Virus record (IMG/VR): IMGVR_UViG_3300034954_001540
Span: 1-64,000 of that record
DNA length: 64,000 nucleotides
Source of the DNA: a virus
Reading direction: 5' to 3' (one strand)
Position numbers and translations under genes: made by a program. Shown piece by piece: positions 1 through 64,000 of the stretch. Below the pieces are notes generated by a model that was not told the origin of the DNA, searched no databases, and saw only the letters and a list, made by a program, of their open reading frames with translations. Each line of letters begins with the position of its first letter. The stretch's first letter is position 1.

Positions 1-84
1 GAAGCACAGTGGGACGTAGGTGATGTCTTAGAGTATTCAGAAGACATCGACGGATCTATTATCCTGAAGAAAGTGGTAACCTAA
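1..84 (+). CDS. 3' end of an unidentified gene
   Basis: Frame 1 is open from the first base to the TAA at 82-84 and encodes 27 residues ending in DGSIILKKVVT. The spacing of 'W-x-V-G-D-V-L' followed by 'G-x-I-I-L-K-K' resembles the swapped-hairpin AbrB/MazE fold, but the fragment is too short to assign. The start lies outside the window. It is followed by a 29-base gap that contains a short CGCG inverted repeat (91-94 and 101-104) with no T tract. Confidence 0.55.
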   Translation, partial: EAQWDVGDVLEYSEDIDGSIILKKVVT

Positions 85-113
85 AAAATCCGCGAAAAAC
101 CGCGTCCCAAATT

Positions 114-404
114 ATGAATGAAACTCCTAAGTTTGAAACCCTCGAAGATTATACTAATTGGGGGTTTGAGCAACTATCACAAGCATTAGTGCAACTGACT
201 AATCGCGTAACCGCATTAGAGCAGGCACTACAAAAGTTTCCACCGCCTGGTGCGGATATGATCAAATATAAGATTCCCGAGCGTGATGATTACAGTAATC
301 TGAAGGAATTGCTTGATAACCTATACGATCGTATTCGTAACCTAGAAGACCAGAGAGATGAGCTAAGCACCCGTCTAAATACCTTGGAAGGTTTAGACCA
401 CTAA
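114..404 (+). CDS. Small coiled-coil protein, function unknown
   Basis: This 96-residue protein has two stretches of heptad-like hydrophobic spacing (about residues 20-42 and 62-92) joined by a Pro-rich linker (FPPPGADM). It is acidic and soluble, with no signal peptide or membrane segment. Its position before a row of virion genes suggests a minor structural or assembly protein, but I recognise no family. A TAAATA-type late-promoter-like motif lies in its last codons and probably serves the next gene. Confidence 0.7.
   Translation: MNETPKFETLEDYTNWGFEQLSQALVQLTNRVTALEQALQKFPPPGADMIKYKIPERDDYSNLKELLDNLYDRIRNLEDQRDELSTRLNTLEGLDH
374..381 (+). promoter_or_regulatory. Late-promoter-like motif TCTAAATA
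   Basis: TCTAAATA lies 29 bases before the ATG at 411 and matches the T4 late promoter TATAAATA at six of eight positions. It lies inside the end of the preceding gene. Similar motifs occur before other structural genes in this window, which supports the call. Alone it could be chance. Confidence 0.35.
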
Positions 405-410
405 TTTGTA

Positions 411-3400
411 ATGCCTGCTTATCTCCAAGAGTCTGCTCGGAGTTTTCCTAATCCCATTTCGGGAGAAGAGTATAATACAATCTGGAAAAGACCATCTAGT
501 GGAGACTATGAAAGTCACTCCTCTGGTAACGGACTTGGCACGGGCACAGACTATTTCATTACCTTTGAGGGTAGCGGACCTGGCTCCTATCCTCTGGGGA
601 AAGATGCTGTACACTATATCGGTGATCAAGAAGAGACCTGCATAGCAAACTGCGGATATACCCGTGCGCCAGTATACAGATGGTATCGCGGAGCAAAGCG
701 CGATCACAAGTATACAAAGAAACCTGAGATGATCGAGGCAGATGCAGGTTGTGAGAATGAATCGTGGAAGAAGATATCAAGTGGATACAATCATGAGCCT
801 AGGAAAGGCACTCCATACTTCTTCTGTCTAGATCGTCAGCAAGAAGGTGCTGTGCCACTTGTTATGTGGTATTCGTATTGGCCTGACAACTGTGTGTTAG
901 TTGCTGGCACTGGTAACCCACCTGGCGTTAATACAGGTTGCGGGAAAGGAAAGTATTATAAGTGTTACACCCTTGGATATATCTTCACCAATCTATCTGA
1001 TGCACAGGAGTATGGTGATGATGCTGTGCCTCTGTATCACTACCGCTATGGTAGTCAGAGTGCTAGTAAGGGTAAAGATATTGATGACTTCTATACAATC
1101 AACCCTGCTGGTGAGGTCAATCTAGAGGATAACCCTATTCCTTGTAGGAAACCCATGGATAGGGAATACCAGTATCAGGGTATCATTGGGTATGTCTACC
1201 CTGCAGACGCCCCCTCAGCGCCTCAGCAGCAGGTTATAGACGTTGGTAGGATTGGTCCTACTGGTCAGTGTGTAGATAAGACTGGTTGGTATGAGTTTGA
1301 TGACGAGACTGGACCATTTAACTGGAGAGTATACAACCGAGGAGGGTATCCTGGTGGTTATCCTAACGGTCCTGCAGGTGCAACGCCTGGTGTTATCGGT
1401 TTTGGTAACCCAGACAACGCTGAAATCATAAGTGCAGAGGCAAACTTTGAGTGGGCATACGGTCTTAACGGTGCAATCAAGGGAGCAGTGCCTCGTTTCT
1501 TAGGATTTGAGGATTCTTATGACTCACAATTCTATTATTATCTCTACGATACGACATATCCTTGGAATGGACCGCTGTTTGGCATTCAGTATGAGCTGAA
1601 TGACATCCCCTGCTGCCCTAATACTACTTGTAATGACGAGACTAGCGAGAGACCTAGACCCTGTTGTATCCCCAACGAGCATTTCTACTCCCATTTCTAT
1701 CAAATTAGACAAGACTCATGGGAGACTACTAAGACTAGATGTGTTTTGACTGATACATCTACCAATGGAGTTAACGAATCCTTTGAAACTATTGACACAG
1801 ACAGTCCTAGAGTCCTGTTTAGATACACAACACGGACTGGTGACTTCAATAGAGGTGAGGAAATCAACGGTTGGAATATCGTTTCTGTCTTTTATTACGG
1901 TGATCAACTCAAATGCGGGTTGATGGAGCTAGAAGGCGGCAGTAATGCCTTCACTTATCTCCAACAATTCACCTCTACGGACGGTGGCACGGTAGAAATT
2001 CTTGCTGGATACGGCATTGCTAACAAATGTGCGTTTGCTGGTGTGTATGAATTCCCTAAAAGAGTGTCATATTACAAGGTTGAGCTCTCTCCGAAGGCAC
2101 TTGTGCCCAATCGTACTCTAGATGAGGCGAAACTTGAGGCAATTATCAACAACAAAGGCGGGATTTCCGAGGTTGAGATCGTCAATAGCGGACGTGGTTA
2201 CTCTAAAAACGCAAAAGTTACCGCAATTACACCAAAAGTCCTCAACAATTTCTCTCCTACAGACACTACAGAGCACTTAGATGACCTAATCCGCAAAGAT
2301 TACAACGCTGAAGAGGCGATTGGATTCACAGAATCGGAGTTTTCGGGTGATGACCCCATCAAAGATGTGCAAGTTGCGTATGGAACCTTCAGTGGTGCGA
2401 CAGAATTCCCCACTGATCACGATGGAATCGCATCTAAGCTCAAAGCTGCGACACTAGAGATCGCCGCATTCGACGAAATTGGCGGTATTAAGAAGATTAG
2501 AGTGATTGATGGCGGTAGTGGATACTCTCAGGAAGAGCCACCCGACGTGTTTATTAGCGATCCTGAGTATATTGAGTATGAAAGTCCCGACATTGGCGAC
2601 ATTGCTGCGCTTGGACAGGGTATTTCTGACCAGTTTGAGTTTATGAATGACGGTATTCCCGTGGGTGAGGACCAAGATCCTAACTCTTGGATCAATACTA
2701 ACACTGGAAATGACTTTGGTGGCGCACCTACACAGTTTCAGAGTCTAGGTACTACTGGTATTGGCTCTGCAACCTCTCCTAATCAGGTTGCAAACACGGG
2801 TTTCACCATTATGAATACACCTATTGCCTCCGCAGCACCTGATTCCTACATTAGAATGGCGGAGATTGATGAAGAGAATGAGACAAAACTGTGTTTTGAC
2901 CTACCACCTAACTGTTTAGAGGTAGATGGTCGCGGTAATGTGCTCGATGCTATACCAAAAGAGGACTTCTGGGAGTTGGTTAGCGGTGTAAGTCCTGGTG
3001 TACGTGAGTTTGAGTCGCAAGTTATGCCTCAAGTATACCAAGGAGCGAAGGCACTAGACGAATATCAAGAGCAAACGTCGCATGTTTACGGTCCTTTCAA
3101 CAAAGATCGCTGTTTGACCATGGGTCAACCCAAGATTTACAACATCAGACGTTGGTTTGACATGCCATGTGCCTATGTGAGCACCATAGAAAGGGGATCA
3201 CAGACTCTTGACATGATTGAAAAGGGTAGAAACCTCTCTGATGAGCGTGCTTTCGGTTATTTGCCTTACAAATACTGCGCTTCTAAGATCAAAGAGGCAG
3301 AATTTAACGTCAGTATCATGGTTGAAGGTAAAGTTATTGGATCTATGGGTGAAGATTTCATGGATTACATGGATTCTTTCACAAAACCCAAGGTTACACC

Positions 3401-4295
3401 GCGCAGAAAGGTGTCTGGTGGTTACAAAACGTGGAATTGCAACAACGGAGACGTTGATGGACGCTGTTATCGCGATCCTGGCGACCCAAATGACATTATT
3501 TTCGTCCCAGTGGGTCTAGATGAGAATACTTTTGACTATAACCGTAATGGTTTTAGTGAATATGAGCAATTTAGACTTTGGTTGGGTGATAATTTGACTG
3601 GTGGTGGTCTAACTTCTGCTCAAACGACGTTTAGTTGGGTTGATGATGAGACAACTACGACTACAGATGAGAATGGAAATACATCTTCTTCCACTCAGAG
3701 TTACGGTGGCACTAATAGCACAGCGTATACTGCATTCACTGTGGACTGTAGTCCTGATCCTGGCAGCACCAACGTGCCTAACCATGATTGTTGGGATAAG
3801 TATGTGCGTGCCTCAGGAGCGCCCTCAGATGCCCCTCTAGACGTTTATTGTGGTTGGGATGCATCTGGTAACCCAATGTCAGGAGAGCGTTTCTGGGAGA
3901 TCAGAGGACCCGCTAACGGCACGAATCCTAGTGGACACACAACACCTACTGGACCAGTGAATCCCTTCTGTGCTTCTTGTGGAGGATCTGGATATACTGG
4001 TGGTCTGGTTTGGAGTTATCTTGGCGGTGGCGGTGGACCTCCTGCTTGTGGTCTAAGTAGTGTTAATGATGCATCCATCGCTATTGACCCAACGAGGATA
4101 TATCAGAATTCTGATGGAGACAAAGCATTTAAGATGGGATCTTACAGTGGCACAATGCGTGTAAGGAATTGGTTGACTGGTGGTGTCCAAGCACTTAGCA
4201 ACTCTCTTAAAAACTTTGGTAACCCATATTTCTCTGAATGTGATGTTGCTCGCCCAGACGAGGCAGGTAAACGAATTAACCAAGAGTTTGAATAA
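411..4295 (+). CDS. Large virion structural protein with DUF5648-like and GSGY segments
   Basis: This 1,294-residue protein is rich in Gly, Tyr, Asp and Cys. Residues about 85-270 resemble the DUF5648 repeat: 'PVYRWYRGAKRDHKYT' and 'VPLYHYRYG ... DDFYT' followed by 'YQYQGIIGYVYP'. Residues about 585-720 carry two Gly-Tyr repeats (NSGRGYSKN, DGGSGYSQ) of the kind that fill the giant protein at 8421. A conserved-looking Cys-containing region lies at residues 890-1060, and a Thr/Ser linker at about 1080-1105. There is no signal peptide. Size, repeats and position beside baseplate genes suggest a baseplate- or fibre-associated virion protein, possibly host-binding. The stop overlaps the next start (TAATG). 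Family assignment of the whole protein is not possible by eye. Confidence 0.8.
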   Translation: MPAYLQESARSFPNPISGEEYNTIWKRPSSGDYESHSSGNGLGTGTDYFITFEGSGPGSYPLGKDAVHYIGDQEETCIANCGYTRAPVYRWYRGAKRDHKYTKKPEMIEADAGCENESWKKISSGYNHEPRKGTPYFFCLDRQQEGAVPLVMWYSYWPDNCVLVAGTGNPPGVNTGCGKGKYYKCYTLGYIFTNLSDAQEYGDDAVPLYHYRYGSQSASKGKDIDDFYTINPAGEVNLEDNPIPCRKPMDREYQYQGIIGYVYPADAPSAPQQQVIDVGRIGPTGQCVDKTGWYEFDDETGPFNWRVYNRGGYPGGYPNGPAGATPGVIGFGNPDNAEIISAEANFEWAYGLNGAIKGAVPRFLGFEDSYDSQFYYYLYDTTYPWNGPLFGIQYELNDIPCCPNTTCNDETSERPRPCCIPNEHFYSHFYQIRQDSWETTKTRCVLTDTSTNGVNESFETIDTDSPRVLFRYTTRTGDFNRGEEINGWNIVSVFYYGDQLKCGLMELEGGSNAFTYLQQFTSTDGGTVEILAGYGIANKCAFAGVYEFPKRVSYYKVELSPKALVPNRTLDEAKLEAIINNKGGISEVEIVNSGRGYSKNAKVTAITPKVLNNFSPTDTTEHLDDLIRKDYNAEEAIGFTESEFSGDDPIKDVQVAYGTFSGATEFPTDHDGIASKLKAATLEIAAFDEIGGIKKIRVIDGGSGYSQEEPPDVFISDPEYIEYESPDIGDIAALGQGISDQFEFMNDGIPVGEDQDPNSWINTNTGNDFGGAPTQFQSLGTTGIGSATSPNQVANTGFTIMNTPIASAAPDSYIRMAEIDEENETKLCFDLPPNCLEVDGRGNVLDAIPKEDFWELVSGVSPGVREFESQVMPQVYQGAKALDEYQEQTSHVYGPFNKDRCLTMGQPKIYNIRRWFDMPCAYVSTIERGSQTLDMIEKGRNLSDERAFGYLPYKYCASKIKEAEFNVSIMVEGKVIGSMGEDFMDYMDSFTKPKVTPRRKVSGGYKTWNCNNGDVDGRCYRDPGDPNDIIFVPVGLDENTFDYNRNGFSEYEQFRLWLGDNLTGGGLTSAQTTFSWVDDETTTTTDENGNTSSSTQSYGGTNSTAYTAFTVDCSPDPGSTNVPNHDCWDKYVRASGAPSDAPLDVYCGWDASGNPMSGERFWEIRGPANGTNPSGHTTPTGPVNPFCASCGGSGYTGGLVWSYLGGGGGPPACGLSSVNDASIAIDPTRIYQNSDGDKAFKMGSYSGTMRVRNWLTGGVQALSNSLKNFGNPYFSECDVARPDEAGKRINQEFE

Positions 4296-4828
4296 TGGCA
4301 TACGGATTTCTTAAACCAGTTGCATCACTGAATGGTCTGCCTTGCTCAGGTCATGGTCTTTGTTTGCCTTCTACTGTCCACTCAGTGCAAGCGTGTGGCA
4401 CCCCTCCAGTGCCCTACAGCATCGTCATTAAGAATTTTACATGTTGGTGGCCACCCACACCTCTAATTCCACTTTCAGCAATTAACCCAATTAGAGCAAC
4501 AGTGCTGGTGCAGTTTATCCCCATCATGATTGGTGGTGATACGTTTACCCCACACATCGCATTGTGTACAAACATTGTGATTTACATCTGCCCTTGTGGT
4601 AAGAGTATGTGTCCTATCCCCACACCTATTGCTTGTAGCATACTGACATCTGAGGACTTTGGTGGTGCAGGACATACTAGGGTCCTCTTCCCAACTACCC
4701 TGACAGTTTTTGCATTTAAGATCCCTATTGCGAGGATCCTAGACCCACTGGGTGTTGGTTTTCCAGGATTCTCATATCCATGCTCTTCGGTGGTTGCATT
4801 TGGGCACCCAACTGTGTTAGCATCATAG
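4295..4828 (+). CDS. Probable PAAR-like spike-tip protein
   Basis: The protein has 177 residues and is rich in Pro, Ile, Val, Cys and His. Two segments resemble PAAR strands, 'VLVQFIPIMIGGDTFTPH' and 'VFAFKIPIARILDP', and the C terminus 'CSSVVAFGHPTVLAS' resembles the usual 'C-g-x-I-x-x-GSPTV' ending. The N-terminal 'CSGHGLCLPS' supplies further Cys/His. PAAR proteins cap the T4-type central spike (as gp5.4 does on gp5) and bind one metal with His/Cys. Its place between a virion protein and the gp25-gp6 wedge genes fits a baseplate-hub role. It is longer than a minimal PAAR protein (about 95 residues), so this may be a diverged or doubled form. The start codon overlaps the preceding stop. Confidence 0.55.
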   Translation: MAYGFLKPVASLNGLPCSGHGLCLPSTVHSVQACGTPPVPYSIVIKNFTCWWPPTPLIPLSAINPIRATVLVQFIPIMIGGDTFTPHIALCTNIVIYICPCGKSMCPIPTPIACSILTSEDFGGAGHTRVLFPTTLTVFAFKIPIARILDPLGVGFPGFSYPCSSVVAFGHPTVLAS

Positions 4829-4847
4829 AGTAGTTTCAAAAAAGGTT

Positions 4848-4997
4848 ATGCCTGCAAAAGCAAAGACTGGTTTGGTAAAAGATGGTTGGCTTCCTGCTAG
4901 ACCCAAGGTAACTCGACAAGGGTCCTCTAAAAATACTAAATATTCGGCAACGTCCCGTAATAGTAAAGGTAAGCGTTATCGTGGTCAGGGTCGATGA
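4848..4997 (+). CDS. Small basic protein (49 aa), function unknown
   Basis: ATG at 4848 follows a purine-rich AAAAAAGG. The product (MPAKAKTGLVKDG... to ...GKRYRGQGR) is strongly basic, with many Lys, Arg, Ser and Gly, and has no hydrophobic core, so it is probably partly disordered or nucleic-acid binding. The stop TGA overlaps the next ATG (ATGA), indicating translational coupling. No family recognised. Confidence 0.55.
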   Translation: MPAKAKTGLVKDGWLPARPKVTRQGSSKNTKYSATSRNSKGKRYRGQGR

Positions 4998-5176
4998 GAC
5001 CCGAAACCCGAGAAGCGATGGAAATGCTTTGGAGTGCTAAGTGGAATCTTCCTAAAGCAGCGAAGCATTGTAATCTCACCAATAAAGAGATGAAGATTAC
5101 CTTTAACGAGTATTGTGCTTTCCATCCACCAACATATAGTTATGAAAAGGAAACTGAATTTCATCTCCCAAGATAA
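4994..5176 (+). CDS. Small protein (60 aa), possible helix-turn-helix
   Basis: The sequence 'EAMEMLWSAKWNLPKAAKHCNLTNKEMKITF' could form a helix-turn-helix ('NLPKAAKHCNLTNKEM'), followed by a polar tail. It is coupled to the upstream gene by an ATGA overlap and overlaps the next gene by 35 bases. A small DNA-binding role is possible from the pattern alone. I do not recognise the family. Confidence 0.6.
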   Translation: MRPETREAMEMLWSAKWNLPKAAKHCNLTNKEMKITFNEYCAFHPPTYSYEKETEFHLPR

Positions 5177-5663
5177 AGAGATAGCACTAATTCAGGAAAT
5201 GATCTATAGGATTCAAATGGCGGATCCTGACATTCATCCTAAAAGGACCTGCTTCCTTTGTGTCTCACCTGACTATTCAAGTGTCGTGGCTCAACATCTG
5301 AGCCATGCCCTGAGTAAAGATGGTGAGATTTACCACATAGAAGCAGTAAATGTCCCTTTCCCAGACGAATCACATGAGTCTTATCTTGAGACATTCATTG
5401 ATCGATTCTCGGAATGGACAATCGACTGGGACAACTTTGTATTGATTGAGGCAGGTGTCATCAGAGGTGGCAACTACACTTGGATCACTGAGGCAATGAA
5501 TAAGTATCAGATATACGGTGATCGCCCCAACTACACTGTTGCTCTCTGCGAAAACACTGGAAGCAAATTCAAATCAGATTTTGTTTCTCATTATTATGAC
5601 AATTCCAAGGAAGATTTACACTTCTGGTGGGAACGTCCTAACAACCATTGGGAATGCCCATAA
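5142..5663 (+). CDS. Conserved-looking soluble protein (173 aa), function unknown
   Basis: The chosen start is ATG 5142 (MKRKLNFISQDKE); an upstream in-frame ATG at 5115 would add nine residues and lengthen the overlap with the previous gene. The alternating pattern 'TCFLCVSPDYSSVVAQHL' and 'FVLIEAGVIRGGNYTW' looks like a Rossmann-like or phosphoribosyltransferase-like alpha/beta fold, the second part resembling a Gly-rich phosphate loop. The Trp-rich tail 'HFWWERPNNHWECP' is unusual. It precedes the baseplate wedge genes. Function is not assigned. Confidence 0.7.
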   Translation: MKRKLNFISQDKEIALIQEMIYRIQMADPDIHPKRTCFLCVSPDYSSVVAQHLSHALSKDGEIYHIEAVNVPFPDESHESYLETFIDRFSEWTIDWDNFVLIEAGVIRGGNYTWITEAMNKYQIYGDRPNYTVALCENTGSKFKSDFVSHYYDNSKEDLHFWWERPNNHWECP

Positions 5664-5666
5664 ATA
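5659..5666 (+). promoter_or_regulatory. Late-promoter-like motif CATAAATA
   Basis: CATAAATA matches the T4 late promoter TATAAATA at seven of eight positions. It spans the stop codon of the preceding gene and lies 24 bases before the GTG at 5691. It would drive the small protein and gp25-gp6. Confidence 0.5.
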
Positions 5667-5690
5667 AAAATACCGTGTGGAGGAAGAAAA

Positions 5691-5837
5691 GTGGCTAACA
5701 GTCCTGTGCCTGATCAGAGTGCTGATTTCATTAAGTCGGGGATGGTGCTAATAACCGACCCTCGCAGTGATAAATACCTTCATAAGGTGAATCGTAATGT
5801 CCGCCCACCTGAGAGACAAAAGAAAAAAGAGGGTTAA
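5691..5837 (+). CDS. Small protein (48 aa) with GTG start, upstream of gp25
   Basis: GTG at 5691 is preceded by a strong ribosome-binding site, GGAGGAAG (5679-5686). The reading frame is open to TAA 5835-5837, which directly abuts the gp25 ATG. The product (VANSPVPDQSADFIKSGM... to ...PPERQKKKEG) contains 'GMVLITDPRSDKYLHKVNR' and a basic tail. No other frame is open in this gap. Function unknown; coupling to gp25 suggests a baseplate accessory. Confidence 0.6.
   Translation: MANSPVPDQSADFIKSGMVLITDPRSDKYLHKVNRNVRPPERQKKKEG
5769..5776 (+). promoter_or_regulatory. Late-promoter-like motif GATAAATA
   Basis: GATAAATA lies inside the 48-residue gene, 61 bases before the gp25 ATG. It matches TATAAATA at seven of eight positions. 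It may be a second late start for gp25-gp6, or a chance match in coding sequence. Confidence 0.3.
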
Positions 5838-6251
5838 ATGCCTGCTTACAGATTTAGATCAGACCAATACGTCAGTAGAGGATTTAAGGATTTAGCAATT
5901 TCCTTTAATGCCAATCCCTCTACTGACGATTTTGGTGCTGTTAAGAATGAGAGAGCGATCAATCAATCTGTAAGAAATTTATTATTGACTATATTAGGTG
6001 AAAGACCATTTCAACCCAACATCGGGAGTCGGGTGAAAGGTCTTCTTTTTGAGCCATGGGATCCATTCTCTAAAGATGCGATCAAAACTGAAATCAAAGA
6101 TTGTCTCGGAAGACTTGAGCCACGAATCACTGTCCAAGATGTCCGTATTCGTGACAACAGTGATTTGAATGAAATTCAAGTTGAGCTCGAATATAAGATT
6201 ACGGGTGAGAATACTACCCAAGAAGTAACATTCCTCTTAGAGAAGACCTGA
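5838..6251 (+). CDS. 25: Baseplate wedge subunit gp25
   Basis: The 137-residue product matches the GPW/gp25 family. 'NERAINQSVRNLLLTILGERPFQP' and 'GSRVKGLLFEPWDP' correspond to the family's characteristic motif, in which a few residues after R-N-x-I-L comes G-E-R-x-x-x-P-x-x-G. In T4 this protein joins the inner wedge with gp6 and gp53 and helps start sheath assembly. Length is close to T4 gp25 (132). The gene directly follows a small gene (TAA then ATG) and is followed at once by gp6, as in other T4-like cyanophages. Confidence 0.95.
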   Translation: MPAYRFRSDQYVSRGFKDLAISFNANPSTDDFGAVKNERAINQSVRNLLLTILGERPFQPNIGSRVKGLLFEPWDPFSKDAIKTEIKDCLGRLEPRITVQDVRIRDNSDLNEIQVELEYKITGENTTQEVTFLLEKT

Positions 6252-6252
6252 A

Positions 6253-8415
6253 ATGGCAGCTATCCCATCACAATTAACATCTCTAGACTTCTTTGAGATT
6301 AAGGAGTCTATTAAGTCCTACCTTCGTACTCGTAAAGAGTTTACTGACTACGACTTTGAGGGTAGTGCTGCGTCGTATCTGATCGATATCCTCGCTTATA
6401 ACACATATTATACCGCATTCAACGCAAACATGGCGCTGAATGAGGCATTTCTTGAGACTGCTACGGTTAGAGATAACGTTGTCCGCATTGCAAAGCAGTT
6501 AAATTACACTCCTAGGTCAATTAAAGCGCCAAGAGCGTGTGTAACTATCCGCGTCCAGACACAAGTGTCGCTGAATGGCACTACATATCCTGAATTCTGC
6601 ACTCTAAAAGCGGGAGATGTGTTTGTTGCCCGCAACTTTAATGATACATACACCTTCTGTGTGACTCGTGACCTCCAAACTACCGTAGATCCCGCAACTG
6701 GTATCGCGGTGTTTGACCCTGTGCTCGTTTATCAGGGTAACCTGCTCAAGTATAACTACACAGTTGACTATACGAAGAAGCAAGACTACGTTATCCCCAC
6801 TGAAGATGTAGATACTCAGTTGGTTTACGTCGATATCTCTCCCAACGCACAGTCAACAGAGATTGACACATATAATCTTGCTGCAAACGTAACTACACTC
6901 AACAGCACCTCTCGTGTTTACTTCCTTGAGGAGACTGATGACCTCAGATACCGCCTAGTCTTTGGTGATGGCGTCCTTGGACGTAAATTGATCGATGGTG
7001 AATACATTAGATTGTCGTATGTGACCACTTTTGGTGAAGAAGCAAACGGTTGTAAGGATTTTGCCTTCATTGGCACCATCAGAGACAGTGATGGTCGCGC
7101 AATCGCTCCCGCAAACATCGCAGTTGTTACTAGAGAGTCTGCTGCAGACGGTGAGCAGCGCGAAAGTGCGCTATCAGTCAAGTTTAGAGCGCCAAGATCC
7201 TTCTCTACCCAAAACAGAGCGGTAACGGAAACAGATTATGAGCATATCGTCTCAGAGATCTATCCTCAGGCGGCATCTGTGACCGCATACGGTGGTGAAA
7301 AACTATCTCCACCCATTTACGGTAAAGTTTACGTTGCCATTCGTCCCAAAACAGGAAACAAACTGAATGAGACGACAAAAGCAAAGATTAAAAATGATTT
7401 GAAGCGTTATACGGTTGCATCAATCGATCCTGTGATCATTGATCCTACTATTTTCTACGTTATCCCCAAATCTTACGTTTACTACGACGGAAACAACACT
7501 AATAAGAGTGGTGCTCAACTCGGAAGTGACGTTTTGCGTAATATTGACCAATTTAACAAGAATGGTCAGAATAATCGCTTTGGTGGTCGTATCGATACGT
7601 CGAAATACAACACGATGGTCGATAATAGTGATCCTGCGATCTCTGGCACCGTTACTCAAATGACTATTGGTCAAAATCTTGACCAATTTGAGTTTGGTAG
7701 CGTATTTACTCAATGTCTTGACTTTGGAAACCCACTTTACAATCCTGGCGACTATTCTGGCACCCCAGAAGGTGGAAATACCTGTAGCACTGACTCAGAT
7801 TGCCCAGAAGGTCAAATTTGTAAGGATGGTAAGTGTGTAGACGAGGGAGATAGCGGCACTTGTGCTCCTTCCTTCTCTGTAGTCAAATCTGGCACCTTCT
7901 ATGCAACAGGATACAGCGAAGATCTTGTTAATTTGACTATGGCAGGTAGTGGCACAAATGCTACCACTGCTGTTTCGTCTTCTAACTCCATTACTGGTGA
8001 AAATCAAGTTTTGGTGCCTGTAAACATTAGAGATGACGGTAAAGGCAATCTTATTCTTGTCACCAAAAGAGATGAGGTTGAAGTAACGTTAAATAACTCA
8101 GTTGGTAGCGTTGATTACGGTAGCGGACAAGTTTGTGTTGGTCCTATTGCAATCCAAGGCACTCCTGACGATACTACCCGTCTTCCTATTCAAGTATTGC
8201 CTTATGGTGGATCTATTAACATTCCACCTGGCGTTGATCCCACATTGTTTGATGTTGAGGCTTTCCCAATCGATTGGAAAACCAACGACATCTCAATCCC
8301 CAACTTCGATCCCAACAACTTCAATGGTTATAACTTCGGTGATCCAAGCGGAATAAATATCATTGATTATCCTTCGGATACCTTCACATATCCAGTAGAT
8401 TCCTCCTGTTTCTGA
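6253..8415 (+). CDS. 6: Baseplate wedge subunit gp6, with a Cys-rich insertion
   Basis: The N terminus 'TSLDFFEIKESIKSYLR', followed by 'YLIDILAYNTYYTAFNANMALNEAFLETA' in shorter pieces, and 'LVFGDGVLGRKL' match the gp6/baseplate J-like family. gp6 dimers form the ring that holds the T4 baseplate wedges together. The protein has 720 residues against about 660 in T4. The extra length is mainly a C-terminal region from about residue 500. It opens with a compact Cys module at residues 511-538 (CSTDSDCPEGQICKDGKC), continues with beta-like sequence and ends 'YPVDSSC-F'. The start lies one base after the gp25 stop. Confidence 0.92.
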   Translation: MAAIPSQLTSLDFFEIKESIKSYLRTRKEFTDYDFEGSAASYLIDILAYNTYYTAFNANMALNEAFLETATVRDNVVRIAKQLNYTPRSIKAPRACVTIRVQTQVSLNGTTYPEFCTLKAGDVFVARNFNDTYTFCVTRDLQTTVDPATGIAVFDPVLVYQGNLLKYNYTVDYTKKQDYVIPTEDVDTQLVYVDISPNAQSTEIDTYNLAANVTTLNSTSRVYFLEETDDLRYRLVFGDGVLGRKLIDGEYIRLSYVTTFGEEANGCKDFAFIGTIRDSDGRAIAPANIAVVTRESAADGEQRESALSVKFRAPRSFSTQNRAVTETDYEHIVSEIYPQAASVTAYGGEKLSPPIYGKVYVAIRPKTGNKLNETTKAKIKNDLKRYTVASIDPVIIDPTIFYVIPKSYVYYDGNNTNKSGAQLGSDVLRNIDQFNKNGQNNRFGGRIDTSKYNTMVDNSDPAISGTVTQMTIGQNLDQFEFGSVFTQCLDFGNPLYNPGDYSGTPEGGNTCSTDSDCPEGQICKDGKCVDEGDSGTCAPSFSVVKSGTFYATGYSEDLVNLTMAGSGTNATTAVSSSNSITGENQVLVPVNIRDDGKGNLILVTKRDEVEVTLNNSVGSVDYGSGQVCVGPIAIQGTPDDTTRLPIQVLPYGGSINIPPGVDPTLFDVEAFPIDWKTNDISIPNFDPNNFNGYNFGDPSGINIIDYPSDTFTYPVDSSCF
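8352..8359 (+). promoter_or_regulatory. Late-promoter-like motif AATAAATA
   Basis: AATAAATA lies near the end of gp6, 61 bases before the ATG of the giant gene at 8421. It matches TATAAATA at seven of eight positions. Spacing is longer than at the best examples in this window. Confidence 0.3.
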
Positions 8416-8420
8416 GATAG

Positions 8421-11400
8421 ATGCCTACAAAAAATATCAATATTTCGGATAGAGTTGAAAATCAACTCCCTGAGTTTATCAGGGAGGAAGATCGACAATT
8501 TGTTGACTTTCTCTTCCAATACTACAAGTCTCAAGAAAAAACAGGTCGTCCTTACGACATTCTGAATAATCTTCTGACTTATTTGGATCTTGACAGTTAT
8601 ACGTCTGACGAACTGTCTAGAGATACTCTTCTGCTGAATGATATTGGGCTGAACGATAAAGATATTAAAATTGAATCGATTGATGGTTTCAAGGAGACCA
8701 ATGGATCGATTATGATCGATAATGAAGTCATTTACTACGAGTCTGTGACTCGTGGTCCTGATGCCATCATTACTCCAGGTGTTTCTCCTGCTCAATTCGA
8801 TAAAAAGAAACAACAACTAGAAAATCCCTTCAGTTTGTTTGATGGGACTAGAAATACTTTCCCTCTCAACTTCCTAGGCACCCCAGTCCGTCCTCCTTCG
8901 GCAGAGCACCTTATCGTTATCACATATAACGATATGCTCATTCCTGGAGTTGATTATTTTGTTGAAGGCGATCAAATTCGCTTTCAAGTTGCTCCTCGTG
9001 CTAGATCTGGTGCTGACGACTCTCAGTTTACTGAAATTACATATCTGGTTGGGTATGCCGATCAAACGATCGTCACAGCTGATGCTGTCCCATACCAAGA
9101 GTATCAAGGTAAGAAAGAATATCCCCTTAGAGTAAATACTCAACCATATACGCCAACTTCGGCAATCGGTCTGATTATTAAAAAGAATAATCGCCAATTA
9201 GAGGCATATACCGATTATACCGTTTTTGAGAATCATGTAATCTTCAGATTCCCTTTGGGTGCTGCTGATAACATTCATGTACGCTCTGTTGAGTATATTG
9301 CACCTCAATTTGGATCTGGAGCATCTGCAGTTGTCTCTGTTGACGCAAATGGTCAAGTTGACCGTCTGATTCCTAAAACTGGTGGTAGTGGTTATAGATT
9401 AGACTTTGAGCCTAAGGTTGTCGTCCAGCATAACAACGGTGCTGGTGCAACTGCCAAAACTTTGGTTAGTGGTATCAAAGATATCACTCTAATTGATGGT
9501 GGACAGGGTTATACGTCATACAACCCACCAATCGCCATTGTAGGCGCTCCTACAGGTGGCACACTGGCAAAAGTTGCTCTGACTGTAGATGACGAATCTG
9601 GTCAGGTCGATAGTCTGACTATTATGAATTCTGGTAGTGGATATGACTTTATCCCTGCTATTTCCTTTGTTAATCCTGGTGGTTGTAAAATTGGACAACC
9701 TACTATTGATAGTGAAGGTCGTGTAAACATCGATAGTATTGTTGTCGAAGAGCAAGGTCTCAACTACAGCAATCCTCCTATTGTTTATCTGGATGAAGCA
9801 CCTGAAGGTGGTATCAATGCTCAGGCAATCTCCAGAATCAACCAAGATGGTCAAGTTTACGAGATCGTTATTACAAATAGAGGTAGAGGGTATGTAACTC
9901 CACCTAGAGCAAGGATTATTCAACCTATTGGTGCTCAGGTGCTTGACGTTACTGTTGCGTCTGGTGCTGTTACTAACATCGAGATGTTGACAGGTGGTAG
10001 AGGTTATACCGACGCTCCTTCTGTTTACATCGTTGACGATAGAAAGGATCCCTATGGTGTGCCTATTGGTGGCACAGGTGCAACTGCTGCTGCAACTATC
10101 TTTAACGGTGAGATCACTGACATTAACATCACCAACTTCGGTACTGGATATTCTGAAACAGAGCCTCCTAAAATTTACATCGCTGAGCCTAAAGCAGCAA
10201 GAGCATCTGTTGCTGTTGGTTTCAATGAGCTGACTGGTTATGAAATCATTGAAGCAGGTAGAGGTTATTCACCTTCTGCATTCCTTGGATGTAGTCGTGG
10301 TGTATCTGGTGCTGTTGGATATGACAACCTACATAACGAGATCTATGCAGGTGAAGCAGCACTGCGTCAGTCTACTCACCCTGCTGCATCTACAGTTATT
10401 AACCTAGACTCTCTGTTTATCAGAGAAGTCTTTGATAAGTTTAGAAGACAATATCTTCCTACTATTGAGATTGATTATTCTTCAATCAATCCTGTCCAAG
10501 TAATTAAAAATATCAGTGACTTCTACATCAGTAAGGGCACTGAGCTTTCCACACAGTATCTGTTTAAGATCATGTTTGGTGAGCAGGTGGATATCTATTA
10601 TCCTAGAGATGAGATCATCTCACCATCTGCTGCTACATGGGTTGTTGACACTGTGTTGCGTGCTGAGTTGATTGAGGGTGATCCTGCCAATCTGATTGAC
10701 TCACAACTTACTCAGTATGCCGATCCTGTTGACCTTAGTGTCAAGAATGCACAGGCACTGATTGAAAACGTCATTACTATTATTGAAGGTAAGGACACTA
10801 TCTACGAATTGGCAATCTCCGAAGAGACCCTGAGTGGTAGTTTTGTCATTCCTTATAAGACGACTCTAGTTGAGCCTTTGTCTACAGAGGGTCAAATTAT
10901 TACCGTTGACTCCACGATCGGATGGCCAGAGAGAAACGGCACCATTCGTATCAACGATGAAGAGGTTGTCCAGTATAAAGAGAAATCACTTAACCAGTTT
11001 ATCGAATGCACCAGATCTAAGAATGGTGTTGTAGAGGATTGGGATCCTGGCACCATTGTCTTCTCTGATATCTTTGTATATGTCAATCAAGGCACTTCCA
11101 CCGAATGTAAACTCAGAGTCCTTGGTATTGCAGAAGCAGGCACAACGATCCTGAATGATACTGGATCTTACTATCTGCAAGGTGACAAGCTGAAGGTTGC
11201 TAAACTCGGATCTTCTGCAATAGATGAGAGACTATCTTCATGGTTGTATAACGTTAAGAAACTAATTCAGGTTACTAGCGTTACTCCTGGTGGTGTTAAT
11301 AACCAGACTGCAACTGTTGTCTGTGGTAACCCCCACGGTCTTCTGGTTTCTGATCAGGTGACGATCTATGGTGCTAACCCTGTTGTGTTTAACGGCACCT

Positions 11401-14400
11401 TTACAGTTACCTCTCGTATTGACGAATTCCAATTTACATATCAAATCAATACTCCCACAGAGATCATTCCTGAAGGTAATATCCTTCTTTCTGTGGACCT
11501 TAACAGAGGTAAGTCCAATGTTAATTCTATCAACAACGTTGTTAGTGAGTTTACAACAAATATCCAAAACTCCTTCTTTAATGATGACTATGTTTATGTT
11601 GCTTCCTCTGGTCTACCCAATTATAAGGTTGGTCCTTTCACTGGGTCGGCACTGATTCCTGGCAACCAGCGTAAACTGCTTAGATTCCCAAGACTTGTCC
11701 AAACTATCTCTGAGCGTCAAGATATTCAAGCAAATACCTCGATTGGTGCTTGGGTGAATGGTGTGTCTATTTGGGCATACAAGTCTGGTGAGTTTGTTAG
11801 ATTTGGTCCTCTGACTGGCATCACTGTTGATAACAGTGGTCAGGATTATGATGCAGGATCTAAACCTGCTCTTGAAATCACTGGTGGTGGCGGCACAGGT
11901 GCTGCTGGTGAAGTTGTTGTTAATGGTAGTCTGACTTCCTTTGTTGTTACCAATCAAGGTAGTGGATATACAGAATCTCCTTTGGTCTCCATCGTTGGCG
12001 GTGGTGGTATTGGAGCAACCGCACAAGCTGTCGTAACTGGTGGTCGCGTCACCAGAATTCTGGTTGAGCAACCAGGCACAGGATATACTTCACAACCTAG
12101 CGTTTCTATTACTGGTGGTGGCGGCACAGGTGCTGAGGCAACTGCAAGTGTCCGTGGTCCTATTCAAAGTGTTAATATTACTTCTGCTGGTACTGGTTAT
12201 ACCTCACTGCCTGCAGTTAGAGTTAACTCTGGTGAAGGTGCTCTGGCACAACCTATTGTTATTAACGGTCGTATCGTTTCTATCGCTATTATTAACTCTG
12301 GTAGTGGATATACCACTGCTCCTGAGATTGTAATCAATGGTGATGGTTTCGGTGCTATTGCAAGAGCAATTATCGGCACTGTTGGTGAGGATAAAGGTAG
12401 AGTCCTCAGTGTTGAGATCACAAACAGAGGTATTGGATATACCCAAGGTCTTACTACTGTTAGACTTGAGTCTGTTGGTGATTTTGCTGAATTTACACCA
12501 CAAGTGTTTGAGTGGAATAGAAACCTTCAATATGATCTTGTCAATAAGTATGACGGAGCAAGAGGATATGTCTTTACTGGTCTGAATAACCAGTTTGGTG
12601 GTGAGTATGCTCACCTTAGTGATCCTAAAGAGCTTCGTTATGTGGTTGGCGATAACGTCTTCCTTAATCCTGTTACACAGCAATTCCAAGAAGTTGCATC
12701 TAACTTTGAGCACTCTCCTATTCTGGGTTGGGCTTATGATGGTAACCCAATCTACGGTCCTTATGGTTACATTGACCCAACTGACCAAAACAGCGGTATT
12801 AGAAGACTTCGCACATCCTATAAGTTAAAGGATAACGTTGTATTTGACGCTGCAACTAACCCTAACCCTGCTCGTATTGATGGACCTGAGTTGTCCACAT
12901 ATCCTGCTGGATCGTTTGTTGCTGACTATACATATGACTTCCAATCTGGTGATCTGGATAACTACAACGGTCGTTTCTGCAAAACACCTCAGTATCCTGA
13001 TGGCACCTATGCATACTTTATTACTATTGATGCATCGGAAGCAGGTGTTGCCGAATTCCCATATATTCTTGGACCTCAGTTTAACTCACTGCCTGATCAA
13101 TGGAACTTTGCTCAGGGAGCAACTCAGGAAAATATTCCTCAAGATGTTGTCCGTTATAGAGATCCTTATGTCAACGTTGACATCGATGTTGATCGTCAAC
13201 CCAACCAAGAAGCAGATGTCCTAACAACTGAAATCGAAGGTTATCCTATTATCTTTGAGATTCAGGACAGTAACAACGACGGAATCATTGATGCTAATGA
13301 GCAGCAAGAGATTCTTGAGATGTCTGAAGAGGCAACTCTGCAAATCTATGATTACTTCCCTCAGGTTTCTGAAGAATCCAGAGTGGACATTGAAGTTGAG
13401 ACAACCACTCAGTTTGAGGATGCTCAGATTGATGGTTTCGTTATTGAGAATCCTGGTGTTTCTTATCAGGTTAATGATACTGTTTTCTTTGACGATGAGG
13501 GCACAGGTGGTTTCGGTGCCTCTGCACTTATCGAATCTGTCAAGGGTCAGAAGATTAACTCCTATTCTAAGGAGATCATTGGCGATCGCCCATATGGTGT
13601 GATTGTTACTAACGCTAACCATGATCTTCGCCAACAAGACGAATTGATTGTCAATTCTTCTCCTGTTATTGACAACACCAATAAAAACTTCAAAGTTAAG
13701 GTTGTTTCTGGTATTGAGCGCATCAATGTATCCCAAGTTGGTGTTGGTTATAACGAAGACATTCCTCCTACTTTTGAGTTGATTACATCCGCTGGTCAAG
13801 ATGGTCAGTTGGAGATTGTATTGGAGAATACTGGTCAAATTAACAGAGTCAACATTATTAACTCTGGTAATGGTTATGATCCTGAGAATCCTCCTCAAAT
13901 TCGTGTATCCCATCCTCAGCAGTTTAAGAAGACTCGCTATTGGTTGACCGAATATATGGAAGCAACTGGTATCATTGAAGTCAATGATATTAAAGTTACT
14001 TCTCAGCGTTTTACATATATCTGCGGTAAGATCACTGAGACAGATGGTGATGAATCTGGTTTCCTTGCTAAGTTTGATGACCTTGGTCAGAAGATTTGGG
14101 AAAGGACCCTTATTCCTATCAATGCCAACCAGAAGAGAGCTGAATTCCTCAAGATGGTTGTCAATGATGCTCCAGAAAACGACCTTATTTACGTTACAGG
14201 CCAAACTAAAAACCCTGACAACGATACATTTAACCCAGATATCTGGTTGGGTCTGTATGAGTCTGGATTCAACAATGCAAACGATCCTGACGGTATTCTG
14301 AAGTGGCAGAGAGCAATCGCTGGTATCTCTGGTAGCACCAGAAGAGATTATGTGACTTCTATCGCTCTGGACCAAGAGCAACGCATCTATCTTTGCGGTT

Positions 14401-17400
14401 ATACTGATACTAACTCTGTCGATCCTGATGATATGTGGATCATTCAGTGTGGTATTGAGGGTGATCTGGTTGAGAAGCGTAAGGTTGCATCTCAGGATGA
14501 TTCTGAGAAGATGCATCAAATCATGATGATCTCCGACGATAGATTCTTCTTTATTGGTGTTAACGACCAAAATGATGACTTGATCTTTGGTGAATTCTTC
14601 TACGATGGTGCAAACCTTGAGATGGATTGGATCAAGCAAGTGCCTACAGTGGGTGGACGTGTTGTCAATCCTAGAATGACTATGGATGACTACGGTGCAG
14701 TCATTGTTGTCTGGGATATCTTTAATTCTGCTGCATCCAAATACGATAAGATTAACGTCAGTAAATTCTTGCTTTCCAAAGCACAAACTGAATGGGAATG
14801 GAGTAAGACAGTCACAACTGCTGGCGATTTCCTTGAAATGCATCATGCTGGCATTTCTTATGATCAGTGGGGTAACTATACTCTCGTTTCTGATGTCATC
14901 GAGGCACAAAATCAGAGATACGCAGTTGTCTCTTATATGAAGTATGACGGCACTTTGCTGTATCAGACAAAGGTTGATGACACTGCAAGTATTGGTTTCC
15001 AAGCATATACTCATGCTCTGGATAACTCTGGTGACACCATTATTGCTGCTAACCGTCAACTCTCCGATCAACTTGTCTCTTGGAGAATGGGTAATGCTGC
15101 AAATCCTGTTGAGGATACCACTAAGCAAGAGCTTGGGACTTACAACTACTTTAGTCAGTCCGATCTTACATTTGATGCCGCTGTCTATAAGTTTGGCACT
15201 GGATCTCTGAAGTTTAACGACGTTGCACCTATCACTATCACCGACTTGGGTCTACAACCAGTTGAGTGGAGTGGCAGAATGTGGATGTCCATGAATACAA
15301 CAGTATGGGGCACTGCTCATGAGCCTACACTGTTGCATGTCAACGATTCTACTAATACTAATTCTATTACTGCAACTATCCAAGGTGATAGCACTGATCC
15401 TGACTACCAGAAGGTTATCCTCTATTTGAATGGCACTCAGGTTGCTTCTTCTGTTGCTGCAACTAACTGGGATGCCTTCGCCGCTGGTGCATGGGTCCAT
15501 GTTACTGTCCAGAAGCGTCAAGAGTCTCTGGGTCTATATCGTTATGAAGTCTTTATCGGTGGTAACCAGCAAGTTAGTTATCAGAGCACCACTGACGTTG
15601 CTCTTGATGATGTTGTTATCTGTGGTCCTTCTAGTCCTCCAAATACAAGCAATTCTTTCCGTGGTAACATCGATGACTTTGTGCTTGATGATATTGCACC
15701 TTATCCTGGCACTTCATACACTGTGCCAACCTCTGAGATTGCAATTACCACATCCAACTCCGATATTGCCCTGATCAAGTTTGATAGAGCACACACTCAG
15801 CGTGCATCTTATACACTGACTGGTCTTAATAAGCACAGCACTATTGAGTTTAGCGATCATACCATCGGTATGACTTGGAATTCTATTAGCACTGGTGCAA
15901 TTAGTGAGTGGGTAGTTGGTCCTGGTGGTTTGCAAATTCTGGATATGTCCCAGACTTTCTCCACGATGATTCCTGGTACATATACACTATCTTCAGTATA
16001 TGATCAGTATGCTTCTAAGACTTCTACCATCCCCTCACCTCGTGGTAAGAGACTGGTTATTTCTGCAGATGTTATTCCTAAATTCTATATTAGAGATGCT
16101 CTGTATCAGAAGGTTGATAACGTCCTTGAGCTGACATTTAACCAAGATGTCAAACTGACTAAGTATTCTATTCTGCAGCAGTTTAATAACCTTGGCACTA
16201 CAACTGCATTTGCAACTATTACAGAGATTCCTGCAGGCACTCTGCAAAATCCTGGCGTTGGCACCAAGTATAGAGTCGGTAAAACCTACGGCACATTCAA
16301 CACTACTGATAGATTCCGCACCACAGCATCCCCTGCTGATGTAAACCAAATTGAAGGCACTTACTTCGATACTATTGAAGAAGAATCACCTTGGCAGGCA
16401 GGCACTGCATATGCACAGGGAGATCGTGTCTATAACCAAAAGAGAATCTATGAGGCACAAGGTGCTGGCACATCTGGCACTATTGCACCTCAGCATAACA
16501 CTGGTGTTGTTTCTGACGGTGTTATCAACTGGGCATTCATCGATGATGCAGGTAAGTTTACTGTTGACCTGACTCAGCATCCTTATCCTAGACCTCAGTA
16601 TACTGGTCTGGATATGCCTGAGTGGTTGCCACATCGTTTGTATGCTGTTGGTCAGCGTGTTTGGTATCGTCTCAACGTTTATGAAGTTGCTGCTGGTGGC
16701 GGTGGCGTTACTACAGCAGTGCCTCCTACTCACACCACTGGTGATGTTTCTGACGGTCAGGTTACTTGGAGTCATGTCTCAACTTCTGAGGCAATTAGTC
16801 TTAAGACCCGTTTGATGGGTTATGACCAAGGTAATAACTACAGCATTGAGATCTTAGAAGTCCATCCTGGATCTAACTTCATTCCTAACGACGTTGTTAG
16901 TGTCAACACTAATAATATCACTTTGGCAGAAGATGAGAAGTCTGTTGAGATCTCTGGTTTTGCATCTGTCAAGAAGATTCGTGTAACAGCACGTCTTGAG
17001 AAAGACATCATCATGACTGGTAGTGTTAGGACTGATAAGGTGTATTTCACATCTAATACTCCTCACTTCTATAAAGCAAACGATATTCTCTTTACCGAAG
17101 GATTCCAAGGTAATCAATTCAACGGATCTTTCTTCGTTGATGATGTTATCGGATCTAGAGAGTTTACACTTGGCATTAGAGCAGCAGCAGTTTCTGATCC
17201 TGCCTTTGTCAATAATGGTATCCAGAATGTAAACGTCTATGCTAAGCATCCTACCCTTCTGTTTACCAGAAATCACCAGTATAACTTCGATGTTGGCGAT
17301 CCTTCCAACTTCGGATACTACCTGTCCTTCTCTCAGGATAACCAGTATAAGTTGGAGTATTCCTTCAATAATACTGTAAGAGATGGCACTCCTGGTATTG

Positions 17401-20400
17401 CAGGTGCTGGTGCAGGAAATCCATTCGTTAAATTCTTGGTGCTGGGCGATGTCACAAACATTTCTTACTACTTCGATCCTTCTAGGACAGGAGCTAATTC
17501 TCCAGTCGGTGATAACTCGTATATTGACGTTATCACAACACCATATCAAGGTAGATTCAGAATCAGCGAAATTGTAAGCGATACTGAATTCAAATTCCCA
17601 CTTAATAGAGAGCCTGAGCGTAATAATGCTGAGATTGGGGCAAATGATCAAGGTCAGGAGTATTCTTTCTACTCTACTACTTCTACAAGAGCAGTTGGAC
17701 CTATCAACTCGATCAAACTGGTTTCTCCTGGTGGATTCTACAAAAAACTACCAATTATCTCCGATATTGCATCCTTCCGTCAAATTGAGAAGGTTGTTAT
17801 CAATGACGGCGGCACAGAATACGCACCTGGCGTCTATTATGACGTTCCTGTTGCTGGAGACGGCGAAGGTGGTAAAGTTACCGTCACAGTTACTCCAGAC
17901 GAGGAAACTGGGTCTGGAGCAATCAGTCTTGTCCAAGTTGCCGATCCAGGCAAAGGTTATACCGTTGCAAGCGTTGATATTGACGCTATTCCTGGCATTC
18001 TTGGTCCCACACTGTCTGGATCTGGTGGATCTGTCACAGTTGTGATTCCTAGCGAAGGTAGTGGTGCATCCGTCTTCTTGACTGGTAAAAATATCGGTAA
18101 GATCAAGAGACTTAAGAATAATGAGTTTGGTTTCGGTTATTCTCACGATTATACTCTGAAACCAGAAATTACCTTCCCTGTTAACCTCCAACTCTTCAAT
18201 ACTTCGATTCTTTCTGAAATTAAGATTATTGATCCAGGTGCTGGTTATACATCGACTCCTGCAGTTGTTATTGAAGGTGGTGGCGGTGAAGGTGCTGATG
18301 CAGTTGCCGTTATCAAGAATAATAGACTCAGTGAGATCATTATTAAGAATCCTGGTGCTGGATACTCATCTGAGCCCACAGTTACGCTGAAGTCCGAGTT
18401 TAACTACGTTGTTAACCTTGACCTCAACTATCTGCAGTTTAACTTCCCTCACGGCATTACAACTGGTGCAGAAATCCAATTCCGTGCTGAAAATGTCGGT
18501 AGCACTGAAGGTATCCTGCCTAAACCCTCTAGCGCAGGTTTGACCTCTTTGGTTGAAGGTCAGATCTACTATGCAATCGCTGGTCAACAAAATTCACTGG
18601 AATCCGACCAAATTCGCTTTGCACTGACTTTACAAGCAGCACAAGCAGGTGATTACATCACATTCCTGACTCAGGGTAGTGGTCGTCAAGTATTGCTCAC
18701 CGAAGTCTTCGGTGGTCGTGCAGAAGCAGTTGTTGAGACATCTCGCTTCCTTGAAGGTGAAGAAGTCTACCAAGGTAGTGCAGTTGAGCTTGCAAGTGCA
18801 ACTGGTAAGGTTTCTACCAATACTGGTTGGCAAATCGGTCCTAAGATCCTTAAAATCGTCGATTACGACGGAGATTGGCAAGTTGGCGAAAAAGTCACTG
18901 GATCTATCTCTAAAGCGTCTGGTGTCATCGATAACTTGAGTATTGCTCGTGGTGTGCTGAATATCGGCTCTCTGACAAGGACTCCTGGTAAGTTTATCGA
19001 TAATGTCGGTAAACCTTCCGAAATTGTCCAAAAAATCCAAGATTCCTTCTTCTATCAAAACTTCTCTTACGTTATCAAGTCTGAGATCCCTATTACCGAA
19101 TGGAAGACTCAAATCCTTGAAAACAACCACCCTGCTGGTTTCAACATGTTTGGTCAGTTGCAACTGGTCGGCGGTAAGGATGTTTCGGGTAGAAAGGTCG
19201 GTACTGAGTTTACGAAGGAAGTTAACATCAATAACTACTCCAACGTTAACCAGATCACATCTTTCGGTGCAGCACAACCAATTTACACCGATTACAACAA
19301 TACTGAAGTCCTCTTCCGTAAAAAGCGTCTGACTTCCTCTGAGGAAATCTTGACCTCTATCGTGAAGAAACTGGATGACATTGCTCCTCAGTTTAACGGT
19401 ATTGACAAGTCCTTCCCAATTACAGTCGAAGGTGAGCAAGTTATCGTCCAGCAGAATCAGTTGATGATTACCATCAACGGTGTGATTCAGGCACCTGGCG
19501 TTTCTTACTCTATTGTTGGTGGCAACATTGTATTCGCTGAGCCTCCCAAACCTGCATCTAGAGTTAACTACAGATCTATAGATATCACTCCTACACCAAT
19601 TTACAGAATTGAGTTGTATTCTGGTCAGGCGGGTCCACCAAACTTCGGTATCTTCCCAACATTGGGTCAGCAAATCCAAGGTGCAGATAGCGACGTTGTT
19701 GCTACTGTTATTGACTCTGGCACAACCCATATTGACGTTATCAACTTGGTTGGTGGCACATTTAACCTGAATGAAGAAATTACTCGTGGCACTCTCTTCT
19801 CAGCACTTGTCCAAAGTGTTACTCAGCTGAATAGCGATACCATCTTCCAGTTTGGTGAGTCTATCACTAACCTTGAGGGTGATACTGCTATCATTGAAGA
19901 AACTAATATTGATGATGCTGGTAATGTCACTGACAGAATTGTGGTCAGTAAGACCTCAGGTACTGCACAGTTTGAAACTGGCATATTTGATCTGAGACTG
20001 AATGAGTATGTTTACTCAGCATCTTCTAAGATTGCAGGTCAGATTACATTCATCTCTCCTTATATTGATCCCGCTACTAGCGACGCTGTTGACGAGTTGA
20101 TCATCAACCCAGGCTCCACTTTCTACGGTCTGCTGTTTGAGCGTCTGGTTAGTATTACTAATCCTAATGTTATCCTTGATAACATTTCACAATCTTCTAT
20201 CACACCTACTGAGCTCTACGATTCTGCCAGCAGAATCAATGCTGACTTCCTTGACTTTGAAGAAGTTAGAAATACTGAAGTCCAGTATACTCAGTTGTCA
20301 GGTGGTAACTTCCAAGAAGGCGACATTGTAATCAACAACAGAGCAAACTACGGCAACCCTGTTTCTGTATTCCATGGTGTTGCTGCAAACAGATTCAAGG

Positions 20401-23400
20401 ATGCTTCGGCAATGATCCTTGGTAACAAGCAGCAAATCATCGATTTTGCTGAGGCAGAGATCGCTGTTAGACATCCTAGATTCTATTTCCCTGGCGATGT
20501 TATTACCAACTCTTGGAGCAGATATTCTGATGCATATCGTCTGATCCAAAGAAACAAGGAATACATTGCTAATAAGGCATACGATGAGATGATGACGCAA
20601 TATACGTCACTCACCGTGCCTGATCCTTCTAAGTGTATCCGTGACCTTGAGTTGTATATCGATGCAATCTCTATCGATATCTTCCGTGGTGGTAACGTCT
20701 ATACTCGTAAACTTTGCCAAAAGTATTTTGATACAAATGGCAACTTTGTGTATGTCAATAATGAGTCTGCTGAGACTCGTTATGGATTTGAGAAGGCAAA
20801 AGATTTGATGAAGTTGGCAATCACCAACAATCTGACTTCTAACTTCACAGCACCATCTGGTCAACCCAATGGTGGCGTTACATTCATTCCTTGGAGTGAA
20901 ATTGATCACGGTGGTTACGATGGTAACGGTATTACTGCTGACCCATCACCTAACGATCCTTACGGCACTAACGGTGCTAACCAGTCTAATAATGGCACTG
21001 ATAACTGCACAGATGTGCAGGCAGCAATCACAACCCTCTATGAAGTTGTTGATGAAACTCTGCTGAATGGCACACTGGCTGACCTCCCTGATGAGTCTCT
21101 TGGCACATATTCTCCTGGTCAAATCAAGTGTCGTCGTGATATCGGTTTGATGATCGATGCTCTTGCAGAAGACGTTTCTCAGGGTGGTAACTACAACATC
21201 ATTGAATTTACCAAGAAGTATTTCGATGCTGCTGGAGCACCTATTACTAACGGTTTGATCGGTGAATATGCAGAATCTTTGACTGCTATTGACAAGGCAA
21301 TGCACTTGTCCTTCCAAGCAATCAACAACCTCCTTTATTATCAGGTCAATAGCAGAACCTCTGTTACTGGTTTCATGCTGAAAGATCCTACAACATATCA
21401 GGGTCCTTACAGTGGTGGTGAAGCAGACCTTGAAGAGTTTGATGTTTCTGCTGCAGTTTACACACCTTCTAATGGTCAGTTGGTGTTGACTATCGGTAAT
21501 CATACTCTGACTACATCCGATACTATTAAGGTTCGTCCACACTCTCTGAAGTTTACCTGTGATGCTGATGGCGATAGGACTTTCCACGATTATCCTCGTG
21601 CTGGAGATCCTGCATTCAATACTGCTGTCGCTATTACTGCCACAACTGGCACTACAATCACAGTAAACATTGGTGCATCTCCTCTGGTCCAATACACACC
21701 AACTGCTGCTACCTACAACCCAGCAACAGGTGATATGGAATTGACCATTGGGTCACACAGTCTTGAGATCAATGACTATGTGACGATTGCCAATGATTCG
21801 TTGACATTTACATGTGACATGGATAGTAATGGATCTAACCATACCTATCCTCGCTCTACTGACCCTGCTTCTGGTAAGCGTCTGTTTATCCATGCTGTAA
21901 CTCCAACTACTATTACAGTTAACGTTGCTGCATCCCCTGCTGATCAGCAGTATGCTCACACCTTTGTTTCTGCCTCTGCTAATGCAGTTAGCAGTGGTGG
22001 TGGATATACTCACCAATTCATCAGCGCACTGCCTAATGCAGTCTTCACTGGCGGTGGCACAACTGCCAAATATTACGACCCGAATTACTACTCAGGCCGA
22101 AATGAGTCGATCCAGAATTGTGCCGATGTCCAAGCATATATCGCTACGCTCGTAGACATCTCTACGACTGCGATTGCAGCACAAAACCTCAACAATATTA
22201 ACGCTCTCGCAAGCATTACTGACGGCACCTTCGTTGCTGGTGAAAATATCCGCACCACGAAGATTGCATATAAGGATAGTCAAGGTGGATTGTTTATTGT
22301 TGGAGATAACATCAGTGGTGTTACTAGCGGTGCAACATTTGAGGCAATCGGATCTAACTCTGGTCTGAAGTGGATCTTTGCTGATCAAGTTACTGGATCC
22401 TTCCAAGAGGGTGAATACATTACTAACTCCACACTCGCTAACCAAAATAACGTTACTCAGAGTGTTATTGAAAAATACTATAGATTGAGTGGTAGCAAGT
22501 CTGTTAGATTCCCATCTAACGGATATCTGGTTACTAGAGATAGTTACGACTTCTCCTTTGGTAACACTGCAGACTTTACCATTCAGGGTTGGTTTAGAGC
22601 AGATAACCTGAGCACAACTCAGCACCTGTTTGACTTCCGTCGTCTTTCTGCTTCCTCTGGTTTGAGAATTACTCTCCAGACCTCTGGTGCAATCACAGTT
22701 TATAACGGCACATCTCAACTACTGACTGGCGGCACATTGCTCGCTAACAACTGGCATCACGTTGCAGTGGTTAGGACATCTAGCGTCCTTCAACTCTATG
22801 TTGATGGCACACAAGTTGGCGGCAACTATGCTGACACTAACGATTACGGTTACGCTGCAATCTACATTGGTGCTGACTTCAACGGTGGTAACCAATTTAC
22901 TGGTTACATGGATAACGTAGTTGTTAAGAATGGTCAGTCTGACTTCAACGCAACATTCGTGCCACCCACGCAGATTGATTACTCTAACCAGTATGTCAAG
23001 TTTGGTCTTGACGGTGAGCAACCCTTCGTCATGGATAATCAGGAAACATATGCTACCTATACAGGTCAGCGTATTTCCTCTGCTGCAGTTAAGGAGCTCA
23101 ACTACGATCTCAACTTTGCAATTATTGAAAACGTTGATCTTGGTAGATCTGCTCACAGAAATTGTGCTGATATTATTGACCTCAACGCAGCATGGATTGC
23201 TGAAGAGGCAGTCGGTAGAATGGAAGCAGCATTCCCTGATTTTGTCATTCCTGGCAACAACGTGGCCGAAGGCACATACCAAGGCACCAACAAGTGTATC
23301 AGGGATACTAAAGACTACATTATCGGCGCTCTTGTTAAGGACTTGAGAGACGGTGGTAACTACAACTCTCTTTACACCGCTCGTACTTACCTTGAGGCAT

Positions 23401-26400
23401 CAGGCAAACTGAAGCACGTTGGTAACGAGATTCTGCAAACTCTGTATGCATGGGATCAAGCATTCGTCCTTTCCAAGTATGTAATTACTACAACTGACAC
23501 AAATCTAACTGGCACCTATACACAGAGACTGAGAATTCCTAACAACTTTGCATCTCCTGCATCTCAAGCCATTCAAGATGAGTTTGATCTGTTGGGTCGT
23601 GAAGTGCTGGAAGTCTTGGCACCTAATCCTGATATCTTCAGAGATACTGGCGTCCTTATCTGGAAAAACCGCAACTATATCGCAGAAGAAGTTGCTGGAT
23701 ATATTCTCGACAAGTATGAGATCAACCTTAATGGCACCGAGACTCAATTCCTCGTTATGCCTGGTTATGGTCAACCATACTGTGAGAGAGACGTTAAAGA
23801 CTTCATTCTCCCTGCTGTAATTGCTGATCTTTGCACTGGTGGCACATATCAGACTGAAGCAGTTATTGATCAGTATCTGGATTCTCAAAACAACATCTTG
23901 CATGTTGAGCATGAGTTGAATCCAATGTTGGACGCATTTGATCACGCTAAGATGCTTGCACAGAAAGCAGGAAACAACTTGCTTCTCTCACCTGGCGAGG
24001 TTTCTGCAGATCTAGGCGCTCCTGGCTGGGCACAAGATGATTATCACACTCCTCTGTATACTTCTCGTGGAGCATATAGAGATGATACCATCACAATCGA
24101 TGACGAAGGTTATCCTCAAGATAACGTTTCTAACTGGAATCGTTTCAAGGATGCTACTAACGCCCTCAAGGCTAACATTGATCTGATTGCTCATGAGGCA
24201 GTTGAGACAATGAATGACATGTCTAAGTATGCACAATTCAAGATCAAGGGTGGTCCTGTAAACTGCACCGATGACGTTAAGGACATCCTTAACGCTATGG
24301 TCCATGACCTCAATTACAACTGTAATGAAAGAACTTGGGATGCTGCAAGTCTCTATGTTGAAACAGAGAATAATTCTCTGAAGCACATTGAAGATGACTG
24401 GGAAGCAACTATTTCTGTCATGAAACTGGTCAGAGATATTGCTACCGTTACCATCAGAAATGGATTCGGTAGAGATTATATTCCTGGCAATGATCCTAAT
24501 AATGTCGATCCTTCTACTTACGAGGCAAACCCCAGAGAGCAAATCTTTGCTGATTGTGCTGATGCTATTGATTCAAATATTCGTTGGATTGCTGAGCAAG
24601 CAGTTAAGGCAGGCACCACACAGTATCCTTCATTGCAAATCAATGGTGGTGCTAGTGCAATGTGGTGGAAGGAATTCACTCCCACCAATGCAACTTATGT
24701 TGCTACCTCTGGTGTATTGACTCTTACAATTCCTGATCATGGACTCAACGTTGGTGAGCATATTAGTATTGCAGCAAATGGTCTTACATTTACCTGCAGT
24801 CAAGATAATTATGGATCTAACCATCCATATCCAAGAAATACTGACCCTGTTTATGAGAAGCGTATCGTAATTACAAGTACAACTCAAGATACAATCTCAG
24901 TAGATGTTGGTGTGTCTCCTGCTGGTCAGCAATATACTCACCAGTTTGTATCTGCAGTCTCTGGCGCTATCCGTTATGGATGGAGCGATGGTGGAGAGCC
25001 CTTTACCCCAACTGCTATTACCTACACAGCAAGCACGGGTGATATGGTAATGACCATCCCCAACCACTCTTTCAACGTTGGTAATAGACTGTCTATTTCT
25101 GAAGATTCTCTGACATTCACTTGCTCTCAGGATGCCTACGGTAGTGAGCATTCTTATCCACGCAAGAGCGATCCTGCATATGGCACAACTCGTGCTGTCA
25201 CTGCAGTTGGCACATCTAGTCAGAATGTTACTGGTGCAACTTACGACCCAGTTTCAGGTCTGATGACAATCACTACGAGTGGTAATCATGGATTGGTAAC
25301 TGGAAACAGAATCAAACTTGCTACTGATTCTCTGACATTTACTTGCACAATGGATGGCAATGGTAGCAACCATGCATATCCTCGCTCTACTGACCCTGCT
25401 GCTAATAAGTGGTTGTTTGTCACTCGCGTTGATGATGATACATTCTCCTGCTATGTGGGTGTTGCTGCAAATTCAAATCAGTATGCACATACATTTGTGA
25501 GTGCTTCTGCTGGTGCAGTTATCAAGCAAGATGGTCAAGTTACAGTCAACGTTGGTGCATCTCCTGCTGGTCAACAGTATACTCACCAGTTTGTGAGTGC
25601 TAGACCAGATGCAATTATCTCCGCTGGAAGTATTGATTGTGTCCATGACGTAACTGATATTCTCAGAGCGTTGGTCTTTAACCTCAAGTATGGTGGTGAC
25701 AACTGGATTAACTGGGTATCTGAATTCTATACAACATACTCTGGATCTCTTGCACACGTTACCTCACTGGCAACAGAAGTTAATTGGATTCTGGAAGAAA
25801 CCAAGAGACTGGTTAAGCGTGCAATGCGTGGTCAGATCATCAATAACGTTGCAAATTATGGTGGATCTCTTGAGACAAATGGTGGGCAGACATTTACAAA
25901 TGCCACACCTAAACCCACCACGGTGCTTCGCAACTCTACACCTGATGGTGGTATTACTCTGGGTGGTGACTATAGCAACACCGTTACCCGCACATTTACT
26001 AACGGCACAAGCAACATTGCAAGTGGATCTGCTTCTGCAACTGGTATAACCAATGATGAAGATCTGGTTGGTAGTTGTGTGACGGTGCTTCCTGCTGGCA
26101 CACCTTCTGATGGTTGCCTCTGGGAGCTTGGTGGTAATGGTGCTGGTTCTTGGCTCGGTATTAGAGACAGCGGCACATACCTCCGTCTCCGTGCTGGTAA
26201 TGGTGCCAACTCTTATTCTGGTGGTGCATCTACCTCTACCGACGCAGGTCTTGCACTCCTTGATGTCCAAGTCTCTAGTCTCTCAGCATACTTTGATGGT
26301 GGTCAGCATGAGATTACTTGGGAAATCAAGATTGGTGGCACAGTTGCCGCTGGAAACGGTCGTGTCAAACTCTGGATTGATGGTAATGAAATCGGTGATG

Positions 26401-29400
26401 CATCAACACCTGGATTGAATGTTGGTCTTTATGAAGCAGGTGGATTGTTGGCAGGTGGATCGCAGGGTGGTTTTGGTAGAGCATCTAGCGATAACAGCGT
26501 CCCACAAGGCGAACCTACTGCAGCATGGGCATACGCAACAGGTGACATGTCTTACTACAGATCACGTCTGGTTGATCCTAACTACACAGGTCAGGAGTCT
26601 GATAGCGTTGCTACTGAGATTGATGATCTGATGGCACTGGTTACAGATGCAATCAGTAATCCTGGTAACGTTGCAAACCGTGTCAGCATCCTACCCTACA
26701 TCTGGCCAATTAAGTATACGCCTGAAATTGCAGTTAGAGACACCACTTTGACATTCGACAGTGCTGCTGCTGAATGGAATCAAACTTGTGCTGAGGTTGC
26801 GTCTGGTATTGATACTTTGATGGATATCTATATCGATACGATTGAAAACGCAGCAAATAACAATACTAATCAGTTGAGCTCTATCTCTAGGACAACTAGA
26901 GCATCACAATACACAAATACTGTATATCAAGCAGGTACATGTGAAGGACCACAATCCGCCATTGATACTCTGTTTGATCTCATGTCAGATACTCTTGGTG
27001 CTGGTTTCAATACCGACAAGGTTATTGCCAACATGATCCTCTTTAATAAGGATGCTATTGCACAGAGAGCATATGATGAGACTCTGGCATATTATGGCAC
27101 CACTAATATGACAGTGGACTTTACTGCCAATATCGTCAAGGCAATCAGATATGACATGATCACCAGCGGTAACGCAGGTGGATTTAGACTGGTCCAAGAT
27201 TGGTTTGATGGTGAGGGCAACTTTATCGCATTCCAAGATGTGTCTCGCACACATCTGATATATGCAACTACTCGCGTGCGTGAGTATGTCAAGTCTGTCT
27301 TGTATCAGTTGACTGAAGATCCTGGTTGGAATACTTACAACACCTATCAGTTGGGTCTGAATGGTCGTTTGGATTACAACCGTGAGGCATCTGAATTTAT
27401 TATTGACTCTTCTATCAACCCTGTCGAGTATGCACTAGAAACATCTAAATTCCCAACAGAAGGTAGTGTTACTTGGGTGCCTAGCAGTGATGTAGAAAAC
27501 ATCAGCACAAAATATGAGTTGGGTTATGACTACAACACTGATCCTGCTCTGGTTACTCTTACTCCTATTGTCCCAGTTGGTTTCGACCGCGCTGAATATA
27601 GAGTTAGAATCAATCGCACCAACTCCTTCCGTCGTGGTGATATCCTCCAGTATATCCCAGCATCTGAGACTTCTGTCAAAGCATTCGCTGGTCAAACTTA
27701 CTGGTATGTGATGACTGCTACTGCACAGTGGTTTGAAATTGGTGCCCATTACATGCACGATGGTAGATTCAGAAAACTTGAAGTTGATACCTCTAATAGT
27801 GGTCAACAAATTTTCTCTGTCGTCAGACGTAGTGGTATCTCTAGGAATGCTCCTAAGTATCCTGCAGATCCTTCACAGACACCTATTCAGGGTGGATTCA
27901 ACCCCGCAGACGTTATCTACGGCACCACCTCCGAGTCCTCTTCTGAAATTGGTAGCGTTTCGCTCAACCAAGCAGAAATCAACAGACTCTATACTCGTTA
28001 CGAGTTGGATAATGTCAGTCAGAATCTGGGTGTATATGAAAACTTCATTAACGGTGAGCAAGTCACTGTCCAAGCAAATCCTGCCGTTTCAGGCACGATT
28101 CTCCAGACAGGTAAGACAAATCTCGATGGCGAAAACTTCGTTAATCTGATTACTGTCGCAGGCGTTATTAACGTGGGTGATGTCTTGGTTGGTGCTGATA
28201 GTGGCACGACTGCTGAGGTTGCATCCTTCGATTCTCGCATGTTGATCAACGTGGAGAGAGGATCATTCGCACAAGGCGACTGGTTGTTTGATAAGGATTC
28301 TGCGACTGAAGCATACGCTAACACATACCTCAACAAGTCTGGATCTCTTACAGGTAATGACGGTGGTCGTATCACGATTGACGTTGAGACCATTGGCGAT
28401 GCATGGGAAGCTGGTGATGTTATCTACGGTAGCGTCACTGATTACATCCTTGAAGTTAAGGGTCTCTCTGGCACACAGATTCAACTTAACCAGTATATCC
28501 ACGGCACCAACGTTTACCAGTTGGAGCTTGGTCCTCCAATTATTGACACGGGTATCTCTGATACATTCCGTGTGGGTGATGAAGTTGTCCTCCTGCAGGG
28601 CACCACACGCAAAGATCCTGGATTCTCTGCAACTGTCACAGAATACATTAACGGACTTGATATCACTGATAGCAACGATCCTAACTATCAGATTCACCGA
28701 CTCTTTATCGGTAACTTGCGTGATATTGGCACTGGCGAACCTATCTCCGCTGTCACTCAACCTGCTAACAACATCGGTAAACTTGACCTTGGATCTAACT
28801 TCCCAAGCATTTATGCCAACGTTACATCCTACACCGACACTGGATATACATCCTACGGGCGCGTGGCAGCGATTGAGCAATCTGGTATTACTGCAACTAT
28901 CTGGGTTGAAAATGCTCAGGGTGCATTTGTTGATAACATGTCTGTCATCTCTGACTATGGTTGGGGTGGTGCAGTTGCTAAGGCACGCACGCTTGAGGGT
29001 CGTGTTGATCGTTACTTCCGTGGTTTCGACGGTGATCAGACACAGTTTGATCTCACGATCAGTAATGGTGAAGCATACTTCCCAGATCCTGCTGGTCACA
29101 TGCTCATCTTCGTCAACGGTATCCTACAACCACCTGGCGGTAACAATTCCTACGTCGCATTCTCTGACAAGATTAACTTCTCCGAGGCACCTGAAATTGG
29201 ATCCGAATTCGTTGGTTACTATGTTGGTAAACTCCGTCAGATGGATGACATCAGCTTCGAGTTTGACTCCTTGCGCTCGTCCTTCAACCTCAGACGTGAA
29301 GGTCTCTTCTACTCACTGACTCTGACTGAGGGTGTTTCTTCTAACGTGATCCGCCCAGAAAACAACATCATTGTTTCACTCAACGGTATCATTCAGGAAC

Positions 29401-30308
29401 CTGGCGTCGCATACGAGATCGTCGGATCTAGAATCATCTTCGCTGAAGTGCCTCGCGCAGGATCAACCTTCGTTGGATTCTCCTACATTGGATCTGACAC
29501 AGACGTGATCGCTGCAACCGTTGTGCCTCCTGTGGAAGCAGGTGACAAACTTGAGATTGACGGTGAGGAATTTGCTCGTGACGTTGCTCTGATCGAATCT
29601 TCCAACTCCTTGATTACCTTTGAATACACAGGATCTGTTAAGGGTCGTAACGCTGCTGCACTGGCAACTATCCGCTCTGGTCAGTTAACAAGTGCGATTC
29701 TCACCAATCCTGGTGATGGTTACACCTCACGTCCTAACGTGGATGTGATCTCCTCCTCTGGTTTCGACGGTCGCATTAAGGCACTCATGGGTGTTACACG
29801 CATTGACGTGAAGACTCCTGGCACTTCTTATCTAAATCCAATCGTCCAGATCGACAACGTTGTCCCTGATGACTTTGTTAATCCTTCAGGCACGCCCGTG
29901 AATGGTGGTAGAGACATCTACGACGCCTCTGAATCTGGTGGTGAGGGTGGTGTCACTATCGATCCTGGCACGATTGCAATCACTCAGGATCCTGTCAACG
30001 TTACTGTTAACCAAGGTCAGACTGCATCCTTTACGGTTGCTGCTACTGTCACCAACGGTCAGCAACTTAACTACCAGTGGCAGAAGAAGGAGTATGGCAC
30101 AACTACTTGGAGCAATATCATTGGCGCTAACCAAGCAACCTACAATACCAGCAATGCCGCTCAGGCAGACGATGGTGATGAATACAGAGTTGCAATTACT
30201 GCTGCAGGTGCTACACCTGTCTACTCACTGTCTGCTATCCTCACGGTCCAGACTGGTGCTACGGTAATTTCTAACTTCAGTCCAGTACAAATCTTCGACG
30301 ACATCTAA
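8421..30308 (+). CDS. Giant modular virion protein (7,295 aa)
   Basis: One uninterrupted frame of 7,295 codons encodes a protein of roughly 0.8 MDa. By eye, in order: an N-terminal domain (residues 1-130, 'FIREEDRQFVDFLFQYYKS'); beta modules; GSGY repeats (about 297-627, 1130-1345, 3094-3327); a YHYH-like half domain (about 1374-1557); a propeller-like region (1837-2217); a LamG-like domain (2220-2427); two CBM5/12-like repeats (2657-2787); interleaved Cys-containing helical repeats and 'SLTFTC' beta repeats (about 4060-6300) around a second LamG (4687-4843); 'NG-x-x-Q-x-PG' modules; and a terminal Ig-like domain (7180-7283). There is no signal peptide. It sits directly after gp6, so it probably attaches to the baseplate by its N terminus and extends outward as a fibre. 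Lectin-like modules suggest contact with host surface glycans. Function is inferred from modules and context only. Confidence 0.88.
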   Translation: MPTKNINISDRVENQLPEFIREEDRQFVDFLFQYYKSQEKTGRPYDILNNLLTYLDLDSYTSDELSRDTLLLNDIGLNDKDIKIESIDGFKETNGSIMIDNEVIYYESVTRGPDAIITPGVSPAQFDKKKQQLENPFSLFDGTRNTFPLNFLGTPVRPPSAEHLIVITYNDMLIPGVDYFVEGDQIRFQVAPRARSGADDSQFTEITYLVGYADQTIVTADAVPYQEYQGKKEYPLRVNTQPYTPTSAIGLIIKKNNRQLEAYTDYTVFENHVIFRFPLGAADNIHVRSVEYIAPQFGSGASAVVSVDANGQVDRLIPKTGGSGYRLDFEPKVVVQHNNGAGATAKTLVSGIKDITLIDGGQGYTSYNPPIAIVGAPTGGTLAKVALTVDDESGQVDSLTIMNSGSGYDFIPAISFVNPGGCKIGQPTIDSEGRVNIDSIVVEEQGLNYSNPPIVYLDEAPEGGINAQAISRINQDGQVYEIVITNRGRGYVTPPRARIIQPIGAQVLDVTVASGAVTNIEMLTGGRGYTDAPSVYIVDDRKDPYGVPIGGTGATAAATIFNGEITDINITNFGTGYSETEPPKIYIAEPKAARASVAVGFNELTGYEIIEAGRGYSPSAFLGCSRGVSGAVGYDNLHNEIYAGEAALRQSTHPAASTVINLDSLFIREVFDKFRRQYLPTIEIDYSSINPVQVIKNISDFYISKGTELSTQYLFKIMFGEQVDIYYPRDEIISPSAATWVVDTVLRAELIEGDPANLIDSQLTQYADPVDLSVKNAQALIENVITIIEGKDTIYELAISEETLSGSFVIPYKTTLVEPLSTEGQIITVDSTIGWPERNGTIRINDEEVVQYKEKSLNQFIECTRSKNGVVEDWDPGTIVFSDIFVYVNQGTSTECKLRVLGIAEAGTTILNDTGSYYLQGDKLKVAKLGSSAIDERLSSWLYNVKKLIQVTSVTPGGVNNQTATVVCGNPHGLLVSDQVTIYGANPVVFNGTFTVTSRIDEFQFTYQINTPTEIIPEGNILLSVDLNRGKSNVNSINNVVSEFTTNIQNSFFNDDYVYVASSGLPNYKVGPFTGSALIPGNQRKLLRFPRLVQTISERQDIQANTSIGAWVNGVSIWAYKSGEFVRFGPLTGITVDNSGQDYDAGSKPALEITGGGGTGAAGEVVVNGSLTSFVVTNQGSGYTESPLVSIVGGGGIGATAQAVVTGGRVTRILVEQPGTGYTSQPSVSITGGGGTGAEATASVRGPIQSVNITSAGTGYTSLPAVRVNSGEGALAQPIVINGRIVSIAIINSGSGYTTAPEIVINGDGFGAIARAIIGTVGEDKGRVLSVEITNRGIGYTQGLTTVRLESVGDFAEFTPQVFEWNRNLQYDLVNKYDGARGYVFTGLNNQFGGEYAHLSDPKELRYVVGDNVFLNPVTQQFQEVASNFEHSPILGWAYDGNPIYGPYGYIDPTDQNSGIRRLRTSYKLKDNVVFDAATNPNPARIDGPELSTYPAGSFVADYTYDFQSGDLDNYNGRFCKTPQYPDGTYAYFITIDASEAGVAEFPYILGPQFNSLPDQWNFAQGATQENIPQDVVRYRDPYVNVDIDVDRQPNQEADVLTTEIEGYPIIFEIQDSNNDGIIDANEQQEILEMSEEATLQIYDYFPQVSEESRVDIEVETTTQFEDAQIDGFVIENPGVSYQVNDTVFFDDEGTGGFGASALIESVKGQKINSYSKEIIGDRPYGVIVTNANHDLRQQDELIVNSSPVIDNTNKNFKVKVVSGIERINVSQVGVGYNEDIPPTFELITSAGQDGQLEIVLENTGQINRVNIINSGNGYDPENPPQIRVSHPQQFKKTRYWLTEYMEATGIIEVNDIKVTSQRFTYICGKITETDGDESGFLAKFDDLGQKIWERTLIPINANQKRAEFLKMVVNDAPENDLIYVTGQTKNPDNDTFNPDIWLGLYESGFNNANDPDGILKWQRAIAGISGSTRRDYVTSIALDQEQRIYLCGYTDTNSVDPDDMWIIQCGIEGDLVEKRKVASQDDSEKMHQIMMISDDRFFFIGVNDQNDDLIFGEFFYDGANLEMDWIKQVPTVGGRVVNPRMTMDDYGAVIVVWDIFNSAASKYDKINVSKFLLSKAQTEWEWSKTVTTAGDFLEMHHAGISYDQWGNYTLVSDVIEAQNQRYAVVSYMKYDGTLLYQTKVDDTASIGFQAYTHALDNSGDTIIAANRQLSDQLVSWRMGNAANPVEDTTKQELGTYNYFSQSDLTFDAAVYKFGTGSLKFNDVAPITITDLGLQPVEWSGRMWMSMNTTVWGTAHEPTLLHVNDSTNTNSITATIQGDSTDPDYQKVILYLNGTQVASSVAATNWDAFAAGAWVHVTVQKRQESLGLYRYEVFIGGNQQVSYQSTTDVALDDVVICGPSSPPNTSNSFRGNIDDFVLDDIAPYPGTSYTVPTSEIAITTSNSDIALIKFDRAHTQRASYTLTGLNKHSTIEFSDHTIGMTWNSISTGAISEWVVGPGGLQILDMSQTFSTMIPGTYTLSSVYDQYASKTSTIPSPRGKRLVISADVIPKFYIRDALYQKVDNVLELTFNQDVKLTKYSILQQFNNLGTTTAFATITEIPAGTLQNPGVGTKYRVGKTYGTFNTTDRFRTTASPADVNQIEGTYFDTIEEESPWQAGTAYAQGDRVYNQKRIYEAQGAGTSGTIAPQHNTGVVSDGVINWAFIDDAGKFTVDLTQHPYPRPQYTGLDMPEWLPHRLYAVGQRVWYRLNVYEVAAGGGGVTTAVPPTHTTGDVSDGQVTWSHVSTSEAISLKTRLMGYDQGNNYSIEILEVHPGSNFIPNDVVSVNTNNITLAEDEKSVEISGFASVKKIRVTARLEKDIIMTGSVRTDKVYFTSNTPHFYKANDILFTEGFQGNQFNGSFFVDDVIGSREFTLGIRAAAVSDPAFVNNGIQNVNVYAKHPTLLFTRNHQYNFDVGDPSNFGYYLSFSQDNQYKLEYSFNNTVRDGTPGIAGAGAGNPFVKFLVLGDVTNISYYFDPSRTGANSPVGDNSYIDVITTPYQGRFRISEIVSDTEFKFPLNREPERNNAEIGANDQGQEYSFYSTTSTRAVGPINSIKLVSPGGFYKKLPIISDIASFRQIEKVVINDGGTEYAPGVYYDVPVAGDGEGGKVTVTVTPDEETGSGAISLVQVADPGKGYTVASVDIDAIPGILGPTLSGSGGSVTVVIPSEGSGASVFLTGKNIGKIKRLKNNEFGFGYSHDYTLKPEITFPVNLQLFNTSILSEIKIIDPGAGYTSTPAVVIEGGGGEGADAVAVIKNNRLSEIIIKNPGAGYSSEPTVTLKSEFNYVVNLDLNYLQFNFPHGITTGAEIQFRAENVGSTEGILPKPSSAGLTSLVEGQIYYAIAGQQNSLESDQIRFALTLQAAQAGDYITFLTQGSGRQVLLTEVFGGRAEAVVETSRFLEGEEVYQGSAVELASATGKVSTNTGWQIGPKILKIVDYDGDWQVGEKVTGSISKASGVIDNLSIARGVLNIGSLTRTPGKFIDNVGKPSEIVQKIQDSFFYQNFSYVIKSEIPITEWKTQILENNHPAGFNMFGQLQLVGGKDVSGRKVGTEFTKEVNINNYSNVNQITSFGAAQPIYTDYNNTEVLFRKKRLTSSEEILTSIVKKLDDIAPQFNGIDKSFPITVEGEQVIVQQNQLMITINGVIQAPGVSYSIVGGNIVFAEPPKPASRVNYRSIDITPTPIYRIELYSGQAGPPNFGIFPTLGQQIQGADSDVVATVIDSGTTHIDVINLVGGTFNLNEEITRGTLFSALVQSVTQLNSDTIFQFGESITNLEGDTAIIEETNIDDAGNVTDRIVVSKTSGTAQFETGIFDLRLNEYVYSASSKIAGQITFISPYIDPATSDAVDELIINPGSTFYGLLFERLVSITNPNVILDNISQSSITPTELYDSASRINADFLDFEEVRNTEVQYTQLSGGNFQEGDIVINNRANYGNPVSVFHGVAANRFKDASAMILGNKQQIIDFAEAEIAVRHPRFYFPGDVITNSWSRYSDAYRLIQRNKEYIANKAYDEMMTQYTSLTVPDPSKCIRDLELYIDAISIDIFRGGNVYTRKLCQKYFDTNGNFVYVNNESAETRYGFEKAKDLMKLAITNNLTSNFTAPSGQPNGGVTFIPWSEIDHGGYDGNGITADPSPNDPYGTNGANQSNNGTDNCTDVQAAITTLYEVVDETLLNGTLADLPDESLGTYSPGQIKCRRDIGLMIDALAEDVSQGGNYNIIEFTKKYFDAAGAPITNGLIGEYAESLTAIDKAMHLSFQAINNLLYYQVNSRTSVTGFMLKDPTTYQGPYSGGEADLEEFDVSAAVYTPSNGQLVLTIGNHTLTTSDTIKVRPHSLKFTCDADGDRTFHDYPRAGDPAFNTAVAITATTGTTITVNIGASPLVQYTPTAATYNPATGDMELTIGSHSLEINDYVTIANDSLTFTCDMDSNGSNHTYPRSTDPASGKRLFIHAVTPTTITVNVAASPADQQYAHTFVSASANAVSSGGGYTHQFISALPNAVFTGGGTTAKYYDPNYYSGRNESIQNCADVQAYIATLVDISTTAIAAQNLNNINALASITDGTFVAGENIRTTKIAYKDSQGGLFIVGDNISGVTSGATFEAIGSNSGLKWIFADQVTGSFQEGEYITNSTLANQNNVTQSVIEKYYRLSGSKSVRFPSNGYLVTRDSYDFSFGNTADFTIQGWFRADNLSTTQHLFDFRRLSASSGLRITLQTSGAITVYNGTSQLLTGGTLLANNWHHVAVVRTSSVLQLYVDGTQVGGNYADTNDYGYAAIYIGADFNGGNQFTGYMDNVVVKNGQSDFNATFVPPTQIDYSNQYVKFGLDGEQPFVMDNQETYATYTGQRISSAAVKELNYDLNFAIIENVDLGRSAHRNCADIIDLNAAWIAEEAVGRMEAAFPDFVIPGNNVAEGTYQGTNKCIRDTKDYIIGALVKDLRDGGNYNSLYTARTYLEASGKLKHVGNEILQTLYAWDQAFVLSKYVITTTDTNLTGTYTQRLRIPNNFASPASQAIQDEFDLLGREVLEVLAPNPDIFRDTGVLIWKNRNYIAEEVAGYILDKYEINLNGTETQFLVMPGYGQPYCERDVKDFILPAVIADLCTGGTYQTEAVIDQYLDSQNNILHVEHELNPMLDAFDHAKMLAQKAGNNLLLSPGEVSADLGAPGWAQDDYHTPLYTSRGAYRDDTITIDDEGYPQDNVSNWNRFKDATNALKANIDLIAHEAVETMNDMSKYAQFKIKGGPVNCTDDVKDILNAMVHDLNYNCNERTWDAASLYVETENNSLKHIEDDWEATISVMKLVRDIATVTIRNGFGRDYIPGNDPNNVDPSTYEANPREQIFADCADAIDSNIRWIAEQAVKAGTTQYPSLQINGGASAMWWKEFTPTNATYVATSGVLTLTIPDHGLNVGEHISIAANGLTFTCSQDNYGSNHPYPRNTDPVYEKRIVITSTTQDTISVDVGVSPAGQQYTHQFVSAVSGAIRYGWSDGGEPFTPTAITYTASTGDMVMTIPNHSFNVGNRLSISEDSLTFTCSQDAYGSEHSYPRKSDPAYGTTRAVTAVGTSSQNVTGATYDPVSGLMTITTSGNHGLVTGNRIKLATDSLTFTCTMDGNGSNHAYPRSTDPAANKWLFVTRVDDDTFSCYVGVAANSNQYAHTFVSASAGAVIKQDGQVTVNVGASPAGQQYTHQFVSARPDAIISAGSIDCVHDVTDILRALVFNLKYGGDNWINWVSEFYTTYSGSLAHVTSLATEVNWILEETKRLVKRAMRGQIINNVANYGGSLETNGGQTFTNATPKPTTVLRNSTPDGGITLGGDYSNTVTRTFTNGTSNIASGSASATGITNDEDLVGSCVTVLPAGTPSDGCLWELGGNGAGSWLGIRDSGTYLRLRAGNGANSYSGGASTSTDAGLALLDVQVSSLSAYFDGGQHEITWEIKIGGTVAAGNGRVKLWIDGNEIGDASTPGLNVGLYEAGGLLAGGSQGGFGRASSDNSVPQGEPTAAWAYATGDMSYYRSRLVDPNYTGQESDSVATEIDDLMALVTDAISNPGNVANRVSILPYIWPIKYTPEIAVRDTTLTFDSAAAEWNQTCAEVASGIDTLMDIYIDTIENAANNNTNQLSSISRTTRASQYTNTVYQAGTCEGPQSAIDTLFDLMSDTLGAGFNTDKVIANMILFNKDAIAQRAYDETLAYYGTTNMTVDFTANIVKAIRYDMITSGNAGGFRLVQDWFDGEGNFIAFQDVSRTHLIYATTRVREYVKSVLYQLTEDPGWNTYNTYQLGLNGRLDYNREASEFIIDSSINPVEYALETSKFPTEGSVTWVPSSDVENISTKYELGYDYNTDPALVTLTPIVPVGFDRAEYRVRINRTNSFRRGDILQYIPASETSVKAFAGQTYWYVMTATAQWFEIGAHYMHDGRFRKLEVDTSNSGQQIFSVVRRSGISRNAPKYPADPSQTPIQGGFNPADVIYGTTSESSSEIGSVSLNQAEINRLYTRYELDNVSQNLGVYENFINGEQVTVQANPAVSGTILQTGKTNLDGENFVNLITVAGVINVGDVLVGADSGTTAEVASFDSRMLINVERGSFAQGDWLFDKDSATEAYANTYLNKSGSLTGNDGGRITIDVETIGDAWEAGDVIYGSVTDYILEVKGLSGTQIQLNQYIHGTNVYQLELGPPIIDTGISDTFRVGDEVVLLQGTTRKDPGFSATVTEYINGLDITDSNDPNYQIHRLFIGNLRDIGTGEPISAVTQPANNIGKLDLGSNFPSIYANVTSYTDTGYTSYGRVAAIEQSGITATIWVENAQGAFVDNMSVISDYGWGGAVAKARTLEGRVDRYFRGFDGDQTQFDLTISNGEAYFPDPAGHMLIFVNGILQPPGGNNSYVAFSDKINFSEAPEIGSEFVGYYVGKLRQMDDISFEFDSLRSSFNLRREGLFYSLTLTEGVSSNVIRPENNIIVSLNGIIQEPGVAYEIVGSRIIFAEVPRAGSTFVGFSYIGSDTDVIAATVVPPVEAGDKLEIDGEEFARDVALIESSNSLITFEYTGSVKGRNAAALATIRSGQLTSAILTNPGDGYTSRPNVDVISSSGFDGRIKALMGVTRIDVKTPGTSYLNPIVQIDNVVPDDFVNPSGTPVNGGRDIYDASESGGEGGVTIDPGTIAITQDPVNVTVNQGQTASFTVAATVTNGQQLNYQWQKKEYGTTTWSNIIGANQATYNTSNAAQADDGDEYRVAITAAGATPVYSLSAILTVQTGATVISNFSPVQIFDDI
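9310..10300 (+). repeat. GSGY repeat block 1 in the giant gene
   Basis: About eight copies of a 40-45-residue unit occur here, each with a strand pair and a turn of the form 'GG-S/R-GY-(T/S)-x-x-P', for example 'KTGGSGYRLDF', 'DGGQGYTSYNPP', 'NSGSGYDFIPA', 'TNRGRGYVTPP' and 'TGGRGYTDAPS'. The regular spacing suggests a stacked beta-solenoid or a string of small beta domains. Confidence 0.8.
11810..12450 (+). repeat. GSGY repeat block 2 in the giant gene
   Basis: Five to six near-regular units occur with the form 'n-x-GSGYT-x-x-P-x-V-x-I-x-GGGGTGA-x-A'. Examples are 'NQGSGYTESP', 'QPGTGYTSQPSVSITGGGG', 'SAGTGYTSLPAV' and 'NSGSGYTTAPEI'. This is the most regular copy set in the protein. A third, looser block lies near 17,700-18,400. 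Confidence 0.85.
12540..13090 (+). other. YHYH-like half domain within the giant gene
   Basis: 'GWAYDGNPIYGPYGY', then 'LDNYNGRFCKTPQYPDGTYA' and 'YFITIDASEAGVAEFPYILG', align with the C-terminal part of the YHYH domain seen complete in the next gene ('IAFDGFPIYGPYAY', 'LDYHNGRFCITPEFQNGTYA'). The histidine-rich 'YHYH' segment that names the family is not present in this copy. Confidence 0.7.
13930..15070 (+). other. Beta-propeller-like region within the giant gene
   Basis: Repeated strands such as 'QRFTYICGKI', 'NDLIYVTGQT', 'QRIYLCGYTDTNSVDPDDMW' and 'DRFFFIGVNDQNDDLIF', each followed by 'x-x-D-x-x-G-x-x-x-W' strands, resemble SBBP-type propeller blades. About six to seven blades can be counted. 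The sequence lacks the Gly-rich repeats found on either side. Confidence 0.55.
15080..15720 (+). other. LamG-like (concanavalin-type) domain 1 in the giant gene
   Basis: 'FGTGSLKFND', 'WSGRMWMSMNT', 'VILYLNGTQVAS', 'AGAWVHVTVQKR', 'YEVFIGGNQ' and 'GNIDDFVLDD' follow the order of strands in LamG/concanavalin-like lectin domains, where 'W-x-H-V-x-V' and 'I-D-D-x-x-L' are typical. Such domains usually bind glycans. Confidence 0.65.
16389..16780 (+). repeat. Two CBM5/12-like repeats in the giant gene
   Basis: Two copies of 'W-x-x-x-x-x-Y-x-x-G-x-R-V-(Y/W)-x-x-x-x-x-Y-E' occur: 'PWQAGTAYAQGDRVYNQKR' and 'EWLPHRLYAVGQRVWYRLN'. Each is followed by 'P-x-H-x-x-G-x-VSDG-x-V/I-x-W'. This is the aromatic pattern of the small chitin/cellulose-binding CBM5/12 fold, also common in phage fibres. 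Confidence 0.6.
21440..25615 (+). repeat. SLTFTC beta repeats (five copies) in the giant gene
   Basis: Five copies of an 80-100-residue unit contain 'SL-(T/K)-FTC-x-x-D-x-x-G-x-x-H-x-YPR-x-x-DP' (four copies closely, the first more loosely) and mostly end 'V-x-V-G-x-SPA-x-QQY-(T/A)-H-x-FVSA'. They lie at about 21,440, 21,695, 24,670, 25,000 and 25,225. Conserved Cys, Asp, His and Arg within each unit suggest a structural or metal-binding core. Confidence 0.8.
22480..22950 (+). other. LamG domain 2 in the giant gene
   Basis: 'KSVRFPSNGYL', 'ADFTIQGWFRADNL', 'NNWHHVAVVRTSSVLQLYVD' and 'FTGYMDNVVVKNG' are a clear match to the LamG/concanavalin-like glucanase fold (Laminin_G_3 type). This is the most confident domain call in the giant protein. 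Confidence 0.85.
29960..30270 (+). other. C-terminal Ig-like domain of the giant protein
   Basis: 'ITQDPVNVTVNQGQTASFTV', then 'LNYQWQKKEYGTTTWSNI', 'ATYNTSNAAQADDGDEYRVA' and 'SAILTV' follow the bacterial/phage Ig-like strand order, including the core Trp and the 'D-x-x-x-Y-x-(V/C)' motif with Val in place of Cys. The next gene carries a similar domain near its own C terminus. Confidence 0.8.
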
Positions 30309-30311
30309 ATA
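30304..30311 (+). promoter_or_regulatory. Late-promoter-like motif TCTAAATA
   Basis: TCTAAATA contains the stop codon of the giant gene and ends 11 bases before ATG 30323. With a T4-type spacing the transcript would start a few bases before this ATG, giving an almost leaderless message. No Shine-Dalgarno sequence is visible in AAAAGTAAAACC. Confidence 0.45.
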
Positions 30312-30322
30312 AAAGTAAAACC

Positions 30323-31915
30323 ATGGGAGCAACGGCAAGTTTTAACGATGCCACTGACATTCTTACGGTAGCGGCGGACGGTCTCCCCGCTCCTGTAAGT
30401 TTTGGCACGTTTCCTAATGAAAACAACCCTAACACGGTAGCAGAGCAGGACTTTGATCATGCTTTCACTTACCGTGGTGGATCCTTTGGTATTAGTCGTA
30501 CTTTCGATTCTGCTACTTGGAATCAAGATGGATTCATTAGATCCATCACTATATCTTTGAATGACAATTCTTTGTTTGGAGATGAGATTCAGGTAGGTGA
30601 CAGACTAATGTTTACCTTTAGTGATGGCATTAAAAGAGTATTCCTTTATAAGGGCACTACTTTTACATCTATTGAAGATGAATGTTGGTTGGCAACATCG
30701 GATAGACTTGACTTGATTATGAGAGACCAAGAGTCTCTTACAACAGGCACTTATGAGTACTATGATCAACGGAATGGCAGAGGTGCAACTCCTCTGGGCA
30801 CTATTGGCATTGCCGCTAACGGCGTTGCTTTGTTTAACCCTTCTGCGGGTAATGGTGGTAACCCGCCAGTAGGATTCAGTTGGAATGCCCACTACCCACA
30901 ATCCCCCGTGGACTTTGGTGATGATGATTGTGGTGGGCATCCTGAGCAGAATGGACAGTATCACTATCATGACACGCACTTTCTAGATTGTTGGCGTGCT
31001 GGATCAGCGATGGCAGGATACAATGATTATTATGGAAGCACACAATATAATGGTGACAACCTGAGACATCCTGACGGTCATTCTAAGATCGTTGGTATTG
31101 CGTTTGATGGATTCCCCATCTATGGACCTTATGCTTACGATTCACCTTGGGATAATCTGAGTGGTCCTAGAATTATGTCATCTTCCTATGCAACTAAATC
31201 AGTTGAGGCAGATGGGAGACCTGACTATGGTAATACTATCCAAAACCCTCCCGCAGGGGCACTGGTCGAAGACTGGGAGTATGTAGAGGCAACTGGTGAC
31301 CTTGACTACCATAATGGTAGATTTTGTATCACACCAGAATTTCAGAATGGCACATATGCATATTTCTTATCTGTAGATCCAGAAGATCTTGATGCTCCTG
31401 AGTTTCCATACATGATTGGAAAGTCTACTAGAGAGACTATCAATACAAACTTTACATTACAACCACCAACAACTCCTGGCGGTGGTGGCGGTGGTGGAGG
31501 GACACCACCTCCTGCTGCAACTCTGGTGTTTACACAACAACCTCAGAATGCAACAACAAATCCTGGCGAGACAGCAACGTTTACTGTGCAGGCAGAGATT
31601 ACTCCAGAAAACGGACCTATTGCATATCAGTGGTATCGATCCACAGATGGTGGTTTCGCATTTGCTGCTATCACAGGCGCGACCACAAACTCTTACACTC
31701 TCAGCACCCTAGGATACATGACGGGATACAGATTCCGTTGCCGTATCATTGGACCTTTGGGAGTCCCAACCCAAGCGGAAAACTCACCTCTTGACTCCAA
31801 TGCAGCAGTATTAACTGTCACTGGATCTGGTGGTGGTAGCGGATCTACCGCTAATAGATTCGACAGCACGCAGAGCACACTGGACTCTACGGCGCAAACC
31901 TTCGATGGCACCTAA
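30323..31915 (+). CDS. YHYH-domain protein with Ig-like C terminus
   Basis: The 530-residue product has a YHYH domain at residues about 150-375. The signature 'NGQYHYHDTHF' (YHYH at 213-216) is followed by 'IAFDGFPIYGPYAY' and 'LDYHNGRFCITPEFQNGTYA'. A Pro/Gly linker (GGGGGGGGTPPP) at about 385-400 leads to an Ig-like domain (about 402-505) with 'YQWYRSTDGG'. The end 'FDSTQSTLDSTAQTFDGT' has a short tandem 'FDST' pattern. YHYH proteins are of unknown function; the His cluster suggests metal binding. There is no signal peptide. Position and the Ig-like domain suggest a virion surface or fibre protein acting with its giant neighbour, which has a half copy of the same domain. Confidence 0.85.
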   Translation: MGATASFNDATDILTVAADGLPAPVSFGTFPNENNPNTVAEQDFDHAFTYRGGSFGISRTFDSATWNQDGFIRSITISLNDNSLFGDEIQVGDRLMFTFSDGIKRVFLYKGTTFTSIEDECWLATSDRLDLIMRDQESLTTGTYEYYDQRNGRGATPLGTIGIAANGVALFNPSAGNGGNPPVGFSWNAHYPQSPVDFGDDDCGGHPEQNGQYHYHDTHFLDCWRAGSAMAGYNDYYGSTQYNGDNLRHPDGHSKIVGIAFDGFPIYGPYAYDSPWDNLSGPRIMSSSYATKSVEADGRPDYGNTIQNPPAGALVEDWEYVEATGDLDYHNGRFCITPEFQNGTYAYFLSVDPEDLDAPEFPYMIGKSTRETINTNFTLQPPTTPGGGGGGGGTPPPAATLVFTQQPQNATTNPGETATFTVQAEITPENGPIAYQWYRSTDGGFAFAAITGATTNSYTLSTLGYMTGYRFRCRIIGPLGVPTQAENSPLDSNAAVLTVTGSGGGSGSTANRFDSTQSTLDSTAQTFDGT

Positions 31916-31918
31916 ATA
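31911..31918 (+). promoter_or_regulatory. Late-promoter-like motif CCTAAATA
   Basis: CCTAAATA spans the stop codon of the YHYH gene and lies 22 bases before ATG 31941. It matches the T4 late consensus at six of eight positions. A perfect 5-bp inverted repeat follows at 31924-31935. Confidence 0.45.
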
Positions 31919-31923
31919 ACACT

Positions 31924-31935
31924 GTAGAAATCTAC
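31924..31935 (+). promoter_or_regulatory. Short inverted repeat before a fibre gene
   Basis: GTAGAAATCTAC is a perfect palindrome lying between a late-promoter-like motif and the ATG at 31941. It could form a small hairpin in the leader or be a protein site. No T tract follows, so it is not an intrinsic terminator. Confidence 0.3.
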
Positions 31936-31940
31936 CAACC

Positions 31941-33425
31941 ATGGCAAAGCAGAATCTTAGTATTGGAGCGTCAGCAAACGACGGGACAGGTGATAGTCTC
32001 AGAGATGGTGCTATCAAGCTGAATAGCGTTATTGACGAGATCTATACCGCTCTTGGTAATGACACCAACTTGTTGGTGAATGTCGGCACTCCTGCCTCAG
32101 GGCAAGTGTTGAAATGGAATGGATCTCAATTTGCTGAGGGACATTTTGATGCACTGAGTGCAGACCTCAACGTCAAGACACATAAAATTGTGTCTGAAAG
32201 TAATGGAGATATTAACATCCAACCTGATGGTAGTGGTGATATTAAATTCTGGCGTGGTGGTGCTGGTAGCGCACTGGCATATGTTGACGGTGCTGATGGA
32301 TACTTTAAGTGGTCTGCTCCATATGCAACCTTGGCAGATCTACCTGATGTAGCAACACACCATGGTATGTTTGCTCATGTCCACGCTGAGGGACATGGTT
32401 ACATGGCACATGGATCTTGGATTCAGTTGATTGATTCCACATCATCCATTGGTGAGTTGACTGACGTTGACATGACAGTCGGCGGTGGTCCTTCTGATGG
32501 TCAGGTCCTTAAATGGTCTGCTGCTAATAGCCACTGGTATCCAGACAATGATGAAACTGGATCTGGCGGTGGTGGTGGCACTACACAGAATTTATTTGAA
32601 GGTATCAATGCTGATTCGGGGTCTACTACTGCGAGTGCTCCTACTGATGTGCTTACTGTTGCTGGTGGCACTAACATCTCCACATCTATTGCTGGAGATA
32701 CCCTAACAATCAACATGACGGGGACGTTGGGCGATGAAGATCAAAACCTCTTCTCTGTTATCGGCTCTGACTCAGGGTCGAAGACGGCTAATTCTACTAC
32801 TACTGCTATTAACTTTATCGGTGGCACTGGGATCACCACTGCTATTTCTGGTGATAATCTGACGATCACAAATAGCTCACCCAACGCGGACCAGTTTATT
32901 ATTCAAGGTGTTAATGGTGACAGTGGATCTTATACCTCTGCTGATGTTGAAGGGGTAATCACGGTCGCTGGTGGTAATGGTATTACTACATCCGTTTCTG
33001 GTAGCACAGTTTCTATTGTTGCTGATCTGTATCTTACCAGTGGCACAACCCTGTCGGAAAATCAGAATTTCATTACTAATGCGTCTGGTGAGGTTGAAGC
33101 AGTTGCAACTCCTGCTGTTGGTTTTGAGATTTCTGGAAGCACAAGTACTGGTTATAACTTCAGCAATAATGGTTGGAATGGTAGTGGTAACCCAACAATC
33201 TATGTCTATCGTGGATTCACTTATAGGTTTAATAACACCACTGGATCTGGTCACCCATTTGCTCTGAGACAAACAAATGGTGGATCTGCTGTAACTGCTG
33301 GTGTGAGTGGATCTCAAACTGGTGTCCAATATTGGACCGTGCCCATGTCTCTTGCAGCGGGCACAACATATGTCTATCAATGCACCATCCATGGTGGGAT
33401 GGTCGGTAATCTCGTAGTTGTCTAA
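31941..33425 (+). CDS. Tail-fibre-like protein with cupredoxin-like C terminus
   Basis: The 494-residue product starts 'MAKQNLSIGASANDGTGDSL', a pattern common at the N terminus of phage fibres. It continues with beta repeats ('GQVLKWNGSQF', 'GQVLKWSAANSHW', three 'G-x-x-(A/S)-D-SGS' units). The last 105 residues resemble a cupredoxin fold: 'YVYRGFTYRFNNTTGSGHPF' (H438), 'YWTVPMSLAAGTTYVYQCTI', H484, 'GGMVGNLVVV'. H438, C481, H484 and M487 fall where type 1 copper ligands would, though the Cys-His-Met loop (C-x2-H-x2-M) is two residues shorter than in plastocyanin. It probably forms part of a fibre or baseplate appendage. The stop codon overlaps the next gene's start region by one base. Confidence 0.8.
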   Translation: MAKQNLSIGASANDGTGDSLRDGAIKLNSVIDEIYTALGNDTNLLVNVGTPASGQVLKWNGSQFAEGHFDALSADLNVKTHKIVSESNGDINIQPDGSGDIKFWRGGAGSALAYVDGADGYFKWSAPYATLADLPDVATHHGMFAHVHAEGHGYMAHGSWIQLIDSTSSIGELTDVDMTVGGGPSDGQVLKWSAANSHWYPDNDETGSGGGGGTTQNLFEGINADSGSTTASAPTDVLTVAGGTNISTSIAGDTLTINMTGTLGDEDQNLFSVIGSDSGSKTANSTTTAINFIGGTGITTAISGDNLTITNSSPNADQFIIQGVNGDSGSYTSADVEGVITVAGGNGITTSVSGSTVSIVADLYLTSGTTLSENQNFITNASGEVEAVATPAVGFEISGSTSTGYNFSNNGWNGSGNPTIYVYRGFTYRFNNTTGSGHPFALRQTNGGSAVTAGVSGSQTGVQYWTVPMSLAAGTTYVYQCTIHGGMVGNLVVV

Positions 33426-35308
33426 TGCCAAGAACAGTTCCTGGATCTGGTGCCGCTATCTTCCCCGTATTCAATAGTATATTCGGGGTAAGAGAGGTTT
33501 ACGTTACTGCTGGAGGTAGCGGGTATGACCCTGCTGATCCTCCTAGACTTCGTATTGAAAATTGTGGCACACCAATTAGGGATGCTGTGCTTAGACCAGT
33601 TATTGAAGGTGATGCTGGAGAGATCACTGCTGTTGAAGTGCTTGATCCAGGCGAGGGATATGATCCCATGCGTTTGGAAATTGAAGATGATGGTGCAACT
33701 GTCCCTGCAGAAGGTAAGATTTTCCTGAAGCCAGACGGTGGTATTGACTTCATCCAGATGACTCAGTTTGGTGATGAATATTTTAATGCTACTGCACAAG
33801 TTAGAGGTGGTGGTGGATCTGGATCTGAATTGGTGCCTATCACAGGTCTGGTTACAGGTCTTGCTATTGAAGAGTTTGGTAGAAACTATACAGAAGAAGA
33901 CGTTAATATCATCATCTCAGGTGGTGGTGGATCTGGTGCAACTGGTGTTGCTGGCGTCAACCCATTCGGTAAAGTTACTGCAATCACACTTACCAATGCT
34001 GGTGAATTCTTTGAAGACCCACCTCTGATTCAAATTATTGGTGGTGGTGGATCTGGTGCTAGTGCTCAGGCATATATTGATCTTGGTGCTATCACAACCA
34101 TTGACCTGCTAACAGGTGGTGATGGTTATGTTAACGCTCCTCAGGTTATCTTTACTAGAGATACAAACCTGATTAAGACTGCACGAAACAGACAGTCTCT
34201 AAACTCTGTTGTTTACAATTTGTCAGGTATTCTTACCGACGTAACCACTGGTGCTCAGACAATCTATACTGAGTCAACTGCACCTTATCCAGGATCTGGT
34301 AAGGTTTTGCTAGGTAGAGAGATTGTCAGATATACAGGTAAAACTGCAAACTCTTTCACTGGATGTGATAGAGGCACAAACTTCCGTTTTGATCAGAAGG
34401 TCATTCTCGACACATTGCAGAATGATCCTATCACCAATGAAACACTTTATTCTTTTCAGGTTACTGACAAAGTAAGACGTGTAGTTGAATCTGCAACTAA
34501 CAGAGTCGCTATCGTTTATGACTGGGATCCTGTTGAGAGAGCACTTTATCTGACCTTTGAGGTTGATGAATTGGCATTTATTGATGCTGGTAGATCAAAC
34601 GAGAAGTCTAAAATTATTGCATTCTTTGCAGGTACATCTGCATCTTCAGGCACTGGTGTTGCACCACATACTTTGGTTGAAGTAGAAGGTGAAGATATTG
34701 TTGCATTTACTAACCCTTTGTCAATCATTCAAAACAGAAAGTTTGAGGATGATGACGAAGAGTTTACAGATGCTAATGGTGTGCAACAGTTTGGAGATGG
34801 TATTCCCGATCTTCTCAATACTGGCACGGACTATGAAAACCAGATCAATCTAGATGGGGGCATCGCCTCGTCTAAATATGGTATTGAGGAAGAATTAGGT
34901 GGCACCAACACTACGCTCTTCCAAGTGGGTGATCAGATCTATGATGGTAGTCCTAACCAGTTGGTTGCTACTGTCCAATCTGCAGGTGCTCTGGGTGATG
35001 GAGATGCTCACATCTCTACTGCAACTATTACTATTGAATATATTACTGCATCTCTGTTTAATGTTCCTGGTGCTGGTGGCGAAGAGACAGTCACTGGTCA
35101 AACCTCGGGTATTGCAGCAACAACTACAAATAGAAGACTTGGACCTAAGGCAGGTCAATTCTATCTAGACGTTAAGTCACTGGTTGCTAATGACCCAACT
35201 TATAAGTTTACTCCTGGTGAGCAACTTAACGGAAACTCCTCTGGCGCTCAAGCAAGAGTGCTTGCTGTCGAGTATAACAACTTCCTCAGAAATGAGGGCG
35301 AGTATTAA
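33425..35308 (+). CDS. Gly-rich repeat virion protein (627 aa)
   Basis: The N-terminal two fifths holds about five GSGY-type repeats ('TAGGSGYDPADPP', 'LDPGEGYDPM', 'EEFGRNYTEEDV', 'TNAGEFFEDPP', 'LTGGDGYVNAPQ') with 'GGGGSGA' turns. A middle module 'SGKVLLGREIVRYTG', then 'FTGCDRGTNFRF', is shared with the giant and DUF4815 proteins. The end has 'FTPGEQLNGNSSGAQARV', another shared module. No enzyme motif or signal peptide is present. It lies just upstream of gp8 in a baseplate region and is probably a baseplate-attached structural protein. The start overlaps the previous stop. Confidence 0.75.
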   Translation: MPRTVPGSGAAIFPVFNSIFGVREVYVTAGGSGYDPADPPRLRIENCGTPIRDAVLRPVIEGDAGEITAVEVLDPGEGYDPMRLEIEDDGATVPAEGKIFLKPDGGIDFIQMTQFGDEYFNATAQVRGGGGSGSELVPITGLVTGLAIEEFGRNYTEEDVNIIISGGGGSGATGVAGVNPFGKVTAITLTNAGEFFEDPPLIQIIGGGGSGASAQAYIDLGAITTIDLLTGGDGYVNAPQVIFTRDTNLIKTARNRQSLNSVVYNLSGILTDVTTGAQTIYTESTAPYPGSGKVLLGREIVRYTGKTANSFTGCDRGTNFRFDQKVILDTLQNDPITNETLYSFQVTDKVRRVVESATNRVAIVYDWDPVERALYLTFEVDELAFIDAGRSNEKSKIIAFFAGTSASSGTGVAPHTLVEVEGEDIVAFTNPLSIIQNRKFEDDDEEFTDANGVQQFGDGIPDLLNTGTDYENQINLDGGIASSKYGIEEELGGTNTTLFQVGDQIYDGSPNQLVATVQSAGALGDGDAHISTATITIEYITASLFNVPGAGGEETVTGQTSGIAATTTNRRLGPKAGQFYLDVKSLVANDPTYKFTPGEQLNGNSSGAQARVLAVEYNNFLRNEGEY

Positions 35309-35311
35309 CCC

Positions 35312-35319
35312 CATAAATA
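35312..35319 (+). promoter_or_regulatory. Late-promoter-like motif CATAAATA
   Basis: CATAAATA lies in the 35-base gap after the preceding stop and 24 bases before the gp8 ATG. It matches the T4 late promoter at seven of eight positions. This is one of the few copies in fully non-coding sequence. Confidence 0.55.
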
Positions 35320-35343
35320 AATCTATAGGATAATTGGTAACAA

Positions 35344-36879
35344 ATGGCGCTACTAACCGACCAATTTAGAATTTTTACTGCCAGCCGACTTATTAAGTCC
35401 CTGCAAGGTCCTGACCCTGCTCAGTCTGATAACGATGCTGGAAGTAGTCGTGACCGTCTGTACGTTTTCATTGGTCGTCCCCAACCATGGGATAACGAGA
35501 ATGCAGCGCCAGACCCCGTGGACTCTTTCCAAGAGTTTAGTGATGACTTCGCTGACATGATCTCCATGAAGCGTGTCCTCGCAAATGACACCATCCAAGT
35601 CATTCGTCGTACTGACTGGATTCCCCCAGAGCAAACCACTGGTGGTCTGGGTTATGTTTATGATATGTATCGCCATGATTACAGCGCAACCAAAACGGCA
35701 TCGTCGGGTGCTACGAAACTTTACGACGCAGATTTCTACGTTGTTAACTCGTCCTATCAAGTTTACAAGTGCATTTACAACGGGACATCTCCTTCTGATC
35801 CTAACGGTAAACCTTCTACTGTTGAGCCTACTGGCACCTCCACTAGCATTATCACAACTGCTGATGGTTACCGTTGGAAGTATATGTATACGATCCCTGT
35901 TGGTCTAGTCCTTAAATTCTTCTCCAACGAATACATGCCAGTGCTGGAAGATACCGCTGTGGTGTCTGATGCAATCGGTGGTGAGATTGATACTGTTATT
36001 ATTTCTTCTTCTGGTGCAGGATACAACAATGGCACTTATGAAAATGTCCCCATTAAAGGTGATGGCGTTGGCGGGCGTGTTTCGCTTGTTGTTGATGGTG
36101 GTCGCATTGTGTCTGCCACTGTTACGTCAGGTGGATCGGGATACACCTTCGGAAAAGTCATCATCGATGAAGTCAACGGTATCGGTGCAGGTGCAGGATC
36201 AGGCGGCACCGTCGAAGTGATTATTCCTCCTACCACAGGTCATGGTGCAGAGCCAGCGACTGAGATGGGTGGATATCGAGTAATGATCAACACGAAGTTT
36301 ACCTACGCTGAAGGTAGCGGTGACTTCCCAACTGATAACGATTACCGTCGTATCGGTTTGGTGATCAATCCTAACAAATACGGTACAACAGAATTGGCAG
36401 CAGATCTTACTCTGTCTGCTACAAAGTCAGTGATCTTTGCTCCTACCTTTACAGGTAACTTTGCTACTGACGAAATTATCACACAGTCCCGCACGATTGG
36501 TGGTCAGCAAGTGACTGCTCGTGGACGTGTTATCTCATGGAATAGCACTACTAAAGTGCTCAAGTATTACCAGAATAGAATCGATGGTGTCTTCCCAGAA
36601 TTCACTGGTAGTCTGATTGAATTTGAGGGTGGTAACCCTGTCGTGGGTGCAACATCTGGTGCATCTGCTGACCCTGATATCAACTTCCCCATTGTCTCAG
36701 GATCCTCTACTCGTGTTATTAACAACACTGAGTATGACTTGGGTATGTCCTTTACCAACGGTTATGCAAAACCAGAGGTTGAGCCAAACTCGGGTCGGGT
36801 TATTTACATAGATAATAGAGGTGCGATTACTCGTGCTGGTGACCAAATTGAAGACATTAAGATCGTAGTAGAGTTCTAA
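35344..36879 (+). CDS. 8: Baseplate wedge protein gp8, enlarged by modules
   Basis: The N-terminal half matches T4 gp8: 'LYVFIGRPQPWDNENAAPDP' corresponds to T4 'IFITFGRSEPW', 'VIRRTDWIPPE' to 'VIPRRDW', and 'DGYRWKYMYTIPVG' to 'DGYVWEYLFEIP'. In T4, gp8 joins gp7 and gp10 in the wedge. Here it has 511 residues against 334 in T4. The extra length is explained by a GSGY-type insertion at residues about 214-303 and a 'FATDEIITQSRTIGGQ ... GATSGASADP' module at about 370-440, both of which recur in neighbouring proteins. A late-promoter-like motif precedes it, and the next gene starts three bases after its stop. Confidence 0.88.
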   Translation: MALLTDQFRIFTASRLIKSLQGPDPAQSDNDAGSSRDRLYVFIGRPQPWDNENAAPDPVDSFQEFSDDFADMISMKRVLANDTIQVIRRTDWIPPEQTTGGLGYVYDMYRHDYSATKTASSGATKLYDADFYVVNSSYQVYKCIYNGTSPSDPNGKPSTVEPTGTSTSIITTADGYRWKYMYTIPVGLVLKFFSNEYMPVLEDTAVVSDAIGGEIDTVIISSSGAGYNNGTYENVPIKGDGVGGRVSLVVDGGRIVSATVTSGGSGYTFGKVIIDEVNGIGAGAGSGGTVEVIIPPTTGHGAEPATEMGGYRVMINTKFTYAEGSGDFPTDNDYRRIGLVINPNKYGTTELAADLTLSATKSVIFAPTFTGNFATDEIITQSRTIGGQQVTARGRVISWNSTTKVLKYYQNRIDGVFPEFTGSLIEFEGGNPVVGATSGASADPDINFPIVSGSSTRVINNTEYDLGMSFTNGYAKPEVEPNSGRVIYIDNRGAITRAGDQIEDIKIVVEF

Positions 36880-36882
36880 CCG

Positions 36883-39800
36883 ATGCCCCAGAATACCAAT
36901 CTAAATATTGCTCCTTATTTTGACGACTTCGATAAGGACAAGAATTTCTACCGAGTGCTATTCCGTCCTGGTTATCCTATTCAGGCGCGTGAATTAACTA
37001 CTCTACAATCTATTCTACAGAATCAGATTGAATCCATTGGTCAGCACTTCTTCAAAGAAGGTGCCATGGTTATTCCTGGTCAGGTTGGTTATGACCTGAA
37101 TGTGCAGGCAATTATTCTGCAACAATCTTTCTTGGGTGTCGATGTTGAAACCTACAGGACTCAACTTCACGGTCAGATCGTTGAGGGCATCACGACTGGT
37201 GTGAAGGCGAAAGTCTTGTACTCTATCTCTGCTGCAGAATCTGAGAGAGGTTACGTCACCCTATACGTTAAGTATATCGAGTCTGGCGATACAGTTTCTG
37301 ATACTACTATCAAAGGTTTCCAACCTAACGAGCAGTTGCTTGCTGAAAACGAAATCACTTTCGGCACTACACTGATTGAAATCGGATCTCCCTTTGCACA
37401 ACTTCTTCCTGTTGATTCTACTGCAGTTGCATCTGCAGCATACATCAATAATGGTGTGTACTTTATTAGAGGTCACTTTGTTGATGTCCAATCAGCAAAC
37501 CTGATCCTTGAGCAATATAGCAATAATCCTTCTTATAGAATTGGTCTTGAGGTTAGTGAATCTATCGTCACTCCAGAAGACGATCCATCACTGAATGACA
37601 ACGCTGCAGGCACTTCAAACTACTCAGCACCTGGCGGTCACAGATTTAAGATTAAGACCTCTCTAGTCAAGAAAGCAATCAATGATTCAACTGACAAAAA
37701 CTTCGTTGAATTGCTACGAATCAACAATAGTAAGGTTGAGCAGTTTGTTGATTCTACTGCATACTCTGAGCTTGAGAAGTCTCTTGCACGTCGGACCTAC
37801 GAAGAGTCTGGTGACTATGTTATCGACACTTTCAGTATTAAGGCAAGAGAGTGTCTGGATGATGGTTTTAACAACGGCGTCTACACTCCTACTCAGACGA
37901 CTCAGCAAAACAATACTCCTACAGATGATCTCCTAACATATGAGATCTCACCAGGTAGAGCATACGTTAAAGGTTACAGGACTGAATTCCTTACACCTCA
38001 ATATGTTGATGCTGCTAAACCTAGAGATTTTGCTTGTGTAGAAAACGGCATTATTCACTTTAGACTTGGTAACTTTGTTAAGGTATACGATCAGTATGGT
38101 TGGCCTAACCTGACTGGTGAGGGTGTGTCTGATGCATATCAAGTTATTGAATTGTATGATGACTGGAATACTGGTGTATCTAACTCTGTAGTTGGTAACC
38201 AAATCGGTCGTGCTCGTGTTGTCCAGATTCAGATCGATCAAGTAAACCAGTATGACATGTGGTTCTTTGACCCACAGATGTTTACTGCTATCAACTTTGC
38301 AGCTGGTAATAACTCTGTTTCTATTGGTGATGTGCTTAGAGGTCGCACCTCTGGTGCTCGTGGTTTCGTTGCTGACAATGGTAGCGGCACCCACTGTAAA
38401 CTGGAGCAGGTCTCTGGTGTCTTCCTGAATAACGAAGTTATTGAAAGAGACGGTCGTGTGATCGGCACCTTGGAAGCAGCACATACCTATAACTTGTCTG
38501 ATGTCCGTCGTTGTCTTGGTAGAAACTCTAGCAACGTTGTGACATTTGCAGCAAACTGGTTGCTCAACGATAACGCTTCTATTGAATCTTCTACTGTTAC
38601 TCTTAGCGGTAGTGGCACTCTTGCTACAGGTTTCAGGACCAAGTTTGCACAGGATCTACGTCCTGGCGATGTTGTTACTACAACTGCATCTGGTCTGAAT
38701 GGTAGCAATACTGTAAGAATTAAGAGAGTTGACCCAACTCTGATTGCTACTAACACTGGTAACATTGCTACTGGTGGCACACCAATCTTTGACTACCTCA
38801 ACCAAACTGCTATTGTTGATGCTTCTCTGAAGAAGGGCACTGGTAACGCAGACGGTGAATACGCTGAGATGGTTAGGATGCGTCCTTTCATCTTCCAGAA
38901 AGATTATCAGAATGGTGAGTTGTCGATTGACACACCTCGCACATCGATGAAGTCGATCTCTGATGAATCATTCTTTGTCTATAGGACATTTGCTAACAAG
39001 ACTGTTGTGTCTGGTGGTGTTACTGTGTCTCTGCCTGAATCAGAGCAGTTTGCATCTCTTGACAACGAAAACTATGTCTTGACGATTGTTGCTGAGTCTG
39101 GATCTTCTTATAGTGTTGGTGACAACCTTGACATTGATAACCTCAATGACCTTGGATCTCTTACTGTTACCTTCGGTGCTGATGCACAGTCTATTACCAT
39201 CTCTGGTTTGACTAACGTCAACACTGTTAAGTTGACCGCTCTGATCTCTAAGAATATCGTCACCAGAAAGATTAAGACTGCCGCTAAGATGCGTGCATTG
39301 AAGGTGACCCGCACAAGAATTAACAATGACCAAACCAAGTATGGTCTGGCATATGGTAACCTCTACGGCACCCGTATTGAAGACGAAGAGATTTCATTCG
39401 CACTGAATGATGTTTATAAGATTCATGCTGTATATGAATCAGAAGATGACAACGATGCCGAATCACCTTATATGGTGTTGTCGGAATCTACCTTCTTCGA
39501 TAATGGATCAGTTGTTGTTGGTAAGACATCGGGTGCTCGTGGTCGAGTCATTCAGTTTGTTAACGCAACACTGAGACTATATTTTGTTGCCTTGAATGAG
39601 ATTCCATTCATTCCTGGTGAGACCATCGATGGTGTTGATGATGATGGCAATCCTCTGCAGGCAATCGTTGATGACTCTGAAGGATCTGTTTCTAAAGGAT
39701 CTAAAGTTATCACAACTCAATTTGAGTTGGAGTCTGGTCAGAAGGCACACTTCTATGATGTTTGTAAACTGACTCGTCTTCCTGGTTTCTCTCCCCCAAT

Positions 39801-42800
39801 CCGTAAGATGCTGGTAGTCTTTGACTACTTCTTGCATGAGTCTTCAGGTGACTATTTCTCCTCCCAGTCTTATACTGGTATCCTTTATAAGGAGATTCCA
39901 AAATATAAACTGGATGGATCGATTAACTACCTCCGTGACCAGATTGACTTCCGTCCTGGCATCGGTGAATTGGCATCTGGATCAGGTACGATTACTGCAC
40001 CTTTCTTTGTGAATTGTGCTTCGCTTGATTTTGGATCTAGACAGTTTGATACCTCTGGTGGTGTTGGTGGATCTACTATCTTCGATATTCCTAAGGTTAA
40101 CACAGAATTTAGATGTGACTACTGTTTCTATCTTCCTAGAGCAGACAAGTTGTATCTGACACACGACAATCAACTGAAGATTGTGAAGGGTGTGTCCTCC
40201 GAGGATCTTCCTCATCCTGATAAGATTGACAATGCGATGCTTCTCGCAACGATTGAGATGCGTCCTTATGTCTATGACGTTGAGCGTGATGTCCTGATCT
40301 ATCCTGAGATCATCCGTCGCTATACCATGAAGGACATTGGCGATCTGGAGACTAGACTCTCTCACGTTGAATACTATACTTCACTTTCTCTGCTGGAAGT
40401 ACAAGCAGACAATACTAAGACATACGATGACAACGGTTTCGACCGTCTGAAGAATGGTTATGTTGTGGATGACTTCACCGACCACACTGTTGGTGACGTG
40501 CTCAACATTGACTATAAGTGCTCTATGGACTTCAAAGAGGGTCACCTCCGTCCTTCGCACTACACTACTAACGTGCCTCTGCAGATCAACATGGCTGCAT
40601 CCAGCAACGTCGTTAAGACTGCTGGAAACATGGTGATGCTTCCTTATGAAGATCTTGCAGTTATCACACAACCTTATGCATCTAGGACTGAGAATGTTAA
40701 CCCATTCAACGTCTTTACCTTCATCGGTCGTATCGACCTAACACCTGCATCTGACGACTGGATTGATATTGAGCGTCTTCCTGCTCGTGTTGAAAACGTT
40801 GAAGGTGACTTCTCTGCTGTTGCTAGAGACCTTCAGATTGACCAGAATGGTTTTGCTCCTATCCAATGGGGTGGTTGGCAAACTAACTGGACTGGTGAAT
40901 CACTGCAGTCTACTTCTAGATTCTCTAACAGATCTGGTAGTTTCTCTGCTGGTGGTCGTAGACTCGGTAGATTGGGTCATGGTCAGGGTCGTCAGCCTCT
41001 CTTCTTGCATGAGAGACGCACCTATCGTGTTGTTAACAACCAAGCACGTCAAGGCGTGAGAACTCGCGTTACGCCCAAGATTGATAGAAAGTCTTTGGGT
41101 GATAGCATCCTGTCACAAACAGCAATCCCTTGGATTAGATCCAGAAATATCGGTTTCAACATTGACCGTCTTAAGCCTCGCACAAGAATGTATTTCTTCT
41201 TCGATGGCGTTAACGTGACTGGTTATGTGACACCTAAAGTTATTGAGCTTACTAAGTCTTCTACTTCTGATCCTAACTCCAACGAGACACCTTTCGTTGT
41301 TGGTGAGACCGTAGTGGGTCAGACCTCTGGCGCAAGACTTAAGGTTGCCGCTGCCAACGATGGTTATAAGACTGACCCTTATGGTGTTGGCGATGGTGCT
41401 CTTGCAGAATCTTATGCATCGCAGACTAGCTTCCTTAACATTGACATCACTGCAATGGCAGAGACAGTCAACCCTAACTTCTACGGTAACGTTAACGTGG
41501 GTGAAGTCCTTCTTGGACTGACCTCTGGTGCTCGTGCTGTTGTTAGAGATCGTCGTCTGCTGTCTGATAACATTGGTAACCTGCAGGGCACTCTATTCAT
41601 TCCTTCTCCTAAGAATGATTCTAACCCACGTTGGGCAACTGGCACAAGGACAGTTAGAGTTACGACTTCTGATGTGAATGATCGTACACCTGGCAACGTG
41701 GACTCCTCTGCTGATGCTACTTACTCGGCAAGCGGCACATTGCAGACAGTTAGAGAAAATATCCTTGCTGTCCGTAACGCTGAAATCGTCCGTGACACGG
41801 TTAACGATGAGAGGACTGTTATTACAACTAGGACTGAGCAACGTCAGATTGGTTGGTATGACCCTCTTGCACAATCCTTCATTGTTGACGAAGAAGGTGG
41901 TAGTTATCTGACTGGTGTTGATGTCTTCTTCAGGACTAAGGATGCCAACATTCCTATCTCTATTCAGATCAGGACCATGGAGAATGGTTATCCTACTAAG
42001 GATATTCTTCCTTTCTCTGATACTACTATCGATCCTGACACTGTTGAGTTGTCGGAAAACGCAAGTATTCCTACTAGATTTACATTCAGATCTCCTGTTT
42101 ATATTAAGTCAAACATTGAATATTGTTTCGTCCTTCTGTCTGACTCCAACGAATATAACGTTTGGATCTCCAGAATGGGTGACATCGATGTATCTGGCAC
42201 AAGGACTATCTCTGAGCAACCATATGCTGGTGTGCTCTTCAAGTCACAAAACGCATCTACATGGACTGCTGACCAGTATGAAGATTTGAAGTTTACCATG
42301 TATCGTGCTGAGTTTACTCAGAATCTGGGCACCGCGCTGTTTAACAACGCTGAGCTTGGTAAGGGTAACGGTGGTATTCACAGACTGATTGAGAATCCAA
42401 TCCAGACTCTGAAACCTAAGCAAACTCTCACACTCCCTGTTGGTGGTAACTATACATTCACAGTTGGTGCAAGAATCGTCCAGACACCTTCTGGTGCAGA
42501 AGGCACGATTACTGAATTCGATGCTGTGTCTGATCCTGAGACTATCACCATTACTGATATTGAAGGTATCTGGTCATCTGGTTTCTTGGATGCTAACAAT
42601 AATCCTTTCCAAGGTATCGCCTCATCTCAATCTGTCGCCACGATTGTATTGTCTGCAATCTTCAACGGCACCTTTGAGATTGGTGATGTGGTCAGTGGAT
42701 CTACATCTTCTGCAACTGGTGTTGTCACAGCATATGACGTTGGCACTCAGACTCTGACACTTAACTACATTACTAGAGCATTCGATGTTTCGGATACTCT

Positions 42801-44190
42801 GTCTGAGCCAGGCGGCACATCTGCAACGATTACCAGCATTAACTATAGCGGTGACTCCTACGACGCATATCCTACTGCTGCTCCTTCTTATCCTAATGAT
42901 GACAAGGAAGTGTTGGTTTATCACAGAAACCACGGTATGCACCAACGTAGTAACAACGTTGAGGTTGAGGGCATTATCTCTGAAGTGCCTCCTACCACAC
43001 TAACAACTACTTTGACTGCTGGCGCTACTTCGATTCAGGTCAACGATGCATCTCAATTCCACACCATTATTGGTGGTGCTCCTATCGGTAACCTCAATCA
43101 GGGTTATCTGATGATCGATGATGAGATCATTCAATACTCTGCAATCTCTGCTAACGGGCAGGTGATCACAGTTGCTACCTCTGGTAGAGGTAATAACGGC
43201 ACTGCTGATGTTGAGCACGCCTCTGGCGCAGTTGTGAAGTGTTACAACCTTGATGGTATTCCTCTAACAGAAATCAATAAGGTCCACACTAGCATCTCCT
43301 GCCCATGGTTGGATACCTACATGCTGCACATTGATCATGTTGCAACTAATGGTATTCGTGGCGGCGGCACAGATGTGTATGCTTCTCAGAATGTCCAGTT
43401 TGAAACCATCACACCTACTGTGTCTACGATGGTCTTACCTGACACTCAGATTAGTGCTCGCTTGAATACTACCACTGCTACATCTGTCGGAGACGGATCT
43501 ACTGTGGTTGATCAAAACTCTTTCATCAACAACGGCACTTATGTGGACATTGTGTTGAATGAGCAAAACCAGTTTACTGCTCCTCAGATGGTTGCATCTA
43601 AGATCAACGAGCAAAACAAACTGGATGGTAACAAGTCTCTTACCATGTCGATCATGCTTGAGACTGACAGGACAAACCTTTCTCCTGCTATTGACCTTGA
43701 CCGTGTGTCACTGATTACAACATCTAACCGCGTGAATATGTGGCCAGGTGGACAATCAACTTATGGTCAGCAATCTCAGATTGATAGAGATCAAGATGTT
43801 TCTACTCTTGCTATCGGTGATCAAAATGATGCTGTCTATATTACACGTCTCGCCCGCTTGGGTAGAGAAGCACGCTCACTGAAGATTGACTTCCAAGTCA
43901 CCCGTCACCCTGCTACCGAGCTTCGTATTTACTACAAGGCATTCAAGGTTGGCGACGCGACCGATCCTAATACTATTGGTTGGACACAAATGGGTCTACC
44001 CACTTCTAACCAAAACTTGGGTGAAGCATATGACACGACTCCTACAGAAGAGTATCTCTGGAAGGATTATACATATGAAGCAAGGGGACTTAACTTCAAC
44101 GCCTTCCAAGTGAAGATCGTGATGAGATCTAAGAATCAGGCTCGAGTACCACTTATAGCTGACTTAAGGTCTATTGCTCTTGCAACCTAA
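36883..44190 (+). CDS. Very large DUF4815 virion protein (2,435 aa)
   Basis: The N terminus 'NLNIAPYFDDFDKDKNFYRV', 'LFRPGYPIQARELTTLQSIL' and 'QNQIESIGQHFFKEGAMVIP' is the DUF4815 signature of large cyanophage and other T4-like virion proteins. At least five copies of a 'GE-x-V-x-G-x-TSGA-x-A' module follow (about 38,300, 39,490, 41,280, 41,470 and 42,640), plus a 'GYLMIDDEIIQYSA' module near 43,100. A basic, Arg-rich stretch occupies about 40,900-41,100. The C terminus is a separate beta-rich domain ('ELRIYYKAFKVGD'). Its size and place next to gp8 suggest the outer baseplate wedge, the position of T4 gp7/gp10, but I cannot show homology to either. Confidence 0.82.
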   Translation: MPQNTNLNIAPYFDDFDKDKNFYRVLFRPGYPIQARELTTLQSILQNQIESIGQHFFKEGAMVIPGQVGYDLNVQAIILQQSFLGVDVETYRTQLHGQIVEGITTGVKAKVLYSISAAESERGYVTLYVKYIESGDTVSDTTIKGFQPNEQLLAENEITFGTTLIEIGSPFAQLLPVDSTAVASAAYINNGVYFIRGHFVDVQSANLILEQYSNNPSYRIGLEVSESIVTPEDDPSLNDNAAGTSNYSAPGGHRFKIKTSLVKKAINDSTDKNFVELLRINNSKVEQFVDSTAYSELEKSLARRTYEESGDYVIDTFSIKARECLDDGFNNGVYTPTQTTQQNNTPTDDLLTYEISPGRAYVKGYRTEFLTPQYVDAAKPRDFACVENGIIHFRLGNFVKVYDQYGWPNLTGEGVSDAYQVIELYDDWNTGVSNSVVGNQIGRARVVQIQIDQVNQYDMWFFDPQMFTAINFAAGNNSVSIGDVLRGRTSGARGFVADNGSGTHCKLEQVSGVFLNNEVIERDGRVIGTLEAAHTYNLSDVRRCLGRNSSNVVTFAANWLLNDNASIESSTVTLSGSGTLATGFRTKFAQDLRPGDVVTTTASGLNGSNTVRIKRVDPTLIATNTGNIATGGTPIFDYLNQTAIVDASLKKGTGNADGEYAEMVRMRPFIFQKDYQNGELSIDTPRTSMKSISDESFFVYRTFANKTVVSGGVTVSLPESEQFASLDNENYVLTIVAESGSSYSVGDNLDIDNLNDLGSLTVTFGADAQSITISGLTNVNTVKLTALISKNIVTRKIKTAAKMRALKVTRTRINNDQTKYGLAYGNLYGTRIEDEEISFALNDVYKIHAVYESEDDNDAESPYMVLSESTFFDNGSVVVGKTSGARGRVIQFVNATLRLYFVALNEIPFIPGETIDGVDDDGNPLQAIVDDSEGSVSKGSKVITTQFELESGQKAHFYDVCKLTRLPGFSPPIRKMLVVFDYFLHESSGDYFSSQSYTGILYKEIPKYKLDGSINYLRDQIDFRPGIGELASGSGTITAPFFVNCASLDFGSRQFDTSGGVGGSTIFDIPKVNTEFRCDYCFYLPRADKLYLTHDNQLKIVKGVSSEDLPHPDKIDNAMLLATIEMRPYVYDVERDVLIYPEIIRRYTMKDIGDLETRLSHVEYYTSLSLLEVQADNTKTYDDNGFDRLKNGYVVDDFTDHTVGDVLNIDYKCSMDFKEGHLRPSHYTTNVPLQINMAASSNVVKTAGNMVMLPYEDLAVITQPYASRTENVNPFNVFTFIGRIDLTPASDDWIDIERLPARVENVEGDFSAVARDLQIDQNGFAPIQWGGWQTNWTGESLQSTSRFSNRSGSFSAGGRRLGRLGHGQGRQPLFLHERRTYRVVNNQARQGVRTRVTPKIDRKSLGDSILSQTAIPWIRSRNIGFNIDRLKPRTRMYFFFDGVNVTGYVTPKVIELTKSSTSDPNSNETPFVVGETVVGQTSGARLKVAAANDGYKTDPYGVGDGALAESYASQTSFLNIDITAMAETVNPNFYGNVNVGEVLLGLTSGARAVVRDRRLLSDNIGNLQGTLFIPSPKNDSNPRWATGTRTVRVTTSDVNDRTPGNVDSSADATYSASGTLQTVRENILAVRNAEIVRDTVNDERTVITTRTEQRQIGWYDPLAQSFIVDEEGGSYLTGVDVFFRTKDANIPISIQIRTMENGYPTKDILPFSDTTIDPDTVELSENASIPTRFTFRSPVYIKSNIEYCFVLLSDSNEYNVWISRMGDIDVSGTRTISEQPYAGVLFKSQNASTWTADQYEDLKFTMYRAEFTQNLGTALFNNAELGKGNGGIHRLIENPIQTLKPKQTLTLPVGGNYTFTVGARIVQTPSGAEGTITEFDAVSDPETITITDIEGIWSSGFLDANNNPFQGIASSQSVATIVLSAIFNGTFEIGDVVSGSTSSATGVVTAYDVGTQTLTLNYITRAFDVSDTLSEPGGTSATITSINYSGDSYDAYPTAAPSYPNDDKEVLVYHRNHGMHQRSNNVEVEGIISEVPPTTLTTTLTAGATSIQVNDASQFHTIIGGAPIGNLNQGYLMIDDEIIQYSAISANGQVITVATSGRGNNGTADVEHASGAVVKCYNLDGIPLTEINKVHTSISCPWLDTYMLHIDHVATNGIRGGGTDVYASQNVQFETITPTVSTMVLPDTQISARLNTTTATSVGDGSTVVDQNSFINNGTYVDIVLNEQNQFTAPQMVASKINEQNKLDGNKSLTMSIMLETDRTNLSPAIDLDRVSLITTSNRVNMWPGGQSTYGQQSQIDRDQDVSTLAIGDQNDAVYITRLARLGREARSLKIDFQVTRHPATELRIYYKAFKVGDATDPNTIGWTQMGLPTSNQNLGEAYDTTPTEEYLWKDYTYEARGLNFNAFQVKIVMRSKNQARVPLIADLRSIALAT

Positions 44191-44220
44191 CACGGTTGAT
44201 TATAATAATTATTCTTTGAT

Positions 44221-44490
44221 ATGTCAAGCGAAGATTACATCAAACCCTTCAAAGAAGACCTAATCCCTGTCGAGGGCAGGGAAGGTTGGTTTCGAGATCC
44301 TGACAGTAATGCAATCGTAAATTGCAATCAGTCGGAGTATGACAATTATATGGCAGCATATAAGCGTCGCGAAGCTAAAGAAAAGAAGATGACCACTTTA
44401 CAAGATGAGGTATCTGAGTTAAAATCAGATATAGGTGAAATCAAAAACTTACTTAAATCATTACTACACGGAGACAACAATGCCAGCTGA
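44221..44490 (+). CDS. Small protein (89 aa) with C-terminal coiled coil
   Basis: The N-terminal half 'DLIPVEGREGWFRDPDSNAI' is followed by 'NCNQSEYDNYMAAYKRREAK' and an amphipathic helix, 'MTTLQDEVSELKSDIGEIKN'. It is charged and soluble. The 30-base leader (TATAATAATTATTC) has no clear ribosome-binding site. It overlaps the next gene by 11 bases. Similar small proteins accompany baseplate genes in T4-like cyanophages; function is unknown. Confidence 0.7.
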   Translation: MSSEDYIKPFKEDLIPVEGREGWFRDPDSNAIVNCNQSEYDNYMAAYKRREAKEKKMTTLQDEVSELKSDIGEIKNLLKSLLHGDNNAS

Positions 44491-44725
44491 TGTGACTGAA
44501 ACTGCATCTCAAGAAGAGCTTCTTGAGCAATTCAAAACTCGTTATCAGAATCTCTTGAAAGAGAATCGCGAGTTGTCAGAAAAAATTAAGAGTAACGAGG
44601 CAACTGCTCTTAAACTTCTCGGTGCTATTGAGACTCTGGAATATCTCAATCCACCTGCTGCCGAAGAAGAAATCGAGCCTCGACCAGATGGGACTATCGA
44701 TCCCGACGATCTGGATAAGACTTGA
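44480..44725 (+). CDS. Small acidic coiled-coil protein (81 aa)
   Basis: ATG 44480 is chosen because GGAGA lies seven to eleven bases upstream; an in-frame ATG at 44435 would run deep into the previous gene. The helix 'EELLEQFKTRYQNLLKENRE', continuing to 'GAIETLEYLNPP', is a likely coiled coil, and the tail (EEEIEPRPDGTIDPDDLD) is acidic. The gene ends just before an intrinsic terminator, so it closes a transcription unit. Confidence 0.7.
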   Translation: MPADVTETASQEELLEQFKTRYQNLLKENRELSEKIKSNEATALKLLGAIETLEYLNPPAAEEEIEPRPDGTIDPDDLDKT

Positions 44726-44732
44726 CCCCTTG

Positions 44733-44753
44733 CCCCCGTTAAGGGGGTTTTTT
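44733..44753 (+). terminator. Intrinsic terminator
   Basis: The stem CCCCC (44733-44737) pairs with GGGGG (44743-44747) around a GTTAA loop, followed directly by six T. It begins eight bases after the preceding stop codon. This is the clearest Rho-independent terminator in the window, and a late-promoter-like motif follows six bases later. Confidence 0.9.
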
Positions 44754-44758
44754 CGTGA

Positions 44759-44766
44759 CATAAATA
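44759..44766 (+). promoter_or_regulatory. Late-promoter-like motif CATAAATA
   Basis: CATAAATA lies directly after the intrinsic terminator and 41 bases before the tail fibre ATG. Terminator plus promoter in an 82-base non-coding gap is the best contextual support for this motif being a real promoter. Confidence 0.6.
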
Positions 44767-44807
44767 AGTCAGACAGACTAACTGTTGTGCTAGGATCCTT
44801 TTAAGCA

Positions 44808-47800
44808 ATGGCAAATAGAATTCAATTAAGACGTGACGGTGCTCAGCAGTGGGCAAACGTCAACCCTATTCTCGCTCAAGGTGAGTTAGGTATCGAAATT
44901 GATACTTCGCGTATCAAGATCGGTGATGGCGTCACCGCATGGAACTCTCTGAAGTATGAGAGACCGATCGAGACCGAATCAAACACCGCTAACACGTTGG
45001 TGAAACGTGATGCTGACGGTAACTTTGAGGCGGGTGCGATTACTGCTTCGTTGGTGGGTAACGCTGCCACGGCAACACGACTGGCAAACGCAAGACAGAT
45101 CGCTCTGGGTGGCGACATGTCTGGTGCAGGTACTTTTGATGGATCCTCTAACCTCACCATTACTGCCGAATTGAATTATGTGGTGGCACTTCCCCACTAC
45201 GATGAGAATGACCTAGCAGCAACAGGACAGTATACCCGTATCACAGTTGACTCTCGTGGTCGTATTGTGGATGCTGATAACCCAACATCACTGGGTGCAT
45301 TCGGTATTACTGACGCACAACCTTTGGATACTGATCTAACCTCACTTGCTAACATGGCAGGTTTTGGTCTTATCTCTAGACAGTCTGAAGGCACACTGGT
45401 CAACCGCAGTATTACTGGTGGTAGTGGTCGTATCATTGTACAGAATGGTAACGCTCAGTCTTCCAACCCATTTATTGACTTAGCAGATACCACAGTTGTG
45501 GTGGGTAAGTATAATACCCTCAACTCAATGGATCCTCTGGTCAATCCTTTGATCAGTGCTACAACTGGTGAGCAGACTGTTAACACTGTCAACATTCAAG
45601 TTGACAGATATGGTCGTTTAGTTTATGCTAATACTTCCCCTATCGCTACAGCAACGGAGGGCGCGAAGTCTGGCACATCTTTCACCACTTACGATAACGC
45701 TACTGTCTATCCTAGATTTTCAAAGGTTATTGCTTCTAACGGTCGCTGCTACCAAGCGGCTATTAGGGATATCCCTGCAGGACTCGGAGAGCCATCACAT
45801 AACATCCAAAATGGTGATGCAGACGATCAAGGTGGATGGAGAGATCTGGGTACTGATGGCATCGAGCAAAAAGGTCTGGCGAGTTTCGACCAAGAAGACT
45901 TCGATGTAGATGCTAACGGTCATGTAACAATCGCTGCAAACGCTATTGAGAATTCTCAACTACAATCGTTGGGTCGTCTCATGTTTACTGACCAAAATGC
46001 TACGGAGACTTTTGAGCTTGACCCCGAAAGGACAACTGATAATGCTTATCATGGCATTACCAAGCTTAATCACATTAACATTAACAACAGAACTGGCGGT
46101 AGCGTATTCCGTATCGTTGGTTACGATACTTCTGAATATCCTTTCCAACCTGGCATTCTGGATCAGGGCAATTCCTATCCTGCTGTTAATGCTGACGACG
46201 CTAACGGTAACGGTAGTGCCACCAGTGGATCATCTCTCACTGGCGCTGTTGACATTAACCTCGACACTACCATCGCTGGTAACATTACTCTTGATGTTAC
46301 AAAAGCCGACCAGTTTATTAAGCGAACGTCGGGTAATCTAGAGATTGCTCTAGAAGTTAATGAAGCGAATAATCGCTCTATGGACATCAACGTCACCAAT
46401 GCTGGTGGTGGAGATGCGACTTTCAACCTGACTGCTGATCAGGACATCACAATCAACGTGACTGATGTTGACCACAGAGTCAACATTGAGGACTTCCATA
46501 TTCAGGATAACGTCCTCTCAACTACAAACTCCACGATGATCCTTGATCCCAATGATGACGATGATGCCACTGGCGTCGTCAGAGTCCGTGGTGATCTTAC
46601 TGTTGATGGCACAACCACAACAGTTAACTCAACTGTGGTGACTATCCAAGACCCCATCATGACGCTGGGTGGTGAGGATACTCTTACAACAGATGACAAT
46701 AAGGACCGTGGTATCGAATTTAGATACTATGATAGCCAAGAGAGATTTGGTTTCTATGGGTGGGACGAAGATTACGCGGACGCTAACATATGGTCTGGCA
46801 CTGGCGGGTATCGCTTCCTCTACAACGCGACTAACTCAAGCGAAGTTTATTCTGGCACTGACGCTCCTATCATTGCTGGTAACCTCCGACTAACTACAAA
46901 TACTTCTTCTACTTGGAAGACACCTACAACTGGCACCTTGGTGGTGACTGGTGGCACAGGTATCTCTGAGAATCTTAACGTCGGTGGCACGACTCACCTG
47001 AATGGTAACGTTGAGATTGATGGCACAGTTGACATCGATGCCAACTTCGCTGTTAGAAACAATACTACTGACAAGTTTACTATCGAGAGTGCAACTGGTA
47101 ACACAGTTATCGAAGGCACACTAGATATCCAACTTGAAACAGAGATTACAGATAACCTGATTATCTCTGCAGATAATAAAGAATTCATTATCCGCACTGC
47201 TGGTAATGTCAATAAGTTTACTGTTGATACTGATAACGGTAACACTGAAATTCAGGGCACAGTCCACGTCATCAATGCCGTTGACTTCGATTCAACTCTT
47301 AACGTTGATGACGATGTTACATTCAACGCCAACTTTGATCTGGATGGCACTGCGCTCTTCCATAACGATATTACTCTTGATACCACTGGTAAGTATTTCA
47401 CTATTACCAATGGCAGTAGTCAAACATTCCGAGTCCTAAGCACTAATGGAAACACTGACATCGAAGGTAGTCTTAATGTTGGTGGTGTCAACACTTTTGA
47501 GCGCACTAACAATATCACTGTTGCTACGACTGACTCAGACATCACTCTGAGCAGCGGCGGCAATGCCACCTTTGCTGGTGGTGTCAACATGGATAAGGAT
47601 CTCCGTGTTGGTGGTGACATCTATCTGGCAGACCGTCTGGTCGTCAAAGATGCTGGCACAGCACGCACACGTCCTTCTCTGCTCAACAACGTTGATGTCT
47701 TGTATCGCACCTATATGGGTGGTGGCACAGCACACAACGCATCCTTTGCAGATGATGCTGATGCTCAGTTGAGAGTTGCTGGTGGTGTTGGTATTGTCCA

Positions 47801-50800
47801 AGACCTGCATGTTGGCGATGACTTCTACATTGGCAAGGTCAACACTAACGACAACGTTGAATTCTCTGTCCTTGGCGAATCTGGTTTCACAACCATCGGT
47901 CGTGTGGGTCAGGGTAACGCTACTGATGGTGCTATCGTTGTCCACGGTTACGCTACATTCAACGAGAGATTTACAATCAATGGTCCTCTGACCACGATTG
48001 GTGATTCTGCTACTGATGTGTTGACAGTCAACGCTGTCTCTACATTCACCGATAACGTTACTATCAATGGTGACTTCGACATCGATGGCAATGCCATTAT
48101 CGAAGGTAACTTGACAGTTAACGGAGTTACGACTACAGTAAATAGCACAGTAATGACGCTGGATGATCCTGTCATTACTTTAGGTGGGGACACTGCTCCT
48201 ACCCAGTCGGATGCTAAAGATCGTGGTATCGAATTCCGATACTACGATTCGACTGCCCGTGTTGGTTTCTTCGGTTGGGATAACTCCGCTTCGCGTTACG
48301 CTCTTTACCATAATGCAACCAACTCTAGTGAAGCATTCAGCGGCACAAGATCGGGTCTTGACGCTGGCTCACTTAAATTATTTGATACAACAAATGCAAC
48401 CAACTCTTCTTCTGGTACTCTCATCGTTGGCGGTGGCGCTGGTATCGGTCTTGATCTTTATGTTGGGGACGATCTTATCGTTACCGACAATGGCTCCTTC
48501 GGGGGTAACGTTGGGATCACTGGCACATTGGATGTTGCCGATGACTTCGCAGTTGCCTCTACATTTACTGTAGATGCACAGACTGGTAATACATTTGCTA
48601 ATGGCACATTTACTGTCAACGGCAACTCTATAATTGGTAACCAGTCCTCTGACTCCCACACAGTAAACGGCACAGTCCAGTTTAACGAAGCAGTTACTGG
48701 TGCTGCAAGATTCAACATTCGCGATCTTAAGATCGGCACAGATGCTGCTAACGAGATTGGCACTACTTCTGGTAACCTGATTCTCGATTCTGCTGGTGGC
48801 ACTGTCAACATCACAGATAATGCTGACGTAGACGGTAACCTCAATGTTGATGGCAATACACAGATTGATGGCACGCTCACGGTCGATGGCAACGCAACTA
48901 TCGGTAATGCTGCTGGGGATGCTCACAGCGTCACGGGTACTGTCCAATTCAACCAAGCGATTACTTCCACCGACATCACGGCGGATAACATCAAGATCGG
49001 CGTTGATGGTGCGACCGAAATCTCCACCACAGCGGGAGATCTAATTCTCGATTCTGCTGAAGGTAAAGTCCACATCACAGATAATGCTGAGATTGATGGA
49101 GCACTTACAGTTGATGGAAACACTCAACTTGGTGACTCTTCTGGCGACACTCTGACAGTTAACGCTACATCTACATTTAATGCTGCAATCACCTCCACAG
49201 ACATCACTGCTGACTCTGTAAGAATTGGTGTTGCTGCTTCTAACGAGATTGATACCTCCGCTGGTAACCTTGTCCTTGACTCTGCTGGTGGCACAGTCAA
49301 CATTACTGACGATGCTACAGTCAGCGGCACTCTGGTAGTTAGCAATCAGGCAACTATCAATGATACTCTGCTTGTAGATGCTACCAATGAAAACTTTGTC
49401 ATCAGATCTTCTCTGGTTGATAGATTCACTGTTGATACTGACAATGGTAACACCTTCATTGCTGGCACAACTCAGATCGAAGGTCTGACAACCATCAATG
49501 ATAATCTTGACCTCAACGGTAACATCGATGTATCTGGCACGTCTCAGTTTGGTGGTCGTGCAGAATTCAACGGCATCGTTGATATTGATAATAATTTTGC
49601 AGTCCGCTCTGGCACTACTGATAAGTTTACTATTGAGAATGCCTCTGGTAATTTCTCCACTGCTGGTAACGGTAGTATCACAGGCACTCTGGCAGTTACA
49701 AACACTGCTGCCTTTGCTGAGAAGGTCACACTCAGTGCTAATGAAACCGCTAACCGTCTAACTGCTAACGCAGCATTGATGGTCCCCAACGGTGGTATCG
49801 CAGTTTATGAAGATTCTTACTTCGGTGAGGATGTATTCATCGGACCTGACCAGAATGAAACCATCACCCTCTTCGGTGCTACAGGTAATATCACTGCAGA
49901 TGGCACAATCACCTCTGCCACAATGGTTGCTACTACAGCAAACATTGCTACCGTCAACACGACTTCTAACGTCAACGTTGGTGGATCGATTCTTGTTAAC
50001 ACTAACAAGTTTATTGTCCAAGGATCTACAGGTAACGTTACTGTTGCTGGCACCCTAGATGTTGCAGGCAGGACTATCATCGATGATACCCTGAATGTTA
50101 CTCAGAATGTTGACTTCGATGCTGACTTGAATGTTGATGGTAATCAGCAACTGGACGGCACACTGACTGTTGACAGCACCTCACTGTTTAAGGACAGCAT
50201 GGTCCTCCGTGGTGCTACTAAGACACTCAAGTTGCAGAATGGTAGCGGCACTGACAAGATCACCCTGCACTCCACATCTGGTAATGCAGAGATCACAGGC
50301 ACCTCTACTCTGGGCACTCTGGCAGTCACCAACAACACCACTATCGGTGGCACACTAGGCGTTACAGGACAGATCACTGGTGATATTACTGGTGACCTGA
50401 CAGGTACTGCAGACAAGGCAAATCTGGTTGATGTTACTGAAACTGGATCTTCTAACCTTACTTACTATCCTGTCTTTGTTTCTGCTAACACAGGTCACAC
50501 TGAAATCAGGACTGACTCTCAGCAACTCCAGTACAATCCATACGAAAACAGACTTACTGTTACTAACTTCAGATCAACCACTGACTTTGAAGTCCAAGGT
50601 AACTTGAATGTTACTGGTGCTTTGACATTCATGCAGTCACAGGTTGGTAGTATTGCTAACCATGATACTGACGCTCTGTCAGAAGGCACTACTAATCTCT
50701 ACTTCACTAACGAGAGAGTTGATGATCGTGTTGCTGCACTAATCGATGGCGGCACAGGTATTTCGGCAACGTATAATGATGCTGGTAACCTTCTGTCTCT

Positions 50801-51812
50801 TGCTGTTGACTTCGGTGAGATCAACACTGACAATCTGACTGAGGGCAGCACCAATAGATTCCATACTCAAGCGAGGGTCAGAAATGCGTTTACTTATGGC
50901 ACTGGTATACAGCACGACGGCAGTGGCGGTCTTTCAGTTACTCAGTCGGATATCAATACTGATAACGTCACAGAAGGATCAACCAACATCTTCTTTACTA
51001 ACGCCCGCACTCGTGGTGCATTGTCTGTTAGTGGCGACCTCGGTTACAATGCTTCTACTGGTGTCTTCTCCTTCACCGAGCGCACTGATGCTGAGGTAAA
51101 TGGACTTGCTGATGCTCGTATTGCACTGAATGTTGGCACAAACCTTGACCTGAGCAATCAGGATACTGGTGACCTTGCAGAGGGCACAAACCTCTACTAC
51201 ACCAACGCTCGTGCTGATGCTCGCATTGCACTTCAAGTTGGTGCAAACCTTGATATTAGCAACCAGTCCACAAGCGACCTGTCTGAGGGCACTAACCTCT
51301 ACTTTACTAACGCTCGTGCTGATGCTAGAGCAGATGCAAGAATTGCTGCTTCAGATACGAATAATCTTAGTGAAGGATCTAATAACCTTTACTACACCGA
51401 TGCTCGTGCTGACGCTCGTATTGCTAATGCTGCAGGTAACTATGCAACTGCTGCACAAGGCACGCTGGCAGATTCCGCTACACAACCAGGAGATCTGGCA
51501 ACTGTAGCAACCAGCGGATCTTACAATGATCTGTCTAACTTGCCTACGCTCTTCTCTGGAGCATATGCTGACCTGACTGGTAAACCTACATTATTCTCTG
51601 GTGCTTATGCTGACCTGACTGGCAAACCTACATTGGGCACTGCCGCTGCTACTGACAGCACTGCATATGCAACTGCTGCACAAGGCACACAGGCAAACAC
51701 CAATGATACTGACATTGATGATCTCTACACCGCTCTCAATGCGATCGGTAATGATGCTTCTATCACCAATATGACTCAACTCAAGGCTGCTCTTGCCGCT
51801 CTCACTCGCTGA
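44808..51812 (+). CDS. Long tail fibre (2,334 aa) with Mtd_N-like N terminus
   Basis: Residues 1-50 ('MANRIQLRRDGAQQWANVNP', 'ILAQGELGIEIDTSRIKIGD', 'GVTAWNSLKY') match the N-terminal attachment motif found on many phage fibres and on the major tropism determinant. The shaft is built of 'NVDGNTQIDGTLTVDGNATI' type repeats and 'F-x-V-x-x-x-TG-N-T' units. One long unit is duplicated ('LTVDGTTTTVNSTVVTIQDP ... DRGIEFRYYDS' at about 46,590-46,860 and 48,100-48,350). Near the end are six to seven 'EGTNLYYTNARADARIA' units and two 'FSGAYADLTGKPTL' units. A terminal helix (IDDLYTALNAIGND) could trimerise. It is probably the main receptor-binding fibre or its shaft. Its own terminator-promoter pair precedes it. 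Confidence 0.9.
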   Translation: MANRIQLRRDGAQQWANVNPILAQGELGIEIDTSRIKIGDGVTAWNSLKYERPIETESNTANTLVKRDADGNFEAGAITASLVGNAATATRLANARQIALGGDMSGAGTFDGSSNLTITAELNYVVALPHYDENDLAATGQYTRITVDSRGRIVDADNPTSLGAFGITDAQPLDTDLTSLANMAGFGLISRQSEGTLVNRSITGGSGRIIVQNGNAQSSNPFIDLADTTVVVGKYNTLNSMDPLVNPLISATTGEQTVNTVNIQVDRYGRLVYANTSPIATATEGAKSGTSFTTYDNATVYPRFSKVIASNGRCYQAAIRDIPAGLGEPSHNIQNGDADDQGGWRDLGTDGIEQKGLASFDQEDFDVDANGHVTIAANAIENSQLQSLGRLMFTDQNATETFELDPERTTDNAYHGITKLNHININNRTGGSVFRIVGYDTSEYPFQPGILDQGNSYPAVNADDANGNGSATSGSSLTGAVDINLDTTIAGNITLDVTKADQFIKRTSGNLEIALEVNEANNRSMDINVTNAGGGDATFNLTADQDITINVTDVDHRVNIEDFHIQDNVLSTTNSTMILDPNDDDDATGVVRVRGDLTVDGTTTTVNSTVVTIQDPIMTLGGEDTLTTDDNKDRGIEFRYYDSQERFGFYGWDEDYADANIWSGTGGYRFLYNATNSSEVYSGTDAPIIAGNLRLTTNTSSTWKTPTTGTLVVTGGTGISENLNVGGTTHLNGNVEIDGTVDIDANFAVRNNTTDKFTIESATGNTVIEGTLDIQLETEITDNLIISADNKEFIIRTAGNVNKFTVDTDNGNTEIQGTVHVINAVDFDSTLNVDDDVTFNANFDLDGTALFHNDITLDTTGKYFTITNGSSQTFRVLSTNGNTDIEGSLNVGGVNTFERTNNITVATTDSDITLSSGGNATFAGGVNMDKDLRVGGDIYLADRLVVKDAGTARTRPSLLNNVDVLYRTYMGGGTAHNASFADDADAQLRVAGGVGIVQDLHVGDDFYIGKVNTNDNVEFSVLGESGFTTIGRVGQGNATDGAIVVHGYATFNERFTINGPLTTIGDSATDVLTVNAVSTFTDNVTINGDFDIDGNAIIEGNLTVNGVTTTVNSTVMTLDDPVITLGGDTAPTQSDAKDRGIEFRYYDSTARVGFFGWDNSASRYALYHNATNSSEAFSGTRSGLDAGSLKLFDTTNATNSSSGTLIVGGGAGIGLDLYVGDDLIVTDNGSFGGNVGITGTLDVADDFAVASTFTVDAQTGNTFANGTFTVNGNSIIGNQSSDSHTVNGTVQFNEAVTGAARFNIRDLKIGTDAANEIGTTSGNLILDSAGGTVNITDNADVDGNLNVDGNTQIDGTLTVDGNATIGNAAGDAHSVTGTVQFNQAITSTDITADNIKIGVDGATEISTTAGDLILDSAEGKVHITDNAEIDGALTVDGNTQLGDSSGDTLTVNATSTFNAAITSTDITADSVRIGVAASNEIDTSAGNLVLDSAGGTVNITDDATVSGTLVVSNQATINDTLLVDATNENFVIRSSLVDRFTVDTDNGNTFIAGTTQIEGLTTINDNLDLNGNIDVSGTSQFGGRAEFNGIVDIDNNFAVRSGTTDKFTIENASGNFSTAGNGSITGTLAVTNTAAFAEKVTLSANETANRLTANAALMVPNGGIAVYEDSYFGEDVFIGPDQNETITLFGATGNITADGTITSATMVATTANIATVNTTSNVNVGGSILVNTNKFIVQGSTGNVTVAGTLDVAGRTIIDDTLNVTQNVDFDADLNVDGNQQLDGTLTVDSTSLFKDSMVLRGATKTLKLQNGSGTDKITLHSTSGNAEITGTSTLGTLAVTNNTTIGGTLGVTGQITGDITGDLTGTADKANLVDVTETGSSNLTYYPVFVSANTGHTEIRTDSQQLQYNPYENRLTVTNFRSTTDFEVQGNLNVTGALTFMQSQVGSIANHDTDALSEGTTNLYFTNERVDDRVAALIDGGTGISATYNDAGNLLSLAVDFGEINTDNLTEGSTNRFHTQARVRNAFTYGTGIQHDGSGGLSVTQSDINTDNVTEGSTNIFFTNARTRGALSVSGDLGYNASTGVFSFTERTDAEVNGLADARIALNVGTNLDLSNQDTGDLAEGTNLYYTNARADARIALQVGANLDISNQSTSDLSEGTNLYFTNARADARADARIAASDTNNLSEGSNNLYYTDARADARIANAAGNYATAAQGTLADSATQPGDLATVATSGSYNDLSNLPTLFSGAYADLTGKPTLFSGAYADLTGKPTLGTAAATDSTAYATAAQGTQANTNDTDIDDLYTALNAIGNDASITNMTQLKAALAALTR
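46590..48350 (+). repeat. Duplicated fibre unit (DRGIEFRY module)
   Basis: Two copies, about 46,590-46,860 and 48,100-48,350, share 'T-V-(D/N)-G-x-TTTVNST-V-x-T', 'D-P-(I/V)-(M/I)-TLGG', 'KDRGIEFRYYDS' and 'NATNSSE-(V/A)-(Y/F)-SG'. The second is shorter in the middle. They mark an internal duplication in the tail fibre gene. Confidence 0.85.
50680..51440 (+). repeat. NARADARIA repeats in the tail fibre
   Basis: Six to seven short units have the form '(L/V)-(S/T/A)-EG-(T/S)-x-N-L-(Y/F)-(Y/F)-T-(N/D)-(A/E)-R-(A/V)-D-(A/D)-R'. The clearest are 'EGTNLYYTNARADARIA', 'EGTNLYFTNARADARADARI' and 'EGSNNLYYTDARADARIA'. DNA identity is high between the later copies, so they could recombine. Confidence 0.85.
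51525..51640 (+). repeat. YADLTGKPTL tandem repeat in the tail fibre
   Basis: Two near-identical units 'LFSGAYADLTGKPTL' follow a diverged one ('YNDLSNLPTL'). The DNA of the two units (around 51,550-51,590 and 51,596-51,635) differs at only a few bases. Confidence 0.85.
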
Positions 51813-51818
51813 TAACTA

Positions 51819-52622
51819 ATGGCTAAACCTACTTCTAAAGCAGAATTAAAGGAGTACTGCCTCCGTAGACTGGGTAAACCAGTCTTGGAGATCAATGTCT
51901 CCGATGATCAGATCGATGATGCTATCGATTATACCCTGCAGAAATTCCAACAGTTTCACTACGATGGATGTGAAAAGGTTTATCTGAAGCATCAACTTAC
52001 TCAGGATGATATTGACAGAGCAAAGCTCGTCACTAACACAACTGGTGATGGTGCTAACGCATCTATTTGGTCGGAGTATCGCAGCTACATTGAGATTCCT
52101 GAGCACATTCTTTCTGTTGAAGGTCTCTTCGGTTTTACCGACAAGGGCACCAGAAACATGTTTGATATTCGTTATCAGATGAGACTGAATGATTTGTATG
52201 ACTTTACGTCTACACAGTTTTATCATTACTATATGATCCAGCAACATCTGGAAACGATTGACTTCTTGCTGGAAGGTATGAAACCAGTTAGATATAGTGC
52301 TGTCCAAGACAGACTTTATATTGACTTTGACTGGAAGGCAGATGCTCTGGTTGATCAGTATATTGTTATCAAAGCATATCGTGCTCTGGACCCTGACACA
52401 TGGACAGAGATTTACGACCAGATGTGGGTCAAAGATTATGCCTCTGCTAAAATTAAAAAGCAATGGGGCACAAACCTCACCAAGTTTACTGGAGTCCAAA
52501 TGCCAGGTGGCGTGACTCTGAATGGTGAGATGATTTATAACGATGCTGTAGATGAGCTCAAGAATCTAGAAGAGCAACTACGCACCGAATGGGAATTACC
52601 ACCACTAGACATGATCGGCTGA
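51819..52622 (+). CDS. 13: Neck protein gp13
   Basis: The N terminus 'LKEYCLRRLGKPVLEINVSD', then 'DQIDDAIDYTLQKFQQFHYD', matches the T4 gp13 family motif (RRLG-P, D-Q-I-x-D-x-I-x-x-A-L, H-x-DG). gp13 and gp14 form the neck ring that closes the DNA-filled head and accepts the tail. The protein has 267 residues, a little shorter than T4 gp13 (309). The order gp13-gp14-gp15-gp16 that follows is the T4 order and supports the call. The ATG lies six bases after the fibre stop and has no strong ribosome-binding site. Confidence 0.88.
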   Translation: MAKPTSKAELKEYCLRRLGKPVLEINVSDDQIDDAIDYTLQKFQQFHYDGCEKVYLKHQLTQDDIDRAKLVTNTTGDGANASIWSEYRSYIEIPEHILSVEGLFGFTDKGTRNMFDIRYQMRLNDLYDFTSTQFYHYYMIQQHLETIDFLLEGMKPVRYSAVQDRLYIDFDWKADALVDQYIVIKAYRALDPDTWTEIYDQMWVKDYASAKIKKQWGTNLTKFTGVQMPGGVTLNGEMIYNDAVDELKNLEEQLRTEWELPPLDMIG

Positions 52623-52623
52623 T

Positions 52624-53505
52624 ATGGCAACTAACTCCTACTTTACACAAGGCACAACTGGGGAGCAGGATCTCACAGAGAATCTTGTCATCGAGCAGAT
52701 CAAGATGTTCGGTAAAGATGTGTACTATATCCCGAGGACGTTGGTCAATGAGGATACTGTTTTTGGAGAGGATAATCTATCAGCATTCAATGGCGCTCAT
52801 CTTATTGAGGCGTACATCGAAGACGCGAATGGCTTCCGTGGTGATGGAGACATGTTTAGTAAATTCGGAGTCAGAATCTCCGACCAAGTAACGTTTATTA
52901 TTTCACGGAAAAGGTTTACTGAAGAAGTAGACGACAACGCACAACTTATAGTAGAAGGACGACCAAATGAAGGTGACCTCGTATATTTCCCCCTTGCTAA
53001 CAAAACTTTTGAAATCCAATTCGTTGAGCACGAAGTACCCTTCTATCAGCTCGGAAAGATTCATGTCTGGGGTTTACGTTGTGAGCTCTTTGAGTACTCT
53101 GACGAAGACTTCAATACAGGAGTCGCAGAGGTCGATGCTATCGAGCTCAACTTTGCCAACGCTATCACCGTCACCCTCGCTTCGGGTGGGTCAGGAGACT
53201 TTACCGTTGGTGAGACTGTTACGGGCGGTACCACCAACACTACTGCTGATGTGAAGTCTTGGGATTCTGCAACTGGTAGACTCGTTGTTATCAACAGGTC
53301 TGGCAGATTTACTATCCCTGAGACTATTACTGGCAATACCTCCAGTGCATCTTGGACGAGTGCAAATTACAACACCCTAAATAATGTGAATACTTCTGAC
53401 ACAATCGATACCAACTGGACCATCGAAACACAGGCAGATGGAATCATCGACTTCACTGAGGGTAATCCCTTTGGTGAGTTTGGTAACTCTGGAGGCACTC
53501 TGTAA
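52624..53505 (+). CDS. 14: Neck protein gp14 with an appended beta module
   Basis: The match to T4 gp14 is clear: 'LVIEQIKMFGKDVYYIPR' against T4 'VAESIQMRGVECYYVPR', 'FGEDNLSAF', 'FSKFGVRISDQVTFIISRKR', 'NEGDLVYFPLANKTFEIQFV' and 'PFYQLG'. It acts with gp13 in head closure. After the conserved part (to about residue 170), residues about 183-255 form an extra 'FTVGETVTGGTTNTTADVKS' module with 'GRFTIPETITGNTSSASW'. T4 gp14 lacks this module, but other virion proteins in this window share it. It starts one base after gp13 and overlaps gp15 by one base. Confidence 0.93.
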   Translation: MATNSYFTQGTTGEQDLTENLVIEQIKMFGKDVYYIPRTLVNEDTVFGEDNLSAFNGAHLIEAYIEDANGFRGDGDMFSKFGVRISDQVTFIISRKRFTEEVDDNAQLIVEGRPNEGDLVYFPLANKTFEIQFVEHEVPFYQLGKIHVWGLRCELFEYSDEDFNTGVAEVDAIELNFANAITVTLASGGSGDFTVGETVTGGTTNTTADVKSWDSATGRLVVINRSGRFTIPETITGNTSSASWTSANYNTLNNVNTSDTIDTNWTIETQADGIIDFTEGNPFGEFGNSGGTL

Positions 53506-54302
53506 TGCTAGGCACTTACACATATCACGAAATTATTAGAAAGACAGTTGTCGGATTCGGCACACTGTTTAATAACATCGAGCTTCGTCGCACAAAGGGA
53601 TCGAAGACTGAAGTTATGAAGGTGCCTCTGGCATACGGTCCCAAGCAGAAATTCTTGGCACGTCTCCGCCAAGTCGGTGATCTGACTACACAAGATCAGG
53701 CACAGATCACACTTCCTAGAATCTCCTTTGAGATTCAGGGTATCTCGTATGATCCTACTAGGAAGTTGTCTCCCATCTCTGCTATCAGAAACACTAAGTC
53801 TGATGGTAACGAGGCAAAGTCTTTCATGCCTGTGCCATATAACGTGAATTTTGAATTGGCAATTCTGGCAAAGAATCAGGATGACTCTCTACAAATTCTG
53901 GAGCAGATTCTTCCTTATTTCCAACCCAGTTTTAATCTCACCATGAATCTGATTCCAGATCTGGGTGAGAAGAGAGACTACCCAGTGACCCTTACGTCAG
54001 TGGATTACAGTGATGAATATGAGGGTGACTATGACACACGTCGCACACTTGTATATACGCTGCAATTCGTTGCTAAGACCTACCTGTACGGTCCTGTAAA
54101 CGACGCAACAGGCGAAGTCATCAAGAAAGTCCAAGTGGACTATTCAACCGAGGTAGATCGCACAGCACCTCGCGAAGTGCGCTACACGGTCCAACCAGAT
54201 CCTCTTACTGCGGATCCTACAGACGATTTCGGATTCAACGAGTTTACATCAGTCTTCGTTGATTCTAAAGATTATAACCCAGTCACAGGACAAGATGAAT
54301 AA
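53505..54302 (+). CDS. 15: Tail sheath stabiliser gp15
   Basis: The 265-residue product matches T4 gp15 (272 residues). 'LFNNIELRRT' corresponds to T4 'LFSNIQIKR', 'VPLAYGPKQKFLARL' to 'VPITYASKEHFMMKL', 'LPRISFEI' to 'LPRINLHL', and 'QILEQILPYFQPSFNLTM' to 'QIVEQILPYFQPHFNTTM'. gp15 caps the end of the tail tube and sheath and docks the tail to the neck. It overlaps gp14 by one base and gp16 by eight bases. Confidence 0.95.
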   Translation: MLGTYTYHEIIRKTVVGFGTLFNNIELRRTKGSKTEVMKVPLAYGPKQKFLARLRQVGDLTTQDQAQITLPRISFEIQGISYDPTRKLSPISAIRNTKSDGNEAKSFMPVPYNVNFELAILAKNQDDSLQILEQILPYFQPSFNLTMNLIPDLGEKRDYPVTLTSVDYSDEYEGDYDTRRTLVYTLQFVAKTYLYGPVNDATGEVIKKVQVDYSTEVDRTAPREVRYTVQPDPLTADPTDDFGFNEFTSVFVDSKDYNPVTGQDE

Positions 54303-54711
54303 TTTTGAAGGTATCGAAGACGCTCTTGATGTTGCTAGTGATATCGTCCCAGCATCAAAACCTGCACCTCCAGTGCCAGTAGAAGAGTTTGCTTCCACAA
54401 AGGAGCAACTCAAGAAAGATTATGAATACACAAGAGGCAACCTATACTCTCTCATTGAGAAAGGACAGGAAGCAGTTGACGGTATCCTTGATCTTGCTCA
54501 ACAGTCTGATCAACCAAGAGCATTTGAAGTTGCTGGTCAGTTGATCAAACACGTTGGTGATGTAGCAGACAAACTCGTAGATCTTCAAAAGAAAGTTAAC
54601 GAGATTGAAAATCCCAAAAAGTCCAAAGAAGTTAATACCACAAACAATACTATGTTTGTAGGTAGCACAGCAGATCTCGCTAAGTTTCTAAAACAACAAC
54701 GCGATAAATAG
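54295..54711 (+). CDS. 16: Small terminase subunit gp16
   Basis: The start is set at ATG 54295 (MNNFEGIEDAL); the upstream in-frame ATG at 54259 would overlap gp15 more. The 138-residue product matches T4 gp16 (164 residues): 'DYEYTRGNLYSL' against 'DYGVVRRNMHFQ', 'LAQQSDQPRAFEVAGQLIKH' against '[20 protein letters not shown]', and 'NNTMFVGSTADLAKFL' against 'NATVFMGSPTELMDE'. The central helices form the ring-forming coiled coil. The protein regulates DNA packaging by the large subunit gp17, which is not found in the remaining 9.3 kb. Confidence 0.88.
   Translation: MNNFEGIEDALDVASDIVPASKPAPPVPVEEFASTKEQLKKDYEYTRGNLYSLIEKGQEAVDGILDLAQQSDQPRAFEVAGQLIKHVGDVADKLVDLQKKVNEIENPKKSKEVNTTNNTMFVGSTADLAKFLKQQRDK
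54703..54710 (+). promoter_or_regulatory. Late-promoter-like motif GATAAATA
   Basis: GATAAATA ends in the gp16 stop codon and lies 25 bases before ATG 54736. A purine-rich GTAGGAG (54717-54723) between the two could serve as a ribosome-binding site. It matches TATAAATA at seven of eight positions. Confidence 0.5.
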
Positions 54712-54735
54712 TAATCGTAGGAGTACGTATTAACA

Positions 54736-55269
54736 ATGTCAGTATTAAATGTCCTTGACACCCAAACTATTTCAGGAAGTGGCACTGGCTACGTCGTAGT
54801 GAAATCGGGTGTTGTCCGCTGCTATGCAGCATCCGCGTCTTCGATTCAATTTGACGCTGGTCCTGCGATCACTTTGGCAGCAGGTGAAGCATTGCTCCTC
54901 TCCGTGGGTAAAGCAAAGAATGCATCTATCAGTGCAGGCACAAACGCTGCTACTAGCGTGTTGACCGTATTGGGTGGTGGCACCCCCGCACACAGGTTTG
55001 TCGTTGGCGATTATATTCAGACCGCTGCAAATGGAGACACCGCTTTTACGAGTGATTTTGTTTCTGCAGCATCTGCTGGTAAGAAGGTAACTGCTGTTTC
55101 CGATACCACTATCACCACCGATATTGATGCGTCTGGTGCAGGAGGTAACTATGCATTATCTGAAGCCGATGTCATTGCTGGGACCGTCCCAGTATTGCAG
55201 CGAGCAGTCAAACTCACCGCTGGATCTGCCGACGTTGTTGTCGAGCAAGTCCAAGTCGTCGGAGGATGA
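54736..55269 (+). CDS. Small beta-rich virion-like protein (177 aa)
   Basis: The sequence is low in charge and rich in Ala, Gly, Ser, Thr and Val ('GYVVVKSGVVRCYAASASSI', 'KKVTAVSDTTITTDIDASGA', 'LTAGSADVVVEQVQVVGG'). It has the alternating pattern of a beta barrel or decoration protein. There is no signal peptide. Its position after gp16, with its own late-promoter-like motif, suggests a capsid- or tail-associated structural protein made in quantity. No family recognised. The next gene starts three bases after its stop. Confidence 0.72.
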   Translation: MSVLNVLDTQTISGSGTGYVVVKSGVVRCYAASASSIQFDAGPAITLAAGEALLLSVGKAKNASISAGTNAATSVLTVLGGGTPAHRFVVGDYIQTAANGDTAFTSDFVSAASAGKKVTAVSDTTITTDIDASGAGGNYALSEADVIAGTVPVLQRAVKLTAGSADVVVEQVQVVGG

Positions 55270-55272
55270 CGA

Positions 55273-57567
55273 ATGCCAGCAGTCTCAAGAGCCCAACAAA
55301 GATTCTTCGGGATGGTTAGAGCGGCTCAAAAGGGGGATCTCAAATCGCCGTCGCCACAGGTTCAAAGAACTGCTGCCAGCATAAAGAAAAAGGATGCTAA
55401 GGATTTTGCATCCACCAAACATAAAGGTTTACCAGAGAAAAAAATGAAATCTTTTTCCGAAATGCAACACATCCCTGAAGAGGGATATGATCACTGGCGT
55501 GATAAGCAACTTGAGAAGTATGGCTCAGGTTATAGATCTGCAGGTAGTCGCCGCAGTGTTGCAAGGTCTGGTGGGACGCAACCAAAACCCATGCCTAAGA
55601 AGAAAGAGGGTGGTGACTCTGCTCTTGACTATGTGAAGAAGTCCATCGAAGCAAAGTATGGCAAGGGTGCCATCATGGATACTTCTAAGAAAAAGAATGA
55701 AGAGGTTGTAACTGAGAAGAAGAAAGGTCTCTGGGACAACATTCACGCTAAGAGAAAGCGTGGTGAGAAACCTGCTAAGCCTGGTGATAAAGATTATCCT
55801 AAGACTCTCAACGTCGAAGGTTATGATAAACCAGACGAGAAGTTGAAGACTGATCGGGATATGTTTAACATCCCTAAGGAAAAGCAGAATGCTGCAAAGG
55901 AGCGTCTTCTCGCTAAAGCAAAAGCAAAGCGTGCAAAACTGAAAGAAGATGTTTGGGATCAGGTTGACATCTTTGCAGAGATGAATGACTGGGAGATCTC
56001 ACTCCTTAATGATACTATTATCGAAGATATCATTACTGATGTCTTCATCGAAGAATTACAAGAAGGTAGAGATATTGATAGCGTCACAGATATGCTCTGT
56101 GAGTCTGTTGATTACTCTCTTAATCTCTTGACAGAAGTATCAGATAAGTATTATGATAGTGCTGTTGCTTCTTCTAAAGCAGCAAGCAGGACTCCTGAAG
56201 TAAAGGCTGCTAACCGCAGACAAAAACTTGAAAAGGTTAAGAGTGCTGCTAAGAAGGTTGGATCTGCACTGAAGTCTGGTCTTAAGACTGGCGCTAAACT
56301 TGCACGCAAAGGTGCTGTTAAGGGTGCTGAAGTTGCTGGTAAGGCAGCAGGTCACGCGAAAAATCTCGCGAAAGACATGGGTAGTGCCGCTAAGAAAGGT
56401 TACCAGTCCACTCAAAAGGACTCATCTTCTAGCGACTCTGATTCCTCCTCTTCTTCTTCCTCATCTTCATCCTCCTCTTCTTCTAGCGAGTCCAAGCCTA
56501 AGAAGCCTGGTCTGCTCAGCAGAATTGGTAGCAAACTGAAGCGTGGTATCAAGAAGGCAGTTGGTGCTGGTGCAAGAGCTCTCTCCCGTGGCGCACGCAA
56601 TGTTGCACGCCGTCTGGGTGAAGAGACTCTCCTAGAGAAAGGAATGTCCGAGAAGGATATGGATTCTGCTCTTAAGGGTCACAAGTACAGTAAGAAGCAA
56701 CTCATGGACATGAGTAAGAAGTCTACTAAAGAAGGTAGACACGGTGAAGCACAGTCCATGTATAAGGCTGCCCGTGCCATGAAGGAAGACACCATCAATG
56801 AGCGTGGTGATTTCTGGCATCCTGATCCTGAGAAGGATCGTAAACTGGGTGGTCCTGGCGCTAACCAGCGTGCTCGTGAAGATCGTGCTGCTGCATCTAA
56901 ACCTGCTGCTAAGAAGGAAGATCCTAAGAAACTGCGTAAGGGTGAGTCCTACATGGACTATGCCAAGCGTCAGCCAGGTTACAAAGCACCCGCTAAGAAA
57001 GAAGGTTTGCGTGACAAGATCAAGCGTAAGCTTGGTTTGAAGAGAGAGGAAGTCGAAGTCCTTTCTTTCAATGCATATCTCTCAGAGGGTAACCGCACTG
57101 GTCGTATGATGCAGAAGTCCAAGACTCAGGTCACTGGACACATCTCTGCTGACAGGGGGTCCGACGAAAAAAAGAATCGTGAGGGTCGTAAGTCTCTAGA
57201 GAAGGATCTCAAGAAGCATGGCATCGGTCACAAGAAAGGTGTCGGTGAGTATAAGTATGACAGTGGAGAAACTGGCCGAGAAGTTTCCTATCAGACTTCA
57301 AAACCTGATAAGATGTCAAAACGCCGTTTCGGAAAGGTCATGCGTCGCATGGGACGCAAGCACGGGCAAGAATCCGTGATCACTAAAGACAAAGACAAAC
57401 CTGCAAAATTGCATTATACTGAGAAAGGTAGTAAAGCAAAATCCGATAGTATCGGAAAGACTAAGGCAGGTAAGCATCCCGAAGGTTATGGTGAAACTTC
57501 TGGCACCAAAGTCAGAGGTGGTAAGCTTCCCAAGAAAACTAACAAATCATCTTATCATTATGGCTGA
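55273..57567 (+). CDS. Long basic DUF3008 protein with serine tract (764 aa)
   Basis: Residues 1-57 ('MPAVSRAQQRFFGMVRAAQK' to 'STKHKGLPEKK') match DUF3008, usually a stand-alone protein of about 60 residues in phages and bacteria. The rest is Lys/Ala-rich and largely disordered. An acidic helical part lies at about 230-295. An 'AKKVGSALKSGLKTGAKLAR' histone-like segment follows, then a serine tract (about residues 381-412) broken by Asp and Glu, and repeated Lys-rich linkers. The last 145 residues form a separate globular-looking domain ('GEYKYDSGETGREVSYQTSK', 'GKVMRRMGRKHGQESVITKD'). The basic composition suggests an internal head or DNA-associated protein. The fusion is unusual. Confidence 0.8.
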   Translation: MPAVSRAQQRFFGMVRAAQKGDLKSPSPQVQRTAASIKKKDAKDFASTKHKGLPEKKMKSFSEMQHIPEEGYDHWRDKQLEKYGSGYRSAGSRRSVARSGGTQPKPMPKKKEGGDSALDYVKKSIEAKYGKGAIMDTSKKKNEEVVTEKKKGLWDNIHAKRKRGEKPAKPGDKDYPKTLNVEGYDKPDEKLKTDRDMFNIPKEKQNAAKERLLAKAKAKRAKLKEDVWDQVDIFAEMNDWEISLLNDTIIEDIITDVFIEELQEGRDIDSVTDMLCESVDYSLNLLTEVSDKYYDSAVASSKAASRTPEVKAANRRQKLEKVKSAAKKVGSALKSGLKTGAKLARKGAVKGAEVAGKAAGHAKNLAKDMGSAAKKGYQSTQKDSSSSDSDSSSSSSSSSSSSSSSESKPKKPGLLSRIGSKLKRGIKKAVGAGARALSRGARNVARRLGEETLLEKGMSEKDMDSALKGHKYSKKQLMDMSKKSTKEGRHGEAQSMYKAARAMKEDTINERGDFWHPDPEKDRKLGGPGANQRAREDRAAASKPAAKKEDPKKLRKGESYMDYAKRQPGYKAPAKKEGLRDKIKRKLGLKREEVEVLSFNAYLSEGNRTGRMMQKSKTQVTGHISADRGSDEKKNREGRKSLEKDLKKHGIGHKKGVGEYKYDSGETGREVSYQTSKPDKMSKRRFGKVMRRMGRKHGQESVITKDKDKPAKLHYTEKGSKAKSDSIGKTKAGKHPEGYGETSGTKVRGGKLPKKTNKSSYHYG

Positions 57568-57688
57568 AGAAAAACGCAAGTGTAAGTATTGTGGCATCAC
57601 TGCCCCTCTTGGGCATCACCGTCCTACCACATGGATGGAGAAGCACGAGTTGAATTGTGCCAGAAACCCTAAGAATAAAGAAGAATGA
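57560..57688 (+). CDS. Tiny C2HC zinc-finger-like protein (42 aa)
   Basis: ATG 57560 overlaps the previous stop by eight bases; the longer in-frame start at 57488 would lie inside the previous gene. The product 'MAEEKRKCKYCGITAPLGHH' then 'RPTTWMEKHELNCARN' has C8-x2-C11-x17-H29-x3-C33, a zinc-binding C2HC pattern. It may bind nucleic acid or a protein partner. Its stop overlaps the next start. Confidence 0.6.
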   Translation: MAEEKRKCKYCGITAPLGHHRPTTWMEKHELNCARNPKNKEE

Positions 57689-58158
57689 AATCCTTTTCCC
57701 AATTCGTAGCAGAGCAAGACAACGTAGATGAAGCCGTTGGTCTAGCAATCGCGAGAGCGATTGATAAGACTAATCCCCCATTGGGTAGACCTTCTAGACG
57801 TAGAGATCTTTCTCATGCTCTGAAGATGAGGGAGGTGCTTAAAGGTGCCAAGAAGAGGAAGGATGATAAGAAAAAATCTCCTGTTAATTTCATGCAGGAT
57901 AAGAAAGAAACAAATGAAGACTGGCAGAAAAAGTCAGGCAAAAACCCTGAAGGCGGATTAAATGAAAAAGGTAGAAAGTCGTATGAGCGTGAAAACCCAG
58001 GAAGCGATCTTAAGGCACCTTCAAAAAAAGTTGGGAACCCTCGTAGAGCGAGCTTTTGTGCGCGAATGAAAGGGATGAAGAGGAAACTCACATCTAAGAA
58101 GACAGCGAGCGATCCTGATAGTAGAATTAACAAATCACTTAGAGCTTGGAATTGTTGA
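57685..58158 (+). CDS. DUF6321-like basic phage protein (157 aa)
   Basis: The C-terminal 67 residues carry the DUF6321 pattern: 'GLNEKGRKSYERENPGSDLK', 'GNPRRASFCARMKGMKRKLT' and 'DPDSRINKSLRAWNC'. Such proteins are found in many phages and lack a known role. The N-terminal 'MKSFSQFVAEQ' resembles the short leader of some T4-like head-associated proteins, and the middle is Lys-rich. The ATG overlaps the preceding stop (ATGA). Strong basicity and two conserved Cys suggest nucleic-acid or metal binding. Confidence 0.75.
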   Translation: MKSFSQFVAEQDNVDEAVGLAIARAIDKTNPPLGRPSRRRDLSHALKMREVLKGAKKRKDDKKKSPVNFMQDKKETNEDWQKKSGKNPEGGLNEKGRKSYERENPGSDLKAPSKKVGNPRRASFCARMKGMKRKLTSKKTASDPDSRINKSLRAWNC

Positions 58159-58169
58159 GGTATTAGATT

Positions 58170-58466
58170 ATGTCAAACGATAAGGAGTTCTCTGACTTTA
58201 AGTTGGAGAGGAAGGAGTGTGAGAAGTGTGGTGCAACTTGGATTAACGGACAACATGTCTGGAGGGGCACAGGTGCTCAGACAAAGGACAGTGAGTTAGA
58301 TCTTGCTGGTCTAGTCTGCAATAAACTTGGCAATCATCAGTGCATCAATCCTAAGAAAGGAGAGGATGGTGGACAGACTTGGGAGTATCGTGCTGGATAT
58401 ATTGATGGTCTGATTAGAGGTAAAACAGACACTATGAAAGAGTTAGGAAAGCTTGACAATTCATAG
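58170..58466 (+). CDS. Conserved-looking Cys-containing protein (98 aa)
   Basis: 'CEKCGATWINGQHVWRG' near the N terminus and 'CNKLGNHQC' further on could together form a four-Cys zinc ribbon. The C-terminal part 'WEYRAGYIDGLIRGKTDTMK' looks helical. It is the last gene before the metabolic cassette and is followed by a 47-base gap. Function unknown. Confidence 0.65.
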   Translation: MSNDKEFSDFKLERKECEKCGATWINGQHVWRGTGAQTKDSELDLAGLVCNKLGNHQCINPKKGEDGGQTWEYRAGYIDGLIRGKTDTMKELGKLDNS

Positions 58467-58481
58467 TATTACTACCTAAAA
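58453..58481 (+). promoter_or_regulatory. Possible sigma-70-type promoter before plastocyanin
   Basis: A perfect TTGACA (58453-58458) lies in the last codons of the upstream gene. It is followed after 18 bases by TAAAAA, a weak -10 (four of six). An AT-rich TATATAAG lies further down. This could give the metabolic cassette host-type early or middle transcription, unlike the TAAATA motifs before structural genes. The -10 match is poor. Confidence 0.25.
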
Positions 58482-58513
58482 ACGTAGCTATATAAGGCAG
58501 TTAGTAACAAGGT

Positions 58514-58837
58514 ATGAAGTTTCTAATTGCTTTTTTCGCTTCAATTTTTCTCGCTGCTCCAGCGTTTGCCGTCGATGTCCAAATGGGATACGACGGTAAT
58601 CTTGTATTTGAGCCTGCCGAGGTTACAATCTCCGCTGGAGAATCAGTCCATTTCGTCAACAACATGTTGCCACCTCACAACGTTATTGTAGAGGATCATC
58701 CTGAATTGGGTCATGAAGCCCTTGCAATGATGCCTGGTGAGGAGTTTGATGTTGCATTTCCTGAAGCAGGGGTGTATACTTATTGGTGCGGTCCCCATAA
58801 AGGGGCTGGTATGATAGGCACTGTAACCGTTGAATAA
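58514..58837 (+). CDS. petE: Plastocyanin
   Basis: The 107-residue product has a signal peptide (MKFLIAFFASIFLAAPAFA, cut near residue 19) for export to the thylakoid lumen. Type 1 copper ligands are complete: H55 ('LPPHNVIVED'), C92, H95 and M100 ('YTYWCGPHKGAGMIGTVTV'). Plastocyanin carries electrons from cytochrome b6f to photosystem I or a terminal oxidase. It is short for plastocyanin, with a compact middle. It is the first gene of a tightly coupled cassette: its stop overlaps the talC start. In the cell it probably maintains electron flow during infection, working with the terminal oxidase encoded two genes later. Confidence 0.95.
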   Translation: MKFLIAFFASIFLAAPAFAVDVQMGYDGNLVFEPAEVTISAGESVHFVNNMLPPHNVIVEDHPELGHEALAMMPGEEFDVAFPEAGVYTYWCGPHKGAGMIGTVTVE

Positions 58838-59493
58838 TGAAAATCTTTTTAGATACTGCTGATGTCTCTGAAATTAAAAAGGCATACAGCACAGGTTTGA
58901 TTGATGGAGTAACAACAAACCCGACACTGATTTTGAGATCGGGGGATACACTTTATAATGTAGCATCAAGACTACTTAAAGAATGTCCAGACTTTATCAG
59001 CGTCTCCACGGAGGTGGTTGCAGAGACAGCTGACGAAATGATTGAGCAAGCAAAAACTTATTTTCCACTAGGTGATGCAGTTACAATCAAAGTCCCTTGC
59101 ACTGTTGAGGGACTGAAAGCATGTAAGATCCTTTCGGATCAAGGCGTCAAGGTCAATGTAACTCTCATCTTCTCAGTGGCACAAGCATTGTTGGCAGCAA
59201 AGGCAGGGGCAGCATATGTCTCTCCCTTTGTTGGTCGCTGCAATGACAACTCATTTAGTGGAGTTGAGTTGGTCCGTGCAATCGCTAATGCATTTAGTGT
59301 GCAGATGATGACCACTGAAATCCTCGCAGCATCACTGCGAGATGTCCATCACGTTTCTCGCTGCTACACATATGGTGCGAGTGTTGTGACTATGCCACCT
59401 AAGGTATTCTGGAAAATGTATGATCATGTGTTGACTAGAGAGGGACTTGATCTTTTCCAAAAAGATTGGGAATCTGCTAATGCAAACACTTAA
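58837..59493 (+). CDS. talC: TalC-type transaldolase
   Basis: The 218-residue product belongs to the short TalC/fructose-6-phosphate aldolase family: 'MKIFLDTADVSEIKK', 'GVTTNPTLILRSG', 'VTIKVPCTVEGLKA' with the Schiff-base lysine K85, 'VNVTLIFSVAQALLAAKAGA' and 'YVSPFVGRCND'. Transaldolase moves a dihydroxyacetone unit between sugar phosphates in the pentose phosphate pathway. Cyanophages carry this short type rather than the longer host enzyme. Its start overlaps the petE stop, and it overlaps the next gene by 14 bases. With zwf and gnd it points to use of the oxidative pentose phosphate pathway for nucleotide synthesis. Confidence 0.95.
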   Translation: MKIFLDTADVSEIKKAYSTGLIDGVTTNPTLILRSGDTLYNVASRLLKECPDFISVSTEVVAETADEMIEQAKTYFPLGDAVTIKVPCTVEGLKACKILSDQGVKVNVTLIFSVAQALLAAKAGAAYVSPFVGRCNDNSFSGVELVRAIANAFSVQMMTTEILAASLRDVHHVSRCYTYGASVVTMPPKVFWKMYDHVLTREGLDLFQKDWESANANT

Positions 59494-59983
59494 TAAATTC
59501 GCAATCGCGATAAGTATCGGTATCCTTGACTTCCTTTATGAAGGTAGGGATTACCAACGTTTCTGGGTGCTTGAGGAAATTGCTCGCGCACCCTATTTTG
59601 CTTTCCTAAGTGTGTTACATCTTCGTGAAAGCATGGGACTTCGTGGTCCTGACCATCTATATTTGATGAAGCAGCACTTCGAGCAGAGCGTCAATGAAAC
59701 TGAGCATCTGGAGTATATGGAAAGTCGGCACGGTAATCGTTATTGGATCGATCGCTTTGTTGCCCGACACCTCGTACTCCTATATTATTGGATCAACGTG
59801 GCTTATTACTGGTTGGCTCCTCGCGCTGCATACCATCTGTCATATGAAATAGAAATCCATGCGGCAACTACATACGGTAAGTATATTGCAAAGAATGGGA
59901 AGGATGAAAAGATCCTTGAGATCTTAAATGATGAATTGCACCACTCAACAGAATTGAAAGAAGCTATGGAGATGATTAAATGA
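59480..59983 (+). CDS. ptox: Plastoquinol terminal oxidase (PTOX)
   Basis: ATG 59480 (MQTLNKFAIA) is chosen; an in-frame ATG at 59447 would lengthen the overlap with talC. The 167-residue product is a di-iron alternative-oxidase-type protein. Ligand motifs are visible: 'LEEIARAPYF' (E32 or E33), 'NETEHLEYM' (E73-x-x-H76), 'SYEIEIHAATTY' (E123 or E125) and 'NDELHHSTE' (E152-x-x-H155). Hydrophobic helices at about 95-115 fit monotopic membrane binding. PTOX passes electrons from plastoquinol to oxygen, which relieves over-reduction and can sustain ATP synthesis without carbon fixation. It lies between talC and gnd, coupled to both by overlap. Confidence 0.92.
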   Translation: MQTLNKFAIAISIGILDFLYEGRDYQRFWVLEEIARAPYFAFLSVLHLRESMGLRGPDHLYLMKQHFEQSVNETEHLEYMESRHGNRYWIDRFVARHLVLLYYWINVAYYWLAPRAAYHLSYEIEIHAATTYGKYIAKNGKDEKILEILNDELHHSTELKEAMEMIK

Positions 59984-61038
59984 AAGTAGGACTTATCGGT
60001 CTCGGACGTATGGGCGAGGGTATGTCTCGCCGTATGATGGCAGCAGGTCATGAAGTCTGGGGATATCGTCGCAACCTAAAGAAAGCAGAAGAGGCATACG
60101 AAAAAGGGTATGTCAGTGGCATCGCTTATGGACTGCAGCAACTGTCTGAAGTAGTGCATAGAGGGACTTCCATTTATGGAGAGAAGTCTGGAGAAACTGT
60201 CTATAAACCAGCAGTTTTTATGATGGTTATTCCAGCAGAATTAGTCGAGGACACACTCAATGAGTTACTACAGTTTTGTAACGAGGGAGATATTATTGTT
60301 GATCATGGCAATAGTAATTTTAAGGATAGCAGGAGGAGGGCAGAGAAACTTGCTAAACTGGGTATCCAATACATTGACTGTGGCACTAGCGGTGGTGTTT
60401 ACGGTTTGGAGCGTGGATACTGTCTTATGGTTGGTGGTACAGATACTGCAGTATCCGTCTGCTCTCCACTCTTTAATGCACTCGCACCAGGAATTGCTGC
60501 TGCCCCACGCACCCGCGATGGCGACTTCGTTAGGCAGTCTGAGTTAGGATGGTTGAGATGTGGTGGTCCTGGTGCAGGACACTTCACTAAGATGGTCCAC
60601 AATGGTGTTGAATATGGCATTATGCAAGCATATGCAGAGGGTTTTAATATCCTTAAAGAGGCTAATGCAGGAAGAGCTTATGTTGCTGAGGGTGATGCCG
60701 AGGTGGCTCCCATGGAATGCCCCGAGGATTATTGCTACGACATTGATGTACCTGAGGTTGCTGAGCTATGGCGTCGCGGTAGCGTGGTTGGGTCTTGGTT
60801 ACTTGATCTTAGTGCGGATGTATTATACGGCAATGGTGAGCTTGATAAGTTTGACGGCGGTGTCTCCGATAGTGGGGAAGGTCGTTGGACTGTGCATACC
60901 GCTGTGGACCTTGGCGTACCCGCCCCTGTATTATCTGCAGCGTTATATGAAAGATTCACTTCCCGTGGTCTAGGGAAGTATGCAAATAAAATCCTTAACG
61001 GGATGCGTTACATGTTTGGAGGACACAACGTACGATGA
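59980..61038 (+). CDS. gnd: 6-phosphogluconate dehydrogenase
   Basis: The 352-residue product has the N-terminal Rossmann motif 'VGLIGLGRMGEGMSRRM', 'DHGNSNFKDSRRRAEKLA', the 'CGTSGGVYGLERGYCLMVGG' substrate loop, 'AGHFTKMVHNGVEYGIMQAY' with the catalytic K-x-x-H-N-G-V/I-E, and 'SDSGEGRWTVHTAVD'. It oxidises 6-phosphogluconate to ribulose 5-phosphate, giving NADPH. It belongs to the shorter bacterial type (about 300-350 residues) rather than the 470-residue type. It overlaps PTOX by four bases (ATGA) and the next small gene by four bases. Confidence 0.95.
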   Translation: MKVGLIGLGRMGEGMSRRMMAAGHEVWGYRRNLKKAEEAYEKGYVSGIAYGLQQLSEVVHRGTSIYGEKSGETVYKPAVFMMVIPAELVEDTLNELLQFCNEGDIIVDHGNSNFKDSRRRAEKLAKLGIQYIDCGTSGGVYGLERGYCLMVGGTDTAVSVCSPLFNALAPGIAAAPRTRDGDFVRQSELGWLRCGGPGAGHFTKMVHNGVEYGIMQAYAEGFNILKEANAGRAYVAEGDAEVAPMECPEDYCYDIDVPEVAELWRRGSVVGSWLLDLSADVLYGNGELDKFDGGVSDSGEGRWTVHTAVDLGVPAPVLSAALYERFTSRGLGKYANKILNGMRYMFGGHNVR

Positions 61039-61262
61039 AACAAACTGAGTCAAATACTCAACTTCTAGAGAGGTTTGAAAAAAGAATCAAACAACTCTCA
61101 GAAGAGCAAGGCAAACTTGATGTTGCCTACCAACGGTGGTTGGAATTGGATGTGATGCTGAATCGTCTGGAAGGATCGAAGCAAGCGATTGAATATCTGG
61201 AGTATGGTAGACTCCCTAATGATGGTCAGCACACTGGCATGGAGGATCATGCACCTAGGTGA
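61035..61262 (+). CDS. Small coiled-coil protein (75 aa) between gnd and zwf
   Basis: The product is helical and charged ('TQLLERFEKRIKQLSEEQGK', 'WLELDVMLNRLEGSKQAIEY'), consistent with a coiled coil. It has no Cys pair, so it is not the Calvin-cycle inhibitor CP12. It is coupled to gnd by an ATGA overlap. Function unknown; a small regulator or chaperone of the cassette is possible but unproven. Confidence 0.65.
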   Translation: MKQTESNTQLLERFEKRIKQLSEEQGKLDVAYQRWLELDVMLNRLEGSKQAIEYLEYGRLPNDGQHTGMEDHAPR

Positions 61263-61380
61263 CTTCTTACTTTGGATCTCAATACCCTTTGTATGTGCCA
61301 CCATCACATTTGGAAGACTTAAAGGTGAAAATGACTATTACGAAACTGACAAATATGACGGAAACGGCACCGCTCACTAG
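61249..61380 (+). CDS. Small single-span membrane protein (43 aa)
   Basis: ATG 61249 follows GGAGG (61241-61245) at close spacing. The product has a hydrophobic segment 'FLLWISIPFVCATITFG' at residues 6-22 followed by an acidic tail with Tyr pairs. The membrane-plus-acidic-tail layout recurs in small genes further right (63255). It overlaps the previous gene by 14 bases and zwf by 50 bases in another frame, which lowers confidence. Confidence 0.45.
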   Translation: MHLGDFLLWISIPFVCATITFGRLKGENDYYETDKYDGNGTAH

Positions 61381-62695
61381 GGGCATTGTTATCTTCGGAG
61401 CAACGGGAGACCTATGCAAGAAGAAACTAATCCCCGCACTATACAAACTCTGGCAGAAGGAATTGCTGCCAGAGAATTTTCTTATCACTGGAAGTGCTAG
61501 GAGAGAGCCTACTACACAGATGTGGAAGGAATCTCTTGGTGACTATCCAGATGATTTTTTACAGAATTTAGACTACCAATGTGCTGATCTGGAGAATGTA
61601 GAGTCTCTTAGGAATCTCCCAGCATACATTGATGACATGACATATTTCCTCTCAGTCCCACCTGAGAGATATGCTGCAGCAATTCAAAATCTAAAGGAGG
61701 CAGGTTGCCTTGAAGACCCAGAAAGATCCCGTGTGGTTGTGGAGAAACCCTTTGGGCACGATTATAAATCTGCTCATCATCTACAGTCAGTGGTGGAGCG
61801 ACATCTACGCGAAAAACAAATTTATCGCATTGACCATTATCTCGGTAAAGATACTGTTAATAACATTATCACCACTCGCTTTGGTAATATTCTACTGGAG
61901 CCGCTATGGAATAGGGACTATGTAGAAGAGATTCAGATCTTTGCATCCGAGACAATCGGATGTGAGGGTAGATCACAATACTATGAAACCGCAGGTGCAG
62001 TAAGGGACATGCTGCAAAACCATATCCTGCAAGTGTTGGCACTCATTGCCATGGAGCCACCTGTCAAAATGAATGCTAGGGAACTCAGACGTGAGAAGAC
62101 AAAACTATTGTCCGCAACTAGACTTTCCACAGATGTTATCTTAGGTCAATATGAATCCTATAAATCTGAAGACGGTGTTGATCCTAGGAGTCACACTCCT
62201 ACCTATTTTGCTGGCACTCTATTCATCGATAACTGGCGTTGGTCGGGAGTACCTTTTCGTGTCATGACAGGTAAGCAACTACCCTATGCATGTGTTGAGG
62301 TAGTTGTTAAACTCAAGACACCCACTATTCAACTGTACGAGGGGGAGCATGGAGATCGCATTGTCATTAGGCTTCAGCCTAATCCTCATCTGGATATTCG
62401 CATGGATATGAAAACGCCAGGTTTGACAAACTTAGTTGAGCACGCTACACTTACCTATGATTACCCTCAAGAGAGGGCGATTGATGGTTATGAAAAACTG
62501 CTCTACGACGCTATCGAAGGAGATCAAAGTCACTTTATCCATGCTGATGAGGTCATGGAGTCATGGCGCATCGTTGATGATCTTCTTTGCACTGGTGATT
62601 CTTGTCCTATTCGTACAACCCCTTATCTATATAAAGGAGGATGGGGTCCACAATACAAAGTAGATTTCATTACCAACTGGGATTATCCACAATGA
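61331..62695 (+). CDS. zwf: Glucose-6-phosphate dehydrogenase
   Basis: Start ATG 61331 has AAAGGTG seven to ten bases upstream; the frame is open to 61259, and an ATG at 61355 is also possible. The 454-residue product has the nucleotide-binding 'IFGATGDLCKKKLIPALY' (residues 21-38), 'VVVEKPFGHD', and the substrate/active-site motif 'YRIDHYLGKDTVNNI' (RIDHYLGK at 166-173), with 'EPLWNRDYVEEIQI' after it. It commits glucose 6-phosphate to the oxidative pentose phosphate pathway and makes NADPH. It is somewhat shorter than bacterial enzymes (about 490-510). It works with gnd and talC in the same operon. The stop overlaps the next start. Confidence 0.94.
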   Translation: MTITKLTNMTETAPLTRGIVIFGATGDLCKKKLIPALYKLWQKELLPENFLITGSARREPTTQMWKESLGDYPDDFLQNLDYQCADLENVESLRNLPAYIDDMTYFLSVPPERYAAAIQNLKEAGCLEDPERSRVVVEKPFGHDYKSAHHLQSVVERHLREKQIYRIDHYLGKDTVNNIITTRFGNILLEPLWNRDYVEEIQIFASETIGCEGRSQYYETAGAVRDMLQNHILQVLALIAMEPPVKMNARELRREKTKLLSATRLSTDVILGQYESYKSEDGVDPRSHTPTYFAGTLFIDNWRWSGVPFRVMTGKQLPYACVEVVVKLKTPTIQLYEGEHGDRIVIRLQPNPHLDIRMDMKTPGLTNLVEHATLTYDYPQERAIDGYEKLLYDAIEGDQSHFIHADEVMESWRIVDDLLCTGDSCPIRTTPYLYKGGWGPQYKVDFITNWDYPQ

Positions 62696-62892
62696 GAAAC
62701 GAAATTCTTACTGCTCTCAGGACAGACGCTGAGGGCAACATTCAAAAAGCAAGACTCAACATTGAGATCTATCTAAAAAATCCTGTAGGTATCGGTGAGC
62801 ATCCCGATGTCCTCGGTGCTATTCAAGAGCAACTGGATATCATTGCCCACGAGCAAGAGCGCATTGATATGCTGCAGAAATACTTCTCATGA
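62692..62892 (+). CDS. Small helical protein (66 aa), function unknown
   Basis: ATG 62692 overlaps the zwf stop (ATGA); a longer in-frame start at 62641 lies inside zwf. 'MRNEILTALRTDAEGNIQKA', then 'GIGEHPDVLGAIQEQLDIIA' suggests a short helical bundle. It looks like a small protein common in T4-like cyanophages. Its stop overlaps the next start. Coupling to zwf suggests joint expression, not a shared function. Confidence 0.72.
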   Translation: MRNEILTALRTDAEGNIQKARLNIEIYLKNPVGIGEHPDVLGAIQEQLDIIAHEQERIDMLQKYFS

Positions 62893-63059
62893 ATTTCTTC
62901 CATGCTGCAGGACACTTCTCTGCTTGGGTCCTAAATACTTGGTGGACTATGGCAATTCTAGGATGGTCATTGGTCTTCGTGCCTATCATAGGTATGCATC
63001 TTGTCCACAAGTATGGGTGGGAGCATTGGCAACCCTTCACTAAAAAGCATGGAAAATGA
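62889..63059 (+). CDS. Small membrane protein (56 aa)
   Basis: This short frame, ATG 62889 to TGA 63057-63059, overlaps its neighbours by ATGA-type junctions. A hydrophobic helix 'TMAILGWSLVFVPIIGMHLV' (residues 20-39) is flanked by Trp- and His-rich segments ('HAAGHFSAWVLNTWW', 'HKYGWEHWQPF') and ends in a basic tail. One membrane span is likely. Aromatic-rich small membrane proteins may affect host thylakoid or cell membranes; function unknown. A CCTAAATA motif lies within it (62930-62937), probably by chance. Confidence 0.6.
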   Translation: MNFFHAAGHFSAWVLNTWWTMAILGWSLVFVPIIGMHLVHKYGWEHWQPFTKKHGK

Positions 63060-63258
63060 AGAGAGTAGTTTCGGCTACGAGTGGACTATACAGGACATAT
63101 ATCTCCTGTACCACTGTGTATGCGAAACGATTAGGATGTGGCCAGGGGCACCTGCTCGACCAGCAGAAGAGCAGGAGCATCTGAGAATATTGAGAGACGA
63201 GCTATATAAGGGAGTATTAGACTACAAATTTCACCACATGGATGTTGATGAAAAATGA
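63049..63258 (+). CDS. Small soluble protein (69 aa), function unknown
   Basis: ATG 63049 is preferred because it keeps the overlap with the previous gene short (11 bases). The product has 'GYEWTIQDIYLLYHCVCETI', then 'WPGAPARPAEEQEHLRILRD'. It appears helical with two Cys. Its stop overlaps the next start (ATGA). No family recognised. Confidence 0.65.
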   Translation: MENEESSFGYEWTIQDIYLLYHCVCETIRMWPGAPARPAEEQEHLRILRDELYKGVLDYKFHHMDVDEK

Positions 63259-63461
63259 GTGCAAAACTTCTCCTATGTCTAGCACCTCTTGGTATAATTT
63301 TTATTATGATGAAACTTGCTGTTTGGTTGAGTGCCGTTAATGAGGAATCTAATTATGTCATTAGAGAACCTTTACGAAAGCGAGGACCCTTCGTGGCAAA
63401 TCCATATGAGGATGTTGACCAAGAGGAAGAGGAATATGGAGATCGCACAGACTATAGATAA
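63255..63461 (+). CDS. Small membrane protein with acidic tail (68 aa)
   Basis: A hydrophobic N terminus ('KLLLCLAPLGIIFIMMKLAVW') is followed by a polar region and an acidic end ('NPYEDVDQEEEEYGDRTDYR'). It is coupled to the previous gene by an ATGA overlap. The last 107 bases are also coding-like in another frame (gene at 63355). Confidence 0.6.
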   Translation: MSAKLLLCLAPLGIIFIMMKLAVWLSAVNEESNYVIREPLRKRGPFVANPYEDVDQEEEEYGDRTDYR

Positions 63462-63582
63462 GGCACTCAAGGAGTGGTATGGTGAAAGGGGACTTGATGT
63501 GCCCGAGTGGAAGCAATGTAGAAATCCACAATGGTGGACTGACTACCTAAAAGAATTAGGAATAGATCCCCAAAATCCGTGA
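63355..63582 (+). CDS. Small soluble protein (75 aa) overlapping the previous gene
   Basis: ATG 63355 gives 'MSLENLYESEDPSWQIHMRM', then 'MEIAQTIDKALKEWYGERGL' and 'RNPQWWTDYLKELGIDPQNP', which reads like a real folded protein with a conserved-looking Trp-rich end. It overlaps the previous gene by 107 bases. A later start at 63439 (MEIAQTIDK), preceded by GAGGAAGAGGA, would remove most of that overlap, so the start is unsettled. Confidence 0.55.
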   Translation: MSLENLYESEDPSWQIHMRMLTKRKRNMEIAQTIDKALKEWYGERGLDVPEWKQCRNPQWWTDYLKELGIDPQNP

Positions 63583-63785
63583 ATTTATTTTTACGTCCAT
63601 TAGAAGATTACAATGACCCCACTTGGAGCATAATTATCATGCTGATAATGCTCCTTGCTGGGGTATTATATGTTGTTGTCTATATACTAGGTATAGATGA
63701 GCGAGAATCACATGGGAGCCATGACACCCCCGAGCAGGAAGAGCTGCTACACATTCCGAGTGACGGAGATCAATCGTGTTCTTGA
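63579..63785 (+). CDS. Small membrane protein (68 aa), GTG start
   Basis: A GTG at 63579 overlapping the preceding stop by four bases starts the frame. A hydrophobic helix 'IIIMLIMLLAGVLYVVVYIL' at residues 18-37 is followed by a His/Glu-rich tail. One membrane span is likely. The ribosome-binding site is weak. The 3' end overlaps the nuclease-like gene in another frame. Confidence 0.55.
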   Translation: MNLFLRPLEDYNDPTWSIIIMLIMLLAGVLYVVVYILGIDERESHGSHDTPEQEELLHIPSDGDQSCS

Positions 63786-64000
63786 CGGCGATACTATTGA
63801 TGTCACCATTGATCTTGGGTTTGACTTATACAAGAAAGAAAGAGTTAGAGTTGCAGGCGTTGATACGCCAGAAAAAAGGACAAGGGATCTCGAAGAAAAG
63901 GAGTTAGGCATTGACGCAACCAACTGGCTCAAAGAAAAACTGGAAGGTGCCATTTCTGGTGACGATGACCTTGTTATTAGGACTGAACTTGTTGGCGGGG
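63697..64000 (+). CDS. Staphylococcal-nuclease-like (TNase) protein, 3' end cut off
   Basis: The frame is open from ATG 63697 to the window edge; in-frame ATGs at 63712 and 63721 are alternatives. 'VTEINRVLDGDTIDVTIDLG' followed by 'ERVRVAGVDTPEKRTRDLEE' carries the SNase core: DGDT with the Ca2+-binding Asp, and R-V-x-G-V-D-T-P-E with the catalytic Arg. 'GIDATNWLKEKL' is the usual following helix. Ca2+-dependent nucleases of this family cut DNA and RNA; in a phage this could aid host DNA breakdown. The C-terminal catalytic Glu/Arg segment is outside the window. It overlaps the preceding membrane gene. Confidence 0.85.
   Translation, partial: MSENHMGAMTPPSRKSCYTFRVTEINRVLDGDTIDVTIDLGFDLYKKERVRVAGVDTPEKRTRDLEEKELGIDATNWLKEKLEGAISGDDDLVIRTELVGG

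Follow-up and report, generated by a model that had tools for sequence, protein, structure and literature searches.

The DNA analyzed here (the window) spans bases 1-64,000 of a virus record that is 80,864 bases long. On its plus strand, a gene for a gp6-type baseplate wedge protein immediately follows a gene for a gp25-type wedge subunit, an order also found in the phages S-SZBM1, P-RSM6, P-TIM40, and S-WAM1. Genes for transaldolase, 6-phosphogluconate dehydrogenase, and glucose-6-phosphate dehydrogenase lie 3′ of gp6, and the closest gp6 proteins from isolates (56-61% identity) belong to Kyanoviridae phages of Synechococcus and Prochlorococcus. Together, the downstream metabolic genes and the gp6 relatives indicate that the source virus is a T4-like cyanophage. 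The features at the locus are:

5838..6251, plus strand: gp25-type baseplate wedge subunit, immediately 5′ of gp6 (phrog_261, E 3.7e-50)
6253..8415, plus strand: gp6-type baseplate wedge protein of 720 amino acids, which hosts the module (phrog_219, Pfam, T4 gp6 5hx2)
7714..7716, plus strand: invariant gp6 cysteine C488, 5′ of the linker (gp6 alignment)
7735..7860, plus strand: variable linker holding the module, residues 495-536 (Gly/Asp-rich and Cys-free in relatives without the module)
7783..7836, plus strand: four-cysteine module CSTDSDCPEGQICKDGKC, gp6 residues 511-528 (translation, pattern, Pfam, AlphaFold2)
7861..7863, plus strand: invariant gp6 cysteine C537, the downstream border of the linker, outside the module (gp6 alignment)
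8134..8136, plus strand: invariant gp6 cysteine C628 (gp6 alignment)
8407..8409, plus strand: invariant gp6 cysteine C719, the penultimate residue (gp6 alignment)

The product of 6253..8415 matched the phrog_219 profile across residues 4-657 (E 2e-199) and passed the Pfam cut-off for Gp6-like_1st (66.2 bits, cut-off 27); Gp6_C-I (26.3 bits) and Gp6_C-III (21.0 bits) both fell under their cut-off of 27. The match to T4 gp6 (5hx2; E 1.7e-42) paired profile positions 3-479 with T4 gp6 residues 16-491, leaving everything past about residue 480 outside the alignment; this unaligned part holds the linker with its module and all four invariant cysteines. The linker and module sit in a cyanophage-specific C-terminal region of gp6.

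A four-cysteine module occupies a variable linker of gp6

The original prediction described a Cys-rich insertion in a T4-type gp6 that covered 7783-7866 and took in a further cysteine, C537. The insertion is confirmed, as the peptide is present at residues 511-528 with the spacing C-x5-C-x5-C-x4-C, but the module proper ends at 7836. C537, like C488, C628, and C719, was kept in all 49 aligned gp6 proteins, including 33 without the module (alignments contained 49 and 41 rows out of 72 distinct gp6 proteins). Since C537 is invariant even where the module is absent, we excluded it and rejected a five-cysteine module.

A frameshift near 7,780, also considered in the original prediction, is not the case. 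Positions 6253-8415 translate as an uninterrupted 720-amino-acid ORF, in which the codons of C511, C517, C523, C528, and C537 were checked, and the frame stays open 3′ of the module through conserved residues. At least 36 gp6 ORFs on separate virus contigs carry the module in frame. Thus, the module results from neither a frameshift nor an assembly error. A codon pattern for C..D.DC..G..C had a single match in the 64 kb window and none in 100 dinucleotide shuffles. The non-overlapping set of longest ORFs from the 80,864-base record contained no second C5C5C4C or looser four-cysteine string.

Comparison with related cyanophage gp6 proteins, a check proposed with the original prediction, defined the insertion site. 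Eight annotated relatives (38-61% identity) lack the module; their flanks continue, with a short or Gly-rich linker between the same two cysteines. Because relatives without the module retain the flanks, C488, and C537, we conclude that the module occupies the C488-C537 linker. Linkers without the module (42 rows of the gp6 tree described below) were 14-32 residues long, contained no cysteine, and beyond their first 8 residues consisted of 36% Gly and 26% Asp, while linkers bearing the module (27 rows) were 42-97 residues long. DxDxDG strings were found in 12 of the 42 module-less linkers but in 0 of the 27 others. One gp6 (L073) carries two tandem modules in the same linker.

The module resembles small extracellular disulphide modules

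In a Pfam scan of full-length gp6, no module family reached its cut-off; DUF7107 (PF23416), a family without a function in Pfam, scored 17.3 bits. The isolated 30-residue module scored 25.2 bits against DUF7107, above the cut-off of 24.6, with the match confined to profile positions 1-20 of 48. Scores of the isolated module were below cut-off for Dickkopf_N (19.7 versus 25 bits) and EB (18.0 versus 24.3 bits), and scores for DPY (PF21164, cut-off 27) were also below, at 13.9 within gp6, 17.7 in a second search, and 19.5 for the module alone. We therefore did not assign the module to these three families. Two phage modules from other loci passed the DPY cut-off (27.8 bits in L084 and 49.3 bits in L112), while 8 of 14 control genomes likewise gave weak DPY matches under the cut-off, at E values up to 1. 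When 88 modules, aligned from 414 distinct four-cysteine modules that we collected, were examined at E <= 0.01, 85 matched DUF7107, 69 Dickkopf_N, 55 EB, and 50 DPY. Dickkopf_N and EB are extracellular disulphide modules.

Profile searches of the PDB with the module returned nothing below E 0.01; the DPY module of Dumpy (1oig) scored 0.011, level with toxin peptides. DPY has identical C5C5C4C spacing and the same DSDC/NSDC core as the gp6 module. In the available text of its description, DPY is a 21-amino-acid module interspersed with the EGF repeats of a protein of the extracellular matrix (PMC2930355). In contrast, the gp6 module is single, lacks EGF repeats, and resides in a phage protein that is assembled in the cytoplasm.

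Structure prediction, likewise proposed at the outset, gave a compact hairpin for the isolated module. Using AlphaFold2 with 88 alignment rows, we obtained a mean pLDDT of 79.9, with 89 for the middle ten of the 30 residues; the predicted fold consists of a short helical turn and a beta hairpin. For full-length gp6, an alignment of 41 rows gave a poor model (mean pLDDT 43.9) that was uninformative on C488, C537, C628, and C719. In this model, pLDDT was 72-74 for residues 511-530 and approximately 21-31 for residues 531-720. The predicted autonomous hairpin and the DUF7107 match, obtained with the isolated module but not within the full protein, support the original prediction that its cysteine spacing is of the kind seen in small extracellular disulphide modules.

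Comparison of the predicted module with solved folds using Foldseek placed squash inhibitors on top, although the best E value, 0.55, was not significant. Also not significant were the N-terminal region of Dkk4 (TMq 0.71, rmsd 1.2, E 1.2) and Dumpy DPY (21 columns, 48% identity, E 2.2), and among the families listed in the VIA structure comparison Z was at most 3.1. The top Foldseek and VIA rows were squash inhibitors such as EETI-II and MCoTI-II, and included a two-disulphide intermediate; squash knottins have a cystine-stabilized beta-sheet (CSB) core. With four cysteines, the module falls outside the knottins, which have six cysteines and three knotted disulphides; the third disulphide of the squash knottins is missing. 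In knottins, the pairing is II-V and III-VI. From alignment with two-disulphide relatives, the module cysteines would pair as C511-C523 and C517-C528. The gp6 module may share the autonomous mini-fold of CSB and Min-23, a hairpin braced by two disulphides (1-3 and 2-4). In the text available from two reports, the two-disulphide CSB peptide Min-23 is a stable folding unit (PMC2659701, PMC6259850).

The module is under purifying selection and was gained repeatedly

All four cysteines were constant in 21 of 21 distinct gp6 module DNAs, in which they are encoded by a mix of TGT and TGC, and D516, P518, G520, and G526 were also constant. Positions 3, 5, 12, 14, 15, and 17 of the module, which lie outside the Cys/Asp/Gly core, vary by lineage. 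Using the 20 full-length proteins among the 25 rows of the clade that contains the window, we calculated a pN/pS of 0.187 for the module, compared to 0.108 for codons 1-420 and 0.147 for the 20 codons starting at C537. At nonsynonymous and synonymous sites alike, the module has changed more quickly than the gp6 core, with a pN of 0.120 compared to 0.040. We conclude that the gp6 module is under purifying selection.

We next consider how the module is distributed on a gp6 tree of 70 rows, built by a quick method and containing some long branches. The linker was removed before tree building, except from L006, which the trimming rule could not cut, and L064 and L091 (31-32% identity) were excluded beforehand. 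Module presence requires at least three state changes at the linker. A single clade of the 27 module-bearing rows was rejected (p-AU 0.00144), and a single gain would require 14 losses. While the module is held throughout the window's 25-row clade, it is missing from all rows but one of the neighboring clade (72-76% identity).

The clearest case of gain, which is however a single metagenomic contig, is L166. This gp6 bears the module inside a module-less group, at 0.022-0.056 substitutions per column from four neighbors, and its DNA is identical to that of L200 and L204 over the first 16 linker codons shown, after which comes the module stretch. By residues, the L166 module is closest to modules of hub and phrog_773 proteins (15 of 18), and the L073 modules and the first module of the hub protein L084 are closest to gp6 modules; as only 18 residues are compared, such similarity cannot prove transfer. 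A DNA pattern of the L166 type was found on its own contig only, with a pattern that fixed the serine codons and was too narrow. The tree and the L166 case indicate that the module was gained several times at one gp6 site.

Other virion proteins carry the module

Scanning virus contigs for the pattern yielded at least 119 stretches, and all viral counts given here are lower bounds. In total, at least 121 module ORFs were found in 130 loci, with at least 36 being gp6 with the module at the same site and at least 36 belonging to a second cluster. We compared 20 other host proteins with PHROGs (E 1e-5): five matched phrog_1922, five phrog_773, two both (L070 and L112), and eight no family at all. 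This search with the motif alone, the third check proposed with the original prediction, therefore places the module in two further families of virion proteins. Phrog_1922 is the hub and tail lysozyme. Phrog_773 is labeled major head protein, a label that is doubtful because one member (L021) is a 1,120-amino-acid protein with a PA14 domain. By homology, the hub and gp6 families are both parts of the virion.

In the hub family, L084 carries two modules, while none occurs in the 11 relatives (71-75% identity) that reach the site; a further relative, L227, stops short. The nine hub relatives that were aligned with L084 have a shorter stretch at the site, mostly acidic or Gly/Asp-rich, and DxDxDG strings were present in 11 of 20 hub ORFs (a count that includes duplicates of one contig). 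Two other hub proteins (L037 and L062) carry tandem modules with a 21-residue repeat period, which equals the length of the DPY module. In phrog_773 proteins, the module lies near residue 28 to 46 and is absent from L252, L260, and L261.

Isolates with the module are S-SCSM2R (in the hub) and S-MS29 and P-SSM7 (in phrog_773 proteins). We did not find the module in the gp6 of any isolate: a 56-amino-acid query matched only the gp6 of P-TIM40, in which all four module cysteines are absent from the linker, and the four nearest isolates had no module match anywhere in their whole records. A looser form occurs in PSS2 gp084, a marine cyanophage virion protein with 282 cysteines and 12 C5C5C4C segments. 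It is not a gp6 but a protein of a siphovirus, approximately 2,612 amino acids long. Since only two of its segments fit the stricter pattern, and since some chance spacing matches are expected among 282 cysteines, we regard gp084 as supporting rather than decisive. In the available part of the PSS2 virion report, gp084 is found in purified particles, its row in the virion proteome table ending in 43 and that of the neighboring ORF 085 in 0 (PMC2784084). Neither the main text of this report nor that of a second cyanophage paper contains the word "cysteine."

Cellular relatives are mostly export-like

A scan of bacterial and archaeal species genomes, performed with a narrower pattern, gave 88 stretches, 80 of which were listed. 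By title, 43 of these 80 were Myxococcota/Deltaproteobacteria, 7 Chloroflexi, and 5 DPANN archaea, and 10 were titled only "bacterium." As none of the 80 matches listed was titled cyanobacterium, we rejected the idea of a host-derived insert. One sequence, L313, is titled as a Euryarchaeota MAG but is a phage gp6 contig, so that a single viral row is contained in the cellular counts and in the alignment.

A hydrophobic segment preceded the module in 57 of 79 cellular ORFs (19 with a lipobox-like string), with 22 failing the hydrophobicity rule. Among viral ORFs, in which gp6 is strongly overrepresented, the count was 10 of 78. Neither count includes ORFs that lack a 5′ end (6 cellular, 1 viral). 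By a simple rule, an N-terminal hydrophobic segment was present in 0 of 34 gp6, 0 of 15 hub, and 0 of 12 phrog_773 proteins. Since most of the cellular ORFs are export-like and the phage host proteins are not, the module appears to be mostly a part of exported proteins in cells and to be used by phages without an export signal.

Discussion

We find a conserved four-cysteine module at one site of gp6, where its state has changed repeatedly, and the same module in other families of virion proteins. Both the module type and gp6 were known already; we found no report of their combination, with repeated gain in several virion proteins, in the open-access literature that we searched.

Our preferred explanation, to which we give a probability of roughly 0.6, is that the module is an autonomous two-disulphide CSB knob on an exposed linker of the virion, portable between proteins, oxidized after lysis, and acting as a spacer or contact. 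Exposure of the linker at the surface is suggested by its variability. The insertion would be a mini-domain with the look of DUF7107, DPY, EB, and Dickkopf-N. Synthesis and assembly of gp6 would take place in the reducing cytoplasm with the module cysteines still unpaired, and flexible stretches of Gly, Asp, and Asn would tether the module; a reduced module on such a tether should leave baseplate assembly undisturbed. Once lysis releases the particles into oxygenated sea water, the pairs C511-C523 and C517-C528 would close, and a portion of the flexible loop would become a compact baseplate knob that resists proteases. Of the two options named in the original prediction, disulphides that form only after lysis and metal binding, the former thus fits best. 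This knob may serve as a rigid spacer and a low-affinity contact surface. Such a module would fold by itself and its ends would fit any loop, which would explain its repeated insertion into gp6 and further virion proteins.

As for function, we think that a spacer with a weak contact surface is likeliest and that a specific ligand binder comes next, although we consider the latter unlikely. A knob kept for its affinity to a host surface molecule or a partner virion protein would explain why the six non-core positions vary by lineage, as expected of a tuned contact surface, and the tandem hub modules could provide avidity. In the available text of PMC6259850, Min-23 is a CSB scaffold to which new binding specificities can be given. 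However, the adjoining gp6 clade lacks the module in all but one row, indicating that the module is not essential for adsorption. Moreover, T4 gp6 is an inner wedge protein rather than a fiber.

The remaining alternatives concern what the cysteines do and whether the module does anything. That they pair with C488, C537, C628, and C719, or across gp6 subunits to cross-link the baseplate, fits the position of C488 and C537 on either side of the linker in every aligned gp6. Yet these cysteines are present without the module, whose own four form an even, self-sufficient set that recurs in other protein families, and we find this arrangement improbable. We give marginally less credence to a structural finger in which the four cysteines bind zinc or an Fe-S center in the cytoplasm. 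Four invariant cysteines in a protein assembled in a reducing compartment would be compatible with metal binding, but the module contains no CxxC pair and no His, the families most frequently matched by the 88 modules are DUF7107, Dickkopf_N, EB, and DPY (the last three extracellular disulphide modules), and most of the cellular relatives are export-like. The least probable reading, which we hold to be very improbable, is that of a neutral passenger carried in by recombination and tolerated in a loop without a selected function. Although the module is located in the least conserved stretch, evolves faster than the gp6 core, is missing from many relatives, and has changed state repeatedly, its low pN/pS, the retention of its cysteines with mixed codons, and its persistence across the whole 25-row clade argue against neutrality.

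A broader extension of the knob model is more speculative, and we rate it as somewhat less than an even chance. The module may be a mobile, secreted-type disulphide cassette that acts as an interchangeable "staple" and moves from loop to loop among virion proteins of different families (gp6, the hub-lysozyme, and phrog_773), where it would replace Gly/Asp linkers or linkers with the calcium-loop-like DxDxDG string, with the oxygen of sea water as a switch for hardening after lysis. If so, the particle would go on maturing after it has left the cell. Exported proteins are where disulphide modules of this look are typically found; a selected and repeatedly gained module in virion proteins that fold in the reducing cytoplasm suggests that part of the folding is delayed past lysis. 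The C5C5C4C loop pattern could then serve as a sequence handle for extracellular maturation in ocean viruses. The module also marks loops that tolerate insertions in the T4-type baseplate and hub, and these loops provide natural examples of displayed mini-scaffolds.

Conserved cysteines outside the gp6 module

Four cysteines of the baseplate wedge protein gp6 that lie outside its four-cysteine module, C488, C537, C628 and C719 (positions 7714-8409), were invariant in all 49 gp6 proteins in the protein alignment. They lie in the C-terminal region, beyond the stretch that aligned with T4 gp6. These residues possibly form a metal site, or two disulphides separate from the module.

Cysteine-rich proteins and module copies elsewhere

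The tail gene block around 411-4828 is also rich in cysteine: the 1,294-aa protein has 31 of them, and the PAAR-type protein that follows it has 10. The features discussed here are:

411-4295, protein of 1,294 aa, function unknown (phrog_22792)
4295-4828, PAAR-type protein of 177 aa (phrog_281)
8421-30308, giant virion protein, a single ORF of 7,295 aa (phrog_701 match)
55273-57567, ORF of 764 aa, C-terminal part matching the S-adenosylmethionine lyase family
L270 3274-11112, PSS2 gp084, a cyanosiphovirus virion protein

PSS2 gp084 has about 2,612 residues, 282 of them cysteines, and was detected in purified particles (PMC2784084).

L313, titled Euryarchaeota archaeon TMED129, encodes a cyanophage-type gp6 with the module together with gp6 neighbours; the contig is viral and was binned with an archaeal MAG. 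Four Chloroflexi/Dehalococcoidia contigs (L290, L298, L309 and L310) encode peptides of 67-83 aa, each with a hydrophobic N-terminus and one C-terminal copy of the module.

In the hub-lysozyme family, the linkers of L216, L218, L220, L222 and L229 carry DxDGDG strings at the site of the two modules of L084; these strings look like calcium loops. For phrog_773, another module-bearing family (L021, L010, L011), "major head protein" looks like the wrong label, because the 1,120-aa member in L021 contains a PA14 domain. The same label is repeated in the S-MS29 and P-SSM7 records.

Other window ORFs

In the giant ORF, residues up to 3,000 match phrog_701, plus several baseplate wedge families. The S-adenosylmethionine lyase match barely passes, at 28.6 bits against a cut-off of 28.
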